Source: Halobacteriales archaeon QS_1_69_70 (GTDB lineage: Archaea; Halobacteriota; Halobacteria; Halobacteriales; Haloarculaceae). Taken from it: a stretch of 64,000 bases of DNA. A model generated the notes under the pieces. That model saw only the letters and a program-made list of their open reading frames with translations, did not search any database and was not told where the DNA came from. The stretch is taken from contig PXRI01000036.1 of the NCBI GenBank assembly GCA_003021005.1, positions 28,296-92,295 on the forward strand, in the 5' to 3' direction. Positions 1 through 64,000 of this stretch are shown piece by piece; position 1 is the stretch's first letter; each line of letters starts with the position of its first letter. The position numbers and the translations under genes were made by a program.

Positions 1-77
1 CGGACGTCGACGACCCGGACGTCCTCGTCGGCGGCCAGCAGCGCGTGCAGTTCCTCGTCGTCGATCTCGCCGTCCAT
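1..77 (-). CDS. Rhodanese-like domain protein, N-terminal fragment
   Basis: The gene reads leftward from an ATG at 75-77 and runs off the window edge. The 25 visible residues are an acidic helix followed by DEDVRVVDVR, the typical first strand of a rhodanese domain. The active-site cysteine loop lies outside the window, so sulfurtransferase activity cannot be judged. The call rests on this short motif only. Confidence 0.5.
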   Translation of the reverse strand, partial: MDGEIDDEELHALLAADEDVRVVDV

Positions 78-546
78 ACCGGTCGAAGGGCGACGACGGT
101 CTAATAATAGTCGGTCGTACGGTTCCTCTGGTCGGTACGATGCCGGACCCAAGTCGGCGTATCGACCTAAACCCCGCTCGACTCGACGATCGATTCGAAA
201 TACGTCCTGGAGCGCGGGAGGCATGGAGCGAAGGACACCTGCGGCCGACCCGGTCGTCCTGCAGGCGAAACGCCGAGATGACGTATCGAGCAGCCACGGG
301 CCAATAGTCGCGGTCACGCTACTCCCTCTCGCCCCGCCGCAACGGTGGTCCGGACCTCCGGACGGTGGCACGCCAGCGACCGCCAGACGGGTCGGGTCCG
401 GCCTGTACGGAGCTCCGGGTCCGGCACTCCCGGTTACCGGTTGAGCAGGGCGGCAGTTACTCGAACAGGGCGCTCCCCCGCGCTCCCAAAGACTCGTTTG
501 CTGGACGTGCTGGTCCATACCGTTATGTTGTGAACGTAGAACTATA
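78..546. other. Intergenic region without a recognised gene
   Basis: About 470 bases separate the divergent rhodanese fragment and lipoprotein genes. The open frames across it begin in arbitrary positions, have arginine/proline-rich translations and lack the acidic composition of the real proteins here. Nothing beyond the promoter elements at its right end could be assigned. Confidence 0.5.
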
Positions 547-565
547 TACACTGTCTCACAGTGTA
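547..565. promoter_or_regulatory. Palindromic operator upstream of the lipoprotein gene
   Basis: TACACTGTCTCACAGTGTA is a perfect dyad of two 8-base arms around CTC. It sits immediately upstream of the TATA-like element of the next gene, where the BRE and a repressor or activator site would lie. The symmetry and position suggest binding by a dimeric regulator. The regulator is not identifiable from this window. Confidence 0.55.
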
Positions 566-574
566 AGTTTTATT
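566..574 (+). promoter_or_regulatory. TATA box of the lipoprotein gene
   Basis: The AT-rich stretch AGTTTTATT is centred about 28 bases before the ATG at 599. That is the spacing expected for an archaeal TATA box driving a leaderless transcript. It directly adjoins the 19-base palindrome. Confidence 0.5.
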
Positions 575-598
575 GTCTTGAACTCTGCATCAGGGCGC

Positions 599-1426
599 AT
601 GGATGATGTCGTCCCGGAGGCGACGAGCGGCAGGTCACTGACAACGGGGCTACTTGTGGCCCTTATATTACTGGCGGGCTGTTCGGGGACGCCGGGGGCC
701 TCGACCCCCAATGGCGAAGACGCGCCGACGCAGACCGCGACGCCGGCCCACGGTACGTCGGCCGCAACCCCCACTCCGGCTCCCGACACACGCACTGCGA
801 CGCCGACCTCAATGGAGAACACATCGACCGTGAACGCGACGCCGGCAGCCGAGGCGTATCCGCCAGGCTACGGACCGGACGGCATCGAGGACCCGGGGGA
901 GGCGGCCGCGGCGCACGCCGAGCCTCTCGCCGACGGACGCGGCTTCGTCGCCATTTACAACGCGACGGTCCTCGACGGGGAAAACGCGGCGCTACGGCTC
1001 GGCTGGCGGCAGGCAGCCGAAACCGGGTCCGAGGAGGTGGAAGCCACGGCCGTGAGGGCCGACGGGGGAACCCAGGAGCGCTACCTCGTCAACGACACAG
1101 TGTACATCCGGACCGACCCGCCTGGGGCGGACAACACGGAGTACGACACGGTCCAGTCGGACTACGAGGTCCGGAACTTCACCGGGAGCAGCGTCGTCTT
1201 CAGGACGCTCGCCGGAGCCAGCTATATCAGCGAGGAGGACGTCGAGCTCTTCGGCGGGTCCCTGACGGTCGACGATGCCGGGATTGTCCGCCGGGTCGCC
1301 TACGAGGGGGTCGTGACCGTCAACGGCACCCGGGAGCGACTCGGCGCGGGATTCACGGTCGGGGGGATTCGGGAGACGACCGTCAGCGAACCCGAGTGGC
1401 TGGACGAGGCGAAGGAGTCCTCCTGA
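599..1426 (+). CDS. Secreted lipoprotein of a haloarchaeal family (DUF7537-like)
   Basis: A 275-residue protein of unknown function. A hydrophobic signal segment (about residues 14-27) ends in the lipobox LLAGC with Cys28, so it should be lipid-anchored on the outside of the membrane. A Thr/Pro/Ala-rich linker (about 30-80) follows, as in many haloarchaeal surface proteins and probably O-glycosylated, then an acidic beta-rich domain with several N-x-S/T sites. ATG 599 was chosen over longer upstream frames because it directly precedes the signal peptide and has a TATA box 28 bases upstream. The stop codon TGA is the first triplet of an inverted-repeat element. The family assignment is from overall architecture and is tentative. 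Confidence 0.75.
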   Translation: MDDVVPEATSGRSLTTGLLVALILLAGCSGTPGASTPNGEDAPTQTATPAHGTSAATPTPAPDTRTATPTSMENTSTVNATPAAEAYPPGYGPDGIEDPGEAAAAHAEPLADGRGFVAIYNATVLDGENAALRLGWRQAAETGSEEVEATAVRADGGTQERYLVNDTVYIRTDPPGADNTEYDTVQSDYEVRNFTGSSVVFRTLAGASYISEEDVELFGGSLTVDDAGIVRRVAYEGVVTVNGTRERLGAGFTVGGIRETTVSEPEWLDEAKESS

Positions 1427-1537
1427 TACTGCCGGACGGAATTTCGGGGAACATCCGAATCCATACTACTCCACGTGTGCGGGCGAACGCGGCGGGAGAC
1501 CGGACTGTGATTCAAGTGGTTACGTCCGGCAGTATCA
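1424..1537. repeat. Inverted-repeat element, copy A
   Basis: The outer ends are TGATACTGCCGGAC (1424-1437) and its exact complement GTCCGGCAGTATCA (1524-1537), enclosing 114 bases. The left TGA is the stop codon of the lipoprotein gene. The same end sequence recurs at 8042 and 17355-17368. No coding capacity is visible. It resembles a miniature inverted-repeat element or a conserved 3'-end structure. Confidence 0.7.
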
Positions 1538-1908
1538 GGCGGCGCTCCGTTCGTCCACTCCGTTCTCGATCGCTCCTGTCGACCGCCGGTGGCCGCACTC
1601 GACGCCGGGCAGCATCCGTGTCGAGCTCCCGGCGGTGGCGTGGCTGTTCGGCCGCCGGTCCGCTCACCGACGGCACTTCCGATCCGACCGAGTACTGATG
1701 CCCCGAGGGGAGCCCGACAGCGGGTCAGCCCGATGCGGGGCCCCACGACCCATGTCATACCGCCGTGTACATCTCTATAGACGTACAAGTCTATCCAGAT
1801 TAGCTCGTACACCAATAATCGGTTATCGATGGCAAATTAACCCTGTAGACGCCTCATACCAAGGATTTTATTCCAACTACCGGTTGCCTCAACTGGGTGC
1901 TAAAACCC
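1538..1908. other. Intergenic region, AT-rich at its right end
   Basis: No supported gene. Bases 1765-1885 are notably AT-rich compared with the flanks and contain TATA-like stretches (for example near 1864-1870), so they probably hold the promoter of the small exported protein that follows. A long leftward open frame through this stretch overlaps the lipoprotein gene and has a non-haloarchaeal, arginine-rich composition. Confidence 0.45.
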
Positions 1909-2436
1909 ATGAAGAAGTTCGCAATGGTTGCGGCTGTCGCACTGATCGGCCTCGCGCTGTTAGCGGCCGCTCCCGCTGCGGCGCAGGACGACGACATCCC
2001 GGACGGGACGGAGAGCACGCTCAACGAGACCCGGACCGCCGGTCCGGTCACCGTGGACCCGCTGGTCAATGAGAGCGGAGACGACGAGCGGGTCGGCTTC
2101 GAGGACTCTGGCGTCGACGCTGACGGGCAGTCGGCTGGCGCCGAGTTCGTGGTCGAGGTCGACGATGACGGGCCGTTCTACGCCGCGTCCGTCGACGACA
2201 TCGGCGCTGGCGGTAATGTCGCCGGCGTGGACTTCGGTGCTGCGGTCGGCGCCGGTGCGGCCCAGGGCTGCTTCTTCACCGCCGCCGGTGTGGGTGTCGG
2301 TGCGGGATACAGTGGCGTTCCTGTTCCTGGGTTCGAGGAATACGGCGAGGGAGCAGGCGCCGGTGAGTTCGTGACCTACCCCGGCGGCGTCAGCGACATC
2401 ACCTGCGAGGCGGACGACCTGGTGCCCGAAAACTGA
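1909..2436 (+). CDS. Small exported hypothetical protein
   Basis: 175 residues from ATG 1909. A GTG four codons upstream is also possible but adds residues before the natural MKK signal-peptide start. The signal peptide has two lysines, a hydrophobic core of about 18 residues and an Ala-x-Ala cleavage site (PAAAQ). The mature part is acidic, then Gly/Ala-rich, with two cysteines in the last third that could form a disulfide. I do not recognise the family. It stands alone between secreted-protein genes. Confidence 0.65.
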   Translation: MKKFAMVAAVALIGLALLAAAPAAAQDDDIPDGTESTLNETRTAGPVTVDPLVNESGDDERVGFEDSGVDADGQSAGAEFVVEVDDDGPFYAASVDDIGAGGNVAGVDFGAAVGAGAAQGCFFTAAGVGVGAGYSGVPVPGFEEYGEGAGAGEFVTYPGGVSDITCEADDLVPEN

Positions 2437-3020
2437 TTCGGGCCCACTGATACCGTGGCACCGGCCACGACCTGACCTATCCTCACCTTCTTTTACGGTT
2501 CGTCCATTCCGACCGATGGCTCGAAGTCGTGGCGTCATCGCTAGGTCCTCCCCGAACGCGGGCGCCGACGTGCCGTCGCTCCAGCCCGCGACGATCGATA
2601 TGTTGGGCGGCCGTCTTGCCGTCGGAGTCGATTCCTCGCCGGCAGCACTACCAGCGCGCCGATAGGAGGCCGCCAGCATCTCACGGACGGGACGGGCGAC
2701 GAGACCGGACCCCGACCGCGTCGCGTCGGGTCGGGGGGCCGAGACGCCGACTGTGACCATCCCGTCGGCACCTCTCGCCAGCCGCCGTTCACTGGAACAT
2801 CTCACCCAGCGGCCCCGCCGGACCCGACCCCGACATCGTCCCGCACGGCCTCAGCCGGATACCGACGCCTCTCCGTTGCTCGTGGTCTCCCATCGGCAAT
2901 CTATTGTCCGGAACAGAGAGATATATGCCGCCACATAGCTCAATTACTCATATTTCGACTATATTTTTGGAAGGTTTTGCTACAAACTTGATTACCACCC
3001 CCTGCGACCGGCGTCGTGTA
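2437..3020. other. Intergenic region with a promoter at its right end
   Basis: 584 bases with no convincing gene. The leftward open frame through it lacks a plausible start and overlaps the preceding gene on the opposite strand. The last 80 bases become AT-rich, with TATATTTTT near 2958-2966, which is likely the promoter of the Tat-exported gene starting at 3021. Confidence 0.45.
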
Positions 3021-3431
3021 ATGCAACCACCAGAGTTGCGCCTCGATCGGCGCAGCCTCCTCGCCGGGACGGCTGCCACCTTCACGGGCGCCAGCGTCAG
3101 TAGCACTGCCGCCGCAACCAGTTCACAGAGCACCGCCGGCACCATCCAGTCGCTGGAGTTCTACTTCGCGAACGGCCTCCTGGACACGGAGCTCACCCCC
3201 GGCCTCGACGACGAGTACGTCGCGGTCCGATCGGAATCGACCGCCACCATCGTCGACGCCCTCTCGCCGGACGTGGGCAGAAACGAATCGGCGAACTTCG
3301 ACGGCACGCTGACGGAGTACCCCGACGACCGGGGAATCCCCCTCGTGGCGATCGACGACGAGAACGTCGGCGACGGGGTCGTGGTCGGCTGCGGCGGGCT
3401 CCCCGGTCGGTCGTCCAGACATAGTGTATAA
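3021..3431 (+). pseudogene. N-terminal fragment of a Tat-exported GATase-like protein
   Basis: 136 codons from ATG 3021. LDRRSLLAG is a twin-arginine signal (about residues 8-16) followed by a hydrophobic stretch and Ala-rich cleavage region. After the mature start comes IPLVAIDDENVGDGVVVGCG, which matches the strand-turn-strand element preceding each GATase-like unit in the next frame (PLVGVDDNAVAVG near 4490, PLVGVDESRNLAMVG near 5585). The frame then ends at TAA 3429. The continuation lies in another frame from about 3409. About 25 codons found between these elements in the second unit are missing here, so an out-of-frame deletion near 3385-3410 is the best explanation. Confidence 0.6.
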
Positions 3432-6400
3432 CAACGACCAGTACTACGGGCTGGAGCGAATCGATGCGTTCGTCGACTACGCCGAGGAGCGCGGCTACGA
3501 GTTCCGCAGTTCGATCGCATCGCCGGAGGTAGGCGACCCGAACAGGCGCAACGAGCAGTTCGTAGCCGCCCTCCAGGCGGAGAACCCGGACGCGGTGATG
3601 CTGGTCTGTCCCAACCGGTTCGAACAGCCCGAGTTGGAGGTGCTCCGCCAGTACGTTCAGGACGGCGGCGCGGTTCTGCTGATCGACCAGTCCGACTTCG
3701 TCGTCGAAGAGGTCGACCTCACCGATGGGCTGCTCGGCACCGGGAAAGTCGACCGGGTTCCGGACCCCAACGACATCGCGGAGGCCGCAGAGAACGGGAA
3801 CCTGAGGAAGGCGAACAATGAAGCTAACCCCAACGAAGGGGACAACGAGACGCAGGTAGACTCCTCGACGATCCTGAACACGATTGCGGAGTACCTCGGC
3901 GCGGCCTTCCGGTTCAACGACGGCAGCGTCGCCGACCGGGCCAACAGTTTCGCCGGCGCCGCGGTCACCGCCAGGTCGGGCGGCGGTGATATCGGCGGGG
4001 AGGTATCCGGAGAGCAGCCCGAGGTCGGGACCGCCGGGGAGAAGATCTTCTTCACCGGCGGGTTCGACACCGACCGGTTCCCGCAGCTGTTCGACGACCG
4101 CGACGGCCTCGACGGCGACGACGCGTTCTTCAGATACCGCGCCCCAGTCGATTATGTCATCGACGGGGACAGCATCTCGTTCAAGTGGGTGAGCGAGGAG
4201 GATGGCGTCTTCGACACGCGAGCACTCGGCATCGACACCCCCGAGGACGGCGGCGACCAGCCGTTCGAGCGGCCCGTCGAGTGGGAGGGCCTCGCCAACG
4301 AGGACCTGCCGGTTATCGGCACGGGGGAGCTTCAGGTCGAACAGGCCTGTAGCCTCCTCGATACCGGTCGAAGGCCCATCGCCCCGGACGACCCGGACAT
4401 CGCGGTCTCCTCCGCGGATACCGCCACCAACGAAGCCCCCGGCGACGGGAACGGGAGCGCCACCGTCGACTACGGCGAGGGACCCATCCCGCTGGTCGGC
4501 GTCGACGACAACGCCGTCGCCGTCGGCTCCCTTCTCGTCGATGGTGGCACGGGAGATGAAAACACCAACGAGGATCTGTCGGTTGCGAGTTTCGACTTCC
4601 TCTTGAACGTCTGGGACGACCAGACCGGCGGCGGCAAGACCGTCCTCTACGACGAGAGCCACGGCCAGCCCGCCCTCGGTGACAAGTACGGCCCGTTCGT
4701 AGACTACGCCACCTACCAGGAGGGCGAGAACGACACCGGAATCGGTGCCCCCGCCCGGCCGAAGGCGGTGTACGACCTGCAATCCAGCCAGGACCTGCTG
4801 GCGGACCTCGACGGCGCCGCCGCCGTCTGGATTACGCCGCCCGACGAGTCGTTCAGCGGCCAAGAGATCGCCCGGCTCCGCCAGTTCATGAACGACGGCG
4901 GCTCCGTGTTCCTCCACGGGATGGATGCGACGAGAGAGGACGCCTTCACCGCCAACCTCAATCAGTTGGCCCGGCGCCTGGGCATCCGCTTCCGCTTCAA
5001 CGCCGACCGGGTCGTCGACTCCGACAACGACCCCTACCTCAGTGCCCGCAACTTCAATCACGACTACCCGTTCTTCCTCCTGCGACAGTGCGACACGAAC
5101 ACTGATTACGACAGGGATAGGTACTTCGGACACGACTACCTGATATCCTGGGGGAACATCGCGGGCCTCTCGGGGGCCGGGGGGCTCGTGTTCGAGGATC
5201 AGGTCGCCGAGTTCGAACTGGACCCCGACGCCGCCGCGCTCGACGGCCTCGGCCGCCCGCTGGGCTACCTCTATGTGGACCTGGACAACGACGGCGAGGT
5301 CGAGACTAACTACAACAAGTGGACGCTCGAGCAGGGGCTGGCCCGCGTCTACGACGGGGGACACAGCAGGCACGACGAGTTTCTGAAGGCGGAGCTTCGG
5401 GCCAGACGCGACAACCGCGGCCTGTGGCGCAAGAGCGAGCCGCTCGAGACCGGGCCGATCCGCAACCGCCCGGTCGAGGAGCTGTACGTTCCGCAGGCGA
5501 CGGCTGTCCGGACCGAAAGCGGCCGGCTCCGGCGGTCGCGGGCGCCGGTGCTGGCGGAGCCGACCGCCAGCGACTCCGAGGCGCCGCTGGTCGGCGTGGA
5601 CGAGTCGCGCAACCTCGCGATGGTCGGCGGCCCGATGCCTGCCGAGAGCTACGAGATCCGCGAGGATGACTACCGGTCAGTGACCTTCGTCACCGACCTC
5701 GACCCGTTCCAGGTGAACACGGCGGGCTACGAGAACTACGCGTTCCTGGCGAACCTGCTGTTGACGCTGTCGGACCGCGACGGGGACGTCTACATCGACG
5801 GCGGCCACTCGCAGTTCGGCGGCGGTATCGACCGGTTCGGCGGCAACTACACGCTGTCGGCGGAGGACTCGCGGTATCTCGACCGGTTCCTCGAGGGCGT
5901 CAACGTCGGCTACAACGGCATCAACGATATTCCCGAGAACTTGCTGGACGGGATGGACGGGCTGGCGCCGTCGCGGGCGCTGATCGTGACGACGCCGCGG
6001 ACGCCGTTCACCGACGAGGAGGTCGCGGCCGTCGAGCAGTTCATCGACGCCGGCGGGTCGGTGGTGCTGATGGGCAGCGCGGAGGCGCCGGACAGAGAGA
6101 CGGCGTTCCTGAACGACCTGGCGGCACGGCTGGGGACGGACCTGCGGATCGACGGGGCGCCGGTGCTGGACGAGATCAACAACCTGCGCGGGCAGGCGCG
6201 GCTGCCGACGACGAGCAACCTGAACCGGCAGTTCGACGACATGGGGCTGTTCGACGAGGTTCCCGTGCGGCAGGTCGACCGGGAGATCGACACCCGGACC
6301 ACCGTCAACGCGGCGGGGTCGCGGTCGGTTCCGGAGATCGTCGAAGAGGACGAGATCTTCCGGATCGACGTGACCGTCGAGAACGTCGACCGGCCGGTGA

Positions 6401-6951
6401 AGATCCGGGACGCGGTGGAGGGGAGAGCGCTCCGGTCCTCGAACGTCATCGAGGAGAAGGGCGACGTGACCCACGTCGAAATGGGCGGTCGTGGAGCAGA
6501 ATCTGGCTATGACCCGAATAAAATCGGCTCCCCGGCGCTGAACTACGTCGAGCTGGGGGAGGTAACCCCGGAGGACGTGAAGGGCGACCGGACGGTGACG
6601 CGGTCGTACTTCCTGGAGTACCGGATCAACGACCGGAACCTCAAGAGCGGCACCTCGTCAAGCAATACCGTCTACAATATCGTTGAATTCGAGACCGGCC
6701 CGACGATCGCGGCGTTCTACGCCGGCCCCGAGAACAAGGAGTTCCTCGGGTACGTCAACGAGAAGAAAGTCGGAGGTACCGATGAGACCCAGACGAGAGT
6801 TAGGCCGAAGGCGGACCCGGAGACTCTGACGGGCGACAGCCAGACGGCCGACACCGACTCCAACTCCGTCGCCGACGGAACAGCCGGGGAGGTCATCCGA
6901 TCAGCCCCGACGGAGGAAGACGAGGATGACGAGAGCATCCTGGACACCTGA
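3424..6951 (+). CDS. Giant DUF4350/GATase-like protein with a split thermonuclease domain
   Basis: 1175 residues, opening with a GTG that overlaps the stop of the Tat-signal fragment. It is probably the main part of one broken gene, since it lacks its own signal. Three GATase-like (DUF4350-type) units are visible: about residues 1-210, 350-560 and 720-930. Each has a strand pair (VLYDESHGQ, VYIDGGHSQF), a conserved turn such as NDGGSVFLHG, and a closing LARRLG-type helix. A staphylococcal-nuclease fold is split around unit 2: VIDGDS (245-250), R266 and LGIDTPE (268-274), then GLGRPLGYLY (609-618) with R611 and the closing helix ending NRGLW. The nuclease Asp, Arg, Glu and Arg positions are retained. 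A beta-rich C-terminal domain follows. As it stands the product would not be exported. Confidence 0.65.
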   Translation: MYNNDQYYGLERIDAFVDYAEERGYEFRSSIASPEVGDPNRRNEQFVAALQAENPDAVMLVCPNRFEQPELEVLRQYVQDGGAVLLIDQSDFVVEEVDLTDGLLGTGKVDRVPDPNDIAEAAENGNLRKANNEANPNEGDNETQVDSSTILNTIAEYLGAAFRFNDGSVADRANSFAGAAVTARSGGGDIGGEVSGEQPEVGTAGEKIFFTGGFDTDRFPQLFDDRDGLDGDDAFFRYRAPVDYVIDGDSISFKWVSEEDGVFDTRALGIDTPEDGGDQPFERPVEWEGLANEDLPVIGTGELQVEQACSLLDTGRRPIAPDDPDIAVSSADTATNEAPGDGNGSATVDYGEGPIPLVGVDDNAVAVGSLLVDGGTGDENTNEDLSVASFDFLLNVWDDQTGGGKTVLYDESHGQPALGDKYGPFVDYATYQEGENDTGIGAPARPKAVYDLQSSQDLLADLDGAAAVWITPPDESFSGQEIARLRQFMNDGGSVFLHGMDATREDAFTANLNQLARRLGIRFRFNADRVVDSDNDPYLSARNFNHDYPFFLLRQCDTNTDYDRDRYFGHDYLISWGNIAGLSGAGGLVFEDQVAEFELDPDAAALDGLGRPLGYLYVDLDNDGEVETNYNKWTLEQGLARVYDGGHSRHDEFLKAELRARRDNRGLWRKSEPLETGPIRNRPVEELYVPQATAVRTESGRLRRSRAPVLAEPTASDSEAPLVGVDESRNLAMVGGPMPAESYEIREDDYRSVTFVTDLDPFQVNTAGYENYAFLANLLLTLSDRDGDVYIDGGHSQFGGGIDRFGGNYTLSAEDSRYLDRFLEGVNVGYNGINDIPENLLDGMDGLAPSRALIVTTPRTPFTDEEVAAVEQFIDAGGSVVLMGSAEAPDRETAFLNDLAARLGTDLRIDGAPVLDEINNLRGQARLPTTSNLNRQFDDMGLFDEVPVRQVDREIDTRTTVNAAGSRSVPEIVEEDEIFRIDVTVENVDRPVKIRDAVEGRALRSSNVIEEKGDVTHVEMGGRGAESGYDPNKIGSPALNYVELGEVTPEDVKGDRTVTRSYFLEYRINDRNLKSGTSSSNTVYNIVEFETGPTIAAFYAGPENKEFLGYVNEKKVGGTDETQTRVRPKADPETLTGDSQTADTDSNSVADGTAGEVIRSAPTEEDEDDESILDT

Positions 6952-7166
6952 CCCGGGACGACGGGGCTGGGCCGGCCGCGGGAGGCCCGGTCGGCTCACC
7001 GACCGCGGCTATAGCAAGTGCGACCCGGGCGAACGTCGGAGCGCGCTCTCCTTCCGCCACTACCGTCGGCGTCACCGCTGCCTCCGGCGGCGGAACGACG
7101 GAGAGTTGATAGATTCGAGGGCGAACAACGTATGGGAACAGTTGACCTAATTATCGTTACGTACCC

Positions 7167-7190
7167 GGATTATAAAACCATATTTACCGA
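7167..7190 (+). promoter_or_regulatory. Promoter of the thermonuclease gene
   Basis: Two TATA-like stretches, TTATAAAA and TATTTA, lie in an AT-rich patch about 45 and 31 bases before ATG 7214. The nearer one has roughly the spacing of a leaderless haloarchaeal promoter. Confidence 0.4.
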
Positions 7191-7213
7191 TTCGACCTGG
7201 CACCAGGCGTGTT

Positions 7214-8044
7214 ATGAAGGCAGAACATCCAGGTCGGACGGCTGTCGGTGTACTGACCCTCGCATTGCTCCTCGTCGTCGCCGGGGTTCCAGGGCCGATC
7301 GGCGGTGCCGACGCGGCAATCTCGGACACACAGGAGGCGACCGTCACCGAGGTGATTGACGGCGACACGGTCGACGTCCGATTCCCGAACGGGTCGACGG
7401 ACACGGTCAGGCTGCTGGGGATCGACACGCCCGAAGACAGCAGCGGGAACCAGCCCGAGGAGTACGAGGGCGTCCCCGACAACAGCACGGGGTCGAACTG
7501 CCTTGGCGACGAGGGCGGTGACGCCACGGACTACCTCACTCAGCGGCTGGAGGGCGAGACGGTGACCCTGGAGTACGATTCGGAGGCGGACAGGCGGGGT
7601 GACTTCGGTCGCCTGCTCGCGTACATCAAATATGACGGCGAGGACGTGAACTACGAACTCGTCAGAACCGGCCGCGCCCGCGTGTTCGACTCGACGTTCT
7701 CGCGGAGCGACAGCTACTACAGCGCCGAATCGAACGCGCAGGACAACCTCCGTGACCTCTGGCGCTGCCGGAACGCGGGCGGTCGTGGCGACATCGACAT
7801 CGAGGCCATCGAGCCGGACCCCGCCGGCAACGACAGCGAGAACCTCGACGACGGAAACACCTACACCTTCGGGACCGTGCTGCTCGTCCGGGGTGGCGAG
7901 GTGACCCTCCACACCGGGAGCGGGACGGACACAGTCACCGATGTGTACTGGGGCCGCTCCTCGCCGGTCTGGGACAACGGCGGCGAGAACGTGACGGTCC
8001 GGAACCCCGACGGGCAGGTCGGGACGACGCGACTCTACGACTGA
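7214..8044 (+). CDS. Secreted thermonuclease (SNase family) with a lamin-tail-like end
   Basis: 276 residues. A Sec-type signal peptide (about 1-34) is followed by a complete SNase domain: VIDGDTVDV, RLLGIDTPED, FGRLLAYI and the closing helix to DLWRC. The catalytic Asp, two Arg and Glu positions are present, so a calcium-dependent extracellular nuclease is likely. Residues about 195-275 carry the end of a lamin-tail domain (YTFG, VTLHTGSGTDT, DVYWG, VWDNGG). The segment that normally lies between the EGND-like opening and YTF in this domain is absent, so the lamin-tail domain looks internally shortened by roughly 25-30 residues, in frame. The stop codon TGA forms part of a repeat (8042). Confidence 0.85.
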   Translation: MKAEHPGRTAVGVLTLALLLVVAGVPGPIGGADAAISDTQEATVTEVIDGDTVDVRFPNGSTDTVRLLGIDTPEDSSGNQPEEYEGVPDNSTGSNCLGDEGGDATDYLTQRLEGETVTLEYDSEADRRGDFGRLLAYIKYDGEDVNYELVRTGRARVFDSTFSRSDSYYSAESNAQDNLRDLWRCRNAGGRGDIDIEAIEPDPAGNDSENLDDGNTYTFGTVLLVRGGEVTLHTGSGTDTVTDVYWGRSSPVWDNGGENVTVRNPDGQVGTTRLYD

Positions 8045-8079
8045 TACTGCCGGACGGAACTACGTGAATCGTAGTCCGG
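8042..8079. repeat. Inverted-repeat element, copy B (single end) forming a hairpin
   Basis: TGATACTGCCGGACGGA begins with the stop codon of the thermonuclease gene and matches the left end of copy A (1424-1440). No distal partner is found. Instead CCGGAC-ACTACG (8050-8064) pairs with CGTAGT-CCGG (8070-8079), giving a stable hairpin just after the stop. It could act as a 3'-end or termination structure between two convergent genes. Confidence 0.6.
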
Positions 8080-8111
8080 TCTCCCGTCGTGAGCAACTGT
8101 CGAGCGACCGA

Positions 8112-8717
8112 CTACAGGTAGCCGTCGGCCCGCGCCAACAGCAGGCCCTCCATCGTCGCGTCGTTGGTCGGGCCGCTGCGGGCGACCGCGAGGGCCTCCG
8201 CGACCGGGACCGTCCGGACGTCAAGGAACTCGCTGCCGTCGAGGGTCCGCTCGGCCGGCTCGAACTCCGCGGCCCACACGACGGCCCGCTCGTGGCGGAG
8301 GACGCCCGTCGCACACCAGAAGTCCTCCAGGAGGGTCACCTCGCCGGCCGCGATGCCGACCTCCTCCCGGAGTTCGCGGGCGCCGGCGGCGGCGTAGCTC
8401 TCGCCGTCCTCGACGATGCCGGCCGGCAGTTCGAGACACAGCTCGGCGACGGTCGGTCGGTACTGTTCGACCATCACGACCGCTGGCCCGGCGGACCCGT
8501 CGCCGGTCGGCTCCGGGAGATCGAGCGATGCCGGGTCGTCGACGACGGCGACGAGGACCACGGCGGGCGGCAGGTCCGCCCAGTAGTAGCGCTTCCGGCG
8601 GCCGTCGGGGAGTTGGACGAGGTCGTAGCCGCCGTCGTACCAGCCGGTCTCGTACTCCGTCGCCGACTCGAGCACCGGCCAGTCGTGGTCGGCCGGACTC
8701 GGGTCCGCCCCGGTCAT
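8112..8717 (-). CDS. NUDIX hydrolase, ADP-ribose pyrophosphatase-like
   Basis: 201 residues. The Nudix box spans about residues 106-128 (G-x5-E, then ARELREEVG), with the REVEEG-type core as REEVG, so it should hydrolyse a nucleoside diphosphate linked to another group with Mg2+. The upstream AVVMVEQYRP and the downstream FWCATGVLRHERAVVWAAEF segment resemble ADP-sugar pyrophosphatases. The start ATG overlaps the TGA of the upstream gene (ATGA), so the two are translationally coupled. The preceding genes 9564-8714 probably form the same leftward unit. Confidence 0.8.
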   Translation of the reverse strand: MTGADPSPADHDWPVLESATEYETGWYDGGYDLVQLPDGRRKRYYWADLPPAVVLVAVVDDPASLDLPEPTGDGSAGPAVVMVEQYRPTVAELCLELPAGIVEDGESYAAAGARELREEVGIAAGEVTLLEDFWCATGVLRHERAVVWAAEFEPAERTLDGSEFLDVRTVPVAEALAVARSGPTNDATMEGLLLARADGYL

Positions 8718-9148
8718 CCCTCGCCCCCGGAGACCCGCACGACCGTAAGCCGGTACCGGGTGCCGTTCACCCCGAGGTGGGCGACGTCCCCGACGGGCCC
8801 CTCGCCCCGCCGGTCGACGGCGTCGGGCGCGCGGGTCTCGAACTCCTGGAACTCCTCGAAGGGGGTGTGGGTGAAGGCGGCCTTGAACCCGACGACGCCG
8901 GAGTAGTAGGCCTCGGAGCGGGCCGGGTCGGCGCCCGCCTCGGCCGCCGCCACGGCGCCGAAGCTGTAGGGGAACCGGCGCTCGGAGAGGTTCTCGCCGG
9001 CGACGGCGGGGCCGGCGGCATCCGCTGCCGTGGCCTCGACGTAGTAGGGATCGCCGGTCGCGATGTGGGCCGGCAGGGCGCCGAGTGCGAGAAGCACCGC
9101 GAGCACGCCGACGATGGCGACGAGGGCGTTGCGCGTTACGGGTCGCAT
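8714..9148 (-). CDS. Membrane-anchored hypothetical protein
   Basis: 144 residues. One N-terminal membrane segment (about residues 7-27) leads to an extracytoplasmic domain of about 115 residues with YYSGVVGFKAAFTHTPFEEF and a C-terminal strand GVNGTRYRLTVVRVSG. I do not recognise the family. It overlaps the NUDIX gene start by 4 bases and its own start lies within the 3' end of the DUF5809 gene, so all three are likely co-transcribed. Confidence 0.65.
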   Translation of the reverse strand: MRPVTRNALVAIVGVLAVLLALGALPAHIATGDPYYVEATAADAAGPAVAGENLSERRFPYSFGAVAAAEAGADPARSEAYYSGVVGFKAAFTHTPFEEFQEFETRAPDAVDRRGEGPVGDVAHLGVNGTRYRLTVVRVSGGEG

Positions 9149-9564
9149 AGCTCCTCGCGGTAGAGGCGGTTGAACGCCATCCGTCGGACGGTGGCGACGG
9201 CCGCCGCCGGCTCGGACTGGAAGGTCGCCGCGACGGCGCTGTCGGCGGCCGGCGCGACGTGCCAGGCGACGCGGTCGACCTGGTCGTTCCCGACAACGTG
9301 AACCGCGACGTCGGCGTCCCCTCGCCACGCCTCGAAGGCCGCCGCGTCGGCGACCCGGACCCGCAGCCGTTCGGCGAAGAGCGTCCGACGCGCGGTCTCG
9401 ACGACTTCGCTGGTGACGCGCTCGTCGTACTCCTCGCGGTCGAACTCCATCGCCTTCGCCACCTCGCGGACGACCGTCCGGGCGGTCGGCCCGAGCGCAT
9501 CGAACCGCTCGCGGGCCGCCGACCAGCCGTCCGGCGCAAGCGTCCCCTCCTCCTGCATGGCCAT
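9136..9564 (-). CDS. DUF5809 family protein
   Basis: 142 residues, cytosolic, acidic. It starts MAMQEEGTLAP and contains a long helical region (ARERFDALGPTARTVVREVAKAMEFDREEYDERV) followed by an alpha/beta part. This matches the haloarchaeal DUF5809 family as I remember it, function unknown. It lies directly downstream of the DUF5810 gene, a pairing common in haloarchaea. A longer frame upstream exists but overlaps DUF5810, so ATG 9564 is preferred. Confidence 0.65.
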   Translation of the reverse strand: MAMQEEGTLAPDGWSAARERFDALGPTARTVVREVAKAMEFDREEYDERVTSEVVETARRTLFAERLRVRVADAAAFEAWRGDADVAVHVVGNDQVDRVAWHVAPAADSAVAATFQSEPAAAVATVRRMAFNRLYREELCDP

Positions 9565-9583
9565 CGGTAGGGACCGAGGACTG

Positions 9584-10174
9584 TTACTCGTTGTTATCCC
9601 GCTCGGCGTCACCCTCCGGAGACGCGGCGCCGTCGGGTGTCGTCCCCTCGTCGCCGCTCGACCGGCCGCCGGCGCCGGCGGCCTCGCGGTATTCGCCTCC
9701 GGTCGCGGCGTCGTCATTCGGTTCGTCCTCGAGCATGCGGCGCGTCATCTCCCGGGCCTCCGCGAGGATGGCCTCGGCCTCCTCGTCCGAGGGGCCGTCG
9801 CCGCCCCGCTCCGTGGCGGACTCCGGGACGTGATGCCGGCCGCCCGACGGCGAGTGCTCGCCGGCGTGTCCGCGACCGTGCCCGCCGGTACGGCCCTCGT
9901 CGAACAGCGCGCCGGAGCGCGCCGACGGCGGATCGGCGTCGTCGTCCAGGCCGCCCGCCGTGTCCTCGAACACCTGCGGGAACGCCGTCTCCGGGGCGTG
10001 GTCGACGACGACCTCGGCGAGTGCCGCCTCGCCCATGTCGCCCCACCCTGGCGCGTGGTCGTCGAGCCACTCCTCGTGGCCGTCGTCGCCGAGCATCGCG
10101 GTGAACGCGAGGTGGTTCGCGAGGTGGCTCCCGTCGGCCTGCGGGTCGCCACAGACCGGGCACGCGTATCCCAT
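9584..10174 (-). CDS. DUF5810 family zinc-binding protein
   Basis: 196 residues from ATG 10174. An ATG three codons upstream (10183) is also possible. The first 15 residues hold CPVCG, and together with H22/H26 (DGSHLANHLAF) this forms a C2H2-like zinc site typical of DUF5810. The motif GWGDMGEAALAEVV follows. The C-terminal half is a low-complexity Gly/Asp/His-rich region with a helix (SDEEAEAILAEAREMTRRMLEDE) and is probably disordered. Function unknown. It shares a leftward unit with DUF5809. Confidence 0.7.
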   Translation of the reverse strand: MGYACPVCGDPQADGSHLANHLAFTAMLGDDGHEEWLDDHAPGWGDMGEAALAEVVVDHAPETAFPQVFEDTAGGLDDDADPPSARSGALFDEGRTGGHGRGHAGEHSPSGGRHHVPESATERGGDGPSDEEAEAILAEAREMTRRMLEDEPNDDAATGGEYREAAGAGGRSSGDEGTTPDGAASPEGDAERDNNE

Positions 10175-10388
10175 ACCCGGCATGGGCCCGCCAGCCGCAA
10201 AACGCCTGTCCCTCCGCACCGACGCTCGTCCGTCGCGACGCCACGGTCACGAACGGTGGCGTGCCGGACCGGCCACGCCGGCACCGCCGTCAGGGCCGGG
10301 GGCGACGCCGGGGCCCTGGCGCTGTCGACGGCTGACCGCCGGGCCTACGCCGCCGGCTGGGGGCTCGACACAGGAACGTTCGGATGTG

Positions 10389-10877
10389 TCAGCGGCCACG
10401 GACCATGATGTGGGCGTCCTCGCCGTCGTCGTAGTACCCCGAGAGGACGTGGTGTGTCACGAAGCCGAAGTCGCTGTAGAGTTCTCGGGCGGCGTCGTTG
10501 TTCGCACGGACCTCCAGCTTGACGCGGCCCGCGCCCTCGACGAACAGTCGCCCCAGGGCCTCGCCGAGCAACAGCCGCCCGATGCCCTCCCCGCGCCGGT
10601 CCCGGCGGACGGCTAGGTCCTTGATGTGGCCCACCGACGTCCCGTGGTTCGGCATCGTGTCGGAGACGACGTATCCCACCACGCCGCCGTCGTCGGCGAC
10701 GAGAAAGCCCGGTTCGTCGAGGAACCGCTCGAACGCCTCGTAGGGCCACGGCTGCGGGAACGACCGCCGCTCGATGCGGAAGACGTCCAGCAGGTCCGCG
10801 CGGACGGCCTCGCGGACGCCGGCCGTCGCCCGGGACGTGGCCGTCGTCACGCTCCGGACGTAGCGGCGACGGAGCAT
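10389..10877 (-). CDS. rimI: Ribosomal-protein-alanine N-acetyltransferase RimI / N-terminal acetyltransferase
   Basis: 162 residues of the GNAT fold. The acetyl-CoA loop is RRGEGIGRLLL (about residues 94-104), with the preceding strand HIKDLAVR and the closing NNDAARELYSDFGF helix-strand. FPQPWPYEAF near residue 42 is the hallmark of the RimI/Ard1 group, which acetylates protein N-termini. The ATG at 10877 gives nine extra basic residues before a GTG that may be the true start (VTTATSR). The basic extension is unusual for this acidic proteome. Confidence 0.85.
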   Translation of the reverse strand: MLRRRYVRSVTTATSRATAGVREAVRADLLDVFRIERRSFPQPWPYEAFERFLDEPGFLVADDGGVVGYVVSDTMPNHGTSVGHIKDLAVRRDRRGEGIGRLLLGEALGRLFVEGAGRVKLEVRANNDAARELYSDFGFVTHHVLSGYYDDGEDAHIMVRGR

Positions 10878-11212
10878 AAATGCCTGCCGGCCGGACCGCG
10901 GGCGGGGTTCTTAGGCGTGCGAGGCCGACACACGTAGCCAGAAGATTCATGTATCCAGAACAATAACAATCTGGCGCACCCGTTTGGGTGCATCCCCACC
11001 CCCCACCCCGCTTTCAACACCCGATAGCCACGGCTCTATCCGCCAGCCTGTCGATACGTCTCACCGCTGGACTCGTCCGGGAGCAGCCGCTCCTTGCTCG
11101 ACCATTGCCGCTCGCTCTGCGCCGCTCCAGATCCAGTACTCCGGACAGCACGCCACCCCGTGCCGGTCGTCGGAGCGACGTCGGCGAAGCGCTGCGGACG
11201 GAACCGTGGGGT
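10878..11212. other. Intergenic region between rimI and aconitase
   Basis: No gene is supported. It contains two small dyads: CCAGA/TCTGG around an AT-rich core (10955-10974) and a perfect 6-base stem GCACCC-GTTT-GGGTGC (10976-10991). They lie in front of the rimI start and downstream of aconitase, so one could serve as terminator for the leftward aconitase transcript or as a promoter-proximal site for rimI. Confidence 0.35.
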
Positions 11213-13198
11213 TCAGTCGTCCGCCGGTGCGGCGTCGCTACCGCCCTCGTGCTGCTTCTTGACGTGCGACAGCTTGCCGCCGTTTGCGAGGATGCGGCGC
11301 TCGCGCTCGGAGGCGTCCAGCGCGCCCGTGAGCTCCCACTCGCCGTTCACGCGGACCGTGAACTCCTCCTGGCCCGACCGGACGCCCTCGGCGACGTCGT
11401 CGACGATCTCGACCTCGTCGCCCTCCTCGATCCGCTCGTAGTCCTCGGCATCGATCGTCAGCGGAACGAGCCCGAAGTTGAACAGGTTCGCCTTGTGAAT
11501 ACGGGCGAAGCTCTGGGCGAGCACGCCCTGGACCCCGAGGTACATCGGGCACAGCGCTGCGTGCTCCCGCGAGGAGCCCTGGCCGTAGTTCTCGCCGGCG
11601 ACCAGGAACCCGCCGTCGCTCTCCAGGGCGCGCTGGGCGAAGCTCTCGTCGACCCGCGAGAGCGTGAACTCGCTGAGCTTCGGGATGTTCGACCGGTACA
11701 TCAGGATGTCCTGGGTCGCCGGGATGATGTGGTCGGTCGTGATGTTGTCCTCCATCTTCAACAGCGCCGGGCCGGCGAGATCGGCGTCCAGCGGGTCCTT
11801 CAGCGGAACGTCGCCGATGTTCGGGCCCTTGATGAGGTCGTCGTCGACGGCCTCCTCGGGCGCGATGAGGTCCGGGTCCTCACGCCCCATCCCGGGGCCG
11901 TACTTGTCGCCCATCTCGAAGCCGGGGTCCTCGAGGTCGCCGCGGTCGTCGGCGAGGTCCCGCGGGTCGACGATCTCGCCGGCGATGGCCGCCGCCGTTG
12001 CGACCTCCGGCGAGCAGAGGTAGACGTTGTCGTCCTCGATGCCGGAGCGGCCCTCGAAGTTCCGGTTGAACGTCCGCAGCGACACCGAGTCCGACGCCGG
12101 AACGTGCCCGATCCCGATGCAGGCGCCGCAGGTCGCCTCGGAGAAGTTCACGCCGGCGGCCATCATCTCGGCCGTCCAGCCCTCGCGGGCGAGCATCTCG
12201 CTGGCCTGCTTGGAGCCGGGGGCGACGATCATCTCCGTCGTCCGGTTGGTCGAGCGGCCCTCGAGCATCTTCGCGGCCGGGAGGACGTCCTCGTAGGCGC
12301 CGTTCGTGCAGGAGCCGATGATCACCTGGTCGACGTCGGTGCCGGCGACCTCCCGAACCGGCACGACGTTGTCCGGCATCGACGGCGTCGCGATGAGCGG
12401 CTCGATCTCCGAGAGGTCGACCTCGATCCGGTCGGCGTACTCGGCGTCGTCGTCGGGCCGGAGGTCGACGTGTTCGTCCTCCCGGTCGAGGCGGGCGAGC
12501 CAGTCTCTCGTCCGCTCGTCGGTCGGGAAGATCGACGACGTCGCACCGAGTTCCGTGCCCATGTTCGTGATGGTGGTCCGCTCGGGCACCGACAGCGTCT
12601 CGACGCCCGGACCGGTGTACTCCAGCACCTTGCCGACGCCGCCCTTCACGGTCAGCTCCCGGAGGAGGTGCAGGATGACGTCCTTCGCGGTCGCCCACTC
12701 GCCGAGTTCGCCCTCCAGCCGGACCTCCACGACCTCGGGCATCTCGATGTAGTAGGCGCCGCCGCCCATCGCGACGGAGATGTCGATGCCGCCGGCGCCG
12801 ATGGCGAGCTGGCCCAGCCCGCCCGGCGTCGGGGTGTGGGAGTCGCTGCCGAGCAGCGTCTTGCCCGGCGCGGCGAAGTTCTCCTTGTGGACGTTGTGAC
12901 AGATCCCGTTGCCGGGGCGGCTGAAGTACGCGCCGTAGGTGCCGGCCGCCGACCGGAGGAACCGGTGGTCGTCCGTGTTCTTGAAGTCGAACTGGTAGGT
13001 CTGGTGGTCGCAGTACTGGGCGGCGATCTCGGTCTGGACCTCGTCCAGCCCGAGCGCCTCGAACTGCAGCCACACGAAGGTGCCCGTCGTGTCCTGTGTG
13101 AGCACCTGGTCGATCTCGATCCCGATCTCCTCGCCGGTCTCGAGGTCGCCCTCGACGAGGTGGTCGTCGAGGATCTTCTCCGTGAGCGTCTGTCCCAT
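11213..13198 (-). CDS. acn: Aconitate hydratase
   Basis: About 661 residues, the size of the mitochondrial-type aconitase. It converts citrate to isocitrate in the TCA cycle. Cluster-binding cysteines are visible in SCTNGAYED and in CGACIGIG. Substrate-binding motifs include DSHTPTPGG and, in the C-terminal swivel domain, GSSREHAAL. MGQTLTEKIL at 13198 was preferred to an ATG three codons upstream because it matches the usual family start. It is a monocistronic leftward gene with about 310 bases of upstream sequence. Confidence 0.93.
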   Translation of the reverse strand: MGQTLTEKILDDHLVEGDLETGEEIGIEIDQVLTQDTTGTFVWLQFEALGLDEVQTEIAAQYCDHQTYQFDFKNTDDHRFLRSAAGTYGAYFSRPGNGICHNVHKENFAAPGKTLLGSDSHTPTPGGLGQLAIGAGGIDISVAMGGGAYYIEMPEVVEVRLEGELGEWATAKDVILHLLRELTVKGGVGKVLEYTGPGVETLSVPERTTITNMGTELGATSSIFPTDERTRDWLARLDREDEHVDLRPDDDAEYADRIEVDLSEIEPLIATPSMPDNVVPVREVAGTDVDQVIIGSCTNGAYEDVLPAAKMLEGRSTNRTTEMIVAPGSKQASEMLAREGWTAEMMAAGVNFSEATCGACIGIGHVPASDSVSLRTFNRNFEGRSGIEDDNVYLCSPEVATAAAIAGEIVDPRDLADDRGDLEDPGFEMGDKYGPGMGREDPDLIAPEEAVDDDLIKGPNIGDVPLKDPLDADLAGPALLKMEDNITTDHIIPATQDILMYRSNIPKLSEFTLSRVDESFAQRALESDGGFLVAGENYGQGSSREHAALCPMYLGVQGVLAQSFARIHKANLFNFGLVPLTIDAEDYERIEEGDEVEIVDDVAEGVRSGQEEFTVRVNGEWELTGALDASERERRILANGGKLSHVKKQHEGGSDAAPADD

Positions 13199-13512
13199 AA
13201 CATCCATCTATCGACCGCCCACTGTCATAAATCCGGCGTGTTCGCCGCATGTTGCGGGCGCCATCGGGCGATTGGGGGGAGACCGAGTCGGGGAACCGCA
13301 TCGGGACCCTCGTCGTCCCGTCCGCTCGTCCCGTCCGCCCGGCCGGCGACCGACGGCCGCCGACAGCACCGACCCTCGGGGACGGCGTCGGCATCGCGTT
13401 CCGCCCCGCGGGGAGGACCCAACCCGGCGGCTGTCCGTCCCTGACCCAACGGTCACGCAGCTGGCCGCTCCGCGACAAGACGGACCGGACGAGCACGGTC
13501 CGACTCGCCCCG
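13199..13512. other. Intergenic region upstream of aconitase
   Basis: 314 bases with no recognisable gene. Open frames crossing it belong to antisense readings of the flanking genes. It must contain the aconitase promoter, although I see no strong TATA box. Confidence 0.4.
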
Positions 13513-13917
13513 TCAGGCCGGCGACGGCGTCTCGACGTGAGAGAGGTACTGGGTGAGGTCGGCGGTCGAGATCATCCCGATGAGGCCCTCCTCGTCGTCG
13601 ACGACCGGCAGGTGGTGGCACTCGTTGACCAGCATCCGATCGGCGGCGTCCCGGATGTCCTCCTGGGCGGTCGCCGTGACGACGTCGGTGGTCATGTACC
13701 GCTCGACGGTCGTCTCCGCCTTCGGTTCGCTGTGGGCCACGATCGTCACGAAGTCCGTCGTCGTCAGGATGCCGACGAGGTCGTTGTCCGCATCGACGAC
13801 CGGCAGCGAGCCGATGTCGTCCTCTAAGAGTAGTCCGGCGGCGTCCTCGACGAGCGTCTCCGGCGTCGCCGTGACCAGGTCCGACGACATCAGTAGCGCG
13901 ACGTAGATATCGTCCAT
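13513..13917 (-). CDS. Two-CBS-domain protein
   Basis: 134 residues built almost wholly of two CBS motifs, about residues 10-60 (LVEDAAGLLLEDDIGSLPVVDADNDLVGILTTTDF) and 78-128 (DIRDAADRMLVNECHHLPVVDDEEGLIGMISTADL). Such stand-alone Bateman modules usually bind adenine nucleotides and regulate a partner. No partner is adjacent. The start MDDIYVALLMSSDLV was chosen as the common haloarchaeal form. Longer frames upstream run into low-complexity DNA. Confidence 0.85.
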   Translation of the reverse strand: MDDIYVALLMSSDLVTATPETLVEDAAGLLLEDDIGSLPVVDADNDLVGILTTTDFVTIVAHSEPKAETTVERYMTTDVVTATAQEDIRDAADRMLVNECHHLPVVDDEEGLIGMISTADLTQYLSHVETPSPA

Positions 13918-14414
13918 GACGGGTGGTACGTGGTGCCGGGCCAATAGCGTTCGCATCGGCGCAAGCCTCCGGAACGGCGGTCGGATCAGTCGCGTGCGGC
14001 GGCGCTCCCGCTGGTCGCCCCGCCCGGGTCGCGCTCGCACAGTAGGCCGCACTCGCTCCGCTCACGGCTCCCCTCCGGCTCTCGGCTCCCGCTGGTCGCC
14101 GTTCACATTCCCGAAGGCCTCCCGCCGGTCGGCCGGCCCGGGTCGCGCCGCCCGCCGCCCGTCTCGCGAGTCGCTCGCTCCGCTCACAGCTCGCGGCTCG
14201 CGTGTCGTCGGTCGCGCCGCTCACTCCTCCCGCTCGCTCGTTCCGAGGCCTCCCTGCGGTCGGCCTCGCGGCTCGCGTGTCGTCCCTCCCTCCGGTCAGT
14301 CCTCCCGCTCGCCCGTTCGGCGGCGGGCTCGCTCGTTCACGGCTCGCTTCGCTCGCCGTTCACGCAATCGGAGCCGCTCCCGACGGTCGCGGCTCCCGCC
14401 GCTCGCCCGCCGCC
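13918..14414. repeat. Low-complexity intergenic segment, TCGCTCCGCTCAC type (copy 1)
   Basis: 497 bases made of degenerate words such as CTCGCTCCGCTCAC, GGCTCGCG and CTCCCGCTCG. The stretch 14195-14235 is nearly identical to 27271-27315, and a second weaker copy lies at 14270-14315. On the opposite strand it reads in ORF-like Ser/Glu/Arg-rich frames, but these have no start and are not genes. The word family recurs at 27.2-27.5 kb and, in other forms, at 18.5-18.9 kb and inside the riboflavin synthase gene. Confidence 0.65.
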
Positions 14415-15029
14415 CTATTCAACCAACCGCGAGAACGCCAGATCGCCGCTCGTGTCCTCGATGACGATGTCGACGACGTCACCCTCCGTCGCGCCGGGGA
14501 CGAATATCGTGTAGTCGCCGCGGTGGGCGACGCCGTCGCCCTTCCGGCCCGTGTCGGTGACCTCGACGGTGTAGGTCTCCCCTGTCTCGACGTCGTCCGT
14601 CTGCTGGCGGGTGCTCGCCGAGCCGCTCTTCTTCTGGACCGGCCGGAACGCCCCGCAGGCGTCACACCGCAGCATGGTCGTCCGGTCCTCCTGGACGAGC
14701 CGGGTGTCGGGAAGGCCGCACTCGCTACACCGGACGTACTCCTCGGTGTACTCCTCGACTGCCGCCTCGAAGTCCCGCGCCGCGAACTCGCCGTTGTACC
14801 GGCCGACGCCGGCCTCGAGCTTCCCGGAGGTCGCGAGCGTTCGCTGGACGAACCGGTGGAGGTGGTCCGTCGAGCGGTTCAGGGCGTTCGCGACCGCCTC
14901 GAGGTTGTTGAATCGGGTGAACGCGCCGTCCGGCTGGGCGGCCGCGTCGGGGACCGAGAGCCGGTCGCCGCCCGACTGGATGTCCGGCGTGGCCTCCAGC
15001 GCACGGTCGAGGCTGGCTTCGTACTCCAT
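14415..15029 (-). CDS. eif2b: Translation initiation factor aIF2 subunit beta with TRAM domain
   Basis: 204 residues. The N-terminal helix and the aIF2-beta core (FNNLEAVANALNRSTDH, FVQRTLATSGKL) are followed by the zinc ribbon CSECG…CDACG (about residues 98-122) and a C-terminal TRAM domain (about 145-200, ending TSGDLAFSRLVE). The protein is part of the aIF2 heterotrimer that delivers initiator tRNA. The extra TRAM domain is a haloarchaeal feature and probably aids RNA binding. Confidence 0.92.
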   Translation of the reverse strand: MEYEASLDRALEATPDIQSGGDRLSVPDAAAQPDGAFTRFNNLEAVANALNRSTDHLHRFVQRTLATSGKLEAGVGRYNGEFAARDFEAAVEEYTEEYVRCSECGLPDTRLVQEDRTTMLRCDACGAFRPVQKKSGSASTRQQTDDVETGETYTVEVTDTGRKGDGVAHRGDYTIFVPGATEGDVVDIVIEDTSGDLAFSRLVE

Positions 15030-15103
15030 ACCGGTCCAAGGCGGCCCCGACTGAAAGGGATTCCGAGAGGAACCGACTTGAGGCCGGGCGCCGACGGCCG
15101 TCC

Positions 15104-15454
15104 ATGGAGCCGACGACGCCCCAGACGGCCTGCTTCGAGGCCGGCATCAAGTTCGGGTCGCTGTACCACCAGTTCGCCGGCGCCCCGGTGTCGCCTGACA
15201 GCGCCGCGAGCCTCGAGACCGCGATGGAGGAGGCGATCGAGAACCAGCCCCACTGCGAGTCCGTCGCGGTCGACGTCCGCGCCGAGGCCCTCGCCGCGGA
15301 CCTGGCCGAGCGGTCGGCCGACTACGCCGAACTGACGGGCCGGTACGTGGACGTCGAGGTCGTCGTCGAGTACGACGGCTGTACCGTGCGGACGGCGATG
15401 GCGATGGACGGCGACTACCCCCGGATGCGGGTCGAGGACGTCATCGAGTCCTGA
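15104..15454 (+). CDS. mptD: Archaeal dihydroneopterin aldolase
   Basis: 116 residues. TACFEAGIKFGSLYHQFAGAPVS near the N-terminus is the signature of the archaeal MptD family, which cleaves 7,8-dihydroneopterin to 6-hydroxymethyl-dihydropterin in methanopterin/folate-type cofactor synthesis. The gene is divergent from aIF2-beta with only 74 bases between the starts, so the two promoters must overlap. It is followed by an unrelated membrane protein. Confidence 0.8.
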   Translation: MEPTTPQTACFEAGIKFGSLYHQFAGAPVSPDSAASLETAMEEAIENQPHCESVAVDVRAEALAADLAERSADYAELTGRYVDVEVVVEYDGCTVRTAMAMDGDYPRMRVEDVIES

Positions 15455-15540
15455 CGGCGGCCGGCGGCCGTCCAGCACGGGCCCTGACCCGCGTCGATGT
15501 GGCCCGATGTTTTATGGGCGCACTCGGCGGAGCCCGTCCC

Positions 15541-16647
15541 ATGACGCTCCACGCGCTGGACGTGTTGGGTGCGGCGGTCCGGGCGACCCGGGAGTATCGG
15601 CCCCGCGGACTCGGGCAGTGGCTCTGGGTGTCGGCCGTCGCGCTCTTCGTCGGCGGGACGGGGATCGGCCTGCCGACGGGGGGCGGCACCCCCGGCGGGA
15701 CCGGCGGCGACCTCCCGCCCGCCGACGGGCAAGAACTCGGTGGCGGGCTCCCCGGCGAGGTCCTCGGTGCGATCCTCCTCGTCGTCGCCGTGGTGGTGGT
15801 CCTCTGGCTCCTCGTCGTCGTCCTCGGCGCGTTGCTGGAGGCCCCGTTCCTCGCGTGGCTCCGCGACGGCGAGGTAGCCACGTGGGCGACAGCCCGGGAC
15901 CACCTGGCCCAGGGCCTCGGCCTCGCGGTCTTCCGCATCGCCGTGAAGGGCCTCAGCCTCGCACTCCTCGCCGGCATCCTCGTGGCCACCGTCGGGACGG
16001 CCGGCCAGCCGCTGGAGTACCTCCTCGCGGCCGCCGAGTCCGCCGTCCTGCTCGCGGTCGTCGGCCTCCCGCTCGGCGTCGTCGCCGCCTTCACCACGGC
16101 CTTCGTCGTCCCGACGATGCTCTTGGAGGACGCCGGCGTGGTCGGCGGCTGGCGGCGGTTCTGGGGCACGCTCACCGACGCGCCCAAGCAGTTCGCCGTC
16201 TACGCCGTCGCCGTCATCGTCCTGGCGGCCGTCGGCGGCTTCGCCGTGATCCTCGCCGCGCTCGTCGCGCTGATCGTCCCTGGCCTCGTCGTGGGCGGAC
16301 TCCTGGGTCTCGTGGCCGCCGTCGCCGTCAGGCCGCTCGCCGGCATCGTGGTCGCCGCCACGGTCGCCGCCGCCGCGTTCACCGCCGTGGCGCTCGCCGG
16401 CTCAGCGCTCCTGCAGGTCTTTCTCCGGTACTACGCGCTGTTCGTGCTCGCCCGCGTCGACGGCGACCTCGACTTCCTCCCGGAACGACGGCGGGCGGTC
16501 GGCGCTGGCCTCCCCTCCGACGCCGGCGACAGCGGTCCGGCCGACGTCGACGCCGACGTCGACGACACGCCGGGGGCGGACCCGGCGCCGGACGACTCAC
16601 GGGTAGGACCGGCCAGTACTGCCCGTCGCCGGAACGCCACCCGGTGA
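15541..16647 (+). CDS. Polytopic membrane protein, haloarchaeal (DUF7544-like)
   Basis: 368 residues from ATG 15541. The N-terminal amphipathic stretch (AVRATREYRPRGLGQWLWVS) is followed by about six membrane segments rich in Val/Ala/Leu, with a soluble loop EAPFLAWLRDGEVATWATARDHLAQ. The C-terminal 50 residues are acidic and disordered. The layout matches haloarchaeal membrane proteins of the DUF7544 kind. Function unknown, no transport motif recognised. The name is tentative. Confidence 0.7.
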   Translation: MTLHALDVLGAAVRATREYRPRGLGQWLWVSAVALFVGGTGIGLPTGGGTPGGTGGDLPPADGQELGGGLPGEVLGAILLVVAVVVVLWLLVVVLGALLEAPFLAWLRDGEVATWATARDHLAQGLGLAVFRIAVKGLSLALLAGILVATVGTAGQPLEYLLAAAESAVLLAVVGLPLGVVAAFTTAFVVPTMLLEDAGVVGGWRRFWGTLTDAPKQFAVYAVAVIVLAAVGGFAVILAALVALIVPGLVVGGLLGLVAAVAVRPLAGIVVAATVAAAAFTAVALAGSALLQVFLRYYALFVLARVDGDLDFLPERRRAVGAGLPSDAGDSGPADVDADVDDTPGADPAPDDSRVGPASTARRRNATR

Positions 16648-16705
16648 CCGCCAACTGGTGACCGGGCGCGGTGGCCGGGGTCACGGTGACCGGGGGCCAG
16701 GGACC

Positions 16706-16760
16706 GAGGCCCGGCGACCGGAGGCCCGGCGACCGGAGGCCCGGCGACCGGAGGCCCGGT
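16706..16760. repeat. Short tandem repeat, 15-base unit
   Basis: GAGGCCCGGCGACCG is repeated three times exactly (16706-16750) and then starts a fourth, diverged copy. It lies in the short gap between a membrane-protein gene and the DUF5790 gene and is non-coding. Confidence 0.8.
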
Positions 16761-16840
16761 GAGCTGGGGCCGCCGGGTTTCCGCGTTTCACTTCCGCTTT
16801 CCGGCTCGTCTTTAACCGGGCGGCCGCCCCACCTCGCGAC

Positions 16841-17248
16841 ATGAGCCAGGCCACGCTCGACGACGACGACCTGTTCGACGAGGCGGCCAGCGAGATGCGC
16901 GAGGACGTCGAATCGAGCCTCGCGGCGGCCCGCGAGACGCTCCCGGCGGCGTCGGCGATCTGGGACACCGAGGCCGACAACACCCTCGGCGTCCTGAACG
17001 GGCTCAAAGGCGCACTCGACACGGGCGACGCCGCCGATCACGTCCGGGACGCCAAGAAGTGGTACGCCGTCGGGACGGAGGCCGACGCCTTCGAGGACGC
17101 CGGCGACCTGGAGGCCGAGATCGACGAACTCGAGGGGATCGTCGCGGACGTCCGGGACGCCCACGAGCAGGTCGGCGACCTCACCGCCACCATCCCGGAA
17201 CTCCGGGGCGCCCTCGAGGACGCCCACGAGGCCGCCGACGAGGAGTAG
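16841..17248 (+). CDS. DUF5790 family protein
   Basis: 135 residues, very acidic, largely alpha-helical, without cysteines or membrane segments. LFDEAASEMREDVESSL, ADNTLGVLNGLKGALD and RDAKKWYAVGTEADAFED are characteristic of haloarchaeal DUF5790. Function unknown. Coiled-coil character is likely in the C-terminal third (LEAEIDELEGIVADVRDAHEQV). It converges with the creatininase-family gene, the repeat element lying between. Confidence 0.8.
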   Translation: MSQATLDDDDLFDEAASEMREDVESSLAAARETLPAASAIWDTEADNTLGVLNGLKGALDTGDAADHVRDAKKWYAVGTEADAFEDAGDLEAEIDELEGIVADVRDAHEQVGDLTATIPELRGALEDAHEAADEE

Positions 17249-17263
17249 CGGGGCCGGGCCGCG

Positions 17264-17368
17264 TCATACTGCAGGTCGTCCGTTCGTGACGAGACGTTCG
17301 CGTCGATGGTCTCTCCGCAACATCGGACGAGCGCCACTACGATGGTATGGGGACGTCCGGCAGTATCA
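17264..17368. repeat. Inverted-repeat element, copy C
   Basis: The right end GTCCGGCAGTATCA (17355-17368) is identical to the right end of copy A and its last three bases form the TGA stop of the leftward creatininase-family gene. The left end (TCATACTGCAGGTCGTCCG) is a degenerate partner. The element is about 105 bases and fills the gap between two convergent genes. Confidence 0.65.
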
Positions 17369-18091
17369 GACCGCCCGCCCTGCCACCGCGTCCAGCAGTT
17401 CCGAGAGCGACGCCGCCGAGGCCGCGAGCAGTTCCTCCCCCAGCGCCGCGTCGCCGTCCCGGGGGTCGCCGACCACGCCGCTGTCGGTGAACGCGGCGGC
17501 GTCGTGCGCCAGGTTCGTCCCGTTGAGCCACTCGCCCCACGCGTCGGCAGCCCCCGCCGCGGCCGCCCGGGTCCGGTCCTCCCGGACCAGGTCGGGCCGG
17601 AGGTGTCGCACGAACGATGTCTCCGCCGGGCCGCCGTGACCGAGGTCCTCGGCGGCGACAGCGTCGAACCACGTGAACTGGGCCGCGTAGCCGTCGCCGT
17701 CGCGGGTGTAGCGGCCACACGTTTCCCTGAGGGCGTCGACGTTCCCGCCGTGCCCGTTTACGACCACGACCCGCTGCAGTCCGTGGTGGGCGAAGCTCTC
17801 CATCGTCTCGCGGACGTACGCGCGGAAGGTGTCCGGCGAGACCCACAGCGTCCCGTCGAAGGCGCGGTGCTCCGCTGCGACCCCGACGGGGACCGTCGGT
17901 CCGACCAGCGCCTCGCCGCCGTACTCCTCGGCGTACCGGTCGGCGCCGGCCTCGGCGACGGCCTCGGCGGTCATCCAGTCCAGCCCCAGCGGCGCGTGTG
18001 GCCCGTGCTGTTCGGTGCTGCCGACCGGCAGCACCGCGACGTCGGCGTCGGCGTCCCGGATGTCCGTCCACGTCGACTCGGGGAGGTTCAT
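17366..18091 (-). CDS. Creatininase-family amidohydrolase
   Basis: 241 residues. Metal ligands are visible: E and H in STEQHGPHAPLGLDW with the following D, H in NGHGGN, and E in GHGGPAETS. The family includes creatinine amidohydrolase and the archaeal ArfB, which deformylates a pyrimidine intermediate of riboflavin and F420 synthesis. A haloarchaeal single copy is plausibly ArfB, but sequence alone does not decide. ATG 18091 was chosen since the preceding 34 codons lack the family pattern. Its stop codon lies in repeat copy C. Confidence 0.8.
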   Translation of the reverse strand: MNLPESTWTDIRDADADVAVLPVGSTEQHGPHAPLGLDWMTAEAVAEAGADRYAEEYGGEALVGPTVPVGVAAEHRAFDGTLWVSPDTFRAYVRETMESFAHHGLQRVVVVNGHGGNVDALRETCGRYTRDGDGYAAQFTWFDAVAAEDLGHGGPAETSFVRHLRPDLVREDRTRAAAAGAADAWGEWLNGTNLAHDAAAFTDSGVVGDPRDGDAALGEELLAASAASLSELLDAVAGRAV

Positions 18092-18199
18092 GGTGGAGGT
18101 CACGGGTCCGGTCGGCTTGTATGGCCGGGTTCTAATGTGGAGTAATCGGACAGCTATCCGGGTGCGGTCAGGACGTGATGACCCAGTCGACACGTGTCC

Positions 18200-18510
18200 G
18201 CGCTCGACGATCTACGCAGAACGCTCCCATCTCGGTCGCCGTCGCTAGGACGAATTGTCTATCCGCATGAAACGACCGCTACAGCCTCGAAAGCCCTCGG
18301 CGCGCTCGCGGTCGTTCAGTTCAACAGGTCTGAGCCGACGATGCTACCAACCACCACCCGGAAAGTCCTAAGCCGACTAGCGAATAGACTCGAACACGAT
18401 AACGCTCAGACCGCTACCACCCGGAAAGCCCTCGGCCGGCTCGCGGACCACGCTGTGAGGGATATCCTCGCTCACATCCGTTCGCTCGGATAGGGCCCTC
18501 ACAGCGGCCG
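18200..18510. repeat. Degenerate repeat block with two inverted repeats
   Basis: Three diverged units share the string CGGAAAG(C/T)CCT…GCCG(A/G)CT(A/C)GCG, near 18286, 18358 and 18420. AACGACCGC (18271) is mirrored by GCGGTCGTT (18308), and CGCTGTGAGGG (18451-18461) by CCCTCACAGCG (18496-18506), the latter enclosing 34 bases. An open frame of 99 codons runs through it, but it merely reads the repeats. The block looks like a decayed mobile or repeat element. Confidence 0.55.
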
Positions 18511-18539
18511 CCACCCGGCCTCGCCCTTTCAGTCCACCA

Positions 18540-18905
18540 GGAGGTTGACCGGTCGGCGTGGCGTGCGCACGTCGACCGCCGCGAGCGCTCCGCGAGCGGC
18601 GGTCGGCTTCTGCGCGCGAGGGGCGACCGAACCCGAGCGCAAGCGAGGGTGAGGGAGTCGGCTGGGGAGGGCCGTGGGGCGGGGCGGTGCTGTACCTGGT
18701 GGATTCGAAGGGCGAGACCGGCGAGGCCGCAGGGAGCGAAGCGACCGAGGCCTCGCATGCGAACGGCGACAGCGAGGCGCGACCATCGGGAGCGCCTCGG
18801 ACCGCGAACGGCGACCGCAGGGAGCCGTGAGCTGCAGGGAGCCGTGAGCAGGTCGACCCGGCCCGGAGGCCGCAAGCACCGCAGCTAAGCGAGGAGCGCA
18901 GCGCG
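18540..18905. repeat. Low-complexity intergenic segment (copy 2)
   Basis: A GC-rich stretch of short words such as GCGAGCG, GAACGGCGAC, GGGAGCCGTGAGC (twice, near 18821-18847) and GAGGCC. It resembles the 14.0-14.4 and 27.2-27.5 kb segments in style and partly as their reverse complement. No gene is supported. 18906-19108 likewise shows nothing except GGTCGAGCCGGTCG words. Confidence 0.5.
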
Positions 18906-19108
18906 CCTCCCGGCCGGTCGAGCCGGTCGAGGGCTTCGGAGGGGGTAGTGGAGTGAGTACGGTCGCGGTCGAGCCGGTCGGGAACGTTCGGAGGAGGGGA
19001 CTACCCTGTTACTCCGAACCATCCGGGGGCGTCGAGTGAGTGCCCGAATTTAACCGCCAGGAGGGATCCAGCCACTGCCAGAATGTATCCGGGAGCAGCG
19101 TCGTACCG

Positions 19109-19642
19109 TTATGCGATCAGCAGTTCCTCTCCGCGCTCGACGCGGATGGTGCACGGCGGCGAGATCTTGTTGTACGCGCGGCGGAAGGCGTCCTTCGCGA
19201 TGTCGGCGTCTTCGGGATTGCACCAGACGGTGAACAGGCGCTCGCCCTGCGGGATGCGGGCGGCGGTGCCGACGATCTTGCCGAACGCCTGCCGCATCCC
19301 GTCGGAGACGCGGTCGGCGCCGGCGCCGGTCGCCTGCTTGTTCTCCCTGAGCACCTGGTGGGGGAACTTCCGGAGGATCATCTTGTAGTCGCCGCCCTCG
19401 CCGAGTTCCGTCAGCATCCGGCGGTTCGCCGACAGCCGCGCGGCCTCCAGCGAGCCGTGGCGGATCTGGACCTCCTCGTCGACGACGAGGCTGATCCGGA
19501 CGTCGTAGTCGTCGGGATCGGCGTCGATGTCGCCCATCTTGTACTGGGCGACCTTCGACCCGGGGATGCCCGTGATGTACTCCCGTCGGGTGTACGCGGG
19601 CTTGTCGATGGCCCGGTACATGGAGGCGGGCTTGTCACTCAT
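19109..19642 (-). CDS. rpl10e: 50S ribosomal protein L10e (uL16)
   Basis: 177 residues, the normal length. [28 protein letters not shown] is the conserved N-terminus, and [35 protein letters not shown] covers the rRNA-binding loop. Archaeal L10e is the uL16 homologue near the central protuberance and the A site. The leftward gene stands alone. Confidence 0.95.
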
Positions 19643-19800
19643 GGTACCTCACCCGAGGTCGAGTTCGCGGATAAAGGCTTCGAAGCGCGGCGTCCGTGAG
19701 ACGCCGTTTCGTGGCCGGAGACCCGCGATTCGGACCGGTTGCGGCTCGAAGGAGAGCGGCATCGACGCTGGAGTGGGCGGGGGGGCGATGGTCCCTCGGC

Positions 19801-20604
19801 TCACCCGCGGTGCGGGAGGAACGCCAGGGCCGCCAAAAGGAAGCCGGCGCCGCCGCTGAAGATGATCACGTACAGGAGGCCGCTCGTCCGCTCGCCGTAG
19901 TACGCGACGCGCTGCTCGTAGTTCTCGTACTCCTCCACGGCGTTCGAGCCGGAGGCGAGGACGACGGTGTCGTTGGTGGGGAAGGTGGCGACGTACTCGG
20001 TGTCGCCGAGCGTGAACGTCTCGCCCTCCTCGAGGGCGACGGTCTGGTTGGCGTCGGTCTCCCACGTCACCAGCACTCGCTCGGAGGTGACGTTGGCGGC
20101 GGTCTTGGTCTCGTTGTCGTGTTCGAGGGTGTCGCCCTCGGTGAACGTCCGGCGGTCGCGGTCGACGTACTCGGCGAGGGGTTGGGTCGTCCCGTTCCGG
20201 TAGACGATGGTCTCGGTGCCGTCGTCGCGGGTGAACGTGCTGTTCTCGACGGCGGAGTCGTTCTCGAGGATGGCCGTCACGTCGAGTTCCTCGACGAGCG
20301 TGAACGACTCGGAGTCGTTGCCCGCCTCGATGGAGACGTTGTAGCTCCCGTTCCGGTACTCGACCGCGGTGTTGTTGGCCCACTCGACCTCCTCGTCGAC
20401 GGGCTGGGTGTAGGCGAGTTCGCCGGCGCCGCCCTCGACCGAGACGGTGTAGGTGGTCCCGCCCTGCTGGAAGGTGCTGCCGTTCTGGTGGGCGTCGCCC
20501 TGGAGGTCGGGGGAGGGGGCCTCGGCGAGTGCCATCACCGAGTAGGCGCTGGCCCCCATGACGAGGAAGAAGGCGATACAGACCGCCGCCCAGCGTCGTT
20601 GCAT
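19801..20604 (-). CDS. Two-anchor membrane protein with an extracellular beta domain
   Basis: 267 residues. It has an N-terminal membrane segment (about 5-25) and a C-terminal one (about 240-260, SGLLYVIIFSGGAGFLLAALAFL). Between them lies an acidic Thr/Asn-rich region with many N-x-S/T sites and repeated short strands (NGSTFQQGGTTYTVSV, ENSTFTRDDGTETIVY, DTLEHDNETKTAANV, GETFTLGDTEYVATF). This suggests four or so small repeated beta units exposed outside the cell. I do not recognise a named family. ATG 20604 directly precedes the signal-like segment. Confidence 0.7.
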   Translation of the reverse strand: MQRRWAAVCIAFFLVMGASAYSVMALAEAPSPDLQGDAHQNGSTFQQGGTTYTVSVEGGAGELAYTQPVDEEVEWANNTAVEYRNGSYNVSIEAGNDSESFTLVEELDVTAILENDSAVENSTFTRDDGTETIVYRNGTTQPLAEYVDRDRRTFTEGDTLEHDNETKTAANVTSERVLVTWETDANQTVALEEGETFTLGDTEYVATFPTNDTVVLASGSNAVEEYENYEQRVAYYGERTSGLLYVIIFSGGAGFLLAALAFLPHRG

Positions 20605-21146
20605 ACGCGACGGAACGCGAGGCCGTCCTATAGGCGTTACTAACTGTCGGCGGGGCCTCTCGGCCGTCAGCCGCGTCGGTGCAGCGGCCATCCCTGGGCG
20701 CGGGGGACCGGCATGAGCGGGGGACCGCCATGAACGGGGGTACCGGCACGAAGGCGGGCGGCCCGGCGGCCGCCGGTGCGTCGGGCAAGGGTGGCCCAGG
20801 ACGGAGTGGGTAGAACGACACCGACGGCGAACGAGACGCCGCCGCCTGCAAGTGTGGTCGGACCGCCACACGCCGGGCGTTGCCCGGGGACCCGGCGTGA
20901 GGCCGATCGTGGTGAGTCTCGCGCTGGTGGCGGCAGTCCGCCTCACCAGGTACCCTGGGTGGTACCGGGAGCGGTCCCGGTCGTCCGGCCGGCGTCCGAC
21001 GACGGGTTATTTCACTCCGCTTCCGCGCGTTCCGGGCATGTGACACCGCCTGGCGCGGTTCGCGGCAAGTGTGGCCGTTTCAGGCATAAAGGCCCGGAGA
21101 AAACCACCGAAACACCCATCCGTCCGTCATCGCATGTGGTCCGTAC
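20605..21146. other. Intergenic region between divergent genes
   Basis: 542 bases without a supported gene. It separates the leftward membrane protein from the rightward Liv operon. GGTTATTTCAC near 21005 and GGCATAAAGG near 21084 are the only TATA-like stretches and may promote the Liv operon. Confidence 0.4.
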
Positions 21147-22604
21147 ATGGCAGACTCTGACAACCACGAGGACGAGGCCGACGGCGGCGGCCGCCTGGAC
21201 CGCCGGTCGGTCCTGACGTACGGCGGGAGCGGCGCGGTGGCAGTCGGCCTCGCCGGCTGTCAGTCGCCCCAGAACCCCTACCCGGGGAGCGGCCTCCGCG
21301 GGAACGGCGGGGGGATCGAGCCCCCGGGAACGGGGGACGGCGACGGCGAGGGACTGCTCTCCGGCCGGACGGTCCGCATCGGCATCCTCGCGCCGATGAA
21401 CCTCCCGCTCGGGCAGTCGATGTGGGACGGCGCCCGGCTGGCCGCCAGGCAACTGAACGACAATGGCGGAATGTTGGGGGCGAACGTGGAGGTCAAGAAC
21501 GCCAACACGGAGGTCAAGCCGGCGAAGGCCGCCGCCGAACACCGGCGGTTGATCCGGCAGGAGAACTGCGACCTGACGATGGGCATCTTCCTCGGGTCGG
21601 CGCTGATCCAGACGTTCACGTCCATCTCCAAGCTGGGGAAGCTCCACATCACCACGGGGTCGGCCGACCCGCGCGCCGGCCAGCTCGTCTCCACGAATAA
21701 CACGTTCACCGACGATTCCGGGCAGGAGGAGTACGAGAAGTTCAAGTACCACTTCCGGGCCGGCCCGATCAACCTGCTCGACCTCGCGGACGCGATGCTG
21801 GAGTTCATGGAGAACCAGAAGGGCGACCGAGGCTGGGAGCGCGTCGCGGTCCTGACGGAGAACGTCGGTGAGTTCACCCCGTACCACGACCGGCTGGTCG
21901 ACAGCCTCAGCGACATCCTGGAGGTCCCCATCGTCAGGCGGGTCGGCGGGATCAGCGACTGGTCGCCGATATACAACAACATCGAGGACGAGGACTGCGA
22001 CCTCGCGCTGGTCGGGCTGGCACTCATCGGGACCAGCGCCGTCAACCAGTGGGCCAACCAAAAACGGGACTTCGGGTTCGGCGGCATCCACGTCCCGAGC
22101 CAGAGCTTCGGCTACTGGGAGTCCACCGCGGGCAACACCGAGTACGTGTTCACGATGAACGCGATGACGCCGCAGACGGAGAACACGGAGCTGACCCAGC
22201 CGTTCGTCGACGCGTACATGGAGGAGTTCGACCGGGTCCCGATCTACAGCGGCGCCCTCACCTACGACGCGGTGACGTTGGCCGAACAGAGCTTCCGCGT
22301 GACGATGGAGGAGGAGGGCATCGAGGGCGAGATCCCCGAGGCCGACACCATGATCCCCTACATGGAGGAAAACACCTACACGGGCAGCACCATAATGAAC
22401 GACTTCCAGTTCACGCCGCCCGATGCGAACTACGCACACGAGCCCAGCTGGACGTCGATCGAGGAGACGGGCGTCCCGGTGTTCCAGCAGTGGCAGACAG
22501 ACCCCGAGATCCGCGACGACTACGGGGTCATGCACTCCTTTTACCCGGAGGAGAACAAGACGGCCGAGTACGCCGTGCCGGACTGGATCGGAGGCGGCGG
22601 CTGA
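21147..22604 (+). CDS. Liv-type ABC transporter substrate-binding lipoprotein
   Basis: 485 residues. A twin-arginine motif (DRRSVLTYG) and lipobox LAGC (Cys38) indicate Tat export and lipid anchoring. VRIGILAPMNLPLGQSMWDGARLAARQLN begins the type I periplasmic-binding fold typical of LivJ/AmiC proteins, which bind branched-chain amino acids, amides or urea. It is the first gene of a five-gene operon with ATGA-type overlaps. The substrate cannot be assigned from sequence. Confidence 0.88.
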   Translation: MADSDNHEDEADGGGRLDRRSVLTYGGSGAVAVGLAGCQSPQNPYPGSGLRGNGGGIEPPGTGDGDGEGLLSGRTVRIGILAPMNLPLGQSMWDGARLAARQLNDNGGMLGANVEVKNANTEVKPAKAAAEHRRLIRQENCDLTMGIFLGSALIQTFTSISKLGKLHITTGSADPRAGQLVSTNNTFTDDSGQEEYEKFKYHFRAGPINLLDLADAMLEFMENQKGDRGWERVAVLTENVGEFTPYHDRLVDSLSDILEVPIVRRVGGISDWSPIYNNIEDEDCDLALVGLALIGTSAVNQWANQKRDFGFGGIHVPSQSFGYWESTAGNTEYVFTMNAMTPQTENTELTQPFVDAYMEEFDRVPIYSGALTYDAVTLAEQSFRVTMEEEGIEGEIPEADTMIPYMEENTYTGSTIMNDFQFTPPDANYAHEPSWTSIEETGVPVFQQWQTDPEIRDDYGVMHSFYPEENKTAEYAVPDWIGGGG

Positions 22605-23485
22605 TGGTCGAAATCATCCAGCCCATCATCACGGCCACCTTCCTCAGCGCGCTGTACGCCATCATCGCCATCGGGTTCACCCTGATCTTCGGCGTCGGCG
22701 GCATCCTGAACTTCGCCCACGGCGCCTTCATAACCGTCGGCGCCTTCGGGGCGTTCCTGGTGACGAACAGCTCCGGTCTCCTCGAGCTCCCGATCTGGGC
22801 AGGGTTGCTCATCGGGACGCTCGCCGGCGCCGGCATCGCCGCGCTCACCTACGTCGGAGTGATCAGGTGGGTGCGGACGCGGCCCGTGACGGTGCTGATA
22901 CTGACGTTCGTCATCGGCTTTTTCCTCATCTACGCGATCCGGATCCTCTCGGTCCAACTCCTCGGGGTGAACGACCCGCTCAACATCCCCGTCGAGCCGG
23001 TGATCGGGTCCAGCGACACGATGAACAACGTCTTCATCTTCGCCACGTCGTGGCTGTTCATCGGTCTGCTGATCTTCTTCGTCAACTACACCCGGACCGG
23101 GCAGGCGATCATCGCCGTGAGCCAGAGCGATAAGGGCGCCGCGCTGGTCGGCATCAACGCCGAGCGGATCAACCTCATCACCTGGACCGTCGCCGGCGCC
23201 TTCGCCGGCTACGCCGGGGTGCTTCTGGCCGGGGCGTTCGGGAACGGGAGCTGGCTGATGTCGATCCAGCCGCCGGCGCCGCTCATCCTGTCGTTCGCCA
23301 TCGTGATCCTCGGCGGCCTCGGCTCCATCAAGGGGAGCGTCGTCGGCGCCTACATCATCGGGTTCGTCGAGACCTTCACCGTCAACATCGAACCGCAGCT
23401 CGCCGGCATCTCCTCTCTGGGACTGCTTTTGCTGTTCCTCCTCGTGAAACCCGAAGGCCTGTTCGGGCGGGAGGCTGCGGGCTAA
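22604..23485 (+). CDS. livH: Liv-type ABC transporter permease LivH
   Basis: 293 residues with about eight membrane segments. Family motifs are FGVGGILNFAHGAF near the N-terminus and the cytoplasmic coupling region AVSQSDKGAALVGINAERINLITW. The start ATG overlaps the stop of the binding-protein gene. It pairs with LivM downstream to form the channel. Confidence 0.9.
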   Translation: MVEIIQPIITATFLSALYAIIAIGFTLIFGVGGILNFAHGAFITVGAFGAFLVTNSSGLLELPIWAGLLIGTLAGAGIAALTYVGVIRWVRTRPVTVLILTFVIGFFLIYAIRILSVQLLGVNDPLNIPVEPVIGSSDTMNNVFIFATSWLFIGLLIFFVNYTRTGQAIIAVSQSDKGAALVGINAERINLITWTVAGAFAGYAGVLLAGAFGNGSWLMSIQPPAPLILSFAIVILGGLGSIKGSVVGAYIIGFVETFTVNIEPQLAGISSLGLLLLFLLVKPEGLFGREAAG

Positions 23486-24714
23486 TGGCGACCCAGACCC
23501 CACACGAGGGCGAACTCGACCAGCGCCGGACGCAGGCGGTCACGACCCGGCTCGTCTCGCTGCGGCACCAGCTCGGCATCCTCGGCATCGTCCTCCTCGG
23601 GCTGGTCCCGACCGTCATGAAGCCGAGCGAGCTGACCTCCTTCACCTTCGTCCTCTACCTGATGATGTTCGCGATCAGCTGGGACGTCGTCTCGGGCTAC
23701 ACCGGGCAGTTGAGCTTCGGGCACGCCTTCTTCTTCGCGCTGGGCGGCTACGGCACCTCGATCATCACGACCCAGCACGGACTGCCCATCTTCGTCGGCA
23801 TCGTCGGCGGCACGCTCGTCGCGACGATCGGCGGCGTGCTCCTGGGCGTGCCGGCGCTACGGCTCGAGGGCCCGTACCTCTCGCTCGTGACGCTCATCGC
23901 GCCGCTTCTGCTGTACCAGTCGTTCGTCCTCTTCAGCGACGGCATCCCCTACCTCGCGCCCAAGGGCCTCGGGGGGACGAGCGGCCTCGTCGCCCCGCCA
24001 CCGGCGATCATCGACATCGGGTCGAGCGCACTGATACAGGTCGACCAGTTCTGGGTGTCGGCCCTCGGGAAGTACTACATCTCGTTCCTCGCGCTACTCG
24101 TCGTGCTCGGCTCGACGTACGCCTTTACCCGGTCGTCGGCAGGGAACGTCCTCACCGCCATCCGGGAGGACGAGGCCGCCGTCCGGTCGGTCGGGCTGAA
24201 CCCCGCGAAGTTCAAGATCTTCGCGTTCGTCTTCTCCGCCGCTGTCGGCGGGTTCGCCGCCGCGGTCTGGATGCACGCCGGGCCCACTGCGTTCCCGAAC
24301 ACCGAGGCCGTCTTCGGGCCCGGCCGGATCGACAAGAGCATCAACGTCATCATCATCGCCATCATCGGCGGGATGGGCACCATCGTCGGGAGCGTCGTCG
24401 GGGCGCTGTTCTTCGGGTTCGCCGACACGGTCATCGGCGGCCTGGACGTCGCCATCCCCGGCGTCGAGTTGCTGTTCGGCTCCGAGCTCACGATCGCGGA
24501 CACCAGCCCGCTGCCGACGTTCCTGCTCGGCATGATCGTGCTCGTGTTCCTGCCGCGCGGCGTGGTTCCCGAGGCGACCGAGTTCGGACGGCGGTTGCTC
24601 GCCCGGCGACGCGGGGAGGAACCCCCGCCCGGCGGCGGGCGATCGCCAGTGGAGAGCACCCTGGCGAAGTACCGCCGGGAGATCGAGGACATCCTGGGGC
24701 GTGATGGCGAATGA
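23485..24714 (+). CDS. livM: Liv-type ABC transporter permease LivM
   Basis: 409 residues. After an N-terminal extension of about 35 residues come eight to ten membrane segments with the family motif GYTGQLSFGHAFFFALGGYG and the coupling loop TAIREDEAAVRSVGLNPAKFKI. A cytoplasmic tail of about 50 residues is basic then acidic. The start overlaps the livH stop (TAATG). Confidence 0.9.
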   Translation: MATQTPHEGELDQRRTQAVTTRLVSLRHQLGILGIVLLGLVPTVMKPSELTSFTFVLYLMMFAISWDVVSGYTGQLSFGHAFFFALGGYGTSIITTQHGLPIFVGIVGGTLVATIGGVLLGVPALRLEGPYLSLVTLIAPLLLYQSFVLFSDGIPYLAPKGLGGTSGLVAPPPAIIDIGSSALIQVDQFWVSALGKYYISFLALLVVLGSTYAFTRSSAGNVLTAIREDEAAVRSVGLNPAKFKIFAFVFSAAVGGFAAAVWMHAGPTAFPNTEAVFGPGRIDKSINVIIIAIIGGMGTIVGSVVGALFFGFADTVIGGLDVAIPGVELLFGSELTIADTSPLPTFLLGMIVLVFLPRGVVPEATEFGRRLLARRRGEEPPPGGGRSPVESTLAKYRREIEDILGRDGE

Positions 24715-25502
24715 GCGTCGGGACCGAGCGCGTCGCCGACGTGGAGACGGAGGCGTACGGGCCCGAGGACGGCGTCCTCGTGGCCCAGGACCTCCGGAAG
24801 GAGTTCGGGGGTCTCGTCGCCGTCGACGACCTCTCGTTTGCCGTCCAGTCCCAGGAGATCCTCGGGTTCATCGGGCCGAACGGTGCCGGGAAGTCCACGA
24901 CGTTCAACTGCGTCACCGGGACGTATCCGCCGACCGGCGGCACCGTCTACTTCAAGGGCGAGGACGTCACGGGCCTCCCGGCCTACGAGATGGTCCACAA
25001 GGGGATGTCCCGGACGTTCCAGGAGTTCGCGCCGCTGGAGGACCGGCCGGTGGTCGAGAACATCGAGCTGGCGCTGGCCCCGAACCTGCTGTTCACGGCG
25101 TCGGGGATCGGCGGCGAGACCGAGCGGCTGGCCCGCGAGATCTGCCGTCGCGTCGGCCTCGGCGACGTGATGGACCAGTCGCCGTCGGAGCTGCCCCACG
25201 CCGGCATGTTGAAACAGGAACTCGGCCGCGCCATCGCGACCCAGCCCGACGTGATGCTCGTCGACGAGCCGTTCGCCGGCCTGGCCGGCCAGGAGGTCCA
25301 GGAGCTGACCGACGTGATGCTGTCGCTGCGGGACCACGGCATGACGCTCATCGTCGTCGACCACAACATGCGCGGGCTGTTGAACCTCATCGACCGGGCG
25401 TTCGTCATCCAGTTCGGCTCGAAGATCGCCGAGGGGACCCCCGAGGAGATCAAGAACGACCCCAAGGTTCAAGAGGCGTACCTCGGAGGTGAGGAGATAT
25501 GA
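24711..25502 (+). CDS. livG: Liv-type ABC transporter ATPase LivG
   Basis: 263 residues. Walker A is GPNGAGKST, the Q-loop region is RTFQEF, Walker B is MLVDEPFAGL and the switch is VVDHNM. The signature loop reads LPHAGMLKQELGRA in place of the usual LSYGQQRRLEIARA, a marked departure in the ABC signature. The start overlaps the livM stop. Confidence 0.87.
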   Translation: MSVGTERVADVETEAYGPEDGVLVAQDLRKEFGGLVAVDDLSFAVQSQEILGFIGPNGAGKSTTFNCVTGTYPPTGGTVYFKGEDVTGLPAYEMVHKGMSRTFQEFAPLEDRPVVENIELALAPNLLFTASGIGGETERLAREICRRVGLGDVMDQSPSELPHAGMLKQELGRAIATQPDVMLVDEPFAGLAGQEVQELTDVMLSLRDHGMTLIVVDHNMRGLLNLIDRAFVIQFGSKIAEGTPEEIKNDPKVQEAYLGGEEI

Positions 25503-26383
25503 GCAGCGATGCCGGCGAGGGCTTCGAGTTCGAGTCGACGACCGTCGAGGAGCCGGCCGGCGGCGGGACCGTGCTCGAGTCGGAGGACCTGCGGGTCTCC
25601 TACGGGAAGGTGACCGCGCTCCGCGGCCTCGACGTCACGGTCGAGGAGGGCGAGATCGTCGCGCTCATCGGGCCGAACGGCGCGGGGAAGACGACGTTCT
25701 GCAACACCCTCTCGGGCTTTCTGCCGTACGATGGCAGCGTCCGGTACCGCGACCGGGAGGTCGACGACGTCGGCCAGACCGACCTCGTCGAGCAGGGGAT
25801 GATCCACTGCACCGAGGAGCGGGACCTGTTCGGGTACATGGACGTCGAGGACAACCTGGAACTCGGCGGCTACCACCTGGACGACGCGGTCATCCAGGAC
25901 CGCAAAGAGTTCGTCTACGACCTGTTCCCGCGGCTCGACGAGCGGCGCGAGCAGAACGCGCGCTCGATGTCGGGCGGCGAACAGCAGATGCTCGCCATCG
26001 GCCGGGCGCTGATGGGCGACCCGGATCTTCTCGTCCTCGACGAGCCGACGCTCGGGCTGGCGCCGGTGATCCTGCAGGACATCGCCGAGGCGTTGGAGCC
26101 CATCCTCGACCGCGGGGTCACCATCCTGCTCACCGAGCAGAACGTGACGTTCGCACTGGAGCACGCCTCGGGGGCTGACGGTCTCGGTCCCGCAGCGCCG
26201 GCGCCGCGATCGGTTCGATCGGGCCGCCGCGGTACCGCCCGTAGGCCGCGGTCACAGCGCAGCCGACGGCCGTCATGCCGAGGCCGAGCAGGCCGCCCTC
26301 CGGGCCGAACGCGCCCCCGTGGACGACCGTGTCACCGGCGACCGACGTGCGGACCAGCCGGACGGGGACGTCGAGGCCGCTGA
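25499..26383 (+). CDS. livF: Liv-type ABC transporter ATPase LivF, 3' end replaced
   Basis: The first 223 residues are a normal LivF: Walker A GPNGAGKTT, signature MSGGEQQMLAIGRAL, Walker B LLVLDEPTLGL and the switch LLTEQNV. Homology stops abruptly after FALEHA (about 26168). The remaining 71 codons are Arg/Pro-rich and read through the opposite strand of the CPBP protease gene. The usual C-terminal 30-40 residues (DRIYLLENG-type strand and last helix) are missing. The catalytic motifs remain, so partial function is possible, but the end is a deletion junction. Confidence 0.75.
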   Translation: MSSDAGEGFEFESTTVEEPAGGGTVLESEDLRVSYGKVTALRGLDVTVEEGEIVALIGPNGAGKTTFCNTLSGFLPYDGSVRYRDREVDDVGQTDLVEQGMIHCTEERDLFGYMDVEDNLELGGYHLDDAVIQDRKEFVYDLFPRLDERREQNARSMSGGEQQMLAIGRALMGDPDLLVLDEPTLGLAPVILQDIAEALEPILDRGVTILLTEQNVTFALEHASGADGLGPAAPAPRSVRSGRRGTARRPRSQRSRRPSCRGRAGRPPGRTRPRGRPCHRRPTCGPAGRGRRGR

Positions 26384-27134
26384 CCGGGAGCCCGACGAGC
26401 ACCTGCGCGAGGTTCCAGGCGACGTGGATGCCGACCGGGAACGACAGCGAGCCGGTGCCGACGTAGCCGAGCCCCAGCATGACGCCGGCCAGCGCGATGG
26501 TGGCGAACGAAAGGCGGCTCGCGGCCGGGTTCAACCCGTGGAGGAGGGCGAAGGCGACGCTGGAGCCGGCGACCGCCACGGCGACCGCGCCGCGGGCGCC
26601 GACGAACGCGGTGGCGCCCTCGGCCAGGTTCGTCAGGACGTAGCCGCGGAGCAACAGCTCCTCGTAGACGCCGACGACGACCATGGCCGCCGCGAGGACG
26701 CCGACCCAGGCGGCGAAGGAGTAGCCGGGTGGGGCGGCCGGGTCGACCGACGGGTCGTAGACGCCGGCGGCGACGCCGACGGCGTAGGCGCCGCCGACGA
26801 GGCCGGCACCGACCGCGAGGCCGGCCGCGGCGTCAACGGCGGCGCGGGCGTCCAGCCGCCAGCCGACGTCGGCGAGGACGCGGCGATCGACGTACCGGGC
26901 GGCCGCCAGGACGAGGAGTGTGGCCGCGACGCCGTTGGCGACGAGGACGCCGAGGGCGGCGGCGATCCCGGGACCGCTCGCCCGGGTCGGATCGACCGCG
27001 ATGCCGGCGGCGAGGGCGGCGACGGTGACGCCGCCGGTCACGAGGAGGAAGGCGACGCCGACGACGAGCAGCCGCCACGGGGCCCGGAGGCGGCCGGGCG
27101 GCGTCCGTAGCCACCGGTCGATGCGGGTGCGCAT
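26130..27134 (-). CDS. CPBP-family intramembrane metalloprotease, 3' end truncated
   Basis: 334 codons from ATG 27134. About eight membrane segments carry the three CPBP motifs: EELLLRG, FALLHGLNP and GIHVAWNLAQ. They supply the glutamate, histidine and asparagine/histidine metal site of Abi/Rce1-type proteases. The last 15-20 codons (from about 26185 to 26130) read antisense through livF and are unlikely to be original. A start eight codons upstream is possible but MRTRIDRWL is the usual form. Confidence 0.8.
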   Translation of the reverse strand: MRTRIDRWLRTPPGRLRAPWRLLVVGVAFLLVTGGVTVAALAAGIAVDPTRASGPGIAAALGVLVANGVAATLLVLAAARYVDRRVLADVGWRLDARAAVDAAAGLAVGAGLVGGAYAVGVAAGVYDPSVDPAAPPGYSFAAWVGVLAAAMVVVGVYEELLLRGYVLTNLAEGATAFVGARGAVAVAVAGSSVAFALLHGLNPAASRLSFATIALAGVMLGLGYVGTGSLSFPVGIHVAWNLAQVLVGLPVSGLDVPVRLVRTSVAGDTVVHGGAFGPEGGLLGLGMTAVGCAVTAAYGRYRGGPIEPIAAPALRDRDRQPPRRAPVRTSRSAR

Positions 27135-27510
27135 GGGTGGCGTTCCGCTTGCTCCCAAATCAACGTGTCCGTCCGCACCGGCGAACTCTACCGCGTCCGT
27201 TCCCGTCGTTTCCCGGAGCGAGCCCCCAGTGCGCCGTACCGCCGCGTGGCTCGCGGGTCGCTACGCTCCAGGCTCGCGTGTCGTCGTTCGCTCCGCTCAC
27301 TCCTCCCGCTCGCCCATCCGGCGGCGTTCCCTGTCGGTCACGCCGCCCGCCGCTCGCGCAGTCCGCAGCCTCCCTCCCGACCGCCGCGCGGCTCGCGGGT
27401 CGATACGCTCGCGGGTCGCTTCGCTCCCCGCTCACCAGATCGAGGCGCTCCCTTCGGTCGCGCCTCGCGCTCCCCGCTCGCGGAGTCCGAGGCCTCACTT
27501 CGTTCGGCCT
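27135..27510. repeat. Low-complexity intergenic segment (copy 3)
   Basis: It contains GGCTCGCGTGTCGTCGTTCG and CTCCGCTCACTCCTCCCGCT in 27271-27315, nearly identical to 14195-14235. Degenerate CTCGCGGGTCG and CGAGGCCTC words surround it. No gene is supported. The segment sits directly before a promoter of a surface-protein gene. Confidence 0.65.
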
Positions 27511-27515
27511 CGCGG

Positions 27516-27530
27516 TCGAAAGCTTTTATC
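27516..27530 (+). promoter_or_regulatory. BRE/TATA promoter of the surface protein gene
   Basis: CGAAAG followed by CTTTTATC is centred 27-28 bases before ATG 27555, a textbook spacing for a leaderless haloarchaeal promoter (BRE purines then TATA). Confidence 0.6.
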
Positions 27531-27554
27531 ACCTTCATCTGTAGACGTTGCGTA

Positions 27555-28490
27555 ATGAAGCGAACGACGACCCTCGCCGTGCTCGCCGTCGTCGTCCTGA
27601 CCGCCGGCGCCCTCCCGACCGCGGTCCTGGCGAGCCACGAGCCGGAGAGCACCGACTACACCGTCGAGACCAATAATCCTTCGCCGGGTGCGAGCGCCTC
27701 CTACTCACACTACGTGAATCTGACCGACAACTTCGGCGACGCCCGGTCGGGCTTTGAGACCGTCGACAGCGTGACTTTCACGATGGACGCCGGCAGCGTG
27801 GACAACTGCAGCAGTCCCACGGCCGGGGACGTCGCCAATAACTCACACCTATCTGTCACCGACGACCGCGAGGATTCGGCCGGCGGGGGTACCGGCCAGG
27901 AAGAGTTCGACTCCTACGAGCGTTCCTTCAGCGGCCGGACGGCGGACTTTTCGATTTCCGACGACGAACCGGACTACAGAGTCGGCGAGACGCTCCGCCT
28001 CGACCTCAATAACGATTGCGTCAAAAACCCCTCCTCGAAGGGCTGGTACCAGGTCGACGTGACGGTGGAGGGCACCAGCTTCGGCGACGGCGACGGCGAC
28101 TCGATCCAGCTGTCCTCTACGTCCCATTACTATCCCATCTGTGATGGCTGCGACAACGACTCCGCCGCGCGGGAGGAACTCGGTCCGCCGCCGTCCGAGG
28201 AGAGCCCGACGCCGACGGCCACGGCGACGGATACGCCGACGCCGACGGCGACCGCGACGCCGACCGCGACGCCGCCGCCGGACCCGGCCGACCCGACGGC
28301 GACGCCATCGCCCGAGCCGGGCGATCCGACGGCGACGCCGTCGCCCGAACCGGCCGACCCGACGGCGACGGCGACCGCGACGGCCGAACCGGCCGACCAG
28401 GAGGTCTTCGGCGTCAACCCGATGGTCGTCGTGGCGGTGGTCGCCGCCGTCTCCATCGGGCTCGCGGCGTTCGGCGCCTCGCGGCTCTGA
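27555..28490 (+). CDS. Cell-surface protein with Pro/Thr stalk and C-terminal anchor
   Basis: 311 residues. Signal peptide to about residue 26 (VLASHE). The mature domain to about 215 is acidic with N-x-S/T sites and four to six cysteines (two in CDGCD). Next is a stalk of repeated (P)TATAT and PADPTATPSPEP words (about 215-280), then a membrane anchor of about 20 residues ending FGASRL. This architecture is typical of haloarchaeal glycoproteins. Domain function unknown. Confidence 0.75.
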   Translation: MKRTTTLAVLAVVVLTAGALPTAVLASHEPESTDYTVETNNPSPGASASYSHYVNLTDNFGDARSGFETVDSVTFTMDAGSVDNCSSPTAGDVANNSHLSVTDDREDSAGGGTGQEEFDSYERSFSGRTADFSISDDEPDYRVGETLRLDLNNDCVKNPSSKGWYQVDVTVEGTSFGDGDGDSIQLSSTSHYYPICDGCDNDSAAREELGPPPSEESPTPTATATDTPTPTATATPTATPPPDPADPTATPSPEPGDPTATPSPEPADPTATATATAEPADQEVFGVNPMVVVAVVAAVSIGLAAFGASRL

Positions 28491-28517
28491 GAGCCGACGG
28501 ACGCGTTCCGGCAGTCT

Positions 28518-28535
28518 TTTTAGGCCTCCCTAAAA
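28518..28535. promoter_or_regulatory. DtxR/SirR-like iron operator overlapping the TATA box
   Basis: TTTTAGG-CCTC-CCTAAAA is a perfect dyad with 7-base arms. Its left half overlaps the AT-rich element that sits about 28 bases before ATG 28548 and would serve as TATA box. The arms contain TTAGG…CCTAA, the known core of DtxR-family metal-repressor sites. The operon downstream encodes an iron-type ABC transporter, which fits metal-dependent repression. The regulator is inferred, not in the window. Confidence 0.65.
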
Positions 28536-28547
28536 TACGTTGGGGAG

Positions 28548-29673
28548 ATGGCCGACTGCTGTGTCATCGTGCCGACCGTCCGCGAACCGGAGTGCGTCCG
28601 CGCCTACGTCGGAAACGCCCGGGGCCACGGGTTCGACACGGACCGGCTACACTTCCTGCTCGTCACCGAGGAGTGCTGTGACGTCAGGGCGATGGAGGCG
28701 ATGCTCGACGAGGTCGACGTCGAGGGTGCGGTCGTCGACGGCCCAAGCCGCGACGGCTGGTTCGAGGCCCGCGGGCTGGCCGAGTACGCCGACCTCATCC
28801 CGGCGGCCAGCCACGCCGAGACGAGCTTCGGCCTCCTGTATCTGTGGGCCGGCGGCTTCGAGTACGGCTTCCTCGTCGACGACGACACGCTGCCGCACGA
28901 CGAGTACGATTTCTTCGGCCGCCACCTCCGGAACCTCGCCTTCGAGGGCGAGATCGAGGCCGTCGGCTCCGACGAGCGGTGGGTGAACGTCCTCTACCAG
29001 CGCGCCGACGAGCACGGCCTGTACCCCCGCGGCTACCCCTACGGGGCCATGGACGAGACCGTCGAGACCGAGCCAGTCCGCGTCGAGGACGTCGTCGTCT
29101 CCCAGGGGCTGTGGACCAATGTCCCCGACCTGGACGCCGTCCGTATCCTGATGGACGGCGACCTGCGGGGCCAGGCCCGGACGCGGACCACCGCGGCGGA
29201 CTTCGAGCGCGACTTCGTCGCCGCCCGCGGCAACTACCTCACCGTCTGCTCGATGAACCTCGCGTTCCGCCGGGAGGTCGTGCCCGCGTTCTACCAGCTC
29301 CCGATGGACGACAACGAGTGGGACGTCGGCCGGTTCGACGACATCTGGTCGGGCGTGTTCCTGAAGCGGGCCTGCGACGTCCTCGGCAGAGCACCTCTGG
29401 GAGGTGGTAGACGACGTCGAGCCGGCGCGGGACGGGCGAGCGGCGGAACCGCGCGATGGCGGTGGGCCGTCGCGGGACGGGCGAGCCGGCGCCGACGGCT
29501 ACGCCGAGGTCTACGAGGCGCTGGGCCGGACGCTCGCCGACGGCGACTTCGAGGCCTACGCGAACGGCGCCTTCCTCAACCGCGTCGGCGAGTCGATGCT
29601 CGAGTGGCTCGACTGCCTCGCGGCCATCGAGGCGACCGAGCCACGGGGCCCGGAGGAGGTGGTGGCGGATTGA
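28548..29673 (+). pseudogene. Reversibly-glycosylated-polypeptide-like glycosyltransferase, frameshifted
   Basis: Residues 1-about 280 form an intact N-terminal part with the DDDTLPHDEYDFFG metal-binding motif and AFRREVVPAFYQLPMDDNEWD. The family's C-terminal part continues in another frame from about 29388 (AEHLWEVVDDV…LEWLDCLAAIEA, stop 29671-29673). At the join (near 29388, after CDVLG) roughly 35 residues expected from the family are missing. An out-of-frame deletion of about 110 bases therefore explains both the loss and the frameshift. In the literal frame the reading passes straight into the binding-protein gene. Confidence 0.7.
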
Positions 29674-30800
29674 CCTCCCGACGCCGGTTCCTCGCCGCCA
29701 CGGCCGCCGTCGGGACGGCCGCCATCGCCGGCTGTAACGGCCTCCTCCCTGGCGACACCCCGGGCACGGAGCCGGGCGAGGTAACGCTCTCGGAGTACCG
29801 CGGCTCGGGCCCCTTCGTCGAGGACCGCCCGGCACCGTCCGGGCCACACATTGCGGACCTCCCCGACCTGGCGGGCGAGCTCTCCGTCTACCTCGGCGGC
29901 GGCGAGAGCGGGCTCTACCGGGACCTGATCGCCCGCTTCGAGGACGTCTACCCGGAGTTCAGTGCCAGCACGCGGGGCTACGGGGCGGCGGAGGCGGCGA
30001 ACACGATCCTCACGGAGGACGAGTCGACGCCGGCGGACGTGTTCTGGTCGGTCGACGCCGGCTCGGTCGGCGCGGTGGCCGACGCGGGCCTGACGACTGG
30101 GCTCCCGGGCGATGTCCTCGACCCGGTCCCGGCCGCGTTCCACCCGACCGACCAGTGGGTGGGCACGGCGGGCCGCGCGCGGGCGGTGCCCTACAACACC
30201 GACCGGCTCTCGCCGGACGACGTCCCGGACTCGGTGATGGCGTTCCCGGACGCCCCCGCACTGACCGACGCGACCGGGTGGGCACCGACGTACGGCGCCT
30301 TCCAGGCGTTCGTGACGGCGATGCGCGTCCTCGAGGGTCGCGACCGGACGGCCGCCTGGCTCTGCGGCATGGTCGACGCTGGCGTCGCCGACTACCGGGA
30401 CGAGTTCCTCGTCTCCAACGCGGTCGCCGCGGGCGAGGTCGCGGCGGGCCTGGCGAACCACTACTACGCGCTCCGGGTGCAGGCCAGCCGGCCCGACGCC
30501 CCGATCGACCTCGCCTTTACGGCCGGTGACGCCGGGGCGCTGATCAACGTCGCCGCCGCGGCCGTCCTCGCCCCCAGCGACGCCGGCGACCTCGCCCGGA
30601 CGTTCGTCCGCCACCTCCTGACCGTCGAGGCCCAGGAGTTCTTCGCCACCCGGACCTACGCCTACCCGACCGTCCCCGGCGTCCCGCCCGTCGGTGGCCT
30701 GCCGCCGATCGACGAACTGGACCCGCCGACGCTGGACCTCACAGAGCTGTCGGACGTCCGGCCGACCCTGGAGTTGCTGCGGGAGACCGGCGTCCTCTGA
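29670..30800 (+). CDS. Iron-type ABC transporter substrate-binding lipoprotein
   Basis: 376 residues from a TTG start that overlaps the stop of the broken glycosyltransferase. TSRRRFLAAT is a twin-arginine motif and AIAGC a lipobox (Cys22). LSVYLGGGESGLYRDLIARFEDVYPEF and the later PADVFWSVDAGSVGAVADAGL are typical of Fbp/Fut/Afu-type ferric-ion binding proteins. It heads the transport part of the operon under the iron-like operator. Confidence 0.82.
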   Translation: MTSRRRFLAATAAVGTAAIAGCNGLLPGDTPGTEPGEVTLSEYRGSGPFVEDRPAPSGPHIADLPDLAGELSVYLGGGESGLYRDLIARFEDVYPEFSASTRGYGAAEAANTILTEDESTPADVFWSVDAGSVGAVADAGLTTGLPGDVLDPVPAAFHPTDQWVGTAGRARAVPYNTDRLSPDDVPDSVMAFPDAPALTDATGWAPTYGAFQAFVTAMRVLEGRDRTAAWLCGMVDAGVADYRDEFLVSNAVAAGEVAAGLANHYYALRVQASRPDAPIDLAFTAGDAGALINVAAAAVLAPSDAGDLARTFVRHLLTVEAQEFFATRTYAYPTVPGVPPVGGLPPIDELDPPTLDLTELSDVRPTLELLRETGVL

Positions 30801-32422
30801 TGGGCACTGACGAGGACGCCCCTGCCGCGGCGCCGGTCGCCCGCTCGGAGGGCGGCTCCGACGCGGCGACCATCCCGGGCCGCCTGCTCGCGGCCGCCGC
30901 GGTCGCCGTCGCCGCCGCCGTCCTCTCGCCCGTCCTCTGGCTCCTCGCGCGGGCCGCCGAGATCGGGGCCGCCGACGCCGTCGCCCTGGCGGCCTCGGCC
31001 GTCGCCGTCCGGGTGCTCACAAACAGTCTCGTCCTCGTCGCGGTCGTCACCGCCGGCGCCATCGCCATCGGGGTCACGCTCGCGGTGCTCACCGTCCAGA
31101 CGGACCTCCCGTTGGCCCGGCTGTGGACCGTCACCGCCGCCCTCCCGTTGGTCGTGCCCAGCTACATCGGCGCGTTCGCGTACTTCTCGGCGTTCGGCCC
31201 GCGGGGCGAACTCGCCGACCTCCTCGCGCCGCTCGGCGTCGCCATCCCGACCATCCGCGGACTCCCCGGCACCGCACTCGTCCTGACGCTCTTCGTCTAC
31301 CCCTACGTCTTCCTCACGACCCGCGCGGCGCTTCTCTCCTTCGACGCGACCCAGCTGGAGGCCGCCCGGACGCTGGACCACGGCTACCGCGCCGCGTTCC
31401 GGCGCGTCGTCCTGCCGCAGATCGCCCCGGGCGTGCTGTCCGGGGCGCTGTTGGTCGCGCTGTACACCCTCTCGGACTTCGGGACGCCGGCCATCATGCA
31501 GTACGACGTGTTCACCCGCGTCATCTACGTCGAACTCGGCGCGTTCGGCCAGGCACGGGCCACGGTGCTCGCCCTCGAACTCCTCGCGGTCACCGCGGTC
31601 GTGCTCGCCCTCGAGTCCCGCGTCGGCGGGTCGAGGGGCCACGCCGCCGCGGCCTCGCGGGACGCGGTCGTCGAACTCGGGGTCTACCGGTGGCCGGCGA
31701 CGGCGGTCCCGGCGCTCGTCGCGACGTTCACCCTGGTGGTGCCGGTCGGCGTCCTCGGCGTGTGGCTCCTCCGGAGCGGGCCGGCCTACGCCGGTGGCGG
31801 CATCGCCTTCGAGTGGGCCTACGGGTGGAACTCGGTGCTGGTCTCGGTGGCCGCGGCGGCCGCGACGGTCGTGGTGGCGCTCCCGGTCGCCTACTACGCC
31901 GGGCGGTCGGACTCGACCGTCGCCGGGCTGGCCGAGCGCTCGACGTACGTCGGCTACGCGATGCCCGGCATCGTGCTCGGGCTCGCGCTGGTCTTCTTCG
32001 GCACCCGGTACGCCCCGGGCCTGTACCGGACCCTGCCCCTGCTGGTGTTCGCCTACGTCGTCCGGTTCCTGCCGCAGGCGGTCGGCACGACCCGCTCGTC
32101 GGTGCTCGGCGTCGACGCCGACCTCGTTGGCGCCGCCCGCGTCCTCGGGGAGGGCCCGGGCGGCGCCTTCCGCCGCGTCACGCTCCCGCTCATCGCGCCC
32201 GGCGTACTCGCGGGCGCGATGCTCGTCTTCCTGACGACGATGAAGGAACTGCCGGCGACGCTCATCCTCCACCCGACGGGCTTTACGACGCTCGTCACCT
32301 ACATCTGGCGCGTCCAGGAGACCGGCTACTACGGCCGGGCCGCCCTGCCGGCGCTCGTCCTCGTGGCCGTCTCGGGCCTCTCGATGGTGGTCCTGTTGTG
32401 GGCGGAGGGGACGGATGGCTGA
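30800..32422 (+). CDS. Iron-type ABC transporter permease, fused double domain
   Basis: 540 residues with about 12 membrane segments in two halves, as in FbpB/AfuB. Each half has an EAA-type coupling loop: LEAARTLDHGYRAAFRRVVLPQIAPG (first) and VGAARVLGEGPGGAFRRVTLPLIAPG (second). The start ATG overlaps the binding-protein stop. No ATPase gene follows in this operon, although such systems require one. Confidence 0.87.
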   Translation: MGTDEDAPAAAPVARSEGGSDAATIPGRLLAAAAVAVAAAVLSPVLWLLARAAEIGAADAVALAASAVAVRVLTNSLVLVAVVTAGAIAIGVTLAVLTVQTDLPLARLWTVTAALPLVVPSYIGAFAYFSAFGPRGELADLLAPLGVAIPTIRGLPGTALVLTLFVYPYVFLTTRAALLSFDATQLEAARTLDHGYRAAFRRVVLPQIAPGVLSGALLVALYTLSDFGTPAIMQYDVFTRVIYVELGAFGQARATVLALELLAVTAVVLALESRVGGSRGHAAAASRDAVVELGVYRWPATAVPALVATFTLVVPVGVLGVWLLRSGPAYAGGGIAFEWAYGWNSVLVSVAAAAATVVVALPVAYYAGRSDSTVAGLAERSTYVGYAMPGIVLGLALVFFGTRYAPGLYRTLPLLVFAYVVRFLPQAVGTTRSSVLGVDADLVGAARVLGEGPGGAFRRVTLPLIAPGVLAGAMLVFLTTMKELPATLILHPTGFTTLVTYIWRVQETGYYGRAALPALVLVAVSGLSMVVLLWAEGTDG

Positions 32423-34574
32423 CCGCCCGGCCGACGGGCCGGGGGTCACCGCCCGCGTCCGCGCGGCGACCGCCGGCCTCCGCGCCCGGCTCACGCGGGC
32501 GGACGCCGCGGCCGTCCTCCTGGCCGTCGGCGGCGGGCTCCTCGCCGCCGGCGTCGCCACGCAGCTGTTCCCGTACCGGTCGCCGAACCACGACGAGGCC
32601 GTCTACCTCCAGCAGGCCGCGATGCTGCTCGACGGGCAGCTCGTCGTCCGCCCGCCGGTCCCGGAGTCGTTCCGCCCGTGGTTCTTCGTCCGGGCGCCCG
32701 ACGGCGCCCTCTACCCGAAGTACGCGCCGGTCCCCGCTGCAGTGTTCGCGGCCGGCGCGGCCCTGGGCGCCCCCTGGCTGTCGCTCGTCGTCGTCGCCGC
32801 TGCGGTGGTCGGCCTCACGCACCTGACCGTCCGCGAGGCGTTCGACGCCCGAGTCGGCGCCGTCGCCGCGGCGCTCGTGCTCGCCTCCCCGCTTTTCGTC
32901 GTCCAGTCCGGCGTGTTCCTCCCATACGCCGTCACCGCCGCGTTCGAACTGCTCTTCGCCGCCGCGTACCTCCGCGGCGACCGGACGGGGAGCCGCCGGT
33001 GGGCGGCGCTTTCCGGCGCCGCCATCGGCGTCGCCTGGTTCGCCCGGCCGTACACGGCGACGCTGTTCGCCGCCCCGTTCGTCCTCCAGGCCGCCTGGCG
33101 GATCGGCCGCCCGCGCGAGGACCGACCGACCGTCGCCGGGCGGCTCGACCGGCCCGCCCTCGCCCGGAGCCTCGTCACCGCCGCCGTCGGCCTCGCCGGG
33201 GTCGCCGTCGCGCTCGGCTACAACGCCGCCCTCACCGGCGACCCGCTCACCTTCCCCTACCAGGCGTTCGCGCCGCGGGACGGCATCGGGTTCGGCCGCC
33301 GGGCGCTACTCGGCCACGCGGTCGAGTACACCCCGTCGGTCGCGGTCGCGGCGAACGCCCGGGTGCTTTCGGCCTTCTTCACCGACTGGGTCGCCGGCGG
33401 ACTCGTCGGGAGCCTGCTGGCCGCCGTCGGGCTGGGCGCGCTCGGCCGGCGGGCCCTGACCGGCGGGCGGGTCGACAGCCGCCGCATCGTGCTCGTCGGC
33501 CTCGGCGCGTCCGTCACCCTCGGCAACGTCTACTTCTGGGGGAACCTCAACGTGCTGGGCGACCCGACGGCGCCCGGGGACGGCCTCCTCGCCGCGCTCG
33601 GCCCGTACTACCACTACGACCTGCTCGTCCCGACCGCGGCCCTGGCGGCGTACGCCGTCGTCCTCGCCGGCGACCTCGCGACGGCGGTCGTCCGTGGCCG
33701 CACGTCGACGGACCGACAGGCCGCGGCGGTCCTCGCCGCCATCGCCGTCGCGGGCACGGCCGTGGTCGCCGTGCCGGCGACGGCGGCGCTCGCGGAGCCA
33801 CTCCAGCGGAACGCCGAGACGACGGCCGCCTACGAGCAGGCCTACGAGCCGGTCGAGAAGCGTTCGTTCGACGACGCCCTCGTCTTCCTCCCGACGCCGT
33901 ACGGCCCCTGGCTCAACCACCCGTTCCAGGCCCTCCGGAACGACCCGGACTACGCGGGCGAGGTGGTGTACGCCCTGCGCGAGAACCAGTTCGCCGTCGT
34001 CGATGCCTTCCCCGACCGGACGCTGTACCGGTACGCCTACCGGGGCGCGTGGGCCCCGACGGCGGGCGAGACCGTCGAGCCACGCCTCCGTCGCATCCGC
34101 CACGTCTCCGGCGACCGCGTCACCGTCGAGACGACCCTCGGGGTGCCGGCCGAGGCGCGGTCGGTGTCCGTCAGGCTGTCGACCGACGAGGGCAGCGCAC
34201 TCTACGCGGCGGCCGGCACCCCCGACACGGTGGATCTCTCGCTCGTGGTCGAAGGCGACCGGGTCGGCCTTCGGGGACCGGTCGACCGGGTCGGCGACGC
34301 GGCGCCCGTGCCCGTCGGGGAGCGGGAGACCGTCCGTCTCGTCGTCTACGTGAGCACGACAGGGACGGACGCCTTCAGCTACCGGGTCGACGTCCCGGTC
34401 CGACGGGAGGCCGGGGGTGTGCGGGCGCTGACGCCGTACACGGAGGTCTGTATGGTTCCCGCCCGCTGCGGCGGCGAGGCGGCCTACGTCCCCGGGACGA
34501 CCGACGATGGCGTCTCGGTCGACGTGTCGGTGCGGGCGTCGAACGGCACGGCCACGCGCCGGGGCAGGGGCTGA
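32415..34574 (+). CDS. Membrane glycosyltransferase-like protein (PMT/ArnT type)
   Basis: 719 residues. The first half carries about 10 membrane segments with the PNHDEAVYLQQ motif after the first segment; its Asp-Glu pair is the catalytic signature of lipid-linked sugar transferases of the GT-C fold. The C-terminal 200 residues form an exposed beta-rich domain. The start overlaps the permease stop by 8 bases. Its presence in an ABC operon recurs in haloarchaea as far as I recall, but the role in transport is unknown. Confidence 0.7.
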   Translation: MADRPADGPGVTARVRAATAGLRARLTRADAAAVLLAVGGGLLAAGVATQLFPYRSPNHDEAVYLQQAAMLLDGQLVVRPPVPESFRPWFFVRAPDGALYPKYAPVPAAVFAAGAALGAPWLSLVVVAAAVVGLTHLTVREAFDARVGAVAAALVLASPLFVVQSGVFLPYAVTAAFELLFAAAYLRGDRTGSRRWAALSGAAIGVAWFARPYTATLFAAPFVLQAAWRIGRPREDRPTVAGRLDRPALARSLVTAAVGLAGVAVALGYNAALTGDPLTFPYQAFAPRDGIGFGRRALLGHAVEYTPSVAVAANARVLSAFFTDWVAGGLVGSLLAAVGLGALGRRALTGGRVDSRRIVLVGLGASVTLGNVYFWGNLNVLGDPTAPGDGLLAALGPYYHYDLLVPTAALAAYAVVLAGDLATAVVRGRTSTDRQAAAVLAAIAVAGTAVVAVPATAALAEPLQRNAETTAAYEQAYEPVEKRSFDDALVFLPTPYGPWLNHPFQALRNDPDYAGEVVYALRENQFAVVDAFPDRTLYRYAYRGAWAPTAGETVEPRLRRIRHVSGDRVTVETTLGVPAEARSVSVRLSTDEGSALYAAAGTPDTVDLSLVVEGDRVGLRGPVDRVGDAAPVPVGERETVRLVVYVSTTGTDAFSYRVDVPVRREAGGVRALTPYTEVCMVPARCGGEAAYVPGTTDDGVSVDVSVRASNGTATRRGRG

Positions 34575-34730
34575 TCGGTGTCCCCGGCAGGACCCGCAAG
34601 AGTCCCGAAAGTTAGAATCTGTACACGGGATTCGACCTTTCTTTGGGAACTAATCGACGCAAATGGGTAGGTCGCCTGTTCTATCAGAAATCACTCTCTG
34701 CTTGTTAATGTTCAACGTGGGAAAGAAAAG

Positions 34731-34739
34731 TTATTTATT
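34731..34739 (+). promoter_or_regulatory. TATA box of the islet gene
   Basis: TTATTTATT lies 20-25 bases before ATG 34758 and about 100 before ATG 34834. It would place the transcript start near 34758, leaving a leader of about 75 bases before the main coding frame. Confidence 0.5.
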
Positions 34740-34833
34740 AGGGAGAACGATGATCTGATGAGTACGGAGGTACGGGTACCGTACTTACTCGTGGTCAGGC
34801 GTGCGGCGTGTGGTGATAGCGGAGGTAGCAAAA

Positions 34834-35871
34834 ATGGTGGAATTCGTATCAGTGGACGCGTCACGAGCGGAACAGGGTAACAGATCATTCCTTATTGGTG
34901 TAGCGGTCGAAGTGTCCAACGGATCAGATTTCGACGAGTACTACTTTGATAAGGTCGGCGAGTTTTGCGACCTATATGATATTGAACTCGGTCATAATAT
35001 ACTCAAATCAAGTGATGTTCTCAACGGAATGCCCGCATATGATATTCGAGAAGGGACCGAGGACTTAGTAAGAGGACTCGTCAGCAATCCTGCCATCCGG
35101 CGCATTCATGCTACTATCGGTTGGTATGATCAGGAGATTGAACTCCCATTCAGTGGTCCGCTTAGTGGCATGAATTTTGCACGTGACTATCTACAGCAAT
35201 ACTACCCAATAGTAACCCTCTGGCGTTATCATCAGGAGCATCAATCCTATGGAAATATCCCCCAAGAGGCGTGGGTAGACAACGTCCAAGGGAAAATCAC
35301 GAAAGCATGGAAGTACGTAGGGAATACGTTTGATGTGAAGTTAGTCCCTCATGGTGATAACACGTATCCGTCACTCTCAACTGCCGACCTCATTGCTAAT
35401 CATCTCGCGAGAACTCTCCCTCGTAATACCCCATTCGACGAATTAGAGGACCATGCTGCGGGCCTCCTAATTGAGTTTTCCACTGACGACTGTTATGTAG
35501 CTGCAGAATCCGTGACCCCGGAATATGAGGATCATATTGTCCCGAGATTTCCGTATTCAATTCAAGGTGAACTTCACTTCCCACACCCTGTATTGTTCAT
35601 TTATGACGATATGTTTACTGAGTCTCAACAGGCCGTTCTCCCTCATACCGATTTCCATGCATTCGCTAGAAAGTGGGCGCAAGAGCATGCCGGATCAGTA
35701 GTAAATCTGCAAGCTCACCGTCTTCCTTCAATAGTCAAATCAGGGGATGTAATCGTCCACACAAACGATACTATCCCTGAAACTTGCCGTCATTTGAAGC
35801 GATTAAATCCGACTAAGGACATCCGTATTATGGATAGCGATGAGCTGATGGACGATATGATGGAGGGATGA
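34834..35871 (+). CDS. Orphan protein, possible RNase H-fold (DUF3800-like)
   Basis: 345 residues from ATG 34834. An in-frame GTG at 34801 would add 11. I do not recognise the family firmly. VEFVSVDASRAEQGNRSFLIGVAVEV resembles the first acidic strand pair of DUF3800/RNase H-type proteins, and SLSTADLIANHLARTL resembles the late Asp-containing helix of that fold. No membrane segment or signal. The codon usage and AT content mark it as foreign. ATG 34758, at the predicted transcript start, opens a different, 42-codon frame that overlaps the gene. A nucleic-acid-related or defence role is only a guess. Confidence 0.6.
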   Translation: MVEFVSVDASRAEQGNRSFLIGVAVEVSNGSDFDEYYFDKVGEFCDLYDIELGHNILKSSDVLNGMPAYDIREGTEDLVRGLVSNPAIRRIHATIGWYDQEIELPFSGPLSGMNFARDYLQQYYPIVTLWRYHQEHQSYGNIPQEAWVDNVQGKITKAWKYVGNTFDVKLVPHGDNTYPSLSTADLIANHLARTLPRNTPFDELEDHAAGLLIEFSTDDCYVAAESVTPEYEDHIVPRFPYSIQGELHFPHPVLFIYDDMFTESQQAVLPHTDFHAFARKWAQEHAGSVVNLQAHRLPSIVKSGDVIVHTNDTIPETCRHLKRLNPTKDIRIMDSDELMDDMMEG

Positions 35872-35880
35872 ATGGGACAA

Positions 35881-35905
35881 AACGGGGCCCCTGTGGGGCT
35901 CCGTT
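35881..35905 (+). terminator. Hairpin terminator of the islet gene
   Basis: AACGGGGCCCC-TGT-GGGGCTCCGTT forms an 11-base stem with one mismatch and a 3-base loop, starting 9 bases after the stop codon and followed by a short T-run further downstream (TAGTTTTT near 35935). Confidence 0.6.
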
Positions 35906-36014
35906 TCATCTCGAAATAGACGCTCACCACTAAATAGTTTTTCGTAATTCTCCCGAGTGAAAGCGAACCCTATGATCCTGGTCTGTTTGGGGGAGAAATT
36001 GACTTCTTCTGTGA

Positions 36015-36031
36015 GATTTCTGCAGGAAATC
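36015..36031. terminator. Small hairpin downstream of the glycosyltransferase gene
   Basis: GATTTC-TGCAG-GAAATC is a 6-base stem about 85 bases beyond the leftward gene's stop. It might end that transcript, but the stem is short and AT-rich. Confidence 0.25.
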
Positions 36032-36115
36032 AGCGACCATGGTAGTACAGCGGGCAGGACCCTGCCTCCGGTGGGCCCACTCCTCCCGAACGGTTGACCA
36101 CCGGACCCGGGCCGG

Positions 36116-36892
36116 TCAGAGCCGCTCCTCGATGCCCACCCGCAGGATGGATTTCGCGATGGCGGCGCCGCCGGAGAGCGGGTCGAGTGTCGTCTCGCCG
36201 GCGCGCTCGCCGTACCGGATGGGCCGTTCGCGGACGTCGTAGCCGCGGGCCAGCGGCCGCATCAGGAGTTCGGCGGACAGCCCGGTGTTCTCGGTCCACT
36301 CGATGTCCTCGACGACCGCCCGGCGGTAGGCGCGCATGCCGGTGGTGGTATCGTGGACGCGCTCGCCGAGCAGCCCGCTCGCGAGCGCCGCGAAGGCCCG
36401 GTTGCCGAGCCGGTTGAACGCGGGCATCGCGTCGGCGCCGGTGGAGAGTCGGTCGCCGCTGACGACGTCGGCGCCGTCGTTGATGACTTCGAGGAACTCA
36501 GGCAGCGCCGCCATTGGGTAGGTGTCGTCGCAGTCCGTGGTGACGATCACGTCGCGGCTGGCGGCCGCCAGCGCGGCCTCGACAGCGACGCCGTAGCCCC
36601 GCGGCTCCTGCCGGAGGACGCAGGCGCCGTGCCGTTCGGCGATCTCGGGCGTGCGGTCGGTGGAGCCGTCGACGCAGACGGCCTCCGCGCGGCCGCCAGT
36701 CACCGCCTCGACGTCCGACAGGACCCTCGCGACCGCCGCTTCCTCGTTGTAGGTGGCCATCACGACGCTGACGTCGTCGAACGTGTACTGCCGGTCTTCG
36801 GCTGCGTCGTCTCGGGCGGCCGGGGCGGCGTCCGTCGCCCCGTCGGCGCTGGCTTTGTCGGTCGCGTCAGCGTCGGTCTCGAGGCCGCTCAT
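36116..36892 (-). CDS. Family 2 glycosyltransferase, AglJ/dolichyl-phosphate hexose synthase-like
   Basis: 258 residues from ATG 36892 (a GTG one codon upstream also fits). After a 40-residue acidic leader the GT2 fold shows VVMATYNEE, CVDGSTDRT and the DxD motif TTDCDDTYP, with the acceptor region HDTTTGMRAYRR. Such enzymes charge dolichyl phosphate at the cytoplasmic face for N-glycosylation. Without C-terminal membrane segments it is closer to AglJ than to DPMS with anchors. Confidence 0.8.
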   Translation of the reverse strand: MSGLETDADATDKASADGATDAAPAARDDAAEDRQYTFDDVSVVMATYNEEAAVARVLSDVEAVTGGRAEAVCVDGSTDRTPEIAERHGACVLRQEPRGYGVAVEAALAAASRDVIVTTDCDDTYPMAALPEFLEVINDGADVVSGDRLSTGADAMPAFNRLGNRAFAALASGLLGERVHDTTTGMRAYRRAVVEDIEWTENTGLSAELLMRPLARGYDVRERPIRYGERAGETTLDPLSGGAAIAKSILRVGIEERL

Positions 36893-36954
36893 CACCGTCG
36901 GGTTCCCGACGCCGACACTTCAGCGTGCAGGTTCGCCGACGGGCCCTGGCCCAG

Positions 36955-37265
36955 CGTGTGTCGACGCGGTCGGCGTCGGGGTCGTAGGCGTCGACGGTGC
37001 CGTCGACGAACGCGGAGAGGCGGTCGAGGCTCCGCCGGAACCCGTCGGGGTCGGGCTGGCTGTCGTGGAGGCCCTCGGAGAGGTCCAATCGTACCACGTG
37101 TAGCTGTCCGGCTTATCCATCGACTCGGGCGCGCGGACGGCCAGCACGTCGAGGTCGTCGGGCAGCCGGGCTCCGATCGGCAGCAGGTCCCGCTCGTTGG
37201 TCCCGCGACCGTGGAGCAACACCACTCCATCATATCTCGGACTCCGCGTCCGGACGGCAGGTAGC
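36955..37265 (-). pseudogene. Remnant of an alpha/beta-hydrolase (phospholipase/carboxylesterase)
   Basis: Two frames joined by one missing base encode the N-terminal third of a carboxylesterase: GVVLLHGRGTNERDLLPIG and VLAVRAP…SYTWYD in one frame, then LDLSEGLHDSQPDPDGFRRS and VDAYDPDADRV in the next. The junction TACGATTGGACC would restore the reading with one extra base (near 37093). The GxSxG nucleophile and all later parts are gone, cut off just before the glycosyltransferase gene. The fragment is clearly dead. Confidence 0.7.
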
Positions 37266-37283
37266 TGAGCGGCGATCCGTCGT

Positions 37284-38771
37284 TCAGTCGGTCGCGTCGG
37301 GCCACCGTTCGACGTAGATCGTCTTGTCGGTGTAGAACTGGACGGCATCCTCCCCCTGGGCGTGGAGGTCGCCGAAGAAGGAGTCTTTGTTCCCGCCGAA
37401 GTGGAAAAAGGGCATCGGGGCGACCGTACCCACGTTCACACCCAGGTTTCCGGGGGCCGCCTCGGCTCGGAACCGGCGAGCGTCCGCCCCGCGCTTCGTG
37501 AACAGGCTCGCGGCGTTCGCGAACTCGCTCTCGTTCACCCGGCCGATGGCCGCCTCGAGTGACGGGACCGCCGCGAGACCCAGCACCGGACCGAACAGTT
37601 CCTCCCGGGCGACGACCATGTCTGCCGTCACGTCTCCGAGCACCGTCGGCCCGAGGAAATTCCCGTCGCCGTCCGGCGTCGGGTCGCGGCCGTCCCGGAG
37701 CAGCGTCGCGCCCTCCTCGATACCGGACTGGATATAGTTGCGGACCCGCTGTTCGTGCTCCGGGGAGATCAGGGCGCCGATGTCGGTGGGTTCGTGGAGA
37801 CCGTTCCCCACGACCTGGTCGTCGGCGACGTCCAGAACACGGTCGACGAACTCCTCATAGACGTCCTCGTGGACCAGCGCGATATCGTTCGCCAGACATC
37901 GCTCGCCGGCACAGGCGCAGGCCGAGGAAACCGTCTGCTCCGCGGCGTGGTCGAGGTCGGCGCTATCCGCCACGACGACGTGGTTTTTCGCCCCGCCCTG
38001 GGCCTGGACCCGCTTCCCGGCGGCTGCCGCCGTCTCGTACACGTCCCGTGCGACCGGACTGCTCCCGACGAAGGAGATACCCTCGACGCCCGGGTGGTCG
38101 AGAAGCGCGTTCACCGTGTCGGGGCCCCCGTTCACCAGCTGGACGACGCCGTCCGGGAACCCGGCCTCGTCAACCAGTTCGAACAGCCGCTGGGGGACGA
38201 GCGGATCCTGTTCACTCGGCTTGAGTATGAACGCGTTGCCGGTGGCGACCGCGTACGGGAGGAACCAGAGCGGAATCATCCCGGGGAAGTTGAACGGGGT
38301 GATCGCGGCGACGGTGCCCAGCGGCTGCCTGATCGCCGTCTCGTCGATCCCCGGTGCGGCCTTTTCGACCATTCCGGCCTGCATGAGACTCGGGATGCCG
38401 CAGGCGACCTCCACGTTCTGGATGCCACGACGGAGTTCACCCACGGCCTCCTCCCGGGTCTTGCCCATATCCCTGACGAGCAGTTCCGCGAGTTCCGCTT
38501 GCTGCTCCTCGAGGAGCGATTTCAGCCGGAACAACGGCTGGATCCGCTCCTCGACTGCGTACCCTCGCCACTCCTCGAAGGCGGCATTCGCCGCCGTCAC
38601 CGCGGCATCGACATCCGACTGACTCGCGTACGGAAGGGACGCGAGTTCGGCCCCGTTCGCCGGGTTGCGGACGGTTCTGCCGTCCGCTCCGCGCGGTGTG
38701 TGCCACTCCCCGTCGACGTAGTTTCCCAGTGCCCCCTCCGGAAGCGCCTCGGGCTGCTCCGATGACGTCAT
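37284..38771 (-). CDS. mmsA: Methylmalonate/malonate-semialdehyde dehydrogenase (CoA-acylating)
   Basis: 495 residues of the aldehyde-dehydrogenase fold. ITPFNFPGMIPLWFLPYA, FVGSSPVARDVYETAAAAGKRVQAQGGAKNH and the nucleophile in AGERCLAN are the hallmarks of the MMSDH subfamily, which turns methylmalonate or malonate semialdehyde plus CoA into propionyl- or acetyl-CoA and CO2. It is divergent from an omega-aminotransferase, as in bacterial beta-alanine operons. A TATA-like TTTATGA on the lower strand (38794-38800) lies about 25-30 bases before the start. Confidence 0.9.
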   Translation of the reverse strand: MTSSEQPEALPEGALGNYVDGEWHTPRGADGRTVRNPANGAELASLPYASQSDVDAAVTAANAAFEEWRGYAVEERIQPLFRLKSLLEEQQAELAELLVRDMGKTREEAVGELRRGIQNVEVACGIPSLMQAGMVEKAAPGIDETAIRQPLGTVAAITPFNFPGMIPLWFLPYAVATGNAFILKPSEQDPLVPQRLFELVDEAGFPDGVVQLVNGGPDTVNALLDHPGVEGISFVGSSPVARDVYETAAAAGKRVQAQGGAKNHVVVADSADLDHAAEQTVSSACACAGERCLANDIALVHEDVYEEFVDRVLDVADDQVVGNGLHEPTDIGALISPEHEQRVRNYIQSGIEEGATLLRDGRDPTPDGDGNFLGPTVLGDVTADMVVAREELFGPVLGLAAVPSLEAAIGRVNESEFANAASLFTKRGADARRFRAEAAPGNLGVNVGTVAPMPFFHFGGNKDSFFGDLHAQGEDAVQFYTDKTIYVERWPDATD

Positions 38772-38859
38772 ATGCTACTCCACCGCACGCCTCGTCATAA
38801 ACTATTCGATGGACTTGATCAGCGTTCAAGCTGAGTTAGGATGCGTAGTACAAAATCGT

Positions 38860-38879
38860 CCAAATCGAACTGCATTTGG
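38860..38879. promoter_or_regulatory. Candidate operator between divergent catabolic genes
   Basis: CCAAAT and ATTTGG are perfect 6-base arms separated by 8 bases, centrally placed in the 172-base divergent region. An Lrp-type regulator gene lies nearby (40374), and such regulators bind dyads of about this size. The link is inference. Confidence 0.35.
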
Positions 38880-38943
38880 ATGCTGTGTTGCTATATGGGA
38901 TGTTGAGTAAAGATTAATCAGTGAGGGAGTCAAGCGGTACCAC

Positions 38944-40266
38944 ATGGCTGACGACCAGCTGAACGAAACCGAACGCCTGGACCGGGCGCACGTGTTCGGG
39001 ACGTGGGCGTATCAGAGCGAAGTCAGTCCGAAGGAGATCGTAGAGGCCGGCGGGGTGCGGTTCACCGCCGCGGACGGCGAGGAGTATCTGGACTTCTCGG
39101 GCCAGCTCATGTGTTCGAACCTCGGGCACTCGGCCAGGCGGGTCGCGGAGGCAATGGCCGACCAGGCCCGTGAGGCCGCGTACGTCGCCCCCGGATTCAC
39201 CACCGAGGCCCGGGCCCGACTCGGCGAACTCCTCGCTGACGTGACGCCGGGTGAACTCACGAAGACGTTCTTCTCGACGAGCGGAACGGAGGCCGTCGAG
39301 GCCGCGATCAAGATCGCCCGGTCGTACACCGGCAAGGAGAAGATCCTCTCGCGGTACCGCTCCTACCACGGCGCGACCTACGGGTCGATCAGCGTGACCG
39401 GTGATCCTCGGCGGCTCGCGGCGGAACCCGCGATCCCCGGGGCGATCAAGGCCCCGGATCCGTACGCGTACGGCTCGACGCTGGAGCCGATGGAGAGTCT
39501 GTCGTACATCGACGAAATGCTCACGCTCGAGGGCGACACGGTCGCGGCGGTCCTCGTCGAACCGATCGTCGGGTCGAACGGCATCCTCGTGCCGCCGGAC
39601 GAGTACCTCCCCCGGTTGCGGGAGATCGCCCACGCTCACGGGGCGCTTTTCATCTGTGACGAGGTAATGAGCGGGTTCGGCCGGACCGGCGAGTGGTTCG
39701 GCTGCGACGTGTTCGACGTCACCCCGGATATCATGACCACGGCGAAAGGCTTGACGGGTGCGTACGCCCCCCTGGGCGCGACGACGGTGACCGGGGAGAT
39801 CGCCGCCCACTTCGAGGAGAACATGTTCTGTCACGGCCACACCTACTCGGGCCACCCCGTCGCCTGTCGTGCAGGTGTAGCGGCGATCAGGACCTACCGC
39901 GAGGAGGGGCTCATCGACCACGCCGGACGGGTCGGAGCGTACCTCGGCGACCGGCTCGACGAACTCGCGAACGCCCACCCGAGCGTCGGGGACGTGCGGG
40001 GGGTCGGCCTGTTCCGGGGCATCGAACTGACGAAGTCCAGCGAAAAACGAGTGCCGTTCGGCCACCGGGAGGACAAGCTGTCGAAGGGGTCAACTGTCGT
40101 CGACGAGGTCGGCGACCGTGCTGCGGCCAACGGCACCTACCTCGCCACCATGATCAACACGCTGATCGTCGCTCCACCGCTGTCGATCACCCGTGACGAG
40201 GTGGACGAGGCGGTCTCGCACGTCGACGACGCGCTGACGGTCGCCGACCGTGCGATGGTGGACTGA
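38944..40266 (+). CDS. Class III omega-amino acid aminotransferase
   Basis: 440 residues, PLP-dependent. The cofactor lysine is in MTTAKGLTGAYAPLGA, and SGTEAVEAAIKIAR and ICDEVMSGFGRTG are family motifs. Close relatives use beta-alanine, taurine, GABA or similar omega-amino acids with pyruvate. Pairing with a malonate-semialdehyde-type dehydrogenase on the opposite strand favours beta-alanine as donor, giving malonate semialdehyde. The exact substrate is inferred from context. Confidence 0.85.
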   Translation: MADDQLNETERLDRAHVFGTWAYQSEVSPKEIVEAGGVRFTAADGEEYLDFSGQLMCSNLGHSARRVAEAMADQAREAAYVAPGFTTEARARLGELLADVTPGELTKTFFSTSGTEAVEAAIKIARSYTGKEKILSRYRSYHGATYGSISVTGDPRRLAAEPAIPGAIKAPDPYAYGSTLEPMESLSYIDEMLTLEGDTVAAVLVEPIVGSNGILVPPDEYLPRLREIAHAHGALFICDEVMSGFGRTGEWFGCDVFDVTPDIMTTAKGLTGAYAPLGATTVTGEIAAHFEENMFCHGHTYSGHPVACRAGVAAIRTYREEGLIDHAGRVGAYLGDRLDELANAHPSVGDVRGVGLFRGIELTKSSEKRVPFGHREDKLSKGSTVVDEVGDRAAANGTYLATMINTLIVAPPLSITRDEVDEAVSHVDDALTVADRAMVD

Positions 40267-40373
40267 CTCCGATCGTTAAACATTCCCTAAATTGGGTGCG
40301 CGAGACGGAGCGAATTCGTACTGGTTTTTCCGATCGCCGGTAATTTCTTGACAGTTTCCGAACTACGTCCCGT

Positions 40374-40898
40374 ATGAGCGAATCCACCGGGAACCGGGCG
40401 GACCTGGACGAGGTGGACGTCGAACTGCTCTCGTACATCGAGCGGAACAACGACGTGAACCTGGAGAAGCTCTCGGAGGAACTGGGGCTGTCGAAATCGG
40501 CCGTTCACTACCGCCTCCAGAAACACCGCGACGAGGACGTGATCCAGCAGGTATCCGCGGATCTCGACCCGCTCGCCTTCGGGTTCAACATGCTTTTGAT
40601 CACCGAGGTCAGCGTGACCCACGAACCCGATTACGCCACGGAGATCGGCGACGAGATCACCGAGGTCCCCGGCGTCCAGCAGGTCTACTACACGATGGGT
40701 GACGTCGACTTCGTCGTCATCTCCCGGACCCAGAACCGCGAGCAGATGAACGACCTGATCAACACGATCGTCTCTATCGACGGGATCAACGAGACGTCCT
40801 CGCGGTTCGTGATGCGGGAGATACAGACGGGAGGCGGTATCCTAGAGAACATCTCGGAACCCATGCAGATGAACATTCTCGACGGTGCGGACGGCTGA
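40374..40898 (+). CDS. Lrp/AsnC-family transcription regulator
   Basis: 174 residues. The N-terminal winged helix-turn-helix (about 12-60: DEVDVELLSYIERNN, LEKLSEELGLSKSAVHYRLQK) is followed by a RAM-type ligand-binding domain (about 70-150: LLITEVSVTHEPDYATEIGDEITEVPGVQQVYYTMGDVDFVVI). Such proteins sense amino acids. Its place between the aminotransferase and aldehyde dehydrogenase suggests it controls this cluster. Confidence 0.88.
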   Translation: MSESTGNRADLDEVDVELLSYIERNNDVNLEKLSEELGLSKSAVHYRLQKHRDEDVIQQVSADLDPLAFGFNMLLITEVSVTHEPDYATEIGDEITEVPGVQQVYYTMGDVDFVVISRTQNREQMNDLINTIVSIDGINETSSRFVMREIQTGGGILENISEPMQMNILDGADG

Positions 40899-40974
40899 CC
40901 GGCCCCGGACTGGCGGACCCGGTCGTCCACCAGTCGGTGGGCAGGTCAGGCCGGCATCCAATGGTTGAAAATAT

Positions 40975-40989
40975 TCCGACTGAATCGGA
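40975..40989. promoter_or_regulatory. Small dyad upstream of the aldehyde dehydrogenase gene
   Basis: TCCGACTGAATCGGA has 5-base perfect arms. It lies about 110 bases before the gene in an AT-rich promoter region (40960-41060), a possible regulator site. Confidence 0.25.
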
Positions 40990-41101
40990 CATATCCGTAT
41001 TCCTAACTGCGAGAAACGAAGCTGAATAACTATTTTCGAATCAATTCCGTCGTTCGAGAAATCCCCCAAGAACTATCGCTCCGCCGGGACACGATCGTCG
41101 T

Positions 41102-42574
41102 ATGAGCGTGGACGAACTGGATCCCCAAACCGGCCTCTTCCTGGAGGGCGAGTGGGTGCCGGCCACCGGCGGTTCGCAGTTAACGACCGTCGATCCTGCG
41201 ACCACCGAGCCGATCACGCCGGTGGCGGCAGCCGGGGAGGCGGACGTGGACAGGGCAGTTTCCGCCGCGCGATCGGCGTTCCCCGAATGGCGCGATCTGG
41301 CGCCGGACGAGCGCGGGCGGATCGTCCACCGGATCGGGCAGACGATCCGGGCACACGTCGACGAACTGGCGGAGATCGAGAGCCGCGATCAGGGGAAACC
41401 GCTCGCGCAGGCTCACAGTGACATGACGAGCGCAGCCCGGTACTTCGAGTATTACGCCGGCGCCGCCGACAAACTCGAGGGGAAAAGCGTGCCGGTGGGC
41501 CCCGAGCAGATCGATTACACCGTGCGGGAGCCCTACGGCGTGAGCGCCCAGATCATCCCGTGGAACTTCCCGGGGAACCTGTTCGCCCGGGGGGTCGCCC
41601 CGGCACTGGTCGCCGGGAACTCGGTCGTGGTAAAGCCGGCCGAACAGACCCCGCTGTCGTCCCTACGGCTCGCGGAACTCTGCGCCGAAGCCGGCGTCCC
41701 CGACGGCGTGGTCAACGTCGTCCCCGGCTTCGGAGAGCCCGCGGGCGCGGCGCTGACCGGCCATCCCCACGTCGATACGATCACGTTCACCGGTAGCGTG
41801 GCGACCGGCCGGGCCATCATGAGACGGGCGGCCGAGCACGTGACCCCGGTGACGCTCGAGCTCGGCGGGAAGAACCCCGCGATCGTCTACCCCGACGCGG
41901 ACATCGACGAGGCGGCCGACTGGATCAGCCTGGCGATCTTCACGAACGCCGGGCAGGTCTGTTCGGCCGCCGATCGGGTCCTCGTCCACGAGTCGGTCCA
42001 CGACGACCTCGTCGAGCGGATCGTCCGCCGGGCGGCGGCCTACGAGATCGGCCCCGGGCACGAGGACCTGGACATGGGGCCGCTCGTCTCCGAAGCGCAG
42101 TTCGAGACGGTCCGCCGGTACGTGGAACTCGGGCGCGAGGAGGGTGCGACGGTCGCGACGGGTGGCAGCCCGATCGACCGGCCGGGGTACTTCTTCGAAC
42201 CGACCGTCTTCACCGACGTCGACCCGGAGCACCGGATCGCCCGCGAGGAGATCTTCGGACCCGTGCTGACGGTGTCGCGGTTCGCGGACACGCGGGAAGC
42301 GGTGCGGGTCGCCAACGACACCGACTACGGGCTCGTCGCGGGCGCGTTCACGAGCGACGTCACCCGGGCCCACCGCCTGGCCCGGGAGCTCGAGGCGGGG
42401 ACCGTGTACGTGAACAAGTGGTTCGGTGATACGAACCAGACCCCGTTCGGGGGATACAAGCAGAGCGGGATCGGCCGGGAGAAAGGGCTCGAAGCGCTCG
42501 ATTCGTACCTGCAGACGAAGAACGTGGCCGTGAACCTCTCGGAGGACGGGGGAGGAGACCTCCCGGGGGCCTGA
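41102..42574 (+). CDS. NAD(P)-dependent aldehyde dehydrogenase
   Basis: 490 residues. The active-site cysteine is in FTNAGQVCSAADR and the general base glutamate in TLELGGKNP. IIPWNFPGNLFARGVAPAL and ITFTGSVATGR line the cofactor site. It belongs to the broad succinate-semialdehyde/betaine-aldehyde group, so the substrate is likely a semialdehyde or amino-aldehyde. In this cluster it could oxidise a second aldehyde released from the same compound. Confidence 0.87.
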   Translation: MSVDELDPQTGLFLEGEWVPATGGSQLTTVDPATTEPITPVAAAGEADVDRAVSAARSAFPEWRDLAPDERGRIVHRIGQTIRAHVDELAEIESRDQGKPLAQAHSDMTSAARYFEYYAGAADKLEGKSVPVGPEQIDYTVREPYGVSAQIIPWNFPGNLFARGVAPALVAGNSVVVKPAEQTPLSSLRLAELCAEAGVPDGVVNVVPGFGEPAGAALTGHPHVDTITFTGSVATGRAIMRRAAEHVTPVTLELGGKNPAIVYPDADIDEAADWISLAIFTNAGQVCSAADRVLVHESVHDDLVERIVRRAAAYEIGPGHEDLDMGPLVSEAQFETVRRYVELGREEGATVATGGSPIDRPGYFFEPTVFTDVDPEHRIAREEIFGPVLTVSRFADTREAVRVANDTDYGLVAGAFTSDVTRAHRLARELEAGTVYVNKWFGDTNQTPFGGYKQSGIGREKGLEALDSYLQTKNVAVNLSEDGGGDLPGA

Positions 42575-42737
42575 GGCCCCCGCCCGCCGACCGAACGCTG
42601 CGCGCCCTCTGCAGCACGGTTACTAGACTGAAAATTGATCATCGAAACCCGGTATAGTGGCAATGATTTGGCAAACAGGCGATGCACCGTTTGACTCCGT
42701 GCGATACTTTGATGGCGGTCAGGTGAGACGACGTCCT

Positions 42738-43487
42738 ATGTCCATCGGTACCAAGACTGCTGCCATCACCGGCGCCGGGTCCGGGATGGGACGGGCGACC
42801 GCCCGGTTGTTCGCCGAACGGGGCGCCGACGTAGCCGTGATCGATATCGACGGCGAGGCGGCCGAGGAGACCGTCTCCCTCATCGGGGAGGATGGAGGGT
42901 CGGCGATCGCGGTCACGGCCGACAGCTCCGAAGCCGCCGACGTCGAGGCGTTCGTCGACCGGACGGCCTCGGCGTTCGGCGGGATCGACGTGCTGCACAA
43001 CAACGCGGGGATCCCCCAGGAGTCGACCCCCGTCGAGGACGTCACGGAGGCGACCTGGGACCGGATCCAGGCGGTGAACCTCAAGAGCGCGTTCCTGGGC
43101 GCGAAGTACGCCGTGCCGGAGATGCGGTTGGGCGGCGGTGGGGTGATCCTCAACACGGCATCGACGGCCGGGATCCGACCGCGAACCGGGCTCTCGGCGT
43201 ACTGTGCCGCCAAAGGGGGAATGATCACGCTGACGAAGCAGCTGGCCCACGAACTCGCCGAGGACGAAATCAGGGTCAACGCCGTCTGTCCGGTCGCCAC
43301 CGACACCGACATGTTGCCCGAGTTCGCGGCCGGCGACCTCAGCGTCGAATCGATGCGCGACACGATCCCCCTGGGCCGGCTGGCCGAGGCGACCGACGTC
43401 GCACACGCCGCCGCGTTCCTCGCGAGCGACGAGGCGAGCATGATCACCGGGACCGCGCTGGAGGTCGACGGGGGCAGGGATATCTGA
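42738..43487 (+). CDS. Short-chain dehydrogenase/reductase
   Basis: 249 residues from ATG 42738, the longer frame upstream having no family match. The Rossmann motif is TGAGSGMGRA, then NNAG, the catalytic serine in LNTASTAG and the tyrosine-lysine pair YCAAKGG, with the typical ending MITGTALEVDGG. It reduces or oxidises a hydroxyl group with NAD(P). It begins a four-gene run: the M20 gene starts two bases after its stop. Confidence 0.87.
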   Translation: MSIGTKTAAITGAGSGMGRATARLFAERGADVAVIDIDGEAAEETVSLIGEDGGSAIAVTADSSEAADVEAFVDRTASAFGGIDVLHNNAGIPQESTPVEDVTEATWDRIQAVNLKSAFLGAKYAVPEMRLGGGGVILNTASTAGIRPRTGLSAYCAAKGGMITLTKQLAHELAEDEIRVNAVCPVATDTDMLPEFAAGDLSVESMRDTIPLGRLAEATDVAHAAAFLASDEASMITGTALEVDGGRDI

Positions 43488-43488
43488 G

Positions 43489-44751
43489 ATGGTCGAGAAG
43501 ACGGCGCTCTACCGGGCGGTCGACGACCGGGAGGCGGAGATCGTCGAGTTCATGCGCGAGTTTCTCGGTATCGAGACCGAGAACCCGCCCGGGCGGAACT
43601 ACCGCGAGGGGGCAACGTTTCTGGCGGACGCGCTGACCGACCGGGGGTATCAGGTCGATCTGATCGAGGTGCCCGACGAGGTCGTCGGCGAGCACTATCC
43701 GGACCGGACGGCTCACGACCGCGTCAACGTCCTGGCCAGGAAGTCTGGTGACGGCGGCGGACCGCACGTGCAGTTCACCGGCCACTTCGACGTCGTGCCC
43801 GCCGGCGAGGACTGGAGCTACGAGCCGTACGACCCCGTCGTCGAAAACGGCCGGATCTACGGCCGCGGCGCGAGCGACATGAAGTCCGGGATCGCCGCGA
43901 GCCTGTTCGCCGTGGAGGCGATGGAGGCCGCCGGGGTGTCGATCACCGGGTCGATCACCCAGAGCATGACCGTCGACGAGGAGACCGGCGGGTTCACCGG
44001 ACTGGGTCATCTCGTCGACGAGGGCCACATCACCCAGGAGAACACGGACTACTGCGTCTACACCGAGTGCTTCGGCTCCGACCGGGTGTGTCTGGGCCAC
44101 CGCGGCGTCCTCAAATTCACCGTGACGGCACACGGCGAGAAGGCCCACGGCTCCATGGCCCACGACGGACGGAACGCGGTGATGGCGATGTCCGAGTTCC
44201 TGTCCCGCGTGGACGAGTACGAGGAGCGGCTCCACCGGCGGCGGACCGACCTCCCCGTCACCCCCGACGAGTCCCGCCGGGCGGACATCTCGACGACGAT
44301 GATCGACGCGGGCTACTCGGAGAACGTGGTCCCGGACCGGTGTGAGGCTAGCTTCTACCGCGTGCTGGTCCCCGGGGAGAGCGTCGAGGACGTCCGCGGA
44401 GAGGTCGACTCGATGATCGCGGCCGCGGAGGAGGCGACCGGCCGCCGGTTCGACTACGACGAGATCATGTACGCCGAGCCCGCCAGCGTCCCCGAGGACT
44501 GCACGGTCTCGCAGGTATATGCCGAGAACATCGGGACGTTCCATCCCGACCCGTCGTTCGTGGTCTCGCCGGGCTCCGACGATCAGCGGTTCGTCGTCAA
44601 CGACGCGGGCGTCGAGGAGTGCATCGTCTACGGACCGGGGCGCTTAGAGCAGGCCCACGTCGCCGACGAGTACGTTCTGATCGACGAGATCACGACGGCC
44701 GCGAAGGTCATGGCAGCGGCGACGATGGATCTCATGGAGGCGGCCGGATGA
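43489..44751 (+). CDS. M20-family deacylase/peptidase (ArgE/DapE type)
   Basis: 420 residues. Metal site residues are visible: H and D in GHFDVVPAG, D in GRGASDMKSG, the Glu pair in VDEETGG, the fourth ligand in VYTECF and the last histidine in QAHVADEY. The dimerisation domain lies at about residues 205-325. The family hydrolyses N-acyl amino acids and dipeptides such as carnosine. In this cluster an N-acyl or beta-alanyl substrate is plausible. It is tightly coupled to both neighbours. Confidence 0.88.
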   Translation: MVEKTALYRAVDDREAEIVEFMREFLGIETENPPGRNYREGATFLADALTDRGYQVDLIEVPDEVVGEHYPDRTAHDRVNVLARKSGDGGGPHVQFTGHFDVVPAGEDWSYEPYDPVVENGRIYGRGASDMKSGIAASLFAVEAMEAAGVSITGSITQSMTVDEETGGFTGLGHLVDEGHITQENTDYCVYTECFGSDRVCLGHRGVLKFTVTAHGEKAHGSMAHDGRNAVMAMSEFLSRVDEYEERLHRRRTDLPVTPDESRRADISTTMIDAGYSENVVPDRCEASFYRVLVPGESVEDVRGEVDSMIAAAEEATGRRFDYDEIMYAEPASVPEDCTVSQVYAENIGTFHPDPSFVVSPGSDDQRFVVNDAGVEECIVYGPGRLEQAHVADEYVLIDEITTAAKVMAAATMDLMEAAG

Positions 44752-45611
44752 ATACGGGCCCGGAGCTCGACGCCGTCCCGGACGTCCTCGACAGGGCGGC
44801 GGGGATGGATGGCACCGACGCCCGACCGGCCTGCAATGTCGTCGTCGCGGACGACGGGTTCGATCCAGGCGCCGTCGAGTTGTCGGACGACGGGTACGCC
44901 GGCGCCGGCGCCGGCACCGTGGGGCGGCTGGCTGCCGCGGTCCAGGCCGTCGAACGAACCGATGCCGCCCTGCAGTATCCGGACCCCTCGCTCGTTGCGT
45001 CCGGTCCGTGGTTCGTGCTGGCGCCGCTGTCGGGGGACGTCTCGACGGTCCACTGTGGGACCGGGCGGGTGACGATCCGGGCACCCGCCGATCCCGACCG
45101 TCCGGACGCCGGGATCGATCGGCTCCTCTCCGGGCTACTCGACGCGGCCCGGCCGCGTCACCCCGCATATCCCGTCGAGGACGACCGGCGGGGGGTGTTC
45201 ACCACGGGGCTTACGACCTACTCGCTGTCGACCGTCGACGTGGAGGGGAAGATGGTCACGGTGACGTTCGACGTGGTCACCACGCCCGCGACCCGGCCGG
45301 GGGCCGTCCGAACCCGGTTCGGGGCGGTCGACGGCGTCTCGGCGGTCACCTACGAGCCACTCGTGGGCGTCGAGCGTGCCGACCCCTCGCCCGGACTGCG
45401 TGACGCCGTGGAGACGGCCCACCGGACGGTCCTGGGGGACGCGTGTTACGAGTGGGTCCCCGAACCCACCGTGTTCTCTCGGATTCCGGGCCCCGAGAAG
45501 ATGGCACTCGGGACGGGCGCCCCCGGCGACCAGTCGTTCGGACCCGAGGCGTACGCCCGGTGTGTCGACCTGCTCGTCGAATCCATCCGGGCGACCGAGG
45601 TGGCGCCGTGA
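44748..45611 (+). CDS. M20-like protein lacking the metal site
   Basis: 287 residues. The start ATG overlaps the M20 stop and its own stop overlaps the next start (GTGA). I see no named family at first glance. The second half resembles M20 enzymes in pattern: TTYSLSTVDVEGKMVTVTFDV like the dimer domain and VPEPTVFSRIPGPEKMALGTGAPGDQSF like the closing catalytic segment. The histidine and acidic metal ligands are replaced. It may be a non-catalytic partner of the adjacent M20 enzyme. Confidence in the fold is low. Confidence 0.5.
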   Translation: MNTGPELDAVPDVLDRAAGMDGTDARPACNVVVADDGFDPGAVELSDDGYAGAGAGTVGRLAAAVQAVERTDAALQYPDPSLVASGPWFVLAPLSGDVSTVHCGTGRVTIRAPADPDRPDAGIDRLLSGLLDAARPRHPAYPVEDDRRGVFTTGLTTYSLSTVDVEGKMVTVTFDVVTTPATRPGAVRTRFGAVDGVSAVTYEPLVGVERADPSPGLRDAVETAHRTVLGDACYEWVPEPTVFSRIPGPEKMALGTGAPGDQSFGPEAYARCVDLLVESIRATEVAP

Positions 45612-46363
45612 GGACGCTCGCGTCGCCCGTCGAGGGCTCCGAGGTCCGCGTCGAGCCGACCGATTCGCCCGGCATCACGATCAACGGCATCCCCGCCGGA
45701 CTCGCTTCCGTCTGCAAGGCGGACATCCGCGTCGACCTCGCAGCCGGGGGTCGACGGGCGTTCGTCGTGGAACACGTGCTCGGCCCGCTCGGCCTCCACG
45801 GCGTCACTGCCGCCGCGGTGACTGGCAGTTCGACCGAGTGGGAGTTCGCCCGTCCGGAACACCGGTTCTGCTACAGCACGGACCTCGGCCCGTCGGCGGT
45901 CGTCGGGCATCCCGACGGTCTCCCGAACCCCGCCCTGCTGGAGGCGCTTGGAGACGCTGCGGTCCTGGAGGAGGGACCGACCACCCGGACGACCGTCACC
46001 GACCCCGTTCGTTGCGCCACGAACGGGGGTCGGATCCGACTGGAGCCACGGGACTACGGAGCGGGCGTGCGGGTCGAGGCGACCTTCGGGGACGCGACGG
46101 TTACCGCGGAGATCGACCGCGGTGGCGACACCGATCCGGCGCTCCTCGAACGGATCGCCGGCGCGACGACGCCGTACCTCAGCCCGACCGACGAGGAGGC
46201 CGCGACGCACGCACTCGCCGACCTCGTCTCGGATCTGGTCGTCCTGGGTGGGTTCGACGACGTGGCCGTCACCGTCGACCTCGGTGACGCCTACCACGCG
46301 CTGACCGTCGGTGTCGCCCGGAAGGCCCACGACGGGTCGCTGGTCACCGACCGAGAGGGCTGA
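45608..46363 (+). CDS. LpxC-like zinc deacetylase
   Basis: 251 residues from a GTG overlapping the preceding stop. The pattern matches UDP-3-O-acyl-GlcNAc deacetylase (LpxC). VVEHVLGPLGLHGV gives the catalytic Glu55 and zinc His56, as in VEHLLAAL. DEEAATHALADLVSDLVVLGG matches DE-RHKILDLIGDLYLLG, with His201 and Asp205 at the correct four-residue spacing. DAYHALTVGV (His230) matches the sGHaLN segment. The size is a little below LpxC (about 300). Archaea make no lipid A, so the substrate must be another N-acyl compound. Its operon mates are deacylases. Confidence 0.6.
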   Translation: MRTLASPVEGSEVRVEPTDSPGITINGIPAGLASVCKADIRVDLAAGGRRAFVVEHVLGPLGLHGVTAAAVTGSSTEWEFARPEHRFCYSTDLGPSAVVGHPDGLPNPALLEALGDAAVLEEGPTTRTTVTDPVRCATNGGRIRLEPRDYGAGVRVEATFGDATVTAEIDRGGDTDPALLERIAGATTPYLSPTDEEAATHALADLVSDLVVLGGFDDVAVTVDLGDAYHALTVGVARKAHDGSLVTDREG

Positions 46364-46418
46364 TCGCGTCCACGTCCCTCGATGCCCGCCCGGGTCGCCC
46401 CGGGCCGTCCCTGGCGCG

Positions 46419-48458
46419 TCACTCCCGGGAGGCGGGTTTCTCCGTGTCGTGGTGGAGGAAGCACGCCGACCGCCGCTGTCCGTCCTCGGCGCCCTCGACC
46501 GCGACCAGTGCGGGGTCGCGCTCGCCGCACTCGGACATCGCGTGGGGGCACCGCGTGACGAAGTTGCAGCCGGTCGGCGGCCGTCCCGGGTCGGGTACCT
46601 CGCCGTCGAGGATGATCCGATCCGCGGTCTTCCGTGGGTCGATGCGCGGGATGGCGCTCAACAATGCCTCCGTGTAGGGGTGCTTCGGCTCCCGGAAGAC
46701 CCGTTCGGTCCGCCCGGTTTCGACGATCTCCCCGAGGTACATGACGGCGATCCGGTCGGAGATGTGCCTGATGACGGAGAGATCGTGGCTGACGAACAGC
46801 ATCGCGAGGGTGCGCTCCCGTTTGATCCGCTCGAGGAGCGCGAGGATCTGGCCCTGCACGCTCACGTCGAGCGCGCTGGTCGGTTCGTCCGCGATCAGGA
46901 CGTCGGGATCGACGGACAGCGCGCGGGCGATGCCGATCCGCTGCCGCTGGCCGCCGGAGAGCTCGAACGGGTAGCTGTCGACGAGGTTCGGTTCGAGGCC
47001 GACCTCCTCGAGCAGTGACCGCACCGTCGCGTCGACGTCGCCGTCGTGGGTCCCGTGGTGGCGGACCGCGTGCCCGAGGATATCGCGGATCGTCTGCCGT
47101 GGATTCAGCGAGGAGTTGGGGTCCTGAAACACGAACTGGACCCGACTGCGGAGTTCGTCGCTCGAAAGCGAGTCGAGCGGCTCGCCGTCGAACACGATAT
47201 CGCCCGCGGTCCGGTCCGTGAGCGAGATCAGGAGCCTGCCGAGTGTCGTCTTCCCGGAGCCCGATTCGCCGACCAGGCCGACGGTCTCCTCGGCGCCCAG
47301 GCTGACGTCGACCCCGTCCACCGCCTTGATCGGCGGGTCGCCCCCGGGCAGGACGCGGTCCAGGATCGACTCCGCCGCCGTGAACTCCTTCCTGAGGCCG
47401 ATGGCCTCGAGCAGCGGGTCCCCCCCGCTCCCTGCCCGCTCCGTCGCCGTCTCGGTGGGGTCCGCAGTCGGGGCCGCAGGCAAGTAGCCGAGTTCGTCCG
47501 TCCGGACGCACGCCACCGGGCGGCCGTCCTCGGCGGCGACGAGCGGGGGGTCGTCCTCGCGGCAGGCCTCGGTCGCGTGGGGACACCGGGCGGCGTAGTT
47601 ACAGCCGGTCGGCCGGTTCTTTGGGTCGGGAACGGTGCCGGACAGCAGCTCCGGCTCCGTGTCGGTCTTGCGGGGCGTCGCGCGGAGGAGGCCGGCCGTG
47701 TAGGGATGGCGCGGCTGGACGAACAGCTCGCGGGTCGGCCCGATCTCGACGAACCGACTCGCGTACATCACCGCGACCCGGTCCGTCATCTCGGAGACCA
47801 CGCCCAGGTCGTGCGTGATGTGGATCAGCGCCATATCGCGGTCCTCGACGAGTTCGTGTAGCAGGTCGAGAATCTGGGCCTGGATCGTCACGTCCAGCGC
47901 CGTGGTCGGCTCGTCGGCGATGAGCACGTCCGGCGAGCACGAGATGGCGATCGCGATGAGGACGCGTTGTCGCTGCCCCCCGGACAGCTCGTTCGGGTAG
48001 CTGTCCATTACCGTCTCGGGGTTGGGAATCCGCACCTGTTCGAGCAGCTCCATCGCCCGGTCGCGTGCTGCCGTGCGGGACACGTCGTCGTGCTCCAGCA
48101 CCGTCTCCACGATCTGCGTTCCCGCCGACAGCGTCGGCGTCAGCGCGGTCATCGGATCCTGGAGGATCATCGCGATCTCCTCGCCCCGTATGTCGTTCAG
48201 TTCATCGGTGGAGACGGCCGTGAGCTCCCGGCCGTTGAGTCGGATCGATCCCCGGTCGATCCGGCCGTTGCGCTCGAGTAACCCCATTATCGACAGGGCC
48301 GTCACGCTCTTGCCGGAGCCGCTCTCGCCGACGATCCCCAGCCGTTCCCCCTGGTAGAGGTCGAACGAGACGTCCTGCACGGCAGTGATCGGGCCCGCGT
48401 CGGTCATGAACTCCGTCGTCAGATCCTCGACCCGGAGCACCGGGTCGCGTGCTGCCAT
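46419..48458 (-). CDS. Dipeptide ABC transporter ATPase, fused DppD-DppF
   Basis: 679 residues with two complete ATPase halves. The first (about 1-330) has GESGSGKSV, LSGGQRQRVLIA and VLIADEPTTALD; the second (about 350-670) has GESGSGKTT, LSGGQRQRIGIA and VLIADEPTSALD. Each ends in the oligopeptide-transporter C-terminal motif with a cysteine cluster (TGCNYAARCPHA, TGCNFVTRCPHA) that may bind Fe-S. Fusion of the two ATPases is known in haloarchaea. It is the last gene of the leftward transporter operon and converges on the LpxC-like gene. Confidence 0.92.
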   Translation of the reverse strand: MAARDPVLRVEDLTTEFMTDAGPITAVQDVSFDLYQGERLGIVGESGSGKSVTALSIMGLLERNGRIDRGSIRLNGRELTAVSTDELNDIRGEEIAMILQDPMTALTPTLSAGTQIVETVLEHDDVSRTAARDRAMELLEQVRIPNPETVMDSYPNELSGGQRQRVLIAIAISCSPDVLIADEPTTALDVTIQAQILDLLHELVEDRDMALIHITHDLGVVSEMTDRVAVMYASRFVEIGPTRELFVQPRHPYTAGLLRATPRKTDTEPELLSGTVPDPKNRPTGCNYAARCPHATEACREDDPPLVAAEDGRPVACVRTDELGYLPAAPTADPTETATERAGSGGDPLLEAIGLRKEFTAAESILDRVLPGGDPPIKAVDGVDVSLGAEETVGLVGESGSGKTTLGRLLISLTDRTAGDIVFDGEPLDSLSSDELRSRVQFVFQDPNSSLNPRQTIRDILGHAVRHHGTHDGDVDATVRSLLEEVGLEPNLVDSYPFELSGGQRQRIGIARALSVDPDVLIADEPTSALDVSVQGQILALLERIKRERTLAMLFVSHDLSVIRHISDRIAVMYLGEIVETGRTERVFREPKHPYTEALLSAIPRIDPRKTADRIILDGEVPDPGRPPTGCNFVTRCPHAMSECGERDPALVAVEGAEDGQRRSACFLHHDTEKPASRE

Positions 48459-48459
48459 C

Positions 48460-49356
48460 TCAGAACCTCCGTTCGCTGCTCTCGCGGGGGTCCAGCGCGT
48501 CGCGGAGCCCGTCGCCGACCAGGTTGAACCCCAGGACCGTGAGGAAGATCGCGAGCCCCGGGACGATGGAGAGCCAGGGCGCCTGTTCGAGGTAGTCGCT
48601 CCCCGACGCCACCATCTGTCCCCAGGTCGCCGTCGGTGGCCGTGCGCCGAGGCCGAGAAAGGAGAGGGAGGCCTCGGCGATGATCGCAAAGGCCATGAGC
48701 AGCGAGGCCTGGACGAGGAGCGGCGAGATGCTGTTCGGGAGCACCTCGCGGAACACGATGTGGGTGTCCGAGTAGCCCATCGCCCGCGCGGCGTCGATGT
48801 ACTCCTCCTCGGCCACGGAGATGGCCGTACTCCGACCGATCCTGGCGAACTGCGGGACGTACACGAACCCGAGGGCGATAATGACGTTCTGGAGGCTGAA
48901 GCCGAGCACCGCGACGACGCCGATCGCGAGCACCAGCGCCGGGAACCCGAGCATGACGTCGACGAACCGCATAATGGCCATCTCCACGTACCCCCCGGCG
49001 TAGCCGGCGAGGATGCCCATGATGGAGCCGATCGTCGCGGCGATCGTCACCGCCGTCACCCCGACCTGGATCGAGATCTTCGCGCCGTAGATCGTCCGCG
49101 CCAGCACGTCCCTGCCGAGCGAGTCGGTCCCGAACGGGTGATCGACGCTGGGCTCCTGGAGCGGGACGAACTGCGGGTTGTTCGGGTCGTAGTAGAGCGT
49201 AGTGATGAGTTCGGCGTCGAAGAGGTAGGAGTCGATCGTCGCGAACGCCCCCACGACGATCACCGTGACGACGATGACGAGCCCGGCGACCGCGAGCGAC
49301 CGCGACCGGAACTCCCGCCACGTCCGCCGCCAGCGGTCCCTGGACCGTGTCGTCAT
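48460..49356 (-). CDS. dppC: Dipeptide ABC transporter permease DppC
   Basis: 298 residues with an N-terminal cytoplasmic arm, a first membrane segment, the periplasmic DHPFGTDSLGRDVLARTIYGAKIS motif and five further segments. The coupling loop is EEEYIDAARAMGYSDTHIVFREVLPN. The start overlaps the dppB stop (ATGA). Confidence 0.92.
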   Translation of the reverse strand: MTTRSRDRWRRTWREFRSRSLAVAGLVIVVTVIVVGAFATIDSYLFDAELITTLYYDPNNPQFVPLQEPSVDHPFGTDSLGRDVLARTIYGAKISIQVGVTAVTIAATIGSIMGILAGYAGGYVEMAIMRFVDVMLGFPALVLAIGVVAVLGFSLQNVIIALGFVYVPQFARIGRSTAISVAEEEYIDAARAMGYSDTHIVFREVLPNSISPLLVQASLLMAFAIIAEASLSFLGLGARPPTATWGQMVASGSDYLEQAPWLSIVPGLAIFLTVLGFNLVGDGLRDALDPRESSERRF

Positions 49357-50312
49357 GCCGCGCTCACCCGGGGATCGAGGTAGGAGTACGCCAGGTCGAC
49401 GGCGAGATTCACCATCACGAAGATGAAGGCGATCACCAGCACGGTCCCCTGGACGGTCGGGTAGTCCTGCTGGCGGACCGCCAGCCAGATGAGGCGCCCC
49501 AGGCCGGGCCACGCGAACACCTGTTCAACCACCACGGTCGCCGAGAGCATGTAGCCGAACTGGAGGCCGGCGACGGTGATCACCGGGAGTAACGACTGCT
49601 TCAGGACGTGGTGGGTGAGGATCCGGCGCGGAGCGAGCCCCTTCGACTTCGCCATCCTGACGTTGTCCGTGTCGAGGTTGTCGAGCACGGCCGAGCGCGT
49701 CTGCCTGGTCAACAGCGCCGCGTAGGCGGTCCCGACCGTTATCGCCGGGAGAACGACGTGTTCGAGCGCCGCGATCGGCCGTTCTGCCGGGGAGACGTAG
49801 TTCCCGGCCGGGAGGACCCCCAGGATTCTGGCCAACAGGAGGATCAGGATGAGCCCCAGCCAGAAGTTCGGGATCGAGACGCCCGACAGCGCACCCACCG
49901 AGACCCCGTAATCCGTCAGTGTGTTCTTTTTCACCGCCGATAGCACGCCGGCCGGTAGGGCGATCACGACCGAGACGAAAAGCGACGAGACGGCGAGAAA
50001 GAGCGTGGCGGGGAGCCGGCTCCGGATGAGATCCGCGACCGGCCGTCCTCCCTGGGTCAAAGAGCGGCCGAAGTCGCCCCGGAGGATGCCACTCAGCCAC
50101 TCGAGGTACTGGATATACAGCGGCTGGTCGAGTCCGTACGCTCGCCTGAGCTCCTGGATGTTCTCCTCGGTGGCCTGGATCCCCAGCCGGTTGACGACCG
50201 GGTCGCCGGGGGCGAAGTGGATGATCACGAACACCACCATCGAGATGCCGACGAGGACGGGGATCGTCTGCAGGATGCGTATCGTCACGTACCGCAGGAA
50301 GCCACGTTTCAT
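49353..50312 (-). CDS. dppB: Dipeptide ABC transporter permease DppB
   Basis: 319 residues. MVVFVIIHFAPGDPV in the first segment, GLDQPLYIQYLEWLSGILRGDFGRSL in the periplasmic loop and the coupling region LDNLDTDNVRMAKSKGLAPRRILTHHVLKQ identify DppB/OppB. Six membrane segments. It precedes dppC with a 4-base overlap and follows the binding protein after 89 bases. Confidence 0.92.
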   Translation of the reverse strand: MKRGFLRYVTIRILQTIPVLVGISMVVFVIIHFAPGDPVVNRLGIQATEENIQELRRAYGLDQPLYIQYLEWLSGILRGDFGRSLTQGGRPVADLIRSRLPATLFLAVSSLFVSVVIALPAGVLSAVKKNTLTDYGVSVGALSGVSIPNFWLGLILILLLARILGVLPAGNYVSPAERPIAALEHVVLPAITVGTAYAALLTRQTRSAVLDNLDTDNVRMAKSKGLAPRRILTHHVLKQSLLPVITVAGLQFGYMLSATVVVEQVFAWPGLGRLIWLAVRQQDYPTVQGTVLVIAFIFVMVNLAVDLAYSYLDPRVSAA

Positions 50313-50401
50313 AGCGATGAGTCGTCGGTGTCACGTGGTATCGACACCGAGACGACTAGTAGCTTCCGCTGGATCGCCGGGGACCCCGGGTGCATGCCTG
50401 G

Positions 50402-51991
50402 CTACTCGGAGACTCGAGCTCCGTCGAGCGAGCGGAACGAGCCGTTCGGGTACTGTTCGAACCCCTGGATCCGGGTGTTGAGGCCCTGGATCCGCTGGGG
50501 GTAGTACGTGAAGATGGAGTACGCCTCCTCGTAGATGATCGTCTGGATCTCGTCCATCAGTGCCCCGCGCTCGTCGCGGTCGACGGTCCGCCGCTGTTCG
50601 TCGAGGAGGTCGTTGAGCTCCTGGTTGTCGATATTCCACAGGTTGAGGCCGTCCGCGTGGAACAGGTACAAAAGCGTGTCCGGATCGCCGAACCAGGTGA
50701 AGTTCGAGATCGCGACCTCGTAGTCGCCATCGGTCTCCGTCGAGAAGAAGGCGTTGCCCTCCATCGTCCGGATCGTCACGTCCACGCCGACCTCGCCGAA
50801 CATGCTCTGAAGCAGGCTCGCCTGGTTCTCGTGGCGGTCGCGGGTCGGGACGAGGAACTCCAGCGAGAGGTCCTCGTACCCGGCCTCCGAGAGGAGTTCC
50901 GTCGCCCGGTCGGGGTCGCCGTTCGGATGGTCGAAATCGGAGACGTCGTCGTTGTACGCGGGCGACGAGTTCGGGACGACCGACGTGGCGGGCTCGGCGA
51001 ACCCGGTCAGGACGACGTCGACGATCTGCTGTTTGTCAGTGGCCCAGGCGAGCGCCCGCCGGACCCGCCGGTCCGAAAGCGGTTCGACGTCAGTATTGAA
51101 GTCGACCCGGCCGACGCTCACGCCCGGCTTCGTCAGCAGGTCGACGTTCTCGGCGTTCTCGATGCGCTGGGTCTGGTTGGGCAGGATCCGATCGACCAGG
51201 TCGACGCTCCCCGTCTCGAGTTGCGTAACCTTGGTGGAGTCCTCGGGGAGAATCCTGAACTCGATCTCGTCGATCTGCGGCAGATCGTCCTTCCAGTAGT
51301 CGTCGTACTTCTCGAGGACGGCCTTGTTCCCGGAGTCCCAGGAGGTGAGTTCGTAGGGGCCGGTCCCGACCGGATTCTGGTTGTAGTCCTCCCCGTGTTC
51401 GTCCAGCGCCTCCTCGGAGAGCGGCCACATGACGGCGTGGACCTTGTACAGGAACGGCCCGTACGGGTCGGACAGGTCGAATCGCACGGTGTAGTCGTCC
51501 TCGACGACCACGTCCTCGACCGGCTCTACGTAGTTCTTCCGGGGATTCTCGTTGTTGCCGAACCACTCGTAGGTGTACTTGACGTCCGCCGCGGTGAACT
51601 CGCTCCCGTTGTGGAACGTGACCCCCTCCTCCAGGGTGAACACGAACTGGGTTTCGCTCTCCTGCTCCCAGTCAGTCGCGAGTTCCGGAACGACTGCACC
51701 GTCCGGGTCCAGATTTACGACGTTGTCGTAGATGAGCGTGTAGACCTTGTTGGAGTCGAAGTCGGTGTCCAGACCGGGGATGAGGTCCCAGCCGCCGTTC
51801 GCGATCCCCACCGAAACGCTCGTCGGCCGGTCGGCGTTCCCGCCGCCGCCGTCCGTGCTTCCAGGGTCCTCCGTCGACGTCCCGTCGCCCCCTGTACAGC
51901 CCGCGAGACCCGTGCCGACCCCTGCACCCAGCCCGGCGAGGAATCGGCGACGATCCGGCGTAAGCCACGAGTTCGTGCCCTCATCTGGCAT
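50402..51991 (-). CDS. Dipeptide-type ABC substrate-binding lipoprotein
   Basis: 529 residues from ATG 51991; five further codons are possible upstream. PDRRRFLAGLG is a twin-arginine motif and GLAGC a lipobox (Cys32). LYDNVVNLDPDG-type opening, TFHNGSEFTAADVKYTYEW, NPVGTGPYELTSWDSGN and RVRRALAWATDKQQIVD are signatures of SBP family 5 (DppA/OppA). The family binds peptides, nickel or other N-containing ligands. Near the acylase gene, a released or intact amide is likely. Confidence 0.9.
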   Translation of the reverse strand: MPDEGTNSWLTPDRRRFLAGLGAGVGTGLAGCTGGDGTSTEDPGSTDGGGGNADRPTSVSVGIANGGWDLIPGLDTDFDSNKVYTLIYDNVVNLDPDGAVVPELATDWEQESETQFVFTLEEGVTFHNGSEFTAADVKYTYEWFGNNENPRKNYVEPVEDVVVEDDYTVRFDLSDPYGPFLYKVHAVMWPLSEEALDEHGEDYNQNPVGTGPYELTSWDSGNKAVLEKYDDYWKDDLPQIDEIEFRILPEDSTKVTQLETGSVDLVDRILPNQTQRIENAENVDLLTKPGVSVGRVDFNTDVEPLSDRRVRRALAWATDKQQIVDVVLTGFAEPATSVVPNSSPAYNDDVSDFDHPNGDPDRATELLSEAGYEDLSLEFLVPTRDRHENQASLLQSMFGEVGVDVTIRTMEGNAFFSTETDGDYEVAISNFTWFGDPDTLLYLFHADGLNLWNIDNQELNDLLDEQRRTVDRDERGALMDEIQTIIYEEAYSIFTYYPQRIQGLNTRIQGFEQYPNGSFRSLDGARVSE

Positions 51992-52045
51992 GCAACCGGT
52001 TACCATACGCGGTATGTTAAACGTTTCGAATACTTCAGGGTTGTT

Positions 52046-52058
52046 AGTAAAGTTTACT
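52046..52058. promoter_or_regulatory. Palindrome at the dpp promoter
   Basis: AGTAAAGTTTACT is a perfect 13-base dyad. A leftward TATA-like stretch (ATTTATTTTAT, 52081-52091) lies about 30 bases upstream, so the palindrome sits at the likely transcript start and could be a repressor site for the transporter operon. Confidence 0.45.
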
Positions 52059-52173
52059 GGATATTGCCCCCATCGTTGAAATTTATTTTATCGTTTGGCC
52101 GATCCCGATGCGTTCGGGGGGAACCGCGGTGCGTGGGCGGGTAGCATCTGGGGTCGGACCGCCGGCCCCGTCC

Positions 52174-54792
52174 TTACCTGCGGTCGGCTGGTAGCGACGA
52201 GACGAACAGCGTCTCCTGCCGCGTGGTCACCGCCTCGACCTGCTCGCGGGTGACCGGGTGGGGTTTGGGATCGTGTCGGACGTAGTCCGCCAGCTGGTCG
52301 GTGAGGCGGTCGGGTTCGCCGCCGCCGGCCTGGGCCCGCGCGAACTCCTCGGTGGACATGTGTCCCGAGTTCCCGGGCGGGAGCACGGAGAACGAGCCCG
52401 AGAGCCCCTCCCCGAAGGCGATCACCTGGTTGTAGCTCGCGCGGTTGATCATGTCGATCTCGTCGGCCGACTGGACGCCGATGGGTGTGAACACGGTGGT
52501 GTGTTCCTCGGTGTACCAGAGGCTCGGGTCGTCCGTGCCGAACTGCTCCGAGAGCGTCTCGGCGGCCCGTCTGAGGGAGGTTTCCAGGACCTCCTCTTTG
52601 GAGGTTCGTTCGACCCTCGTGACGTCGTCGAACCAGTCGTGGTTCGTCCGGCCCTCGAGGGCGTCGACGAGCGTCCCCTCCGTCGTCGTCGAGCCGTGGT
52701 CTGCAGCGTGGCCGCCCGGGGAGGGCTCGAACTGGAGCGTCGGTACGAGGTCGCCAAGTTCGTCCTGGAACACCAGAGACTGGAGCTCCCGTCTCGTCTC
52801 GTCCCAGATCGCGTGTCCCGCGTGGTCGTAGATATCGTCGTCGTTGTCGTCCTGCCACGCGTACCGGGACCTGGCCCAGGCCTCGAGTTCCTCCCCCATC
52901 GCCCGGAGCTGGGGATCACCGCTCCGTCGGGCCGCCTCGATCATCGCCGGCGCCGTCCCCCGTGCGACCGCGTCGCGGCTCGATGCCTTCGCGATGATCT
53001 CGTGGATGTCGTCGAGCGAGAGCCGGTTCTTCGCCGCCGTCGGAGGAGCGTTCCCGGGAACGTCGAGCTGTTCCCGGACGACTTCGTCGAGGACGTCGAC
53101 GCGGTGGATCGGCCCCCACCGCTGTTCGGTATCGCTCACCCGCCACCCATCGATCGGGGCGTTGTTCCAGTTGACGAGATACCCCTGATCCGGGTTCGAC
53201 ACGTGGGCACCGAGCCCAGTACCGACCCGCATTCCCAGCCACTCCTGGTCGTCACCGGGGATCGGGAGCCGGTGGTCGAACCCCTCCTTGCGAACTGGCG
53301 CCTTACCAGCGTGGATCATCGCGATGTTCTCCCTGCCGGCGAAGTTGTAGTTGAACGTGAACGGGAACTCCGAGATCTGCTCTTTGAACTCCTCGAACGT
53401 GTCCTGCTGGCCGACCTTCGCCCACATGAACGCGGCTTCCAGCTCCTGGAACCGGGAGGTGACCCGCTGGGCCCAGGCGACGTTCTCCGCCTCGTTCCAG
53501 GCGATCACGGGCAGCTCGTCGCCGTTTTCCTTGATCCGGGCGACCTCCTGTTCGACGACCTTCGCCTCGGCGTCACCGCCGAGCGCCGGTGGAACCGGCG
53601 AGGCGACGTGGGTGACGGTCCGCGTCTCCATCTCGTGCCACTCGTCGTTCCACCGGTACCGGTGTCTGTCGTCCGGGTGCAGCTCGACCGCGATGGTGTC
53701 GACCTGGTCGGCGAACCCGCTCGTGGTCGTCCAGGCGAAGTTGGGCGTGCGACCGACGGACGGGGTGGGCACACCGATCCGACTGATCCCCGTGACGTCG
53801 AACCCGGCGCCGTGGAGGCCGACTTCGTGGATCAACGCCGGTTTCAACATCCCCGCCTGCGGGCCGCCCCCGAGCATCGGACGCCCGGTCTCAGTCAGCT
53901 CGCCGCCGACAACCAATGCGTTGCTCCCCCACTTGAACCCCTCGACGACCCCCTGCGAGTTGCGTAGGCCCATGGTGACGTCGTCGGGGATCGTCACGCT
54001 CTCGTCGATCCCCCAGGGTTCCGCCCCCGGTGCGGCCCGGGCCAGCTCCAGCTGTCGGTCGGGGACATCCTCGTACGCAGGGACGTCGTGGCCGTAGTCG
54101 ACAGTCTTCTCGTCATCGGGGATCGAGGTGTAGTGCTCGTCGGGGAGTTCCAGCCAGTTCAGGTCCTCGTACGTTTCGTACGCCTCCGTCTCCGAGTCGA
54201 ACACGTCAATCAGCCGCGAGAGCGTCCGTGCGTTCCGGAGTTCGGCACCGCCCCAGACCCCGAACAGCCCGAGGTACCAGTTCGTGATCGCCACGGAGTG
54301 CTCGGGCTCCCAGGGCTCCGGTGGGTGTCCCAGCACCCCGAACTCGGCGGGGAGGTTCCCGTTCGCCGCCATCTCCGTCATCTTTCGGTTCACGCCGTCG
54401 GCGAACCCCCTGATGAGCTTCCGCACGAACGGGGACGCGTTCTCGAACTGCTCCTCGATCTGTTCCTCGCTGTAGAGGTTCCGTTTCACCTGATAGTCCG
54501 AGGCGAGAGACCCGGGGCCGAACACGGAGGCGCTGTCACCGAGACTGACGTGTCGCAGGACGTCCATCAGGAAGAGTCGGTCCCTGGTCTGGACGTAGCC
54601 GTTGCCGAAGCCCAGCGAGTAGAGATCGTCCGCGTAGACGTGACTGACGTTGTACTCGTCCGTCAGGATCTCGATCTCGGAGACGCTGTCCCCGTGAGCG
54701 GACAATGGTTCGGCAGTCCCCGCGGAAGCGCTCCCGATTCCCGCGAGTCCGGTCCCTGCCAGTACGCCCGAAAGAAACTGTCTACGCTGCAT
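52174..54792 (-). CDS. Tat-exported penicillin-acylase-family amidase
   Basis: 872 residues of the Ntn-hydrolase superfamily. QRRQFLSGVLAGTGLAGIGSASA is a Tat signal with a cleavage site near residue 25. The autocatalytic cut is expected at Gly289-Ser290, giving a beta chain beginning SNALVVGGELTETGRPMLGG; that serine is the nucleophile. Upstream VSHVYADDLYSLGFGNGYVQTRDRLF is typical of the alpha chain. The family hydrolyses N-acyl amides (penicillin, acyl-homoserine lactones, aculeacin). Position beside a peptide importer and deacylase genes suggests nutritional use. It has its own upstream region of about 400 bases. Confidence 0.9.
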   Translation of the reverse strand: MQRRQFLSGVLAGTGLAGIGSASAGTAEPLSAHGDSVSEIEILTDEYNVSHVYADDLYSLGFGNGYVQTRDRLFLMDVLRHVSLGDSASVFGPGSLASDYQVKRNLYSEEQIEEQFENASPFVRKLIRGFADGVNRKMTEMAANGNLPAEFGVLGHPPEPWEPEHSVAITNWYLGLFGVWGGAELRNARTLSRLIDVFDSETEAYETYEDLNWLELPDEHYTSIPDDEKTVDYGHDVPAYEDVPDRQLELARAAPGAEPWGIDESVTIPDDVTMGLRNSQGVVEGFKWGSNALVVGGELTETGRPMLGGGPQAGMLKPALIHEVGLHGAGFDVTGISRIGVPTPSVGRTPNFAWTTTSGFADQVDTIAVELHPDDRHRYRWNDEWHEMETRTVTHVASPVPPALGGDAEAKVVEQEVARIKENGDELPVIAWNEAENVAWAQRVTSRFQELEAAFMWAKVGQQDTFEEFKEQISEFPFTFNYNFAGRENIAMIHAGKAPVRKEGFDHRLPIPGDDQEWLGMRVGTGLGAHVSNPDQGYLVNWNNAPIDGWRVSDTEQRWGPIHRVDVLDEVVREQLDVPGNAPPTAAKNRLSLDDIHEIIAKASSRDAVARGTAPAMIEAARRSGDPQLRAMGEELEAWARSRYAWQDDNDDDIYDHAGHAIWDETRRELQSLVFQDELGDLVPTLQFEPSPGGHAADHGSTTTEGTLVDALEGRTNHDWFDDVTRVERTSKEEVLETSLRRAAETLSEQFGTDDPSLWYTEEHTTVFTPIGVQSADEIDMINRASYNQVIAFGEGLSGSFSVLPPGNSGHMSTEEFARAQAGGGEPDRLTDQLADYVRHDPKPHPVTREQVEAVTTRQETLFVSSLPADRR

Positions 54793-55199
54793 GGTATGGT
54801 ACTCCAAGACAGGCTCTAAAAGTCTTCTGCGAGTCATACCGGGCAGTTTATGCTAATGGTCGATACTTCGTCGTATTATTAGGAATTCATTCGGGGTTCC
54901 ACGATCCAATCAGGAAACTGTTCTCTCAGAGTTATTCAGCCCGTAAGGATTCCGGGTTGTTAGCAGGGTCTCCCGAGTGGGTGAACCCCAGTCTCGGCGT
55001 GACCACTCGATTCACCTCGGCCCTCGTCGGAACGCTCGTGGACCGTCGCTCGTAATCTGAACTGCTACCGGGCAGCGCCAGGGGGAGCTTGCGAGCACGA
55101 GCTTTTCAGTCCTCCGTCCCATATGTTCGTGTAGAATCGGGAAGAGTAAGCGATTCCGAAACTCTATAGTGACGCATCGGAGGTTACGGGAGTACTAAT
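54793..55199. other. Intergenic region, partly AT-rich
   Basis: About 400 bases between divergent genes. The left half (54840-54960) is AT-rich and likely contains the acylase promoter. The stretch 54970-55060 is GC-rich with coding-like bias but no start or recognised motif. Nothing further is supported. Confidence 0.4.
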
Positions 55200-55439
55200 A
55201 TGGTATCAGCCGGACTCATGGCCGTCGTACTGCTAGTATTGTGCTTCGTCGCCATCGGCTTGTTATACATCGTGTACCCACAGAAAATGTTTAAAGTGTA
55301 TAATTTTCCAACCGGTGGGGGCGGGGACCATTTAACCGAAGATGGAGAGAAAGCCTACAAACGCCAGGGGATCGGGACGATACTTTTAGGGTTATTTTTA
55401 TTATTTGCTTTCATATTTATATATACCACCTATTCCTGA
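55200..55439 (+). CDS. Small two-span membrane protein (DUF6199-like layout)
   Basis: 79 residues. Two hydrophobic segments (about 4-26 and 58-77) flank a loop PQKMFKVYNFPTGGGGDHLTEDGEKAYKRQGIG. The order hydrophobic-Pro-x-loop-Arg-x-GIG-hydrophobic resembles the DUF6199 group. The composition is more AT-rich than the neighbours. The ATG at 55200 is preferred; another lies six codons in. Function unknown. Confidence 0.6.
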   Translation: MVSAGLMAVVLLVLCFVAIGLLYIVYPQKMFKVYNFPTGGGGDHLTEDGEKAYKRQGIGTILLGLFLLFAFIFIYTTYS

Positions 55440-55591
55440 CCGTGGACGCGATGATTTGACCGGATCATACGACTCCCTCTTCCCAAGGGGGCCCCTTCGG
55501 GGGAATATCACCGAGACGAAGGCAGTGAGATTGGAGTGAAACATGCGGTGGGCCACAGATTTATGTCGTGTCGTGTCATTGCTTGCCATGC

Positions 55592-55756
55592 ATGGCGACC
55601 GCAGACGACGACGTCCTCGAGGAGTACCTCGACGTCCAGGACAGCGACTCGCCCGCCTGGGAGCGCGACCACAACAAGAAACGGTGCCCGGACTGCGGCG
55701 GGCTCCACGGGCTCGACGCCTCGGTCTGTACGGTCTGTGGGTGGCAGCCGACCTGA
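55592..55756 (+). CDS. Short CPxCG zinc-finger protein (HVO_0416-like)
   Basis: 54 residues from ATG 55592. CPDCG and CTVCG, 17 residues apart, form a zinc knuckle pair. The acidic N-terminal part (ATADDDVLEEYLDVQDSDS) and W-x-R-D-H-N-K-K before the first knuckle match the haloarchaeal HVO_0416-type small zinc-finger proteins as I recall them. A start eight codons upstream is possible but adds cysteines not seen in the family. Confidence 0.7.
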   Translation: MATADDDVLEEYLDVQDSDSPAWERDHNKKRCPDCGGLHGLDASVCTVCGWQPT

Positions 55757-55910
55757 CCGGCCGCCCTCGTCGTCGCGTCGCGGCCGCTCAAACCGAAGGA
55801 ACCGCCTCGTGACGAGAGGCTTCTCGGTGGGATATTCGCTCTGTACGGTCCGTGTCTGACGCTCGCCGGCATGCAGTCGTTTTTTACGGGTGGACGGCGT
55901 TTGGAGGGTA

Positions 55911-57755
55911 ATGGCCGAGTCCACCCACGTGACGCGACTGTTCGGCGGCCCGGGGAGCGGGAAGACGACCGCGCTCCTCGACCGGGTCGACGAGATGCTC
56001 GAGGCTGGCGTCGACGTCCGGGACGTCCTCGTGGTCTCCTACACCCGGGCCGCCGCGACCGAGGTCAGAGAACGGCTGGCCGACCGGCTGGACCGGAGCC
56101 CGAAGTCCCTCCGCGGGAACGTCTGTACGATGCACGCGAAGGCCTACGAACTGCTGAACCTCTCGCGTGGCGACGTGGTCGGCGAGGACGACAAGGAGGC
56201 GTTCTGCGAGGAGTACGGCCTCGAGTTCGAGGACGAGTACAAGTCGGCCAGGCGCCGGTCGGCCCGCTCGACCACGCTCGGGAACAAGATCATCGCGACC
56301 TCCCAGTGGCTCCAGCGGACCGAGCGCGACGTCGCGGACTGGTACGACGTCCCGTTCAAGTGGGACGACGACGAGGTCCGGCTGCCGCCCGACGTCGACG
56401 ACGCGGCCCAGACCGGCAACAAGTACACGCCGACGTGGCCCTCCTCGGACGACCGCGTCGACATCCCGGAGGCCATCCGGGCCTGGCGCGCCTACAAGGG
56501 CGAACACGGCGTCATCGGGTTCGCCGACATGCTCGAGCGGGTCGAGCAGCGCTCTCTGGTCCCGACCGTCGACCACCTCGTCATCGACGAGTTCCAGGAC
56601 ATCACGACGCTGCAGTACGCGGTCTACGACGAGTGGAAACCCCACGTCGACCGGGTGCTGATCGCCGGCGACGACGACCAGGTCGTCTACGCCTGGCAGG
56701 GCGCGGACCCGAACATGCTGCTCGACGAGGCCGTCGACGACGACGTGGTGCTGCCGAACTCCTACCGGCTCCCCTCCCGGATCCTCAACGTCGTCAACAC
56801 CCAGATCGACCACATCGACAAGCGCCAGCCGAAGGACCTAAAGCCCCGCAAACAGGGCGGCTCGGTCGAGGCCGTCCGGAACCCATCGATGCTGGACCTG
56901 GTCCGGAACGTCCGCGGCACCGTCGAGGAGGACGACGACGGCACCGTGATGTGTCTGTTCCGCGCCCGCTACCAGATGTTCCAGTTCATGGACGAGTTCA
57001 TCGACGAGGGCATCCCCTTCACGTCGCTGACCGACCAGCGGATGTGGACCGACCGGCTCCGGGGCTACGCCGACGCCGTCGAGGCGGTCGACGCCGGCGA
57101 CCCCATCGACGGCCTCCAGGCCCAGCGGCTCGGCGAGATGCTCGCCGACAGCGCCTTCGGCACCGGCGAGCGCGACGACTACTACGACGCGCTCGACGAG
57201 CGCAAGGAGGCGGCCGACACCGAGGACCTCACGGAGATGGAGCTGCCGGCCGACTTCGTCGACGACCACGCGCCGTTCGCCCCGGATACGGCGTCGGCGG
57301 CCGACATGCTCACGAAGGTGTCGAACTTCCAGGAGCGCTCGGTCGAGGCGTACTTCGCCGGCGACTACCGCGACGTCGACCCCACGCGGCTCCGGCTGGG
57401 CACCATCCACTCCGCGAAGGGCCGGGAGGCCGACCACGTCTTCGTCGCGACGGACCTCACCGAGAAGGTCGTCGAGCAGATGGCCGCCTCCGTCGACGAC
57501 CCGGAGGCGGTCGAGGGCGTCACCGAGTTCACCAAGCACTCCGACCCCGTGCCGACGCTGACCGACAACGAGCGCCGCGTGTTCTACGTCGGGATGTCCC
57601 GGGCCCGCGAGCGGCTGGTGCTGCTCGAGAACCTCGTCGGCGGCGCGCCGACGCTGCCGGTCGACGTCCTGTTACACAACCGGCCGGTCGACGACTCACT
57701 GGAGCAGGTGCTCGAGCGCGCCCGCCAGGCCGGCGAGGAGCTGACCGCCGACTGA
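55911..57755 (+). CDS. UvrD/Rep-type ATP-dependent DNA helicase
   Basis: 614 residues, a compact superfamily 1A helicase. Motif I is GGPGSGKTTAL, motif Ia YTRAAATEVRERL, motif II VIDEFQDIT (with DEFQD for DExQD), motif III GDDDQVVYAWQGA, motif IV NSYRLP, motif V TIHSAKGREADHVFVA and motif VI VGMSRARERLVLL. It should unwind DNA 3' to 5' in repair or replication restart. The 1B insertion domain is short. ATG 55911 lies 7 codons into the longest frame and matches the motif I spacing. Confidence 0.9.
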   Translation: MAESTHVTRLFGGPGSGKTTALLDRVDEMLEAGVDVRDVLVVSYTRAAATEVRERLADRLDRSPKSLRGNVCTMHAKAYELLNLSRGDVVGEDDKEAFCEEYGLEFEDEYKSARRRSARSTTLGNKIIATSQWLQRTERDVADWYDVPFKWDDDEVRLPPDVDDAAQTGNKYTPTWPSSDDRVDIPEAIRAWRAYKGEHGVIGFADMLERVEQRSLVPTVDHLVIDEFQDITTLQYAVYDEWKPHVDRVLIAGDDDQVVYAWQGADPNMLLDEAVDDDVVLPNSYRLPSRILNVVNTQIDHIDKRQPKDLKPRKQGGSVEAVRNPSMLDLVRNVRGTVEEDDDGTVMCLFRARYQMFQFMDEFIDEGIPFTSLTDQRMWTDRLRGYADAVEAVDAGDPIDGLQAQRLGEMLADSAFGTGERDDYYDALDERKEAADTEDLTEMELPADFVDDHAPFAPDTASAADMLTKVSNFQERSVEAYFAGDYRDVDPTRLRLGTIHSAKGREADHVFVATDLTEKVVEQMAASVDDPEAVEGVTEFTKHSDPVPTLTDNERRVFYVGMSRARERLVLLENLVGGAPTLPVDVLLHNRPVDDSLEQVLERARQAGEELTAD

Positions 57756-57811
57756 ACCCGCGTGGGGCCCACTCCGGCAGCCGTATCGGGGTGCGTGCCG
57801 GCGGCCGGCCG

Positions 57812-58032
57812 TCACCGGACGTCCCGCAGTCGCCCGAGCCGACCCACCGTCCGGTCCGTCAGCCGCGTGTAGACGTACTCGCTGACGGCGACCAGGCCGA
57901 CGGCCATCGCGAGGACAAGGCCCCCGTCGCGTAGCGGCCCTCCAGGGCGGTGAGGACGCCGAGGAGGGCGACGGGGATCGCGACGACGAGCGTGCCGACA
58001 AGCTGGACCGACCGGACGAGGCCGGGCGCCAC
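57812..58032 (-). pseudogene. Small membrane protein (DUF7534-like), frameshifted
   Basis: From GTG 58032 the frame reads LVRSVQLVGTLVVAIPVALLGVLTALEGRYATGAL and then leaves the family. Reading on in the next frame gives VLAMAVGLVAVSEYVYTRLTDRTVGRLGRLRDVR to the stop at 57812. One missing C in GCCTTG near 57918-57921 restores a two-span protein of about 73 residues. It follows the DUF7533-like gene by 3 bases. It could be a true pseudogene or a one-base sequence error. Confidence 0.55.
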
Positions 58033-58035
58033 CGG

Positions 58036-58278
58036 TCACTCGCCCTCCGGGTCCCCGTCGTCGCCCGCCCCGCCCTGCAGCCAGCCGAGCGCGCGGCCGC
58101 CGACGACGTCGACCGGGTCCGGCCGGTAGATGATGCCGACCACCAGCGCGGCGGCGACGGCGAGGAAGCCGACGCCGACGAGCGTCCGGCCGCCGACGAG
58201 GAACTCCACGCCGAGCAGTCCGATCGGCGCCGCCAGCGCCGCCGCGCCGAACAGCGCGAGCGTGTCGAGGAGGTTCAT
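58036..58278 (-). CDS. Small two-span membrane protein (DUF7533-like)
   Basis: 80 residues: two hydrophobic helices (about 5-25 and 30-52), then RPDPVDVVGGRALGWLQGG and an acidic tail. This matches the small haloarchaeal membrane proteins called DUF7533 and usually paired with the DUF7534-like gene that follows. Function unknown. Confidence 0.65.
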   Translation of the reverse strand: MNLLDTLALFGAAALAAPIGLLGVEFLVGGRTLVGVGFLAVAAALVVGIIYRPDPVDVVGGRALGWLQGGAGDDGDPEGE

Positions 58279-58448
58279 TGGCGGGCCGTGGGGTCCGGGG
58301 ACGCAAAAACTCGCCGCTCCCCGGCCGCTCGTGTCCCGGGTCTCGATCGATTGCAAAACCAATGTGGAGCCGATCCGGACGATTCGTTTGAACAGTGCTG
58401 ACTTCGATACCCCACATTGAATACGAGTACGAGCGACAGGAGATACTG

Positions 58449-58879
58449 ATGAACGCCAGTCACGTAGGTGACCACGTCTCCCACCGTCTCGGTAGAGGTC
58501 TCGGGTTTTCGCCTCGGGGCTCGGTGTACTCACGGCAGGAACCCTTCTCCTGGTCCCCGTCGTCAGCGTCAGGTCGGTAGACGACGCCGGGCGGACGAGT
58601 AGCGACGCCGTTATGGGGATCGATTACCTCCTCGGGCGGAGTAGCGGCGTCGCCCCGGACTTGTTCTTCTGGTCGGTTGCGGTCCTGTTCGTTGCGGTAA
58701 TCATAGGTGTCGCAGTCTGGAAGGAGCGAGTCGGTGTGCTGTGGGTCCTCGCGGTTCCGGCGATCGAGGTCTCGATACTCGGGGCGATGACGATCGGGCT
58801 CTTGATCGTGCCGTTCGCACTTTTACTGGTACTCTCGGCGTCACTGTTGACCGTCCATCGCTACGCGGAAGACCGTTAG
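58449..58879 (+). pseudogene. Four-span membrane protein, frameshifted
   Basis: ATG 58449 opens NASHVGDHVSHRLGRGLG and then the frame is lost. In another frame without its own upstream start, VFASGLGVLTAGTLLLVPVVSV leads directly into the intact part from ATG 58613 (88 residues, three hydrophobic segments, ending TVHRYAEDR). One missing G in CTCGGGTTTTC (58500-58510) would join them into a protein of about 143 residues. The 88-residue part alone might be translated from ATG 58613. Family unknown. Confidence 0.55.
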
Positions 58880-59053
58880 TTCCGCGACTCACTCGGTTGA
58901 GGCCGGCCCGAGTGGCGGAGAGTGGTCGGAGGATCGCCGGTCATCGCAGTTCTCTGAGGCTATTGCCTCGGGACAGCCACGAGCGAGAGCGACCATTGCT
59001 GCGACGCTCCTTCGTACGACAACCCTTTCCACGGCTCCGACCGTAGCGCGGAT

Positions 59054-59707
59054 GTGTTCACCGGCATCGTCGAGGAGACCGGCGCGGTCACCGCCGTCGA
59101 GGACGGTCCGGAGGGCCGCCGGCTGCGGGTCTCGGCGTCGTTCTGCGACGCGCTGGAGCCAGGCCAGAGTGTCGCGGTGAGCGGCGCCTGTCTCACGGTC
59201 GAGAACGTGACGTCGGACGCCGAGACCTTCGAGCTGTTCTGCTCGGAGGAGACCCTCGAGCGGACGTACCTCGACCGCGTCGCGGTCGGCGACCGCCTCA
59301 ATTTAGAGCGGGCGCTGCCCTCGGACGGCCGGTTCGACGGCCACGTCGTCCAGGGCCACGTCGACGGCGTCGGCGAGGTGACGGCGATCGAGCAGGTCGG
59401 CGGGGGTCCAGCGAACGGAGTGAGTGGGGCCTCGTCGGGCGAGCGCAGCGAGTCCGACGGCGACTGGCGGTTCGGGTTCTCGCTGCCACCGGAACTCGCC
59501 CCGTACGTGGTCGAGAAGGGCTCCATCGCGGTGGACGGCATCTCGCTCACGGCCGCCGACGTCGACGGGGCGTCCGTCGAGGTGGCGGTCATTCCGGCGA
59601 CATACGAGCTGACGACGCTGTCCGGGAAGGTGGTTGGGGACCCGGTACACCTCGAGGTGGACGTGGTCGCGAAGTACGTCGAGTCCCTCCTCGAGGGCTA
59701 CCGGTAG
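59054..59707 (+). CDS. ribE: Riboflavin synthase (alpha-type) with a low-complexity insert
   Basis: 217 residues from a GTG start. Two lumazine-binding repeats: FTGIVEETGAV…VSGACLTV…LERTYLDRVAVGDRLNLERAL, then GHVVQGHVDGVGEV…ISLTAADVDGASVEVAVIPATYELTTL. It dismutates two 6,7-dimethyl-8-ribityllumazine to riboflavin. Between the repeats the insert GGGPANGVSGASSGERSESD (59401-59457) is unusual for the family, and its DNA words (GCGAACGGAGTGAGT, GAGCGCAGCGAGTC) match the window's intergenic low-complexity sequence, suggesting repeat invasion of a coding region. Confidence 0.9.
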   Translation: MFTGIVEETGAVTAVEDGPEGRRLRVSASFCDALEPGQSVAVSGACLTVENVTSDAETFELFCSEETLERTYLDRVAVGDRLNLERALPSDGRFDGHVVQGHVDGVGEVTAIEQVGGGPANGVSGASSGERSESDGDWRFGFSLPPELAPYVVEKGSIAVDGISLTAADVDGASVEVAVIPATYELTTLSGKVVGDPVHLEVDVVAKYVESLLEGYR

Positions 59708-59748
59708 TCGGCCGGGTCGGCGTCGACCGCCCCGACGCAGCCGACCGG

Positions 59749-60798
59749 TTACTCCGGGTCGGCGTCGAACTCCGTCATTTCGGGCTCCAGCTCCCCGGGG
59801 TCCTCGACGTCCTCGTGGACCGCGTGGTAGTGCCGGCGGTACCGCTCGAGCTTCCGGTAGAGGATGTAGAAGAACAGTCCGATGTAGACGAGGACGAACC
59901 CGAAGAATAGCACCAGTTCGGGGACGCCGGGGACGATGGTGCTCACGAGCTCCGGCACGATGCCGACGAGGAGGTTGTAGGTGGCGTGGATGAATGCCGC
60001 GATGATGAGGCCCTTCAGGATGATGGGGACGGCGTCCTCGCGGTTGAACTTCGCGAGCCCGAGGTAGTAGCCGGCGAACGCCGAGTAGATGACGTGGCCC
60101 GGCCCGGCGAGACTGCGGAAGGCAGTGATCTGGCCGCCCGCCTCGGCGGCATCGGTGACCTGCGCCGTGGCGGCGACGGCCAGCGTCGTCAGGACCGCGC
60201 TACTGCTCTGTAGGTCCCTGGCGATGTAGATGAGGTTCTCGATGGTCGCAAAGCCGAGGCCGGCGACGGCGCCGTAGACCGCGCCGTCGACGACGGAGTC
60301 GAACCGGTCGTCACGGAAGGCGTACAGCCGGACGGCAAGCAGCTTGACGATCTCCTCACCGGGGGCGACGATCAGGTAGAAGTACAGCACGAGCCCGACG
60401 ATGGTGGCCCCCTGGAGGGCGCTGAGCCTGGAGTTGACGACGGCCGCGAAGCCGGCGAACAGGATGGCGAGGATGAACGTCGCGGCGATGAGCGTCGCCG
60501 GTTCCCGCGTGGTCACGTCCGTCACGTAGACGTACAGCGCGAGCAGGCCGGCGGGCAACACCGAGAGGAGGACCAGCCCGAGGATGATCGGGTTGTCGAC
60601 GATGACGGCCCCGTAGGTAACGACCACGATGAGTCCGGAGATGACCACTCCGAGGATGTAGAGCGTCCAGCGAGCGATGCGCACGCCGCCGCGGTACATG
60701 CCGACGGCGACGTTGTCGAGCGCGGTCCGTGGCTCCCAGGAGGCGACGTCGTAGAGGTCCTCGGACTCGTCGGCGCGGGCCTCGACCGGGTCTTCCAT
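59749..60798 (-). CDS. PrsW-family intramembrane metalloprotease
   Basis: 349 residues with a soluble N-terminus of about 45 residues and about nine membrane segments. Metal-site motifs are PGEEIVK (EExxK), FATIENLIY (E-N), GPGHVIYSAFAGYYLG (His) and FIHATYN (HxxxN). This is the PrsW/PCC7418-type fold that cleaves membrane anti-sigma or small membrane substrates. ATG 60798 starts the acidic MEDPVEARADESED arm. The gene stands alone, convergent to ribE. Confidence 0.88.
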   Translation of the reverse strand: MEDPVEARADESEDLYDVASWEPRTALDNVAVGMYRGGVRIARWTLYILGVVISGLIVVVTYGAVIVDNPIILGLVLLSVLPAGLLALYVYVTDVTTREPATLIAATFILAILFAGFAAVVNSRLSALQGATIVGLVLYFYLIVAPGEEIVKLLAVRLYAFRDDRFDSVVDGAVYGAVAGLGFATIENLIYIARDLQSSSAVLTTLAVAATAQVTDAAEAGGQITAFRSLAGPGHVIYSAFAGYYLGLAKFNREDAVPIILKGLIIAAFIHATYNLLVGIVPELVSTIVPGVPELVLFFGFVLVYIGLFFYILYRKLERYRRHYHAVHEDVEDPGELEPEMTEFDADPE

Positions 60799-61210
60799 AC
60801 CGGGCCCTGTGTGACGGCAGTGGCCTAACTGTTGTGACACGAGCCGGGGGCGCCGGCGGTGCCTGGCTGGCGACGGGAGACCGTGGGCAGGTCCGTCCGC
60901 CGCGGGGCCGGCGACGATCGGGGGGCACGAACGCGCCGGGCGTCCGGGTGCCGTTCGGCGTCCGGGGCGTGCGGCCGACCGTCCTGCACCCCGGGCAGTC
61001 ACCGCCCCGAGTCGGGACGCTTTCGGTCCCGCGGCTCCCAGCGACGGGTATGTACCGGCAATATCCGCGGGCGCGCGCGATGGCTGCGGGTACGGAACGT
61101 TCCAGGGCCAGGGGGGCACCGGGCCCGGCCAGGGCGACATCGGGACGGGCACGGATGGCCGATAACCGGACGGCCGGTCGGCCGTCGATGGACGGCCGGG
61201 GGCGCGGACG
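60799..61210. other. Intergenic region without a recognised gene
   Basis: 412 bases of GC-rich DNA between divergent genes. Open frames across it are Arg/Gly-rich antisense-like readings. No clear TATA box, repeat or hairpin was seen. Confidence 0.4.
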
Positions 61211-62665
61211 ATGACCGTCAGGGTCCGCGGCATCTACGCGACGGCGCTCACCGAGCTTCTGGCCGGCGACCACGACGTCGTCCAGGCCTCGTCCGCCATC
61301 CGCGAGCGGTTCGACCGCGAGTTCCGGGTCGACGTCGCCGACGCGAGCGTGGAGACGACCGACGACCGGCAGGGCGTCGGGGTCGCCGGCGAGCCCCAGG
61401 CGGTGGAGGCCGTTCGCGAGCGGCTCCGGGCCGTCGGCAGGGACGCCCTCGCCTGGCCGAACCCGGCGCCGCGGGGCGCCGTGTTCCGGGGCGAGGTCAC
61501 CGAACCCCTCGGCCCGGGCGCCATCGTCGACCTCGGGAGCGCCGACGGCCGTGACGTCGAGGGCTTTCTGCCGTACGACCGGGTCGAGGATTACGTCGAC
61601 GAGGGCGACAGCTACCGGCTCCAGGTCGCCGGGCCGGCGCCGCCCTGGGGCGACGCCCGGCCGTCGATGGCGACCGACCTGCGGATGCCGGGCGGCCTCG
61701 TCGAACTCCGCCGCGGCTCGGCGCCGGCGACCGACGAGACGGCGCGGCTGGCGGAACTGCTCCCGGTCGAGCCGCCGGAGGGCTGGACGCCACGGTGGCG
61801 CCCGGCGGCCGAGGACGCCGACCTCGAGGCGTTGGCGGCCGCCCTGGAGCGCGCCGGCGACCGGGCCGAGACGCTGATGGCGGCGGTCGCCGACGCCGAC
61901 GGCGACAGCCCCGGTCGGATCGTGATGCCGCAGGCCGGGGCGTGGGTCTGGTTCGGTGGGGAGTCACGGAGCGCGCTGGACGAGGTCCGGGCCCGCGTCA
62001 CGGAGACGGTGGCCGGCCACCACCGTATCAAGGCCGGCACCGGGTCGGCGAGTACTGCAGTGGATTTCGTGGAGGCCGTGTGTCCACCGAGCGAGGCGAC
62101 GACCGACGGCGACGGGGACGCGTCCGGCGAGGACGACCCGCCTGGGGCGGGCGACTGGGCGGCGGATTCGTTCCCGTTCGAGGCGGTCGCGGACTGCTTC
62201 GGCCCCCGCGAGGGCGAGGACCTCGCCATCGCCCACGGGAAGCCGAGCGGCCGGACCATCGTCATCGGCCGCGGCGAGGTCACCGAGGTGACCGACGACG
62301 GCGCCGTCACCGTCGAGCGAGCGATGTCCCCCGGCGGCACGTACGACGCCCTCGGCGTCGAGCGCCGCGCGGGCGACGTCGCCCGGACCACCTTCGTCGA
62401 GGGCCGGTGGTGGTACGCGACGGTGTACGTCGGCGAGGACGGCACGCGCCGCGGAACCTACGTGAACGTCTGTACGCCCGTGGAGGTGTTCCCGGACCGG
62501 GCGCGCTACGTCGACCTCCACGTCGACGTGGTCAAGCGCCCGGACGGCGAGGTCCGCCGCGTGGACGACGACGAACTCGACGCCGCCGTCGATGCCGGCG
62601 AGGTCCCGGAGCCCCTCGCCGACCGCGCGCGCGAGGTCGCCGCCTCAATCGAGCACGCCATCTAA
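61211..62665 (+). CDS. FAU-1-like RNA-binding protein (DUF402 family)
   Basis: 484 residues. An N-terminal domain (VRVRGIYATALTELLAGDHDVVQASSAIRERF) is followed by an S1-like region (AVFRGEVTEPLGPGAIVDLGSADGRDVEGFLPYDRV) and, in the last 150 residues, a DUF402 fold (SPGGTYDALGVERRAGDVARTTFVEGRWWYATVYV…YVDLHVDVVKRPDGEVRRVDDDELDAAVDAGEV). This order matches archaeal FAU-1, an RNA-binding protein with RNase E/G-like N-terminal domain reported to process rRNA. ATG 61211 begins the conserved part. Confidence 0.88.
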   Translation: MTVRVRGIYATALTELLAGDHDVVQASSAIRERFDREFRVDVADASVETTDDRQGVGVAGEPQAVEAVRERLRAVGRDALAWPNPAPRGAVFRGEVTEPLGPGAIVDLGSADGRDVEGFLPYDRVEDYVDEGDSYRLQVAGPAPPWGDARPSMATDLRMPGGLVELRRGSAPATDETARLAELLPVEPPEGWTPRWRPAAEDADLEALAAALERAGDRAETLMAAVADADGDSPGRIVMPQAGAWVWFGGESRSALDEVRARVTETVAGHHRIKAGTGSASTAVDFVEAVCPPSEATTDGDGDASGEDDPPGAGDWAADSFPFEAVADCFGPREGEDLAIAHGKPSGRTIVIGRGEVTEVTDDGAVTVERAMSPGGTYDALGVERRAGDVARTTFVEGRWWYATVYVGEDGTRRGTYVNVCTPVEVFPDRARYVDLHVDVVKRPDGEVRRVDDDELDAAVDAGEVPEPLADRAREVAASIEHAI

Positions 62666-64000
62666 TCGTGCCACCGACGACGGGCCCACGCCGCCAGCCC
62701 GACCGCCCCGGCCCCGGCGAGCGGTCCGAGCCCCGTCCCGTCGCCGGTGGTCGTGCCGCTGCCCGGGCCGCCGTCGGGACGCTGCGTCGCCGACGGCGTC
62801 GTGGTCGCGCCGCCGTTCGCCCGGAACGTGTAGACGGCCGCGGCCTCCTCGGGCCGGTCGGCGGAGACGTCCCGCCAGCTACTCGCGACGACGTGGTCGC
62901 CGGCGGCCTGGGCGGTCCAGAAGTCCGTCGTCGCCTCGTCGCGCCAGTGGGTCACCTCGACGGGGGCCGCGGGGTCGGCGACGTCGTGGACCGACACGCC
63001 GCCGCGGTACCAGGCAGTGTAGAGCCGGTCGCCGACGTAGTCGAAGTTGTGCGCGGTGGTCCAGGTGCCGCCGTGAGTGGGGTCTGCCGTCGGCGGGGCC
63101 TCGATGCGTGCGCGGCGCTCGCCGGCACGCCGGTCCCACAGCTCCACGCCGCCCTGGGCGGCCGCCGTCGCGTCGGCCTCGGCCGCCCAGGCCTCCTCGT
63201 TGAGCGCCACGAGCGGGCCGGCGGCGCCACCACGTGGGATGGCGTAGTGGTCGTTCCCGGGCAGCGTGAACCGCGCCTCCCGGATCGCGGATTCGGTCTC
63301 GAGTTCGGCCAGCGCCGCCGGGTCACGGCCGCGGAGCACGGTGATCGGTTCCGGGGTCGTCGGGTCGGAGACGTCGACGAGCCACGTGCCGGCCTCCCAG
63401 TAGGAGCAGTACGCGACGTCGTCGGTCACGGAGACGTCGTGGAGCTGTCGGAGTGCGGGGTGGACGTCGGCCCAGCGGTCGTCGGCGTCGAGGACGGACC
63501 AGCGGCCGCGTTCCGCGCCGGTCGCGACGTCGACACAGACCAGCGGGTTCCGGTCGCCGTCGTTGCCACAGAGGTACAGCGTGTCGCCGTCGGTGGCGAG
63601 GTTGTGGTGGGGGAAGTCCGTCTCGTGGGCGAGCACCCGCTGGGGGTCGGCGGGGTCGCTGACGTCGAAGACGAGCGCCGCGTTCGGGACGCCACCTCGC
63701 GGTTCGGCCGGACCGGCGACGGCGTAGCGGTCGCCGCCGACCTTGCCGTCGTGGACGACGGACAGCGGGCCGTCGGGGTGGTCGGCGAGCAGGTCGCGGC
63801 GTTCGGCGAGCAGCGTCGGGTCGGCCGGGTCGGCGACGTCGACCGTCGCGAACCCGTCGGAGACGGCGACGTAGGCGACGCCGTCGTCGACGACGAGTTC
63901 CTTCGCGCCGGCCACCGGGAGCCGGCCGCGGTAGTCGAACGCCGGCTCGGCCGGACCCGTCGGCGATCTGGCGGGCGACCGGCCGGCAACCCGCCCGGCG
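62662..64000 (-). CDS. LVIVD-repeat secreted protein, partial
   Basis: The frame stays open to the right window edge, past a GTG at 63915, and the upstream residues PAFDYRGRLPVAGAKELVVDDG continue the repeat pattern, so the start lies outside. About seven beta-propeller-like units of the LVIVD type are visible (AYVAVSDGFATVDVADPADPTLL, ALVFDVSDPADPQRV, GTWLVDVSDPTTPEP, GGVSVHDVADPAAPVEV). A Thr/Gly-rich linker and a C-terminal segment LGPLAGAGAVGLAAWARRRWHD resembling a PGF-type surface anchor follow. It is likely an exported beta-propeller of unknown role. Its stop overlaps the FAU-1-like stop. Confidence 0.8.
   Translation of the reverse strand, partial: AGRVAGRSPARSPTGPAEPAFDYRGRLPVAGAKELVVDDGVAYVAVSDGFATVDVADPADPTLLAERRDLLADHPDGPLSVVHDGKVGGDRYAVAGPAEPRGGVPNAALVFDVSDPADPQRVLAHETDFPHHNLATDGDTLYLCGNDGDRNPLVCVDVATGAERGRWSVLDADDRWADVHPALRQLHDVSVTDDVAYCSYWEAGTWLVDVSDPTTPEPITVLRGRDPAALAELETESAIREARFTLPGNDHYAIPRGGAAGPLVALNEEAWAAEADATAAAQGGVELWDRRAGERRARIEAPPTADPTHGGTWTTAHNFDYVGDRLYTAWYRGGVSVHDVADPAAPVEVTHWRDEATTDFWTAQAAGDHVVASSWRDVSADRPEEAAAVYTFRANGGATTTPSATQRPDGGPGSGTTTGDGTGLGPLAGAGAVGLAAWARRRWHD

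Follow-up and report, generated by a model that had tools for sequence, protein, structure and literature searches.

A thermonuclease (SNase) gene whose two halves are held apart by another domain raises the questions of whether the halves still make one enzyme, where the intervening domain came from, and what it might do there. We addressed these questions for the open reading frame at 3424-6951 on the forward strand of the window, by which we mean the whole 64,000-nucleotide stretch of the Halobacteriales archaeon QS_1_69_70 that was analysed. The frame encodes 1175 residues and matches the Pfam SNase family together with GIFT/DUF4350 and related GATase1-like families. Read from the N-terminus, a truncated GATase unit comes first, followed by the first half of the SNase, a linker with the second GATase unit, the remaining SNase half, a linker with the third GATase unit and the C-terminal region. 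The initial annotation had described this frame, both SNase halves and the GATase-like unit between them, and each was found where it had placed it.

All features of the gene lie on the forward strand. The first, N-terminal GATase-like unit (3433-3960) is truncated and split, its GAT profile matches covering residues 4-96 and 143-179. The SNase first half (4126-4293) comprises strands b1-b3, residues D247, D249, R266, D271, T272 and E274, and the opening residues of the omega loop (EWEGL), as delimited by the SN profile (1.3e-26), the alignment and the strands of the structural model. The inserted unit follows at 4294-5112 (residues 291-563) and consists of a linker domain and a GATase1-like/GIFT (DUF4350) domain, identified by the GAT profile (3.7e-40), by the best stretch of the Pfam GIFT match, and by alignment columns that are missing in 17 of 17 uninterrupted rows. 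The SNase second half (5113-5448), with helix 1, strands b4-b5 carrying R611, and helices 2-3, is supported by Pfam SNase at 601-669, the SC profile (1.3e-33) and the model. The third, C-terminal linker and GATase-like unit (5476-6237; GLINK 685-785, GAT 785-938) precedes a C-terminal region with an acidic tail and without a Pfam match (6238-6951). The Pfam SNase model (PF00565) scores 27.9 bits against a cut-off of 21, with a match that runs through the second half only (601-669). Profiles that we built for each half match residues 207-295 (first half) and 590-675 (second half), and the linker and GATase-like unit occupies 302-553 between them.

The window protein keeps the full catalytic set of the nuclease, the equivalents of D19, D21, R35, D40, T41, E43 and R87 being D247, D249, R266, D271, T272, E274 and R611, so that the earlier claim of complete conservation holds at seven of seven aligned positions. 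Across 30 aligned sequences, nested and uninterrupted together, D19, D21, R35, D40, E43 and R87 are invariant (30/30), and the T41 position is occupied by T, S or A. In the alignment, the segment that the window protein has in addition to its uninterrupted homologues is residues 291-563, or 273 amino acids. The distance of about 335 residues given initially is correct as the separation of motifs (274 to 609) but overstates the insert, because it includes helix 1 and strand 4 of the SNase itself. Uninterrupted homologues read LGIDTPE, then ERxEEWEGI and within a few residues YLxxWxxxAT, whereas the nested homologues break after EWEGL/I and restart at YLxxWxxxA 241-276 residues later. The insertion point is identical in every aligned nested row: it falls after E43 and before helix 1, in the omega loop, and the sequence flanking it is conserved in both forms.

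To see how the halves relate in space, we ran AlphaFold2 on residues 205-687 of the window protein with an alignment of 12 nested and 17 uninterrupted homologues. The resulting model (mean pLDDT 73) has the order b1-b2-b3-[insert]-a1-b4-b5-a2-a3 and matches 132 of the 135 residues of staphylococcal nuclease in superposition (Z 18.3, rmsd 2.0); including uninterrupted homologues favours closure of the host fold. The superposed model residues span 31 to 465 and so lie on both sides of the insert, and a model of the homologue from Halosimplex aquaticum gives a similar result (mean pLDDT 77.7, Z 18.7). In the prediction, the two SNase halves thus come together as a single, normal OB-fold with three helices, as the initial annotation had supposed; the pTM of 0.56 in both models leaves the relative placement of insert and host uncertain. 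The large insert (241-276 residues) could in principle permit each half to pair with the halves of another molecule, or each half might be a domain in its own right, but neither half is or aligns to a complete SNase and in the model the two join in cis to cover almost the whole SNase, which makes such arrangements very improbable.

The inserted unit belongs to a recognisable family. PF23355 (GIFT) scores 59.7 bits against a cut-off of 27.2, with its best stretch at 461-533 inside the insert, PF14258 (DUF4350) scores 48.5 bits against 30.4 over the whole protein, and PF09822 is also above its cut-off in this reading frame. A conserved cysteine nucleophile was not found in the insert, where no cysteine column is common to more than 3 of the 13 nested rows. 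As read from these residues, the inserted unit is GATase-like in family only, and does not qualify as an active class I glutamine amidotransferase.

The nested order is a recurrent feature of haloarchaeal proteins. After near-copies were removed, the domain-order analysis yielded 20 nested proteins, 52 uninterrupted proteins with GATase units and 2 genes with the SNase alone. Homologues with the same nested order, which the initial annotation had proposed to look for, thus number at least 20 distinct proteins, and their presence there, including on a complete chromosome, rules out chance or an artefact of one contig. Nested proteins occur in Halosimplex aquaticum (L057, the complete chromosome, with an intact gene at 5896-8934), in Halovenus carboxidivorans, in two species of Haloarchaeobius and in numerous Halobacteriales that are uncultured. 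A search across 392 genomes in this order shows that the family is widespread, with near-full-length nested matches in about 12 genomes from several families. A pattern-limited scan of one genome per species gave 52 loci, every one of them haloarchaeal save for a short local match in a Desulfuromonadaceae record, beyond which that scan found no nested-form homologue outside the haloarchaea. Among plasmid records, the relatives by similarity are archaeal and nearly all haloarchaeal. No conserved operon context was seen, the gene neighbours varying between genomes.

The number of GATase-like units varies widely across the family. Archaeon A07HR60 (L071) and genome G306 (L117) carry two tandem inserted units within the SNase, and the former gene (L071:5665-9945) has weak dockerin/EF-hand-like matches at its C-terminus. 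Several tandem GATase-like units precede an uninterrupted SNase at L049, on the same contig as L102 of Natrinema altunense, and at similar loci.

A phylogeny of the individual GATase-like units separates the C-terminal units (31 rows) from the N-terminal and inserted units (55 rows), with support of 100/100 for each side. All 21 inserted units fall on the N-terminal side and none groups with the C-terminal units, and the two inserted units of archaeon A07HR60 are sisters. In most nested proteins the insert also carries a trailing stretch resembling the segment between the N-terminal unit and the SNase (TTxxF...DRxG). Taken together, the grouping and the trailing stretch indicate that the insert was copied from within the same protein, from its N-terminal linker and GATase unit upstream, trailing linker included. 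Two other sources, the C-terminal unit and an unrelated GATase-like gene, are ruled out by the unit tree. On the SNase tree with free topology, the nested label has to change up to 4 times, while placing the nested rows in one clade gives p-AU values of 0.18 for the full nested set and 0.195 when the window pair is left out. Several independent insertions may have occurred, and a single origin, with all nested proteins as one clade, is not rejected.

The window copy itself is an imperfect representative. Upstream of the listed reading frame and in another frame, positions 3021-3405 (reading MQPPELRLDRRSLLAGTAATF...) hold an ATG, a putative twin-arginine signal (RLDRRSLLAG) and linker domain 1; the twin-arginine motif was read by eye. 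This segment is 93% identical in DNA to sister genome G014, where it continues in frame, the two proteins being 89% identical. At the junction, 3406-3425, the window has 20 bp where the sister genome has 172 bp (L032 2501-2672), and this net deletion of 152 bp shifts the frame, so that the listed reading frame begins at the GTG at 3424; the initial annotation had overlooked this break. The true gene start is probably the ATG at 3021 with its putative twin-arginine signal. The sister copy has a loss of its own, of 98 bp matching approximately 5647-5744 of the window, which splits its gene (L031) in the third linker domain. In the SNase tree the window copy is on a long branch (1.62), and dN/dS between it and the sister copy is 0.43 overall. 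The third GATase unit has the lowest value (0.19), and estimates of 0.47-0.64, drawn from few substitutions, point to weak purifying selection on the nuclease halves and the insert. With its fast evolution and 5' frame break, the window protein is a divergent and possibly decaying member of the family, and the architecture is better studied in intact homologues. The same assembly holds two more nested paralogues (L038, G000:C7:1-6000, and L039, G000:C17:1-6000), each spread across three frames on a contig that starts inside the gene, which suggests either that a repeated gene disrupted the assembly or that the copies decayed in parallel. The frame breaks of all three copies may reflect genuine decay, or else errors in assembling a repeated gene.

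These breaks bear on whether the nested order means anything at all. If the window gene were a decaying or misassembled copy, the order of its domains could be functionally meaningless, and the 5' frame break, the broken paralogues on contigs that start within the gene, and the separate 98-bp loss in G014 would all fit. Such decay could concern the window copy and leave the architecture untouched, however, and the nested order occurs in intact reading frames on a complete chromosome and in many assemblies with its catalytic residues kept, so we regard this explanation as quite unlikely. It is also unlikely, if somewhat easier to entertain, that the nested form is a dead nuclease whose cleft the insert obstructs and which persists as a surface-binding protein built from three GATase-like units. 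The size of the insert in a loop adjoining the active site and the relaxed dN/dS in the nuclease halves of the window pair speak for a loss of activity, but the equivalents of D19, D21, R35, D40, E43 and R87 are invariant in all aligned nested proteins, and such invariance across family-level divergence would be unexpected had catalysis been lost.

We consider it probable that the nested protein is an exported, calcium-dependent nuclease with a single OB-fold, carrying a GIFT copy in its omega loop and using its GATase-like units for binding, one of them at the mouth of the cleft. The linker and GATase unit was copied into the omega loop on one or a few occasions during haloarchaeal evolution, and some lineages duplicated the inserted unit again inside the nuclease. 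The protein would be exported folded through the Tat pathway; by pattern, most nested homologues have twin-arginine starts, as do uninterrupted members. Its likely role outside the cell would be calcium-dependent cleavage of extracellular nucleic acid, a role also proposed for Hvo_1477. Hvo_1477, the closest haloarchaeal SNase that has been studied, is a putative surface thermonuclease, and cells need it to grow on extracellular DNA (PMC3929857). The GATase-like units, which are without the conserved cysteine nucleophile, might serve as binding modules by analogy with GIFT domains, for which sugar binding has been proposed (PMC7226087), and the inserted one, sitting at the mouth of the active-site cleft, could tether the enzyme or restrict which substrates gain access. 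A bolder version, to which we give only an outside chance, would make the inserted unit a ligand-sensing lid, such that a glycan or other ligand alters the omega loop and switches or redirects the nuclease. If true, this would be a natural allosteric nuclease made by copying a sensor module into an active-site loop.

SNase has served as a classic protein-folding model, and its flexible omega loop has been studied extensively. In the nested proteins that loop holds an insert about twice the size of its host, with every catalytic residue retained. In a survey of 48,263 paired measurements, 77% of insertion events had an insert smaller than the host (PMC13114784). Proteins with 0, 1 and 2 inserted units coexist in haloarchaea, so natural pairs allow direct tests of how the insertion affects folding, activity and the choice of substrate.

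The gene directly downstream, in the window (7214-8044, forward strand) and in G014 (L031) alike, encodes an SNase with a lamin-tail-like domain (in the window, SNase 7e-14; LTD 2.5e-06, the latter at 28.3 bits under a curated cut-off of 34.3). The initial annotation took it to carry the same nuclease uninterrupted; its SNase is indeed uninterrupted, but it is a more distant relative, and by its domains appears to be of the same general type as Hvo_1477. The real uninterrupted counterparts, of GATase-SNase-GATase order, are found in other genomes, such as Haladaptatus halobius (L059) and Haloferax larsenii (L074). They share with the nested form the flanking linker and GATase units, the SNase and, by pattern, the twin-arginine start, and differ in having no unit within the SNase and, in some cases, in ending with a lamin tail domain.

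Hvo_1477 of Haloferax volcanii, grouped here with nucleases of the NCBIfam EcnA type, has its SNase in an exported haloarchaeal protein, as is probable for the nested form, and is tied to the use of extracellular DNA (PMC3929857), whereas its SNase is uninterrupted in a protein of 327 residues with a lamin tail domain and a lipobox (PMC5118699), and GATase-like units are not described there. The window protein scores 44.1 bits against the EcnA equivalog, below its cut-off of 180, and has no Pfam match to a lamin tail domain. The inserted unit is of the same sequence family as the GIFT/DUF4350/GATase1-like domains of GldG, IFT52 and Wbp1/OST48, but the units here are multiple and one lies inside a nuclease. 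We found no description of DUF4350 with a thermonuclease in haloarchaea, and no catalytically complete SNase with a larger GATase-like insert, in the open-access literature searched. Within that literature, the earlier statement that no nuclease with this nested order of domains was known stands. An SNase-type fold split by insertion does have a published precedent in Tudor-SN (SND1), whose SN5 domain contains an inserted Tudor domain and has degenerate metal-binding residues (PMC5900569). In both proteins another domain interrupts a fold of the SNase type; Tudor-SN is eukaryotic and intracellular, and its SN5 is non-catalytic, whereas the haloarchaeal protein combines a GATase-like/GIFT insert with a nuclease whose catalytic residues are kept.
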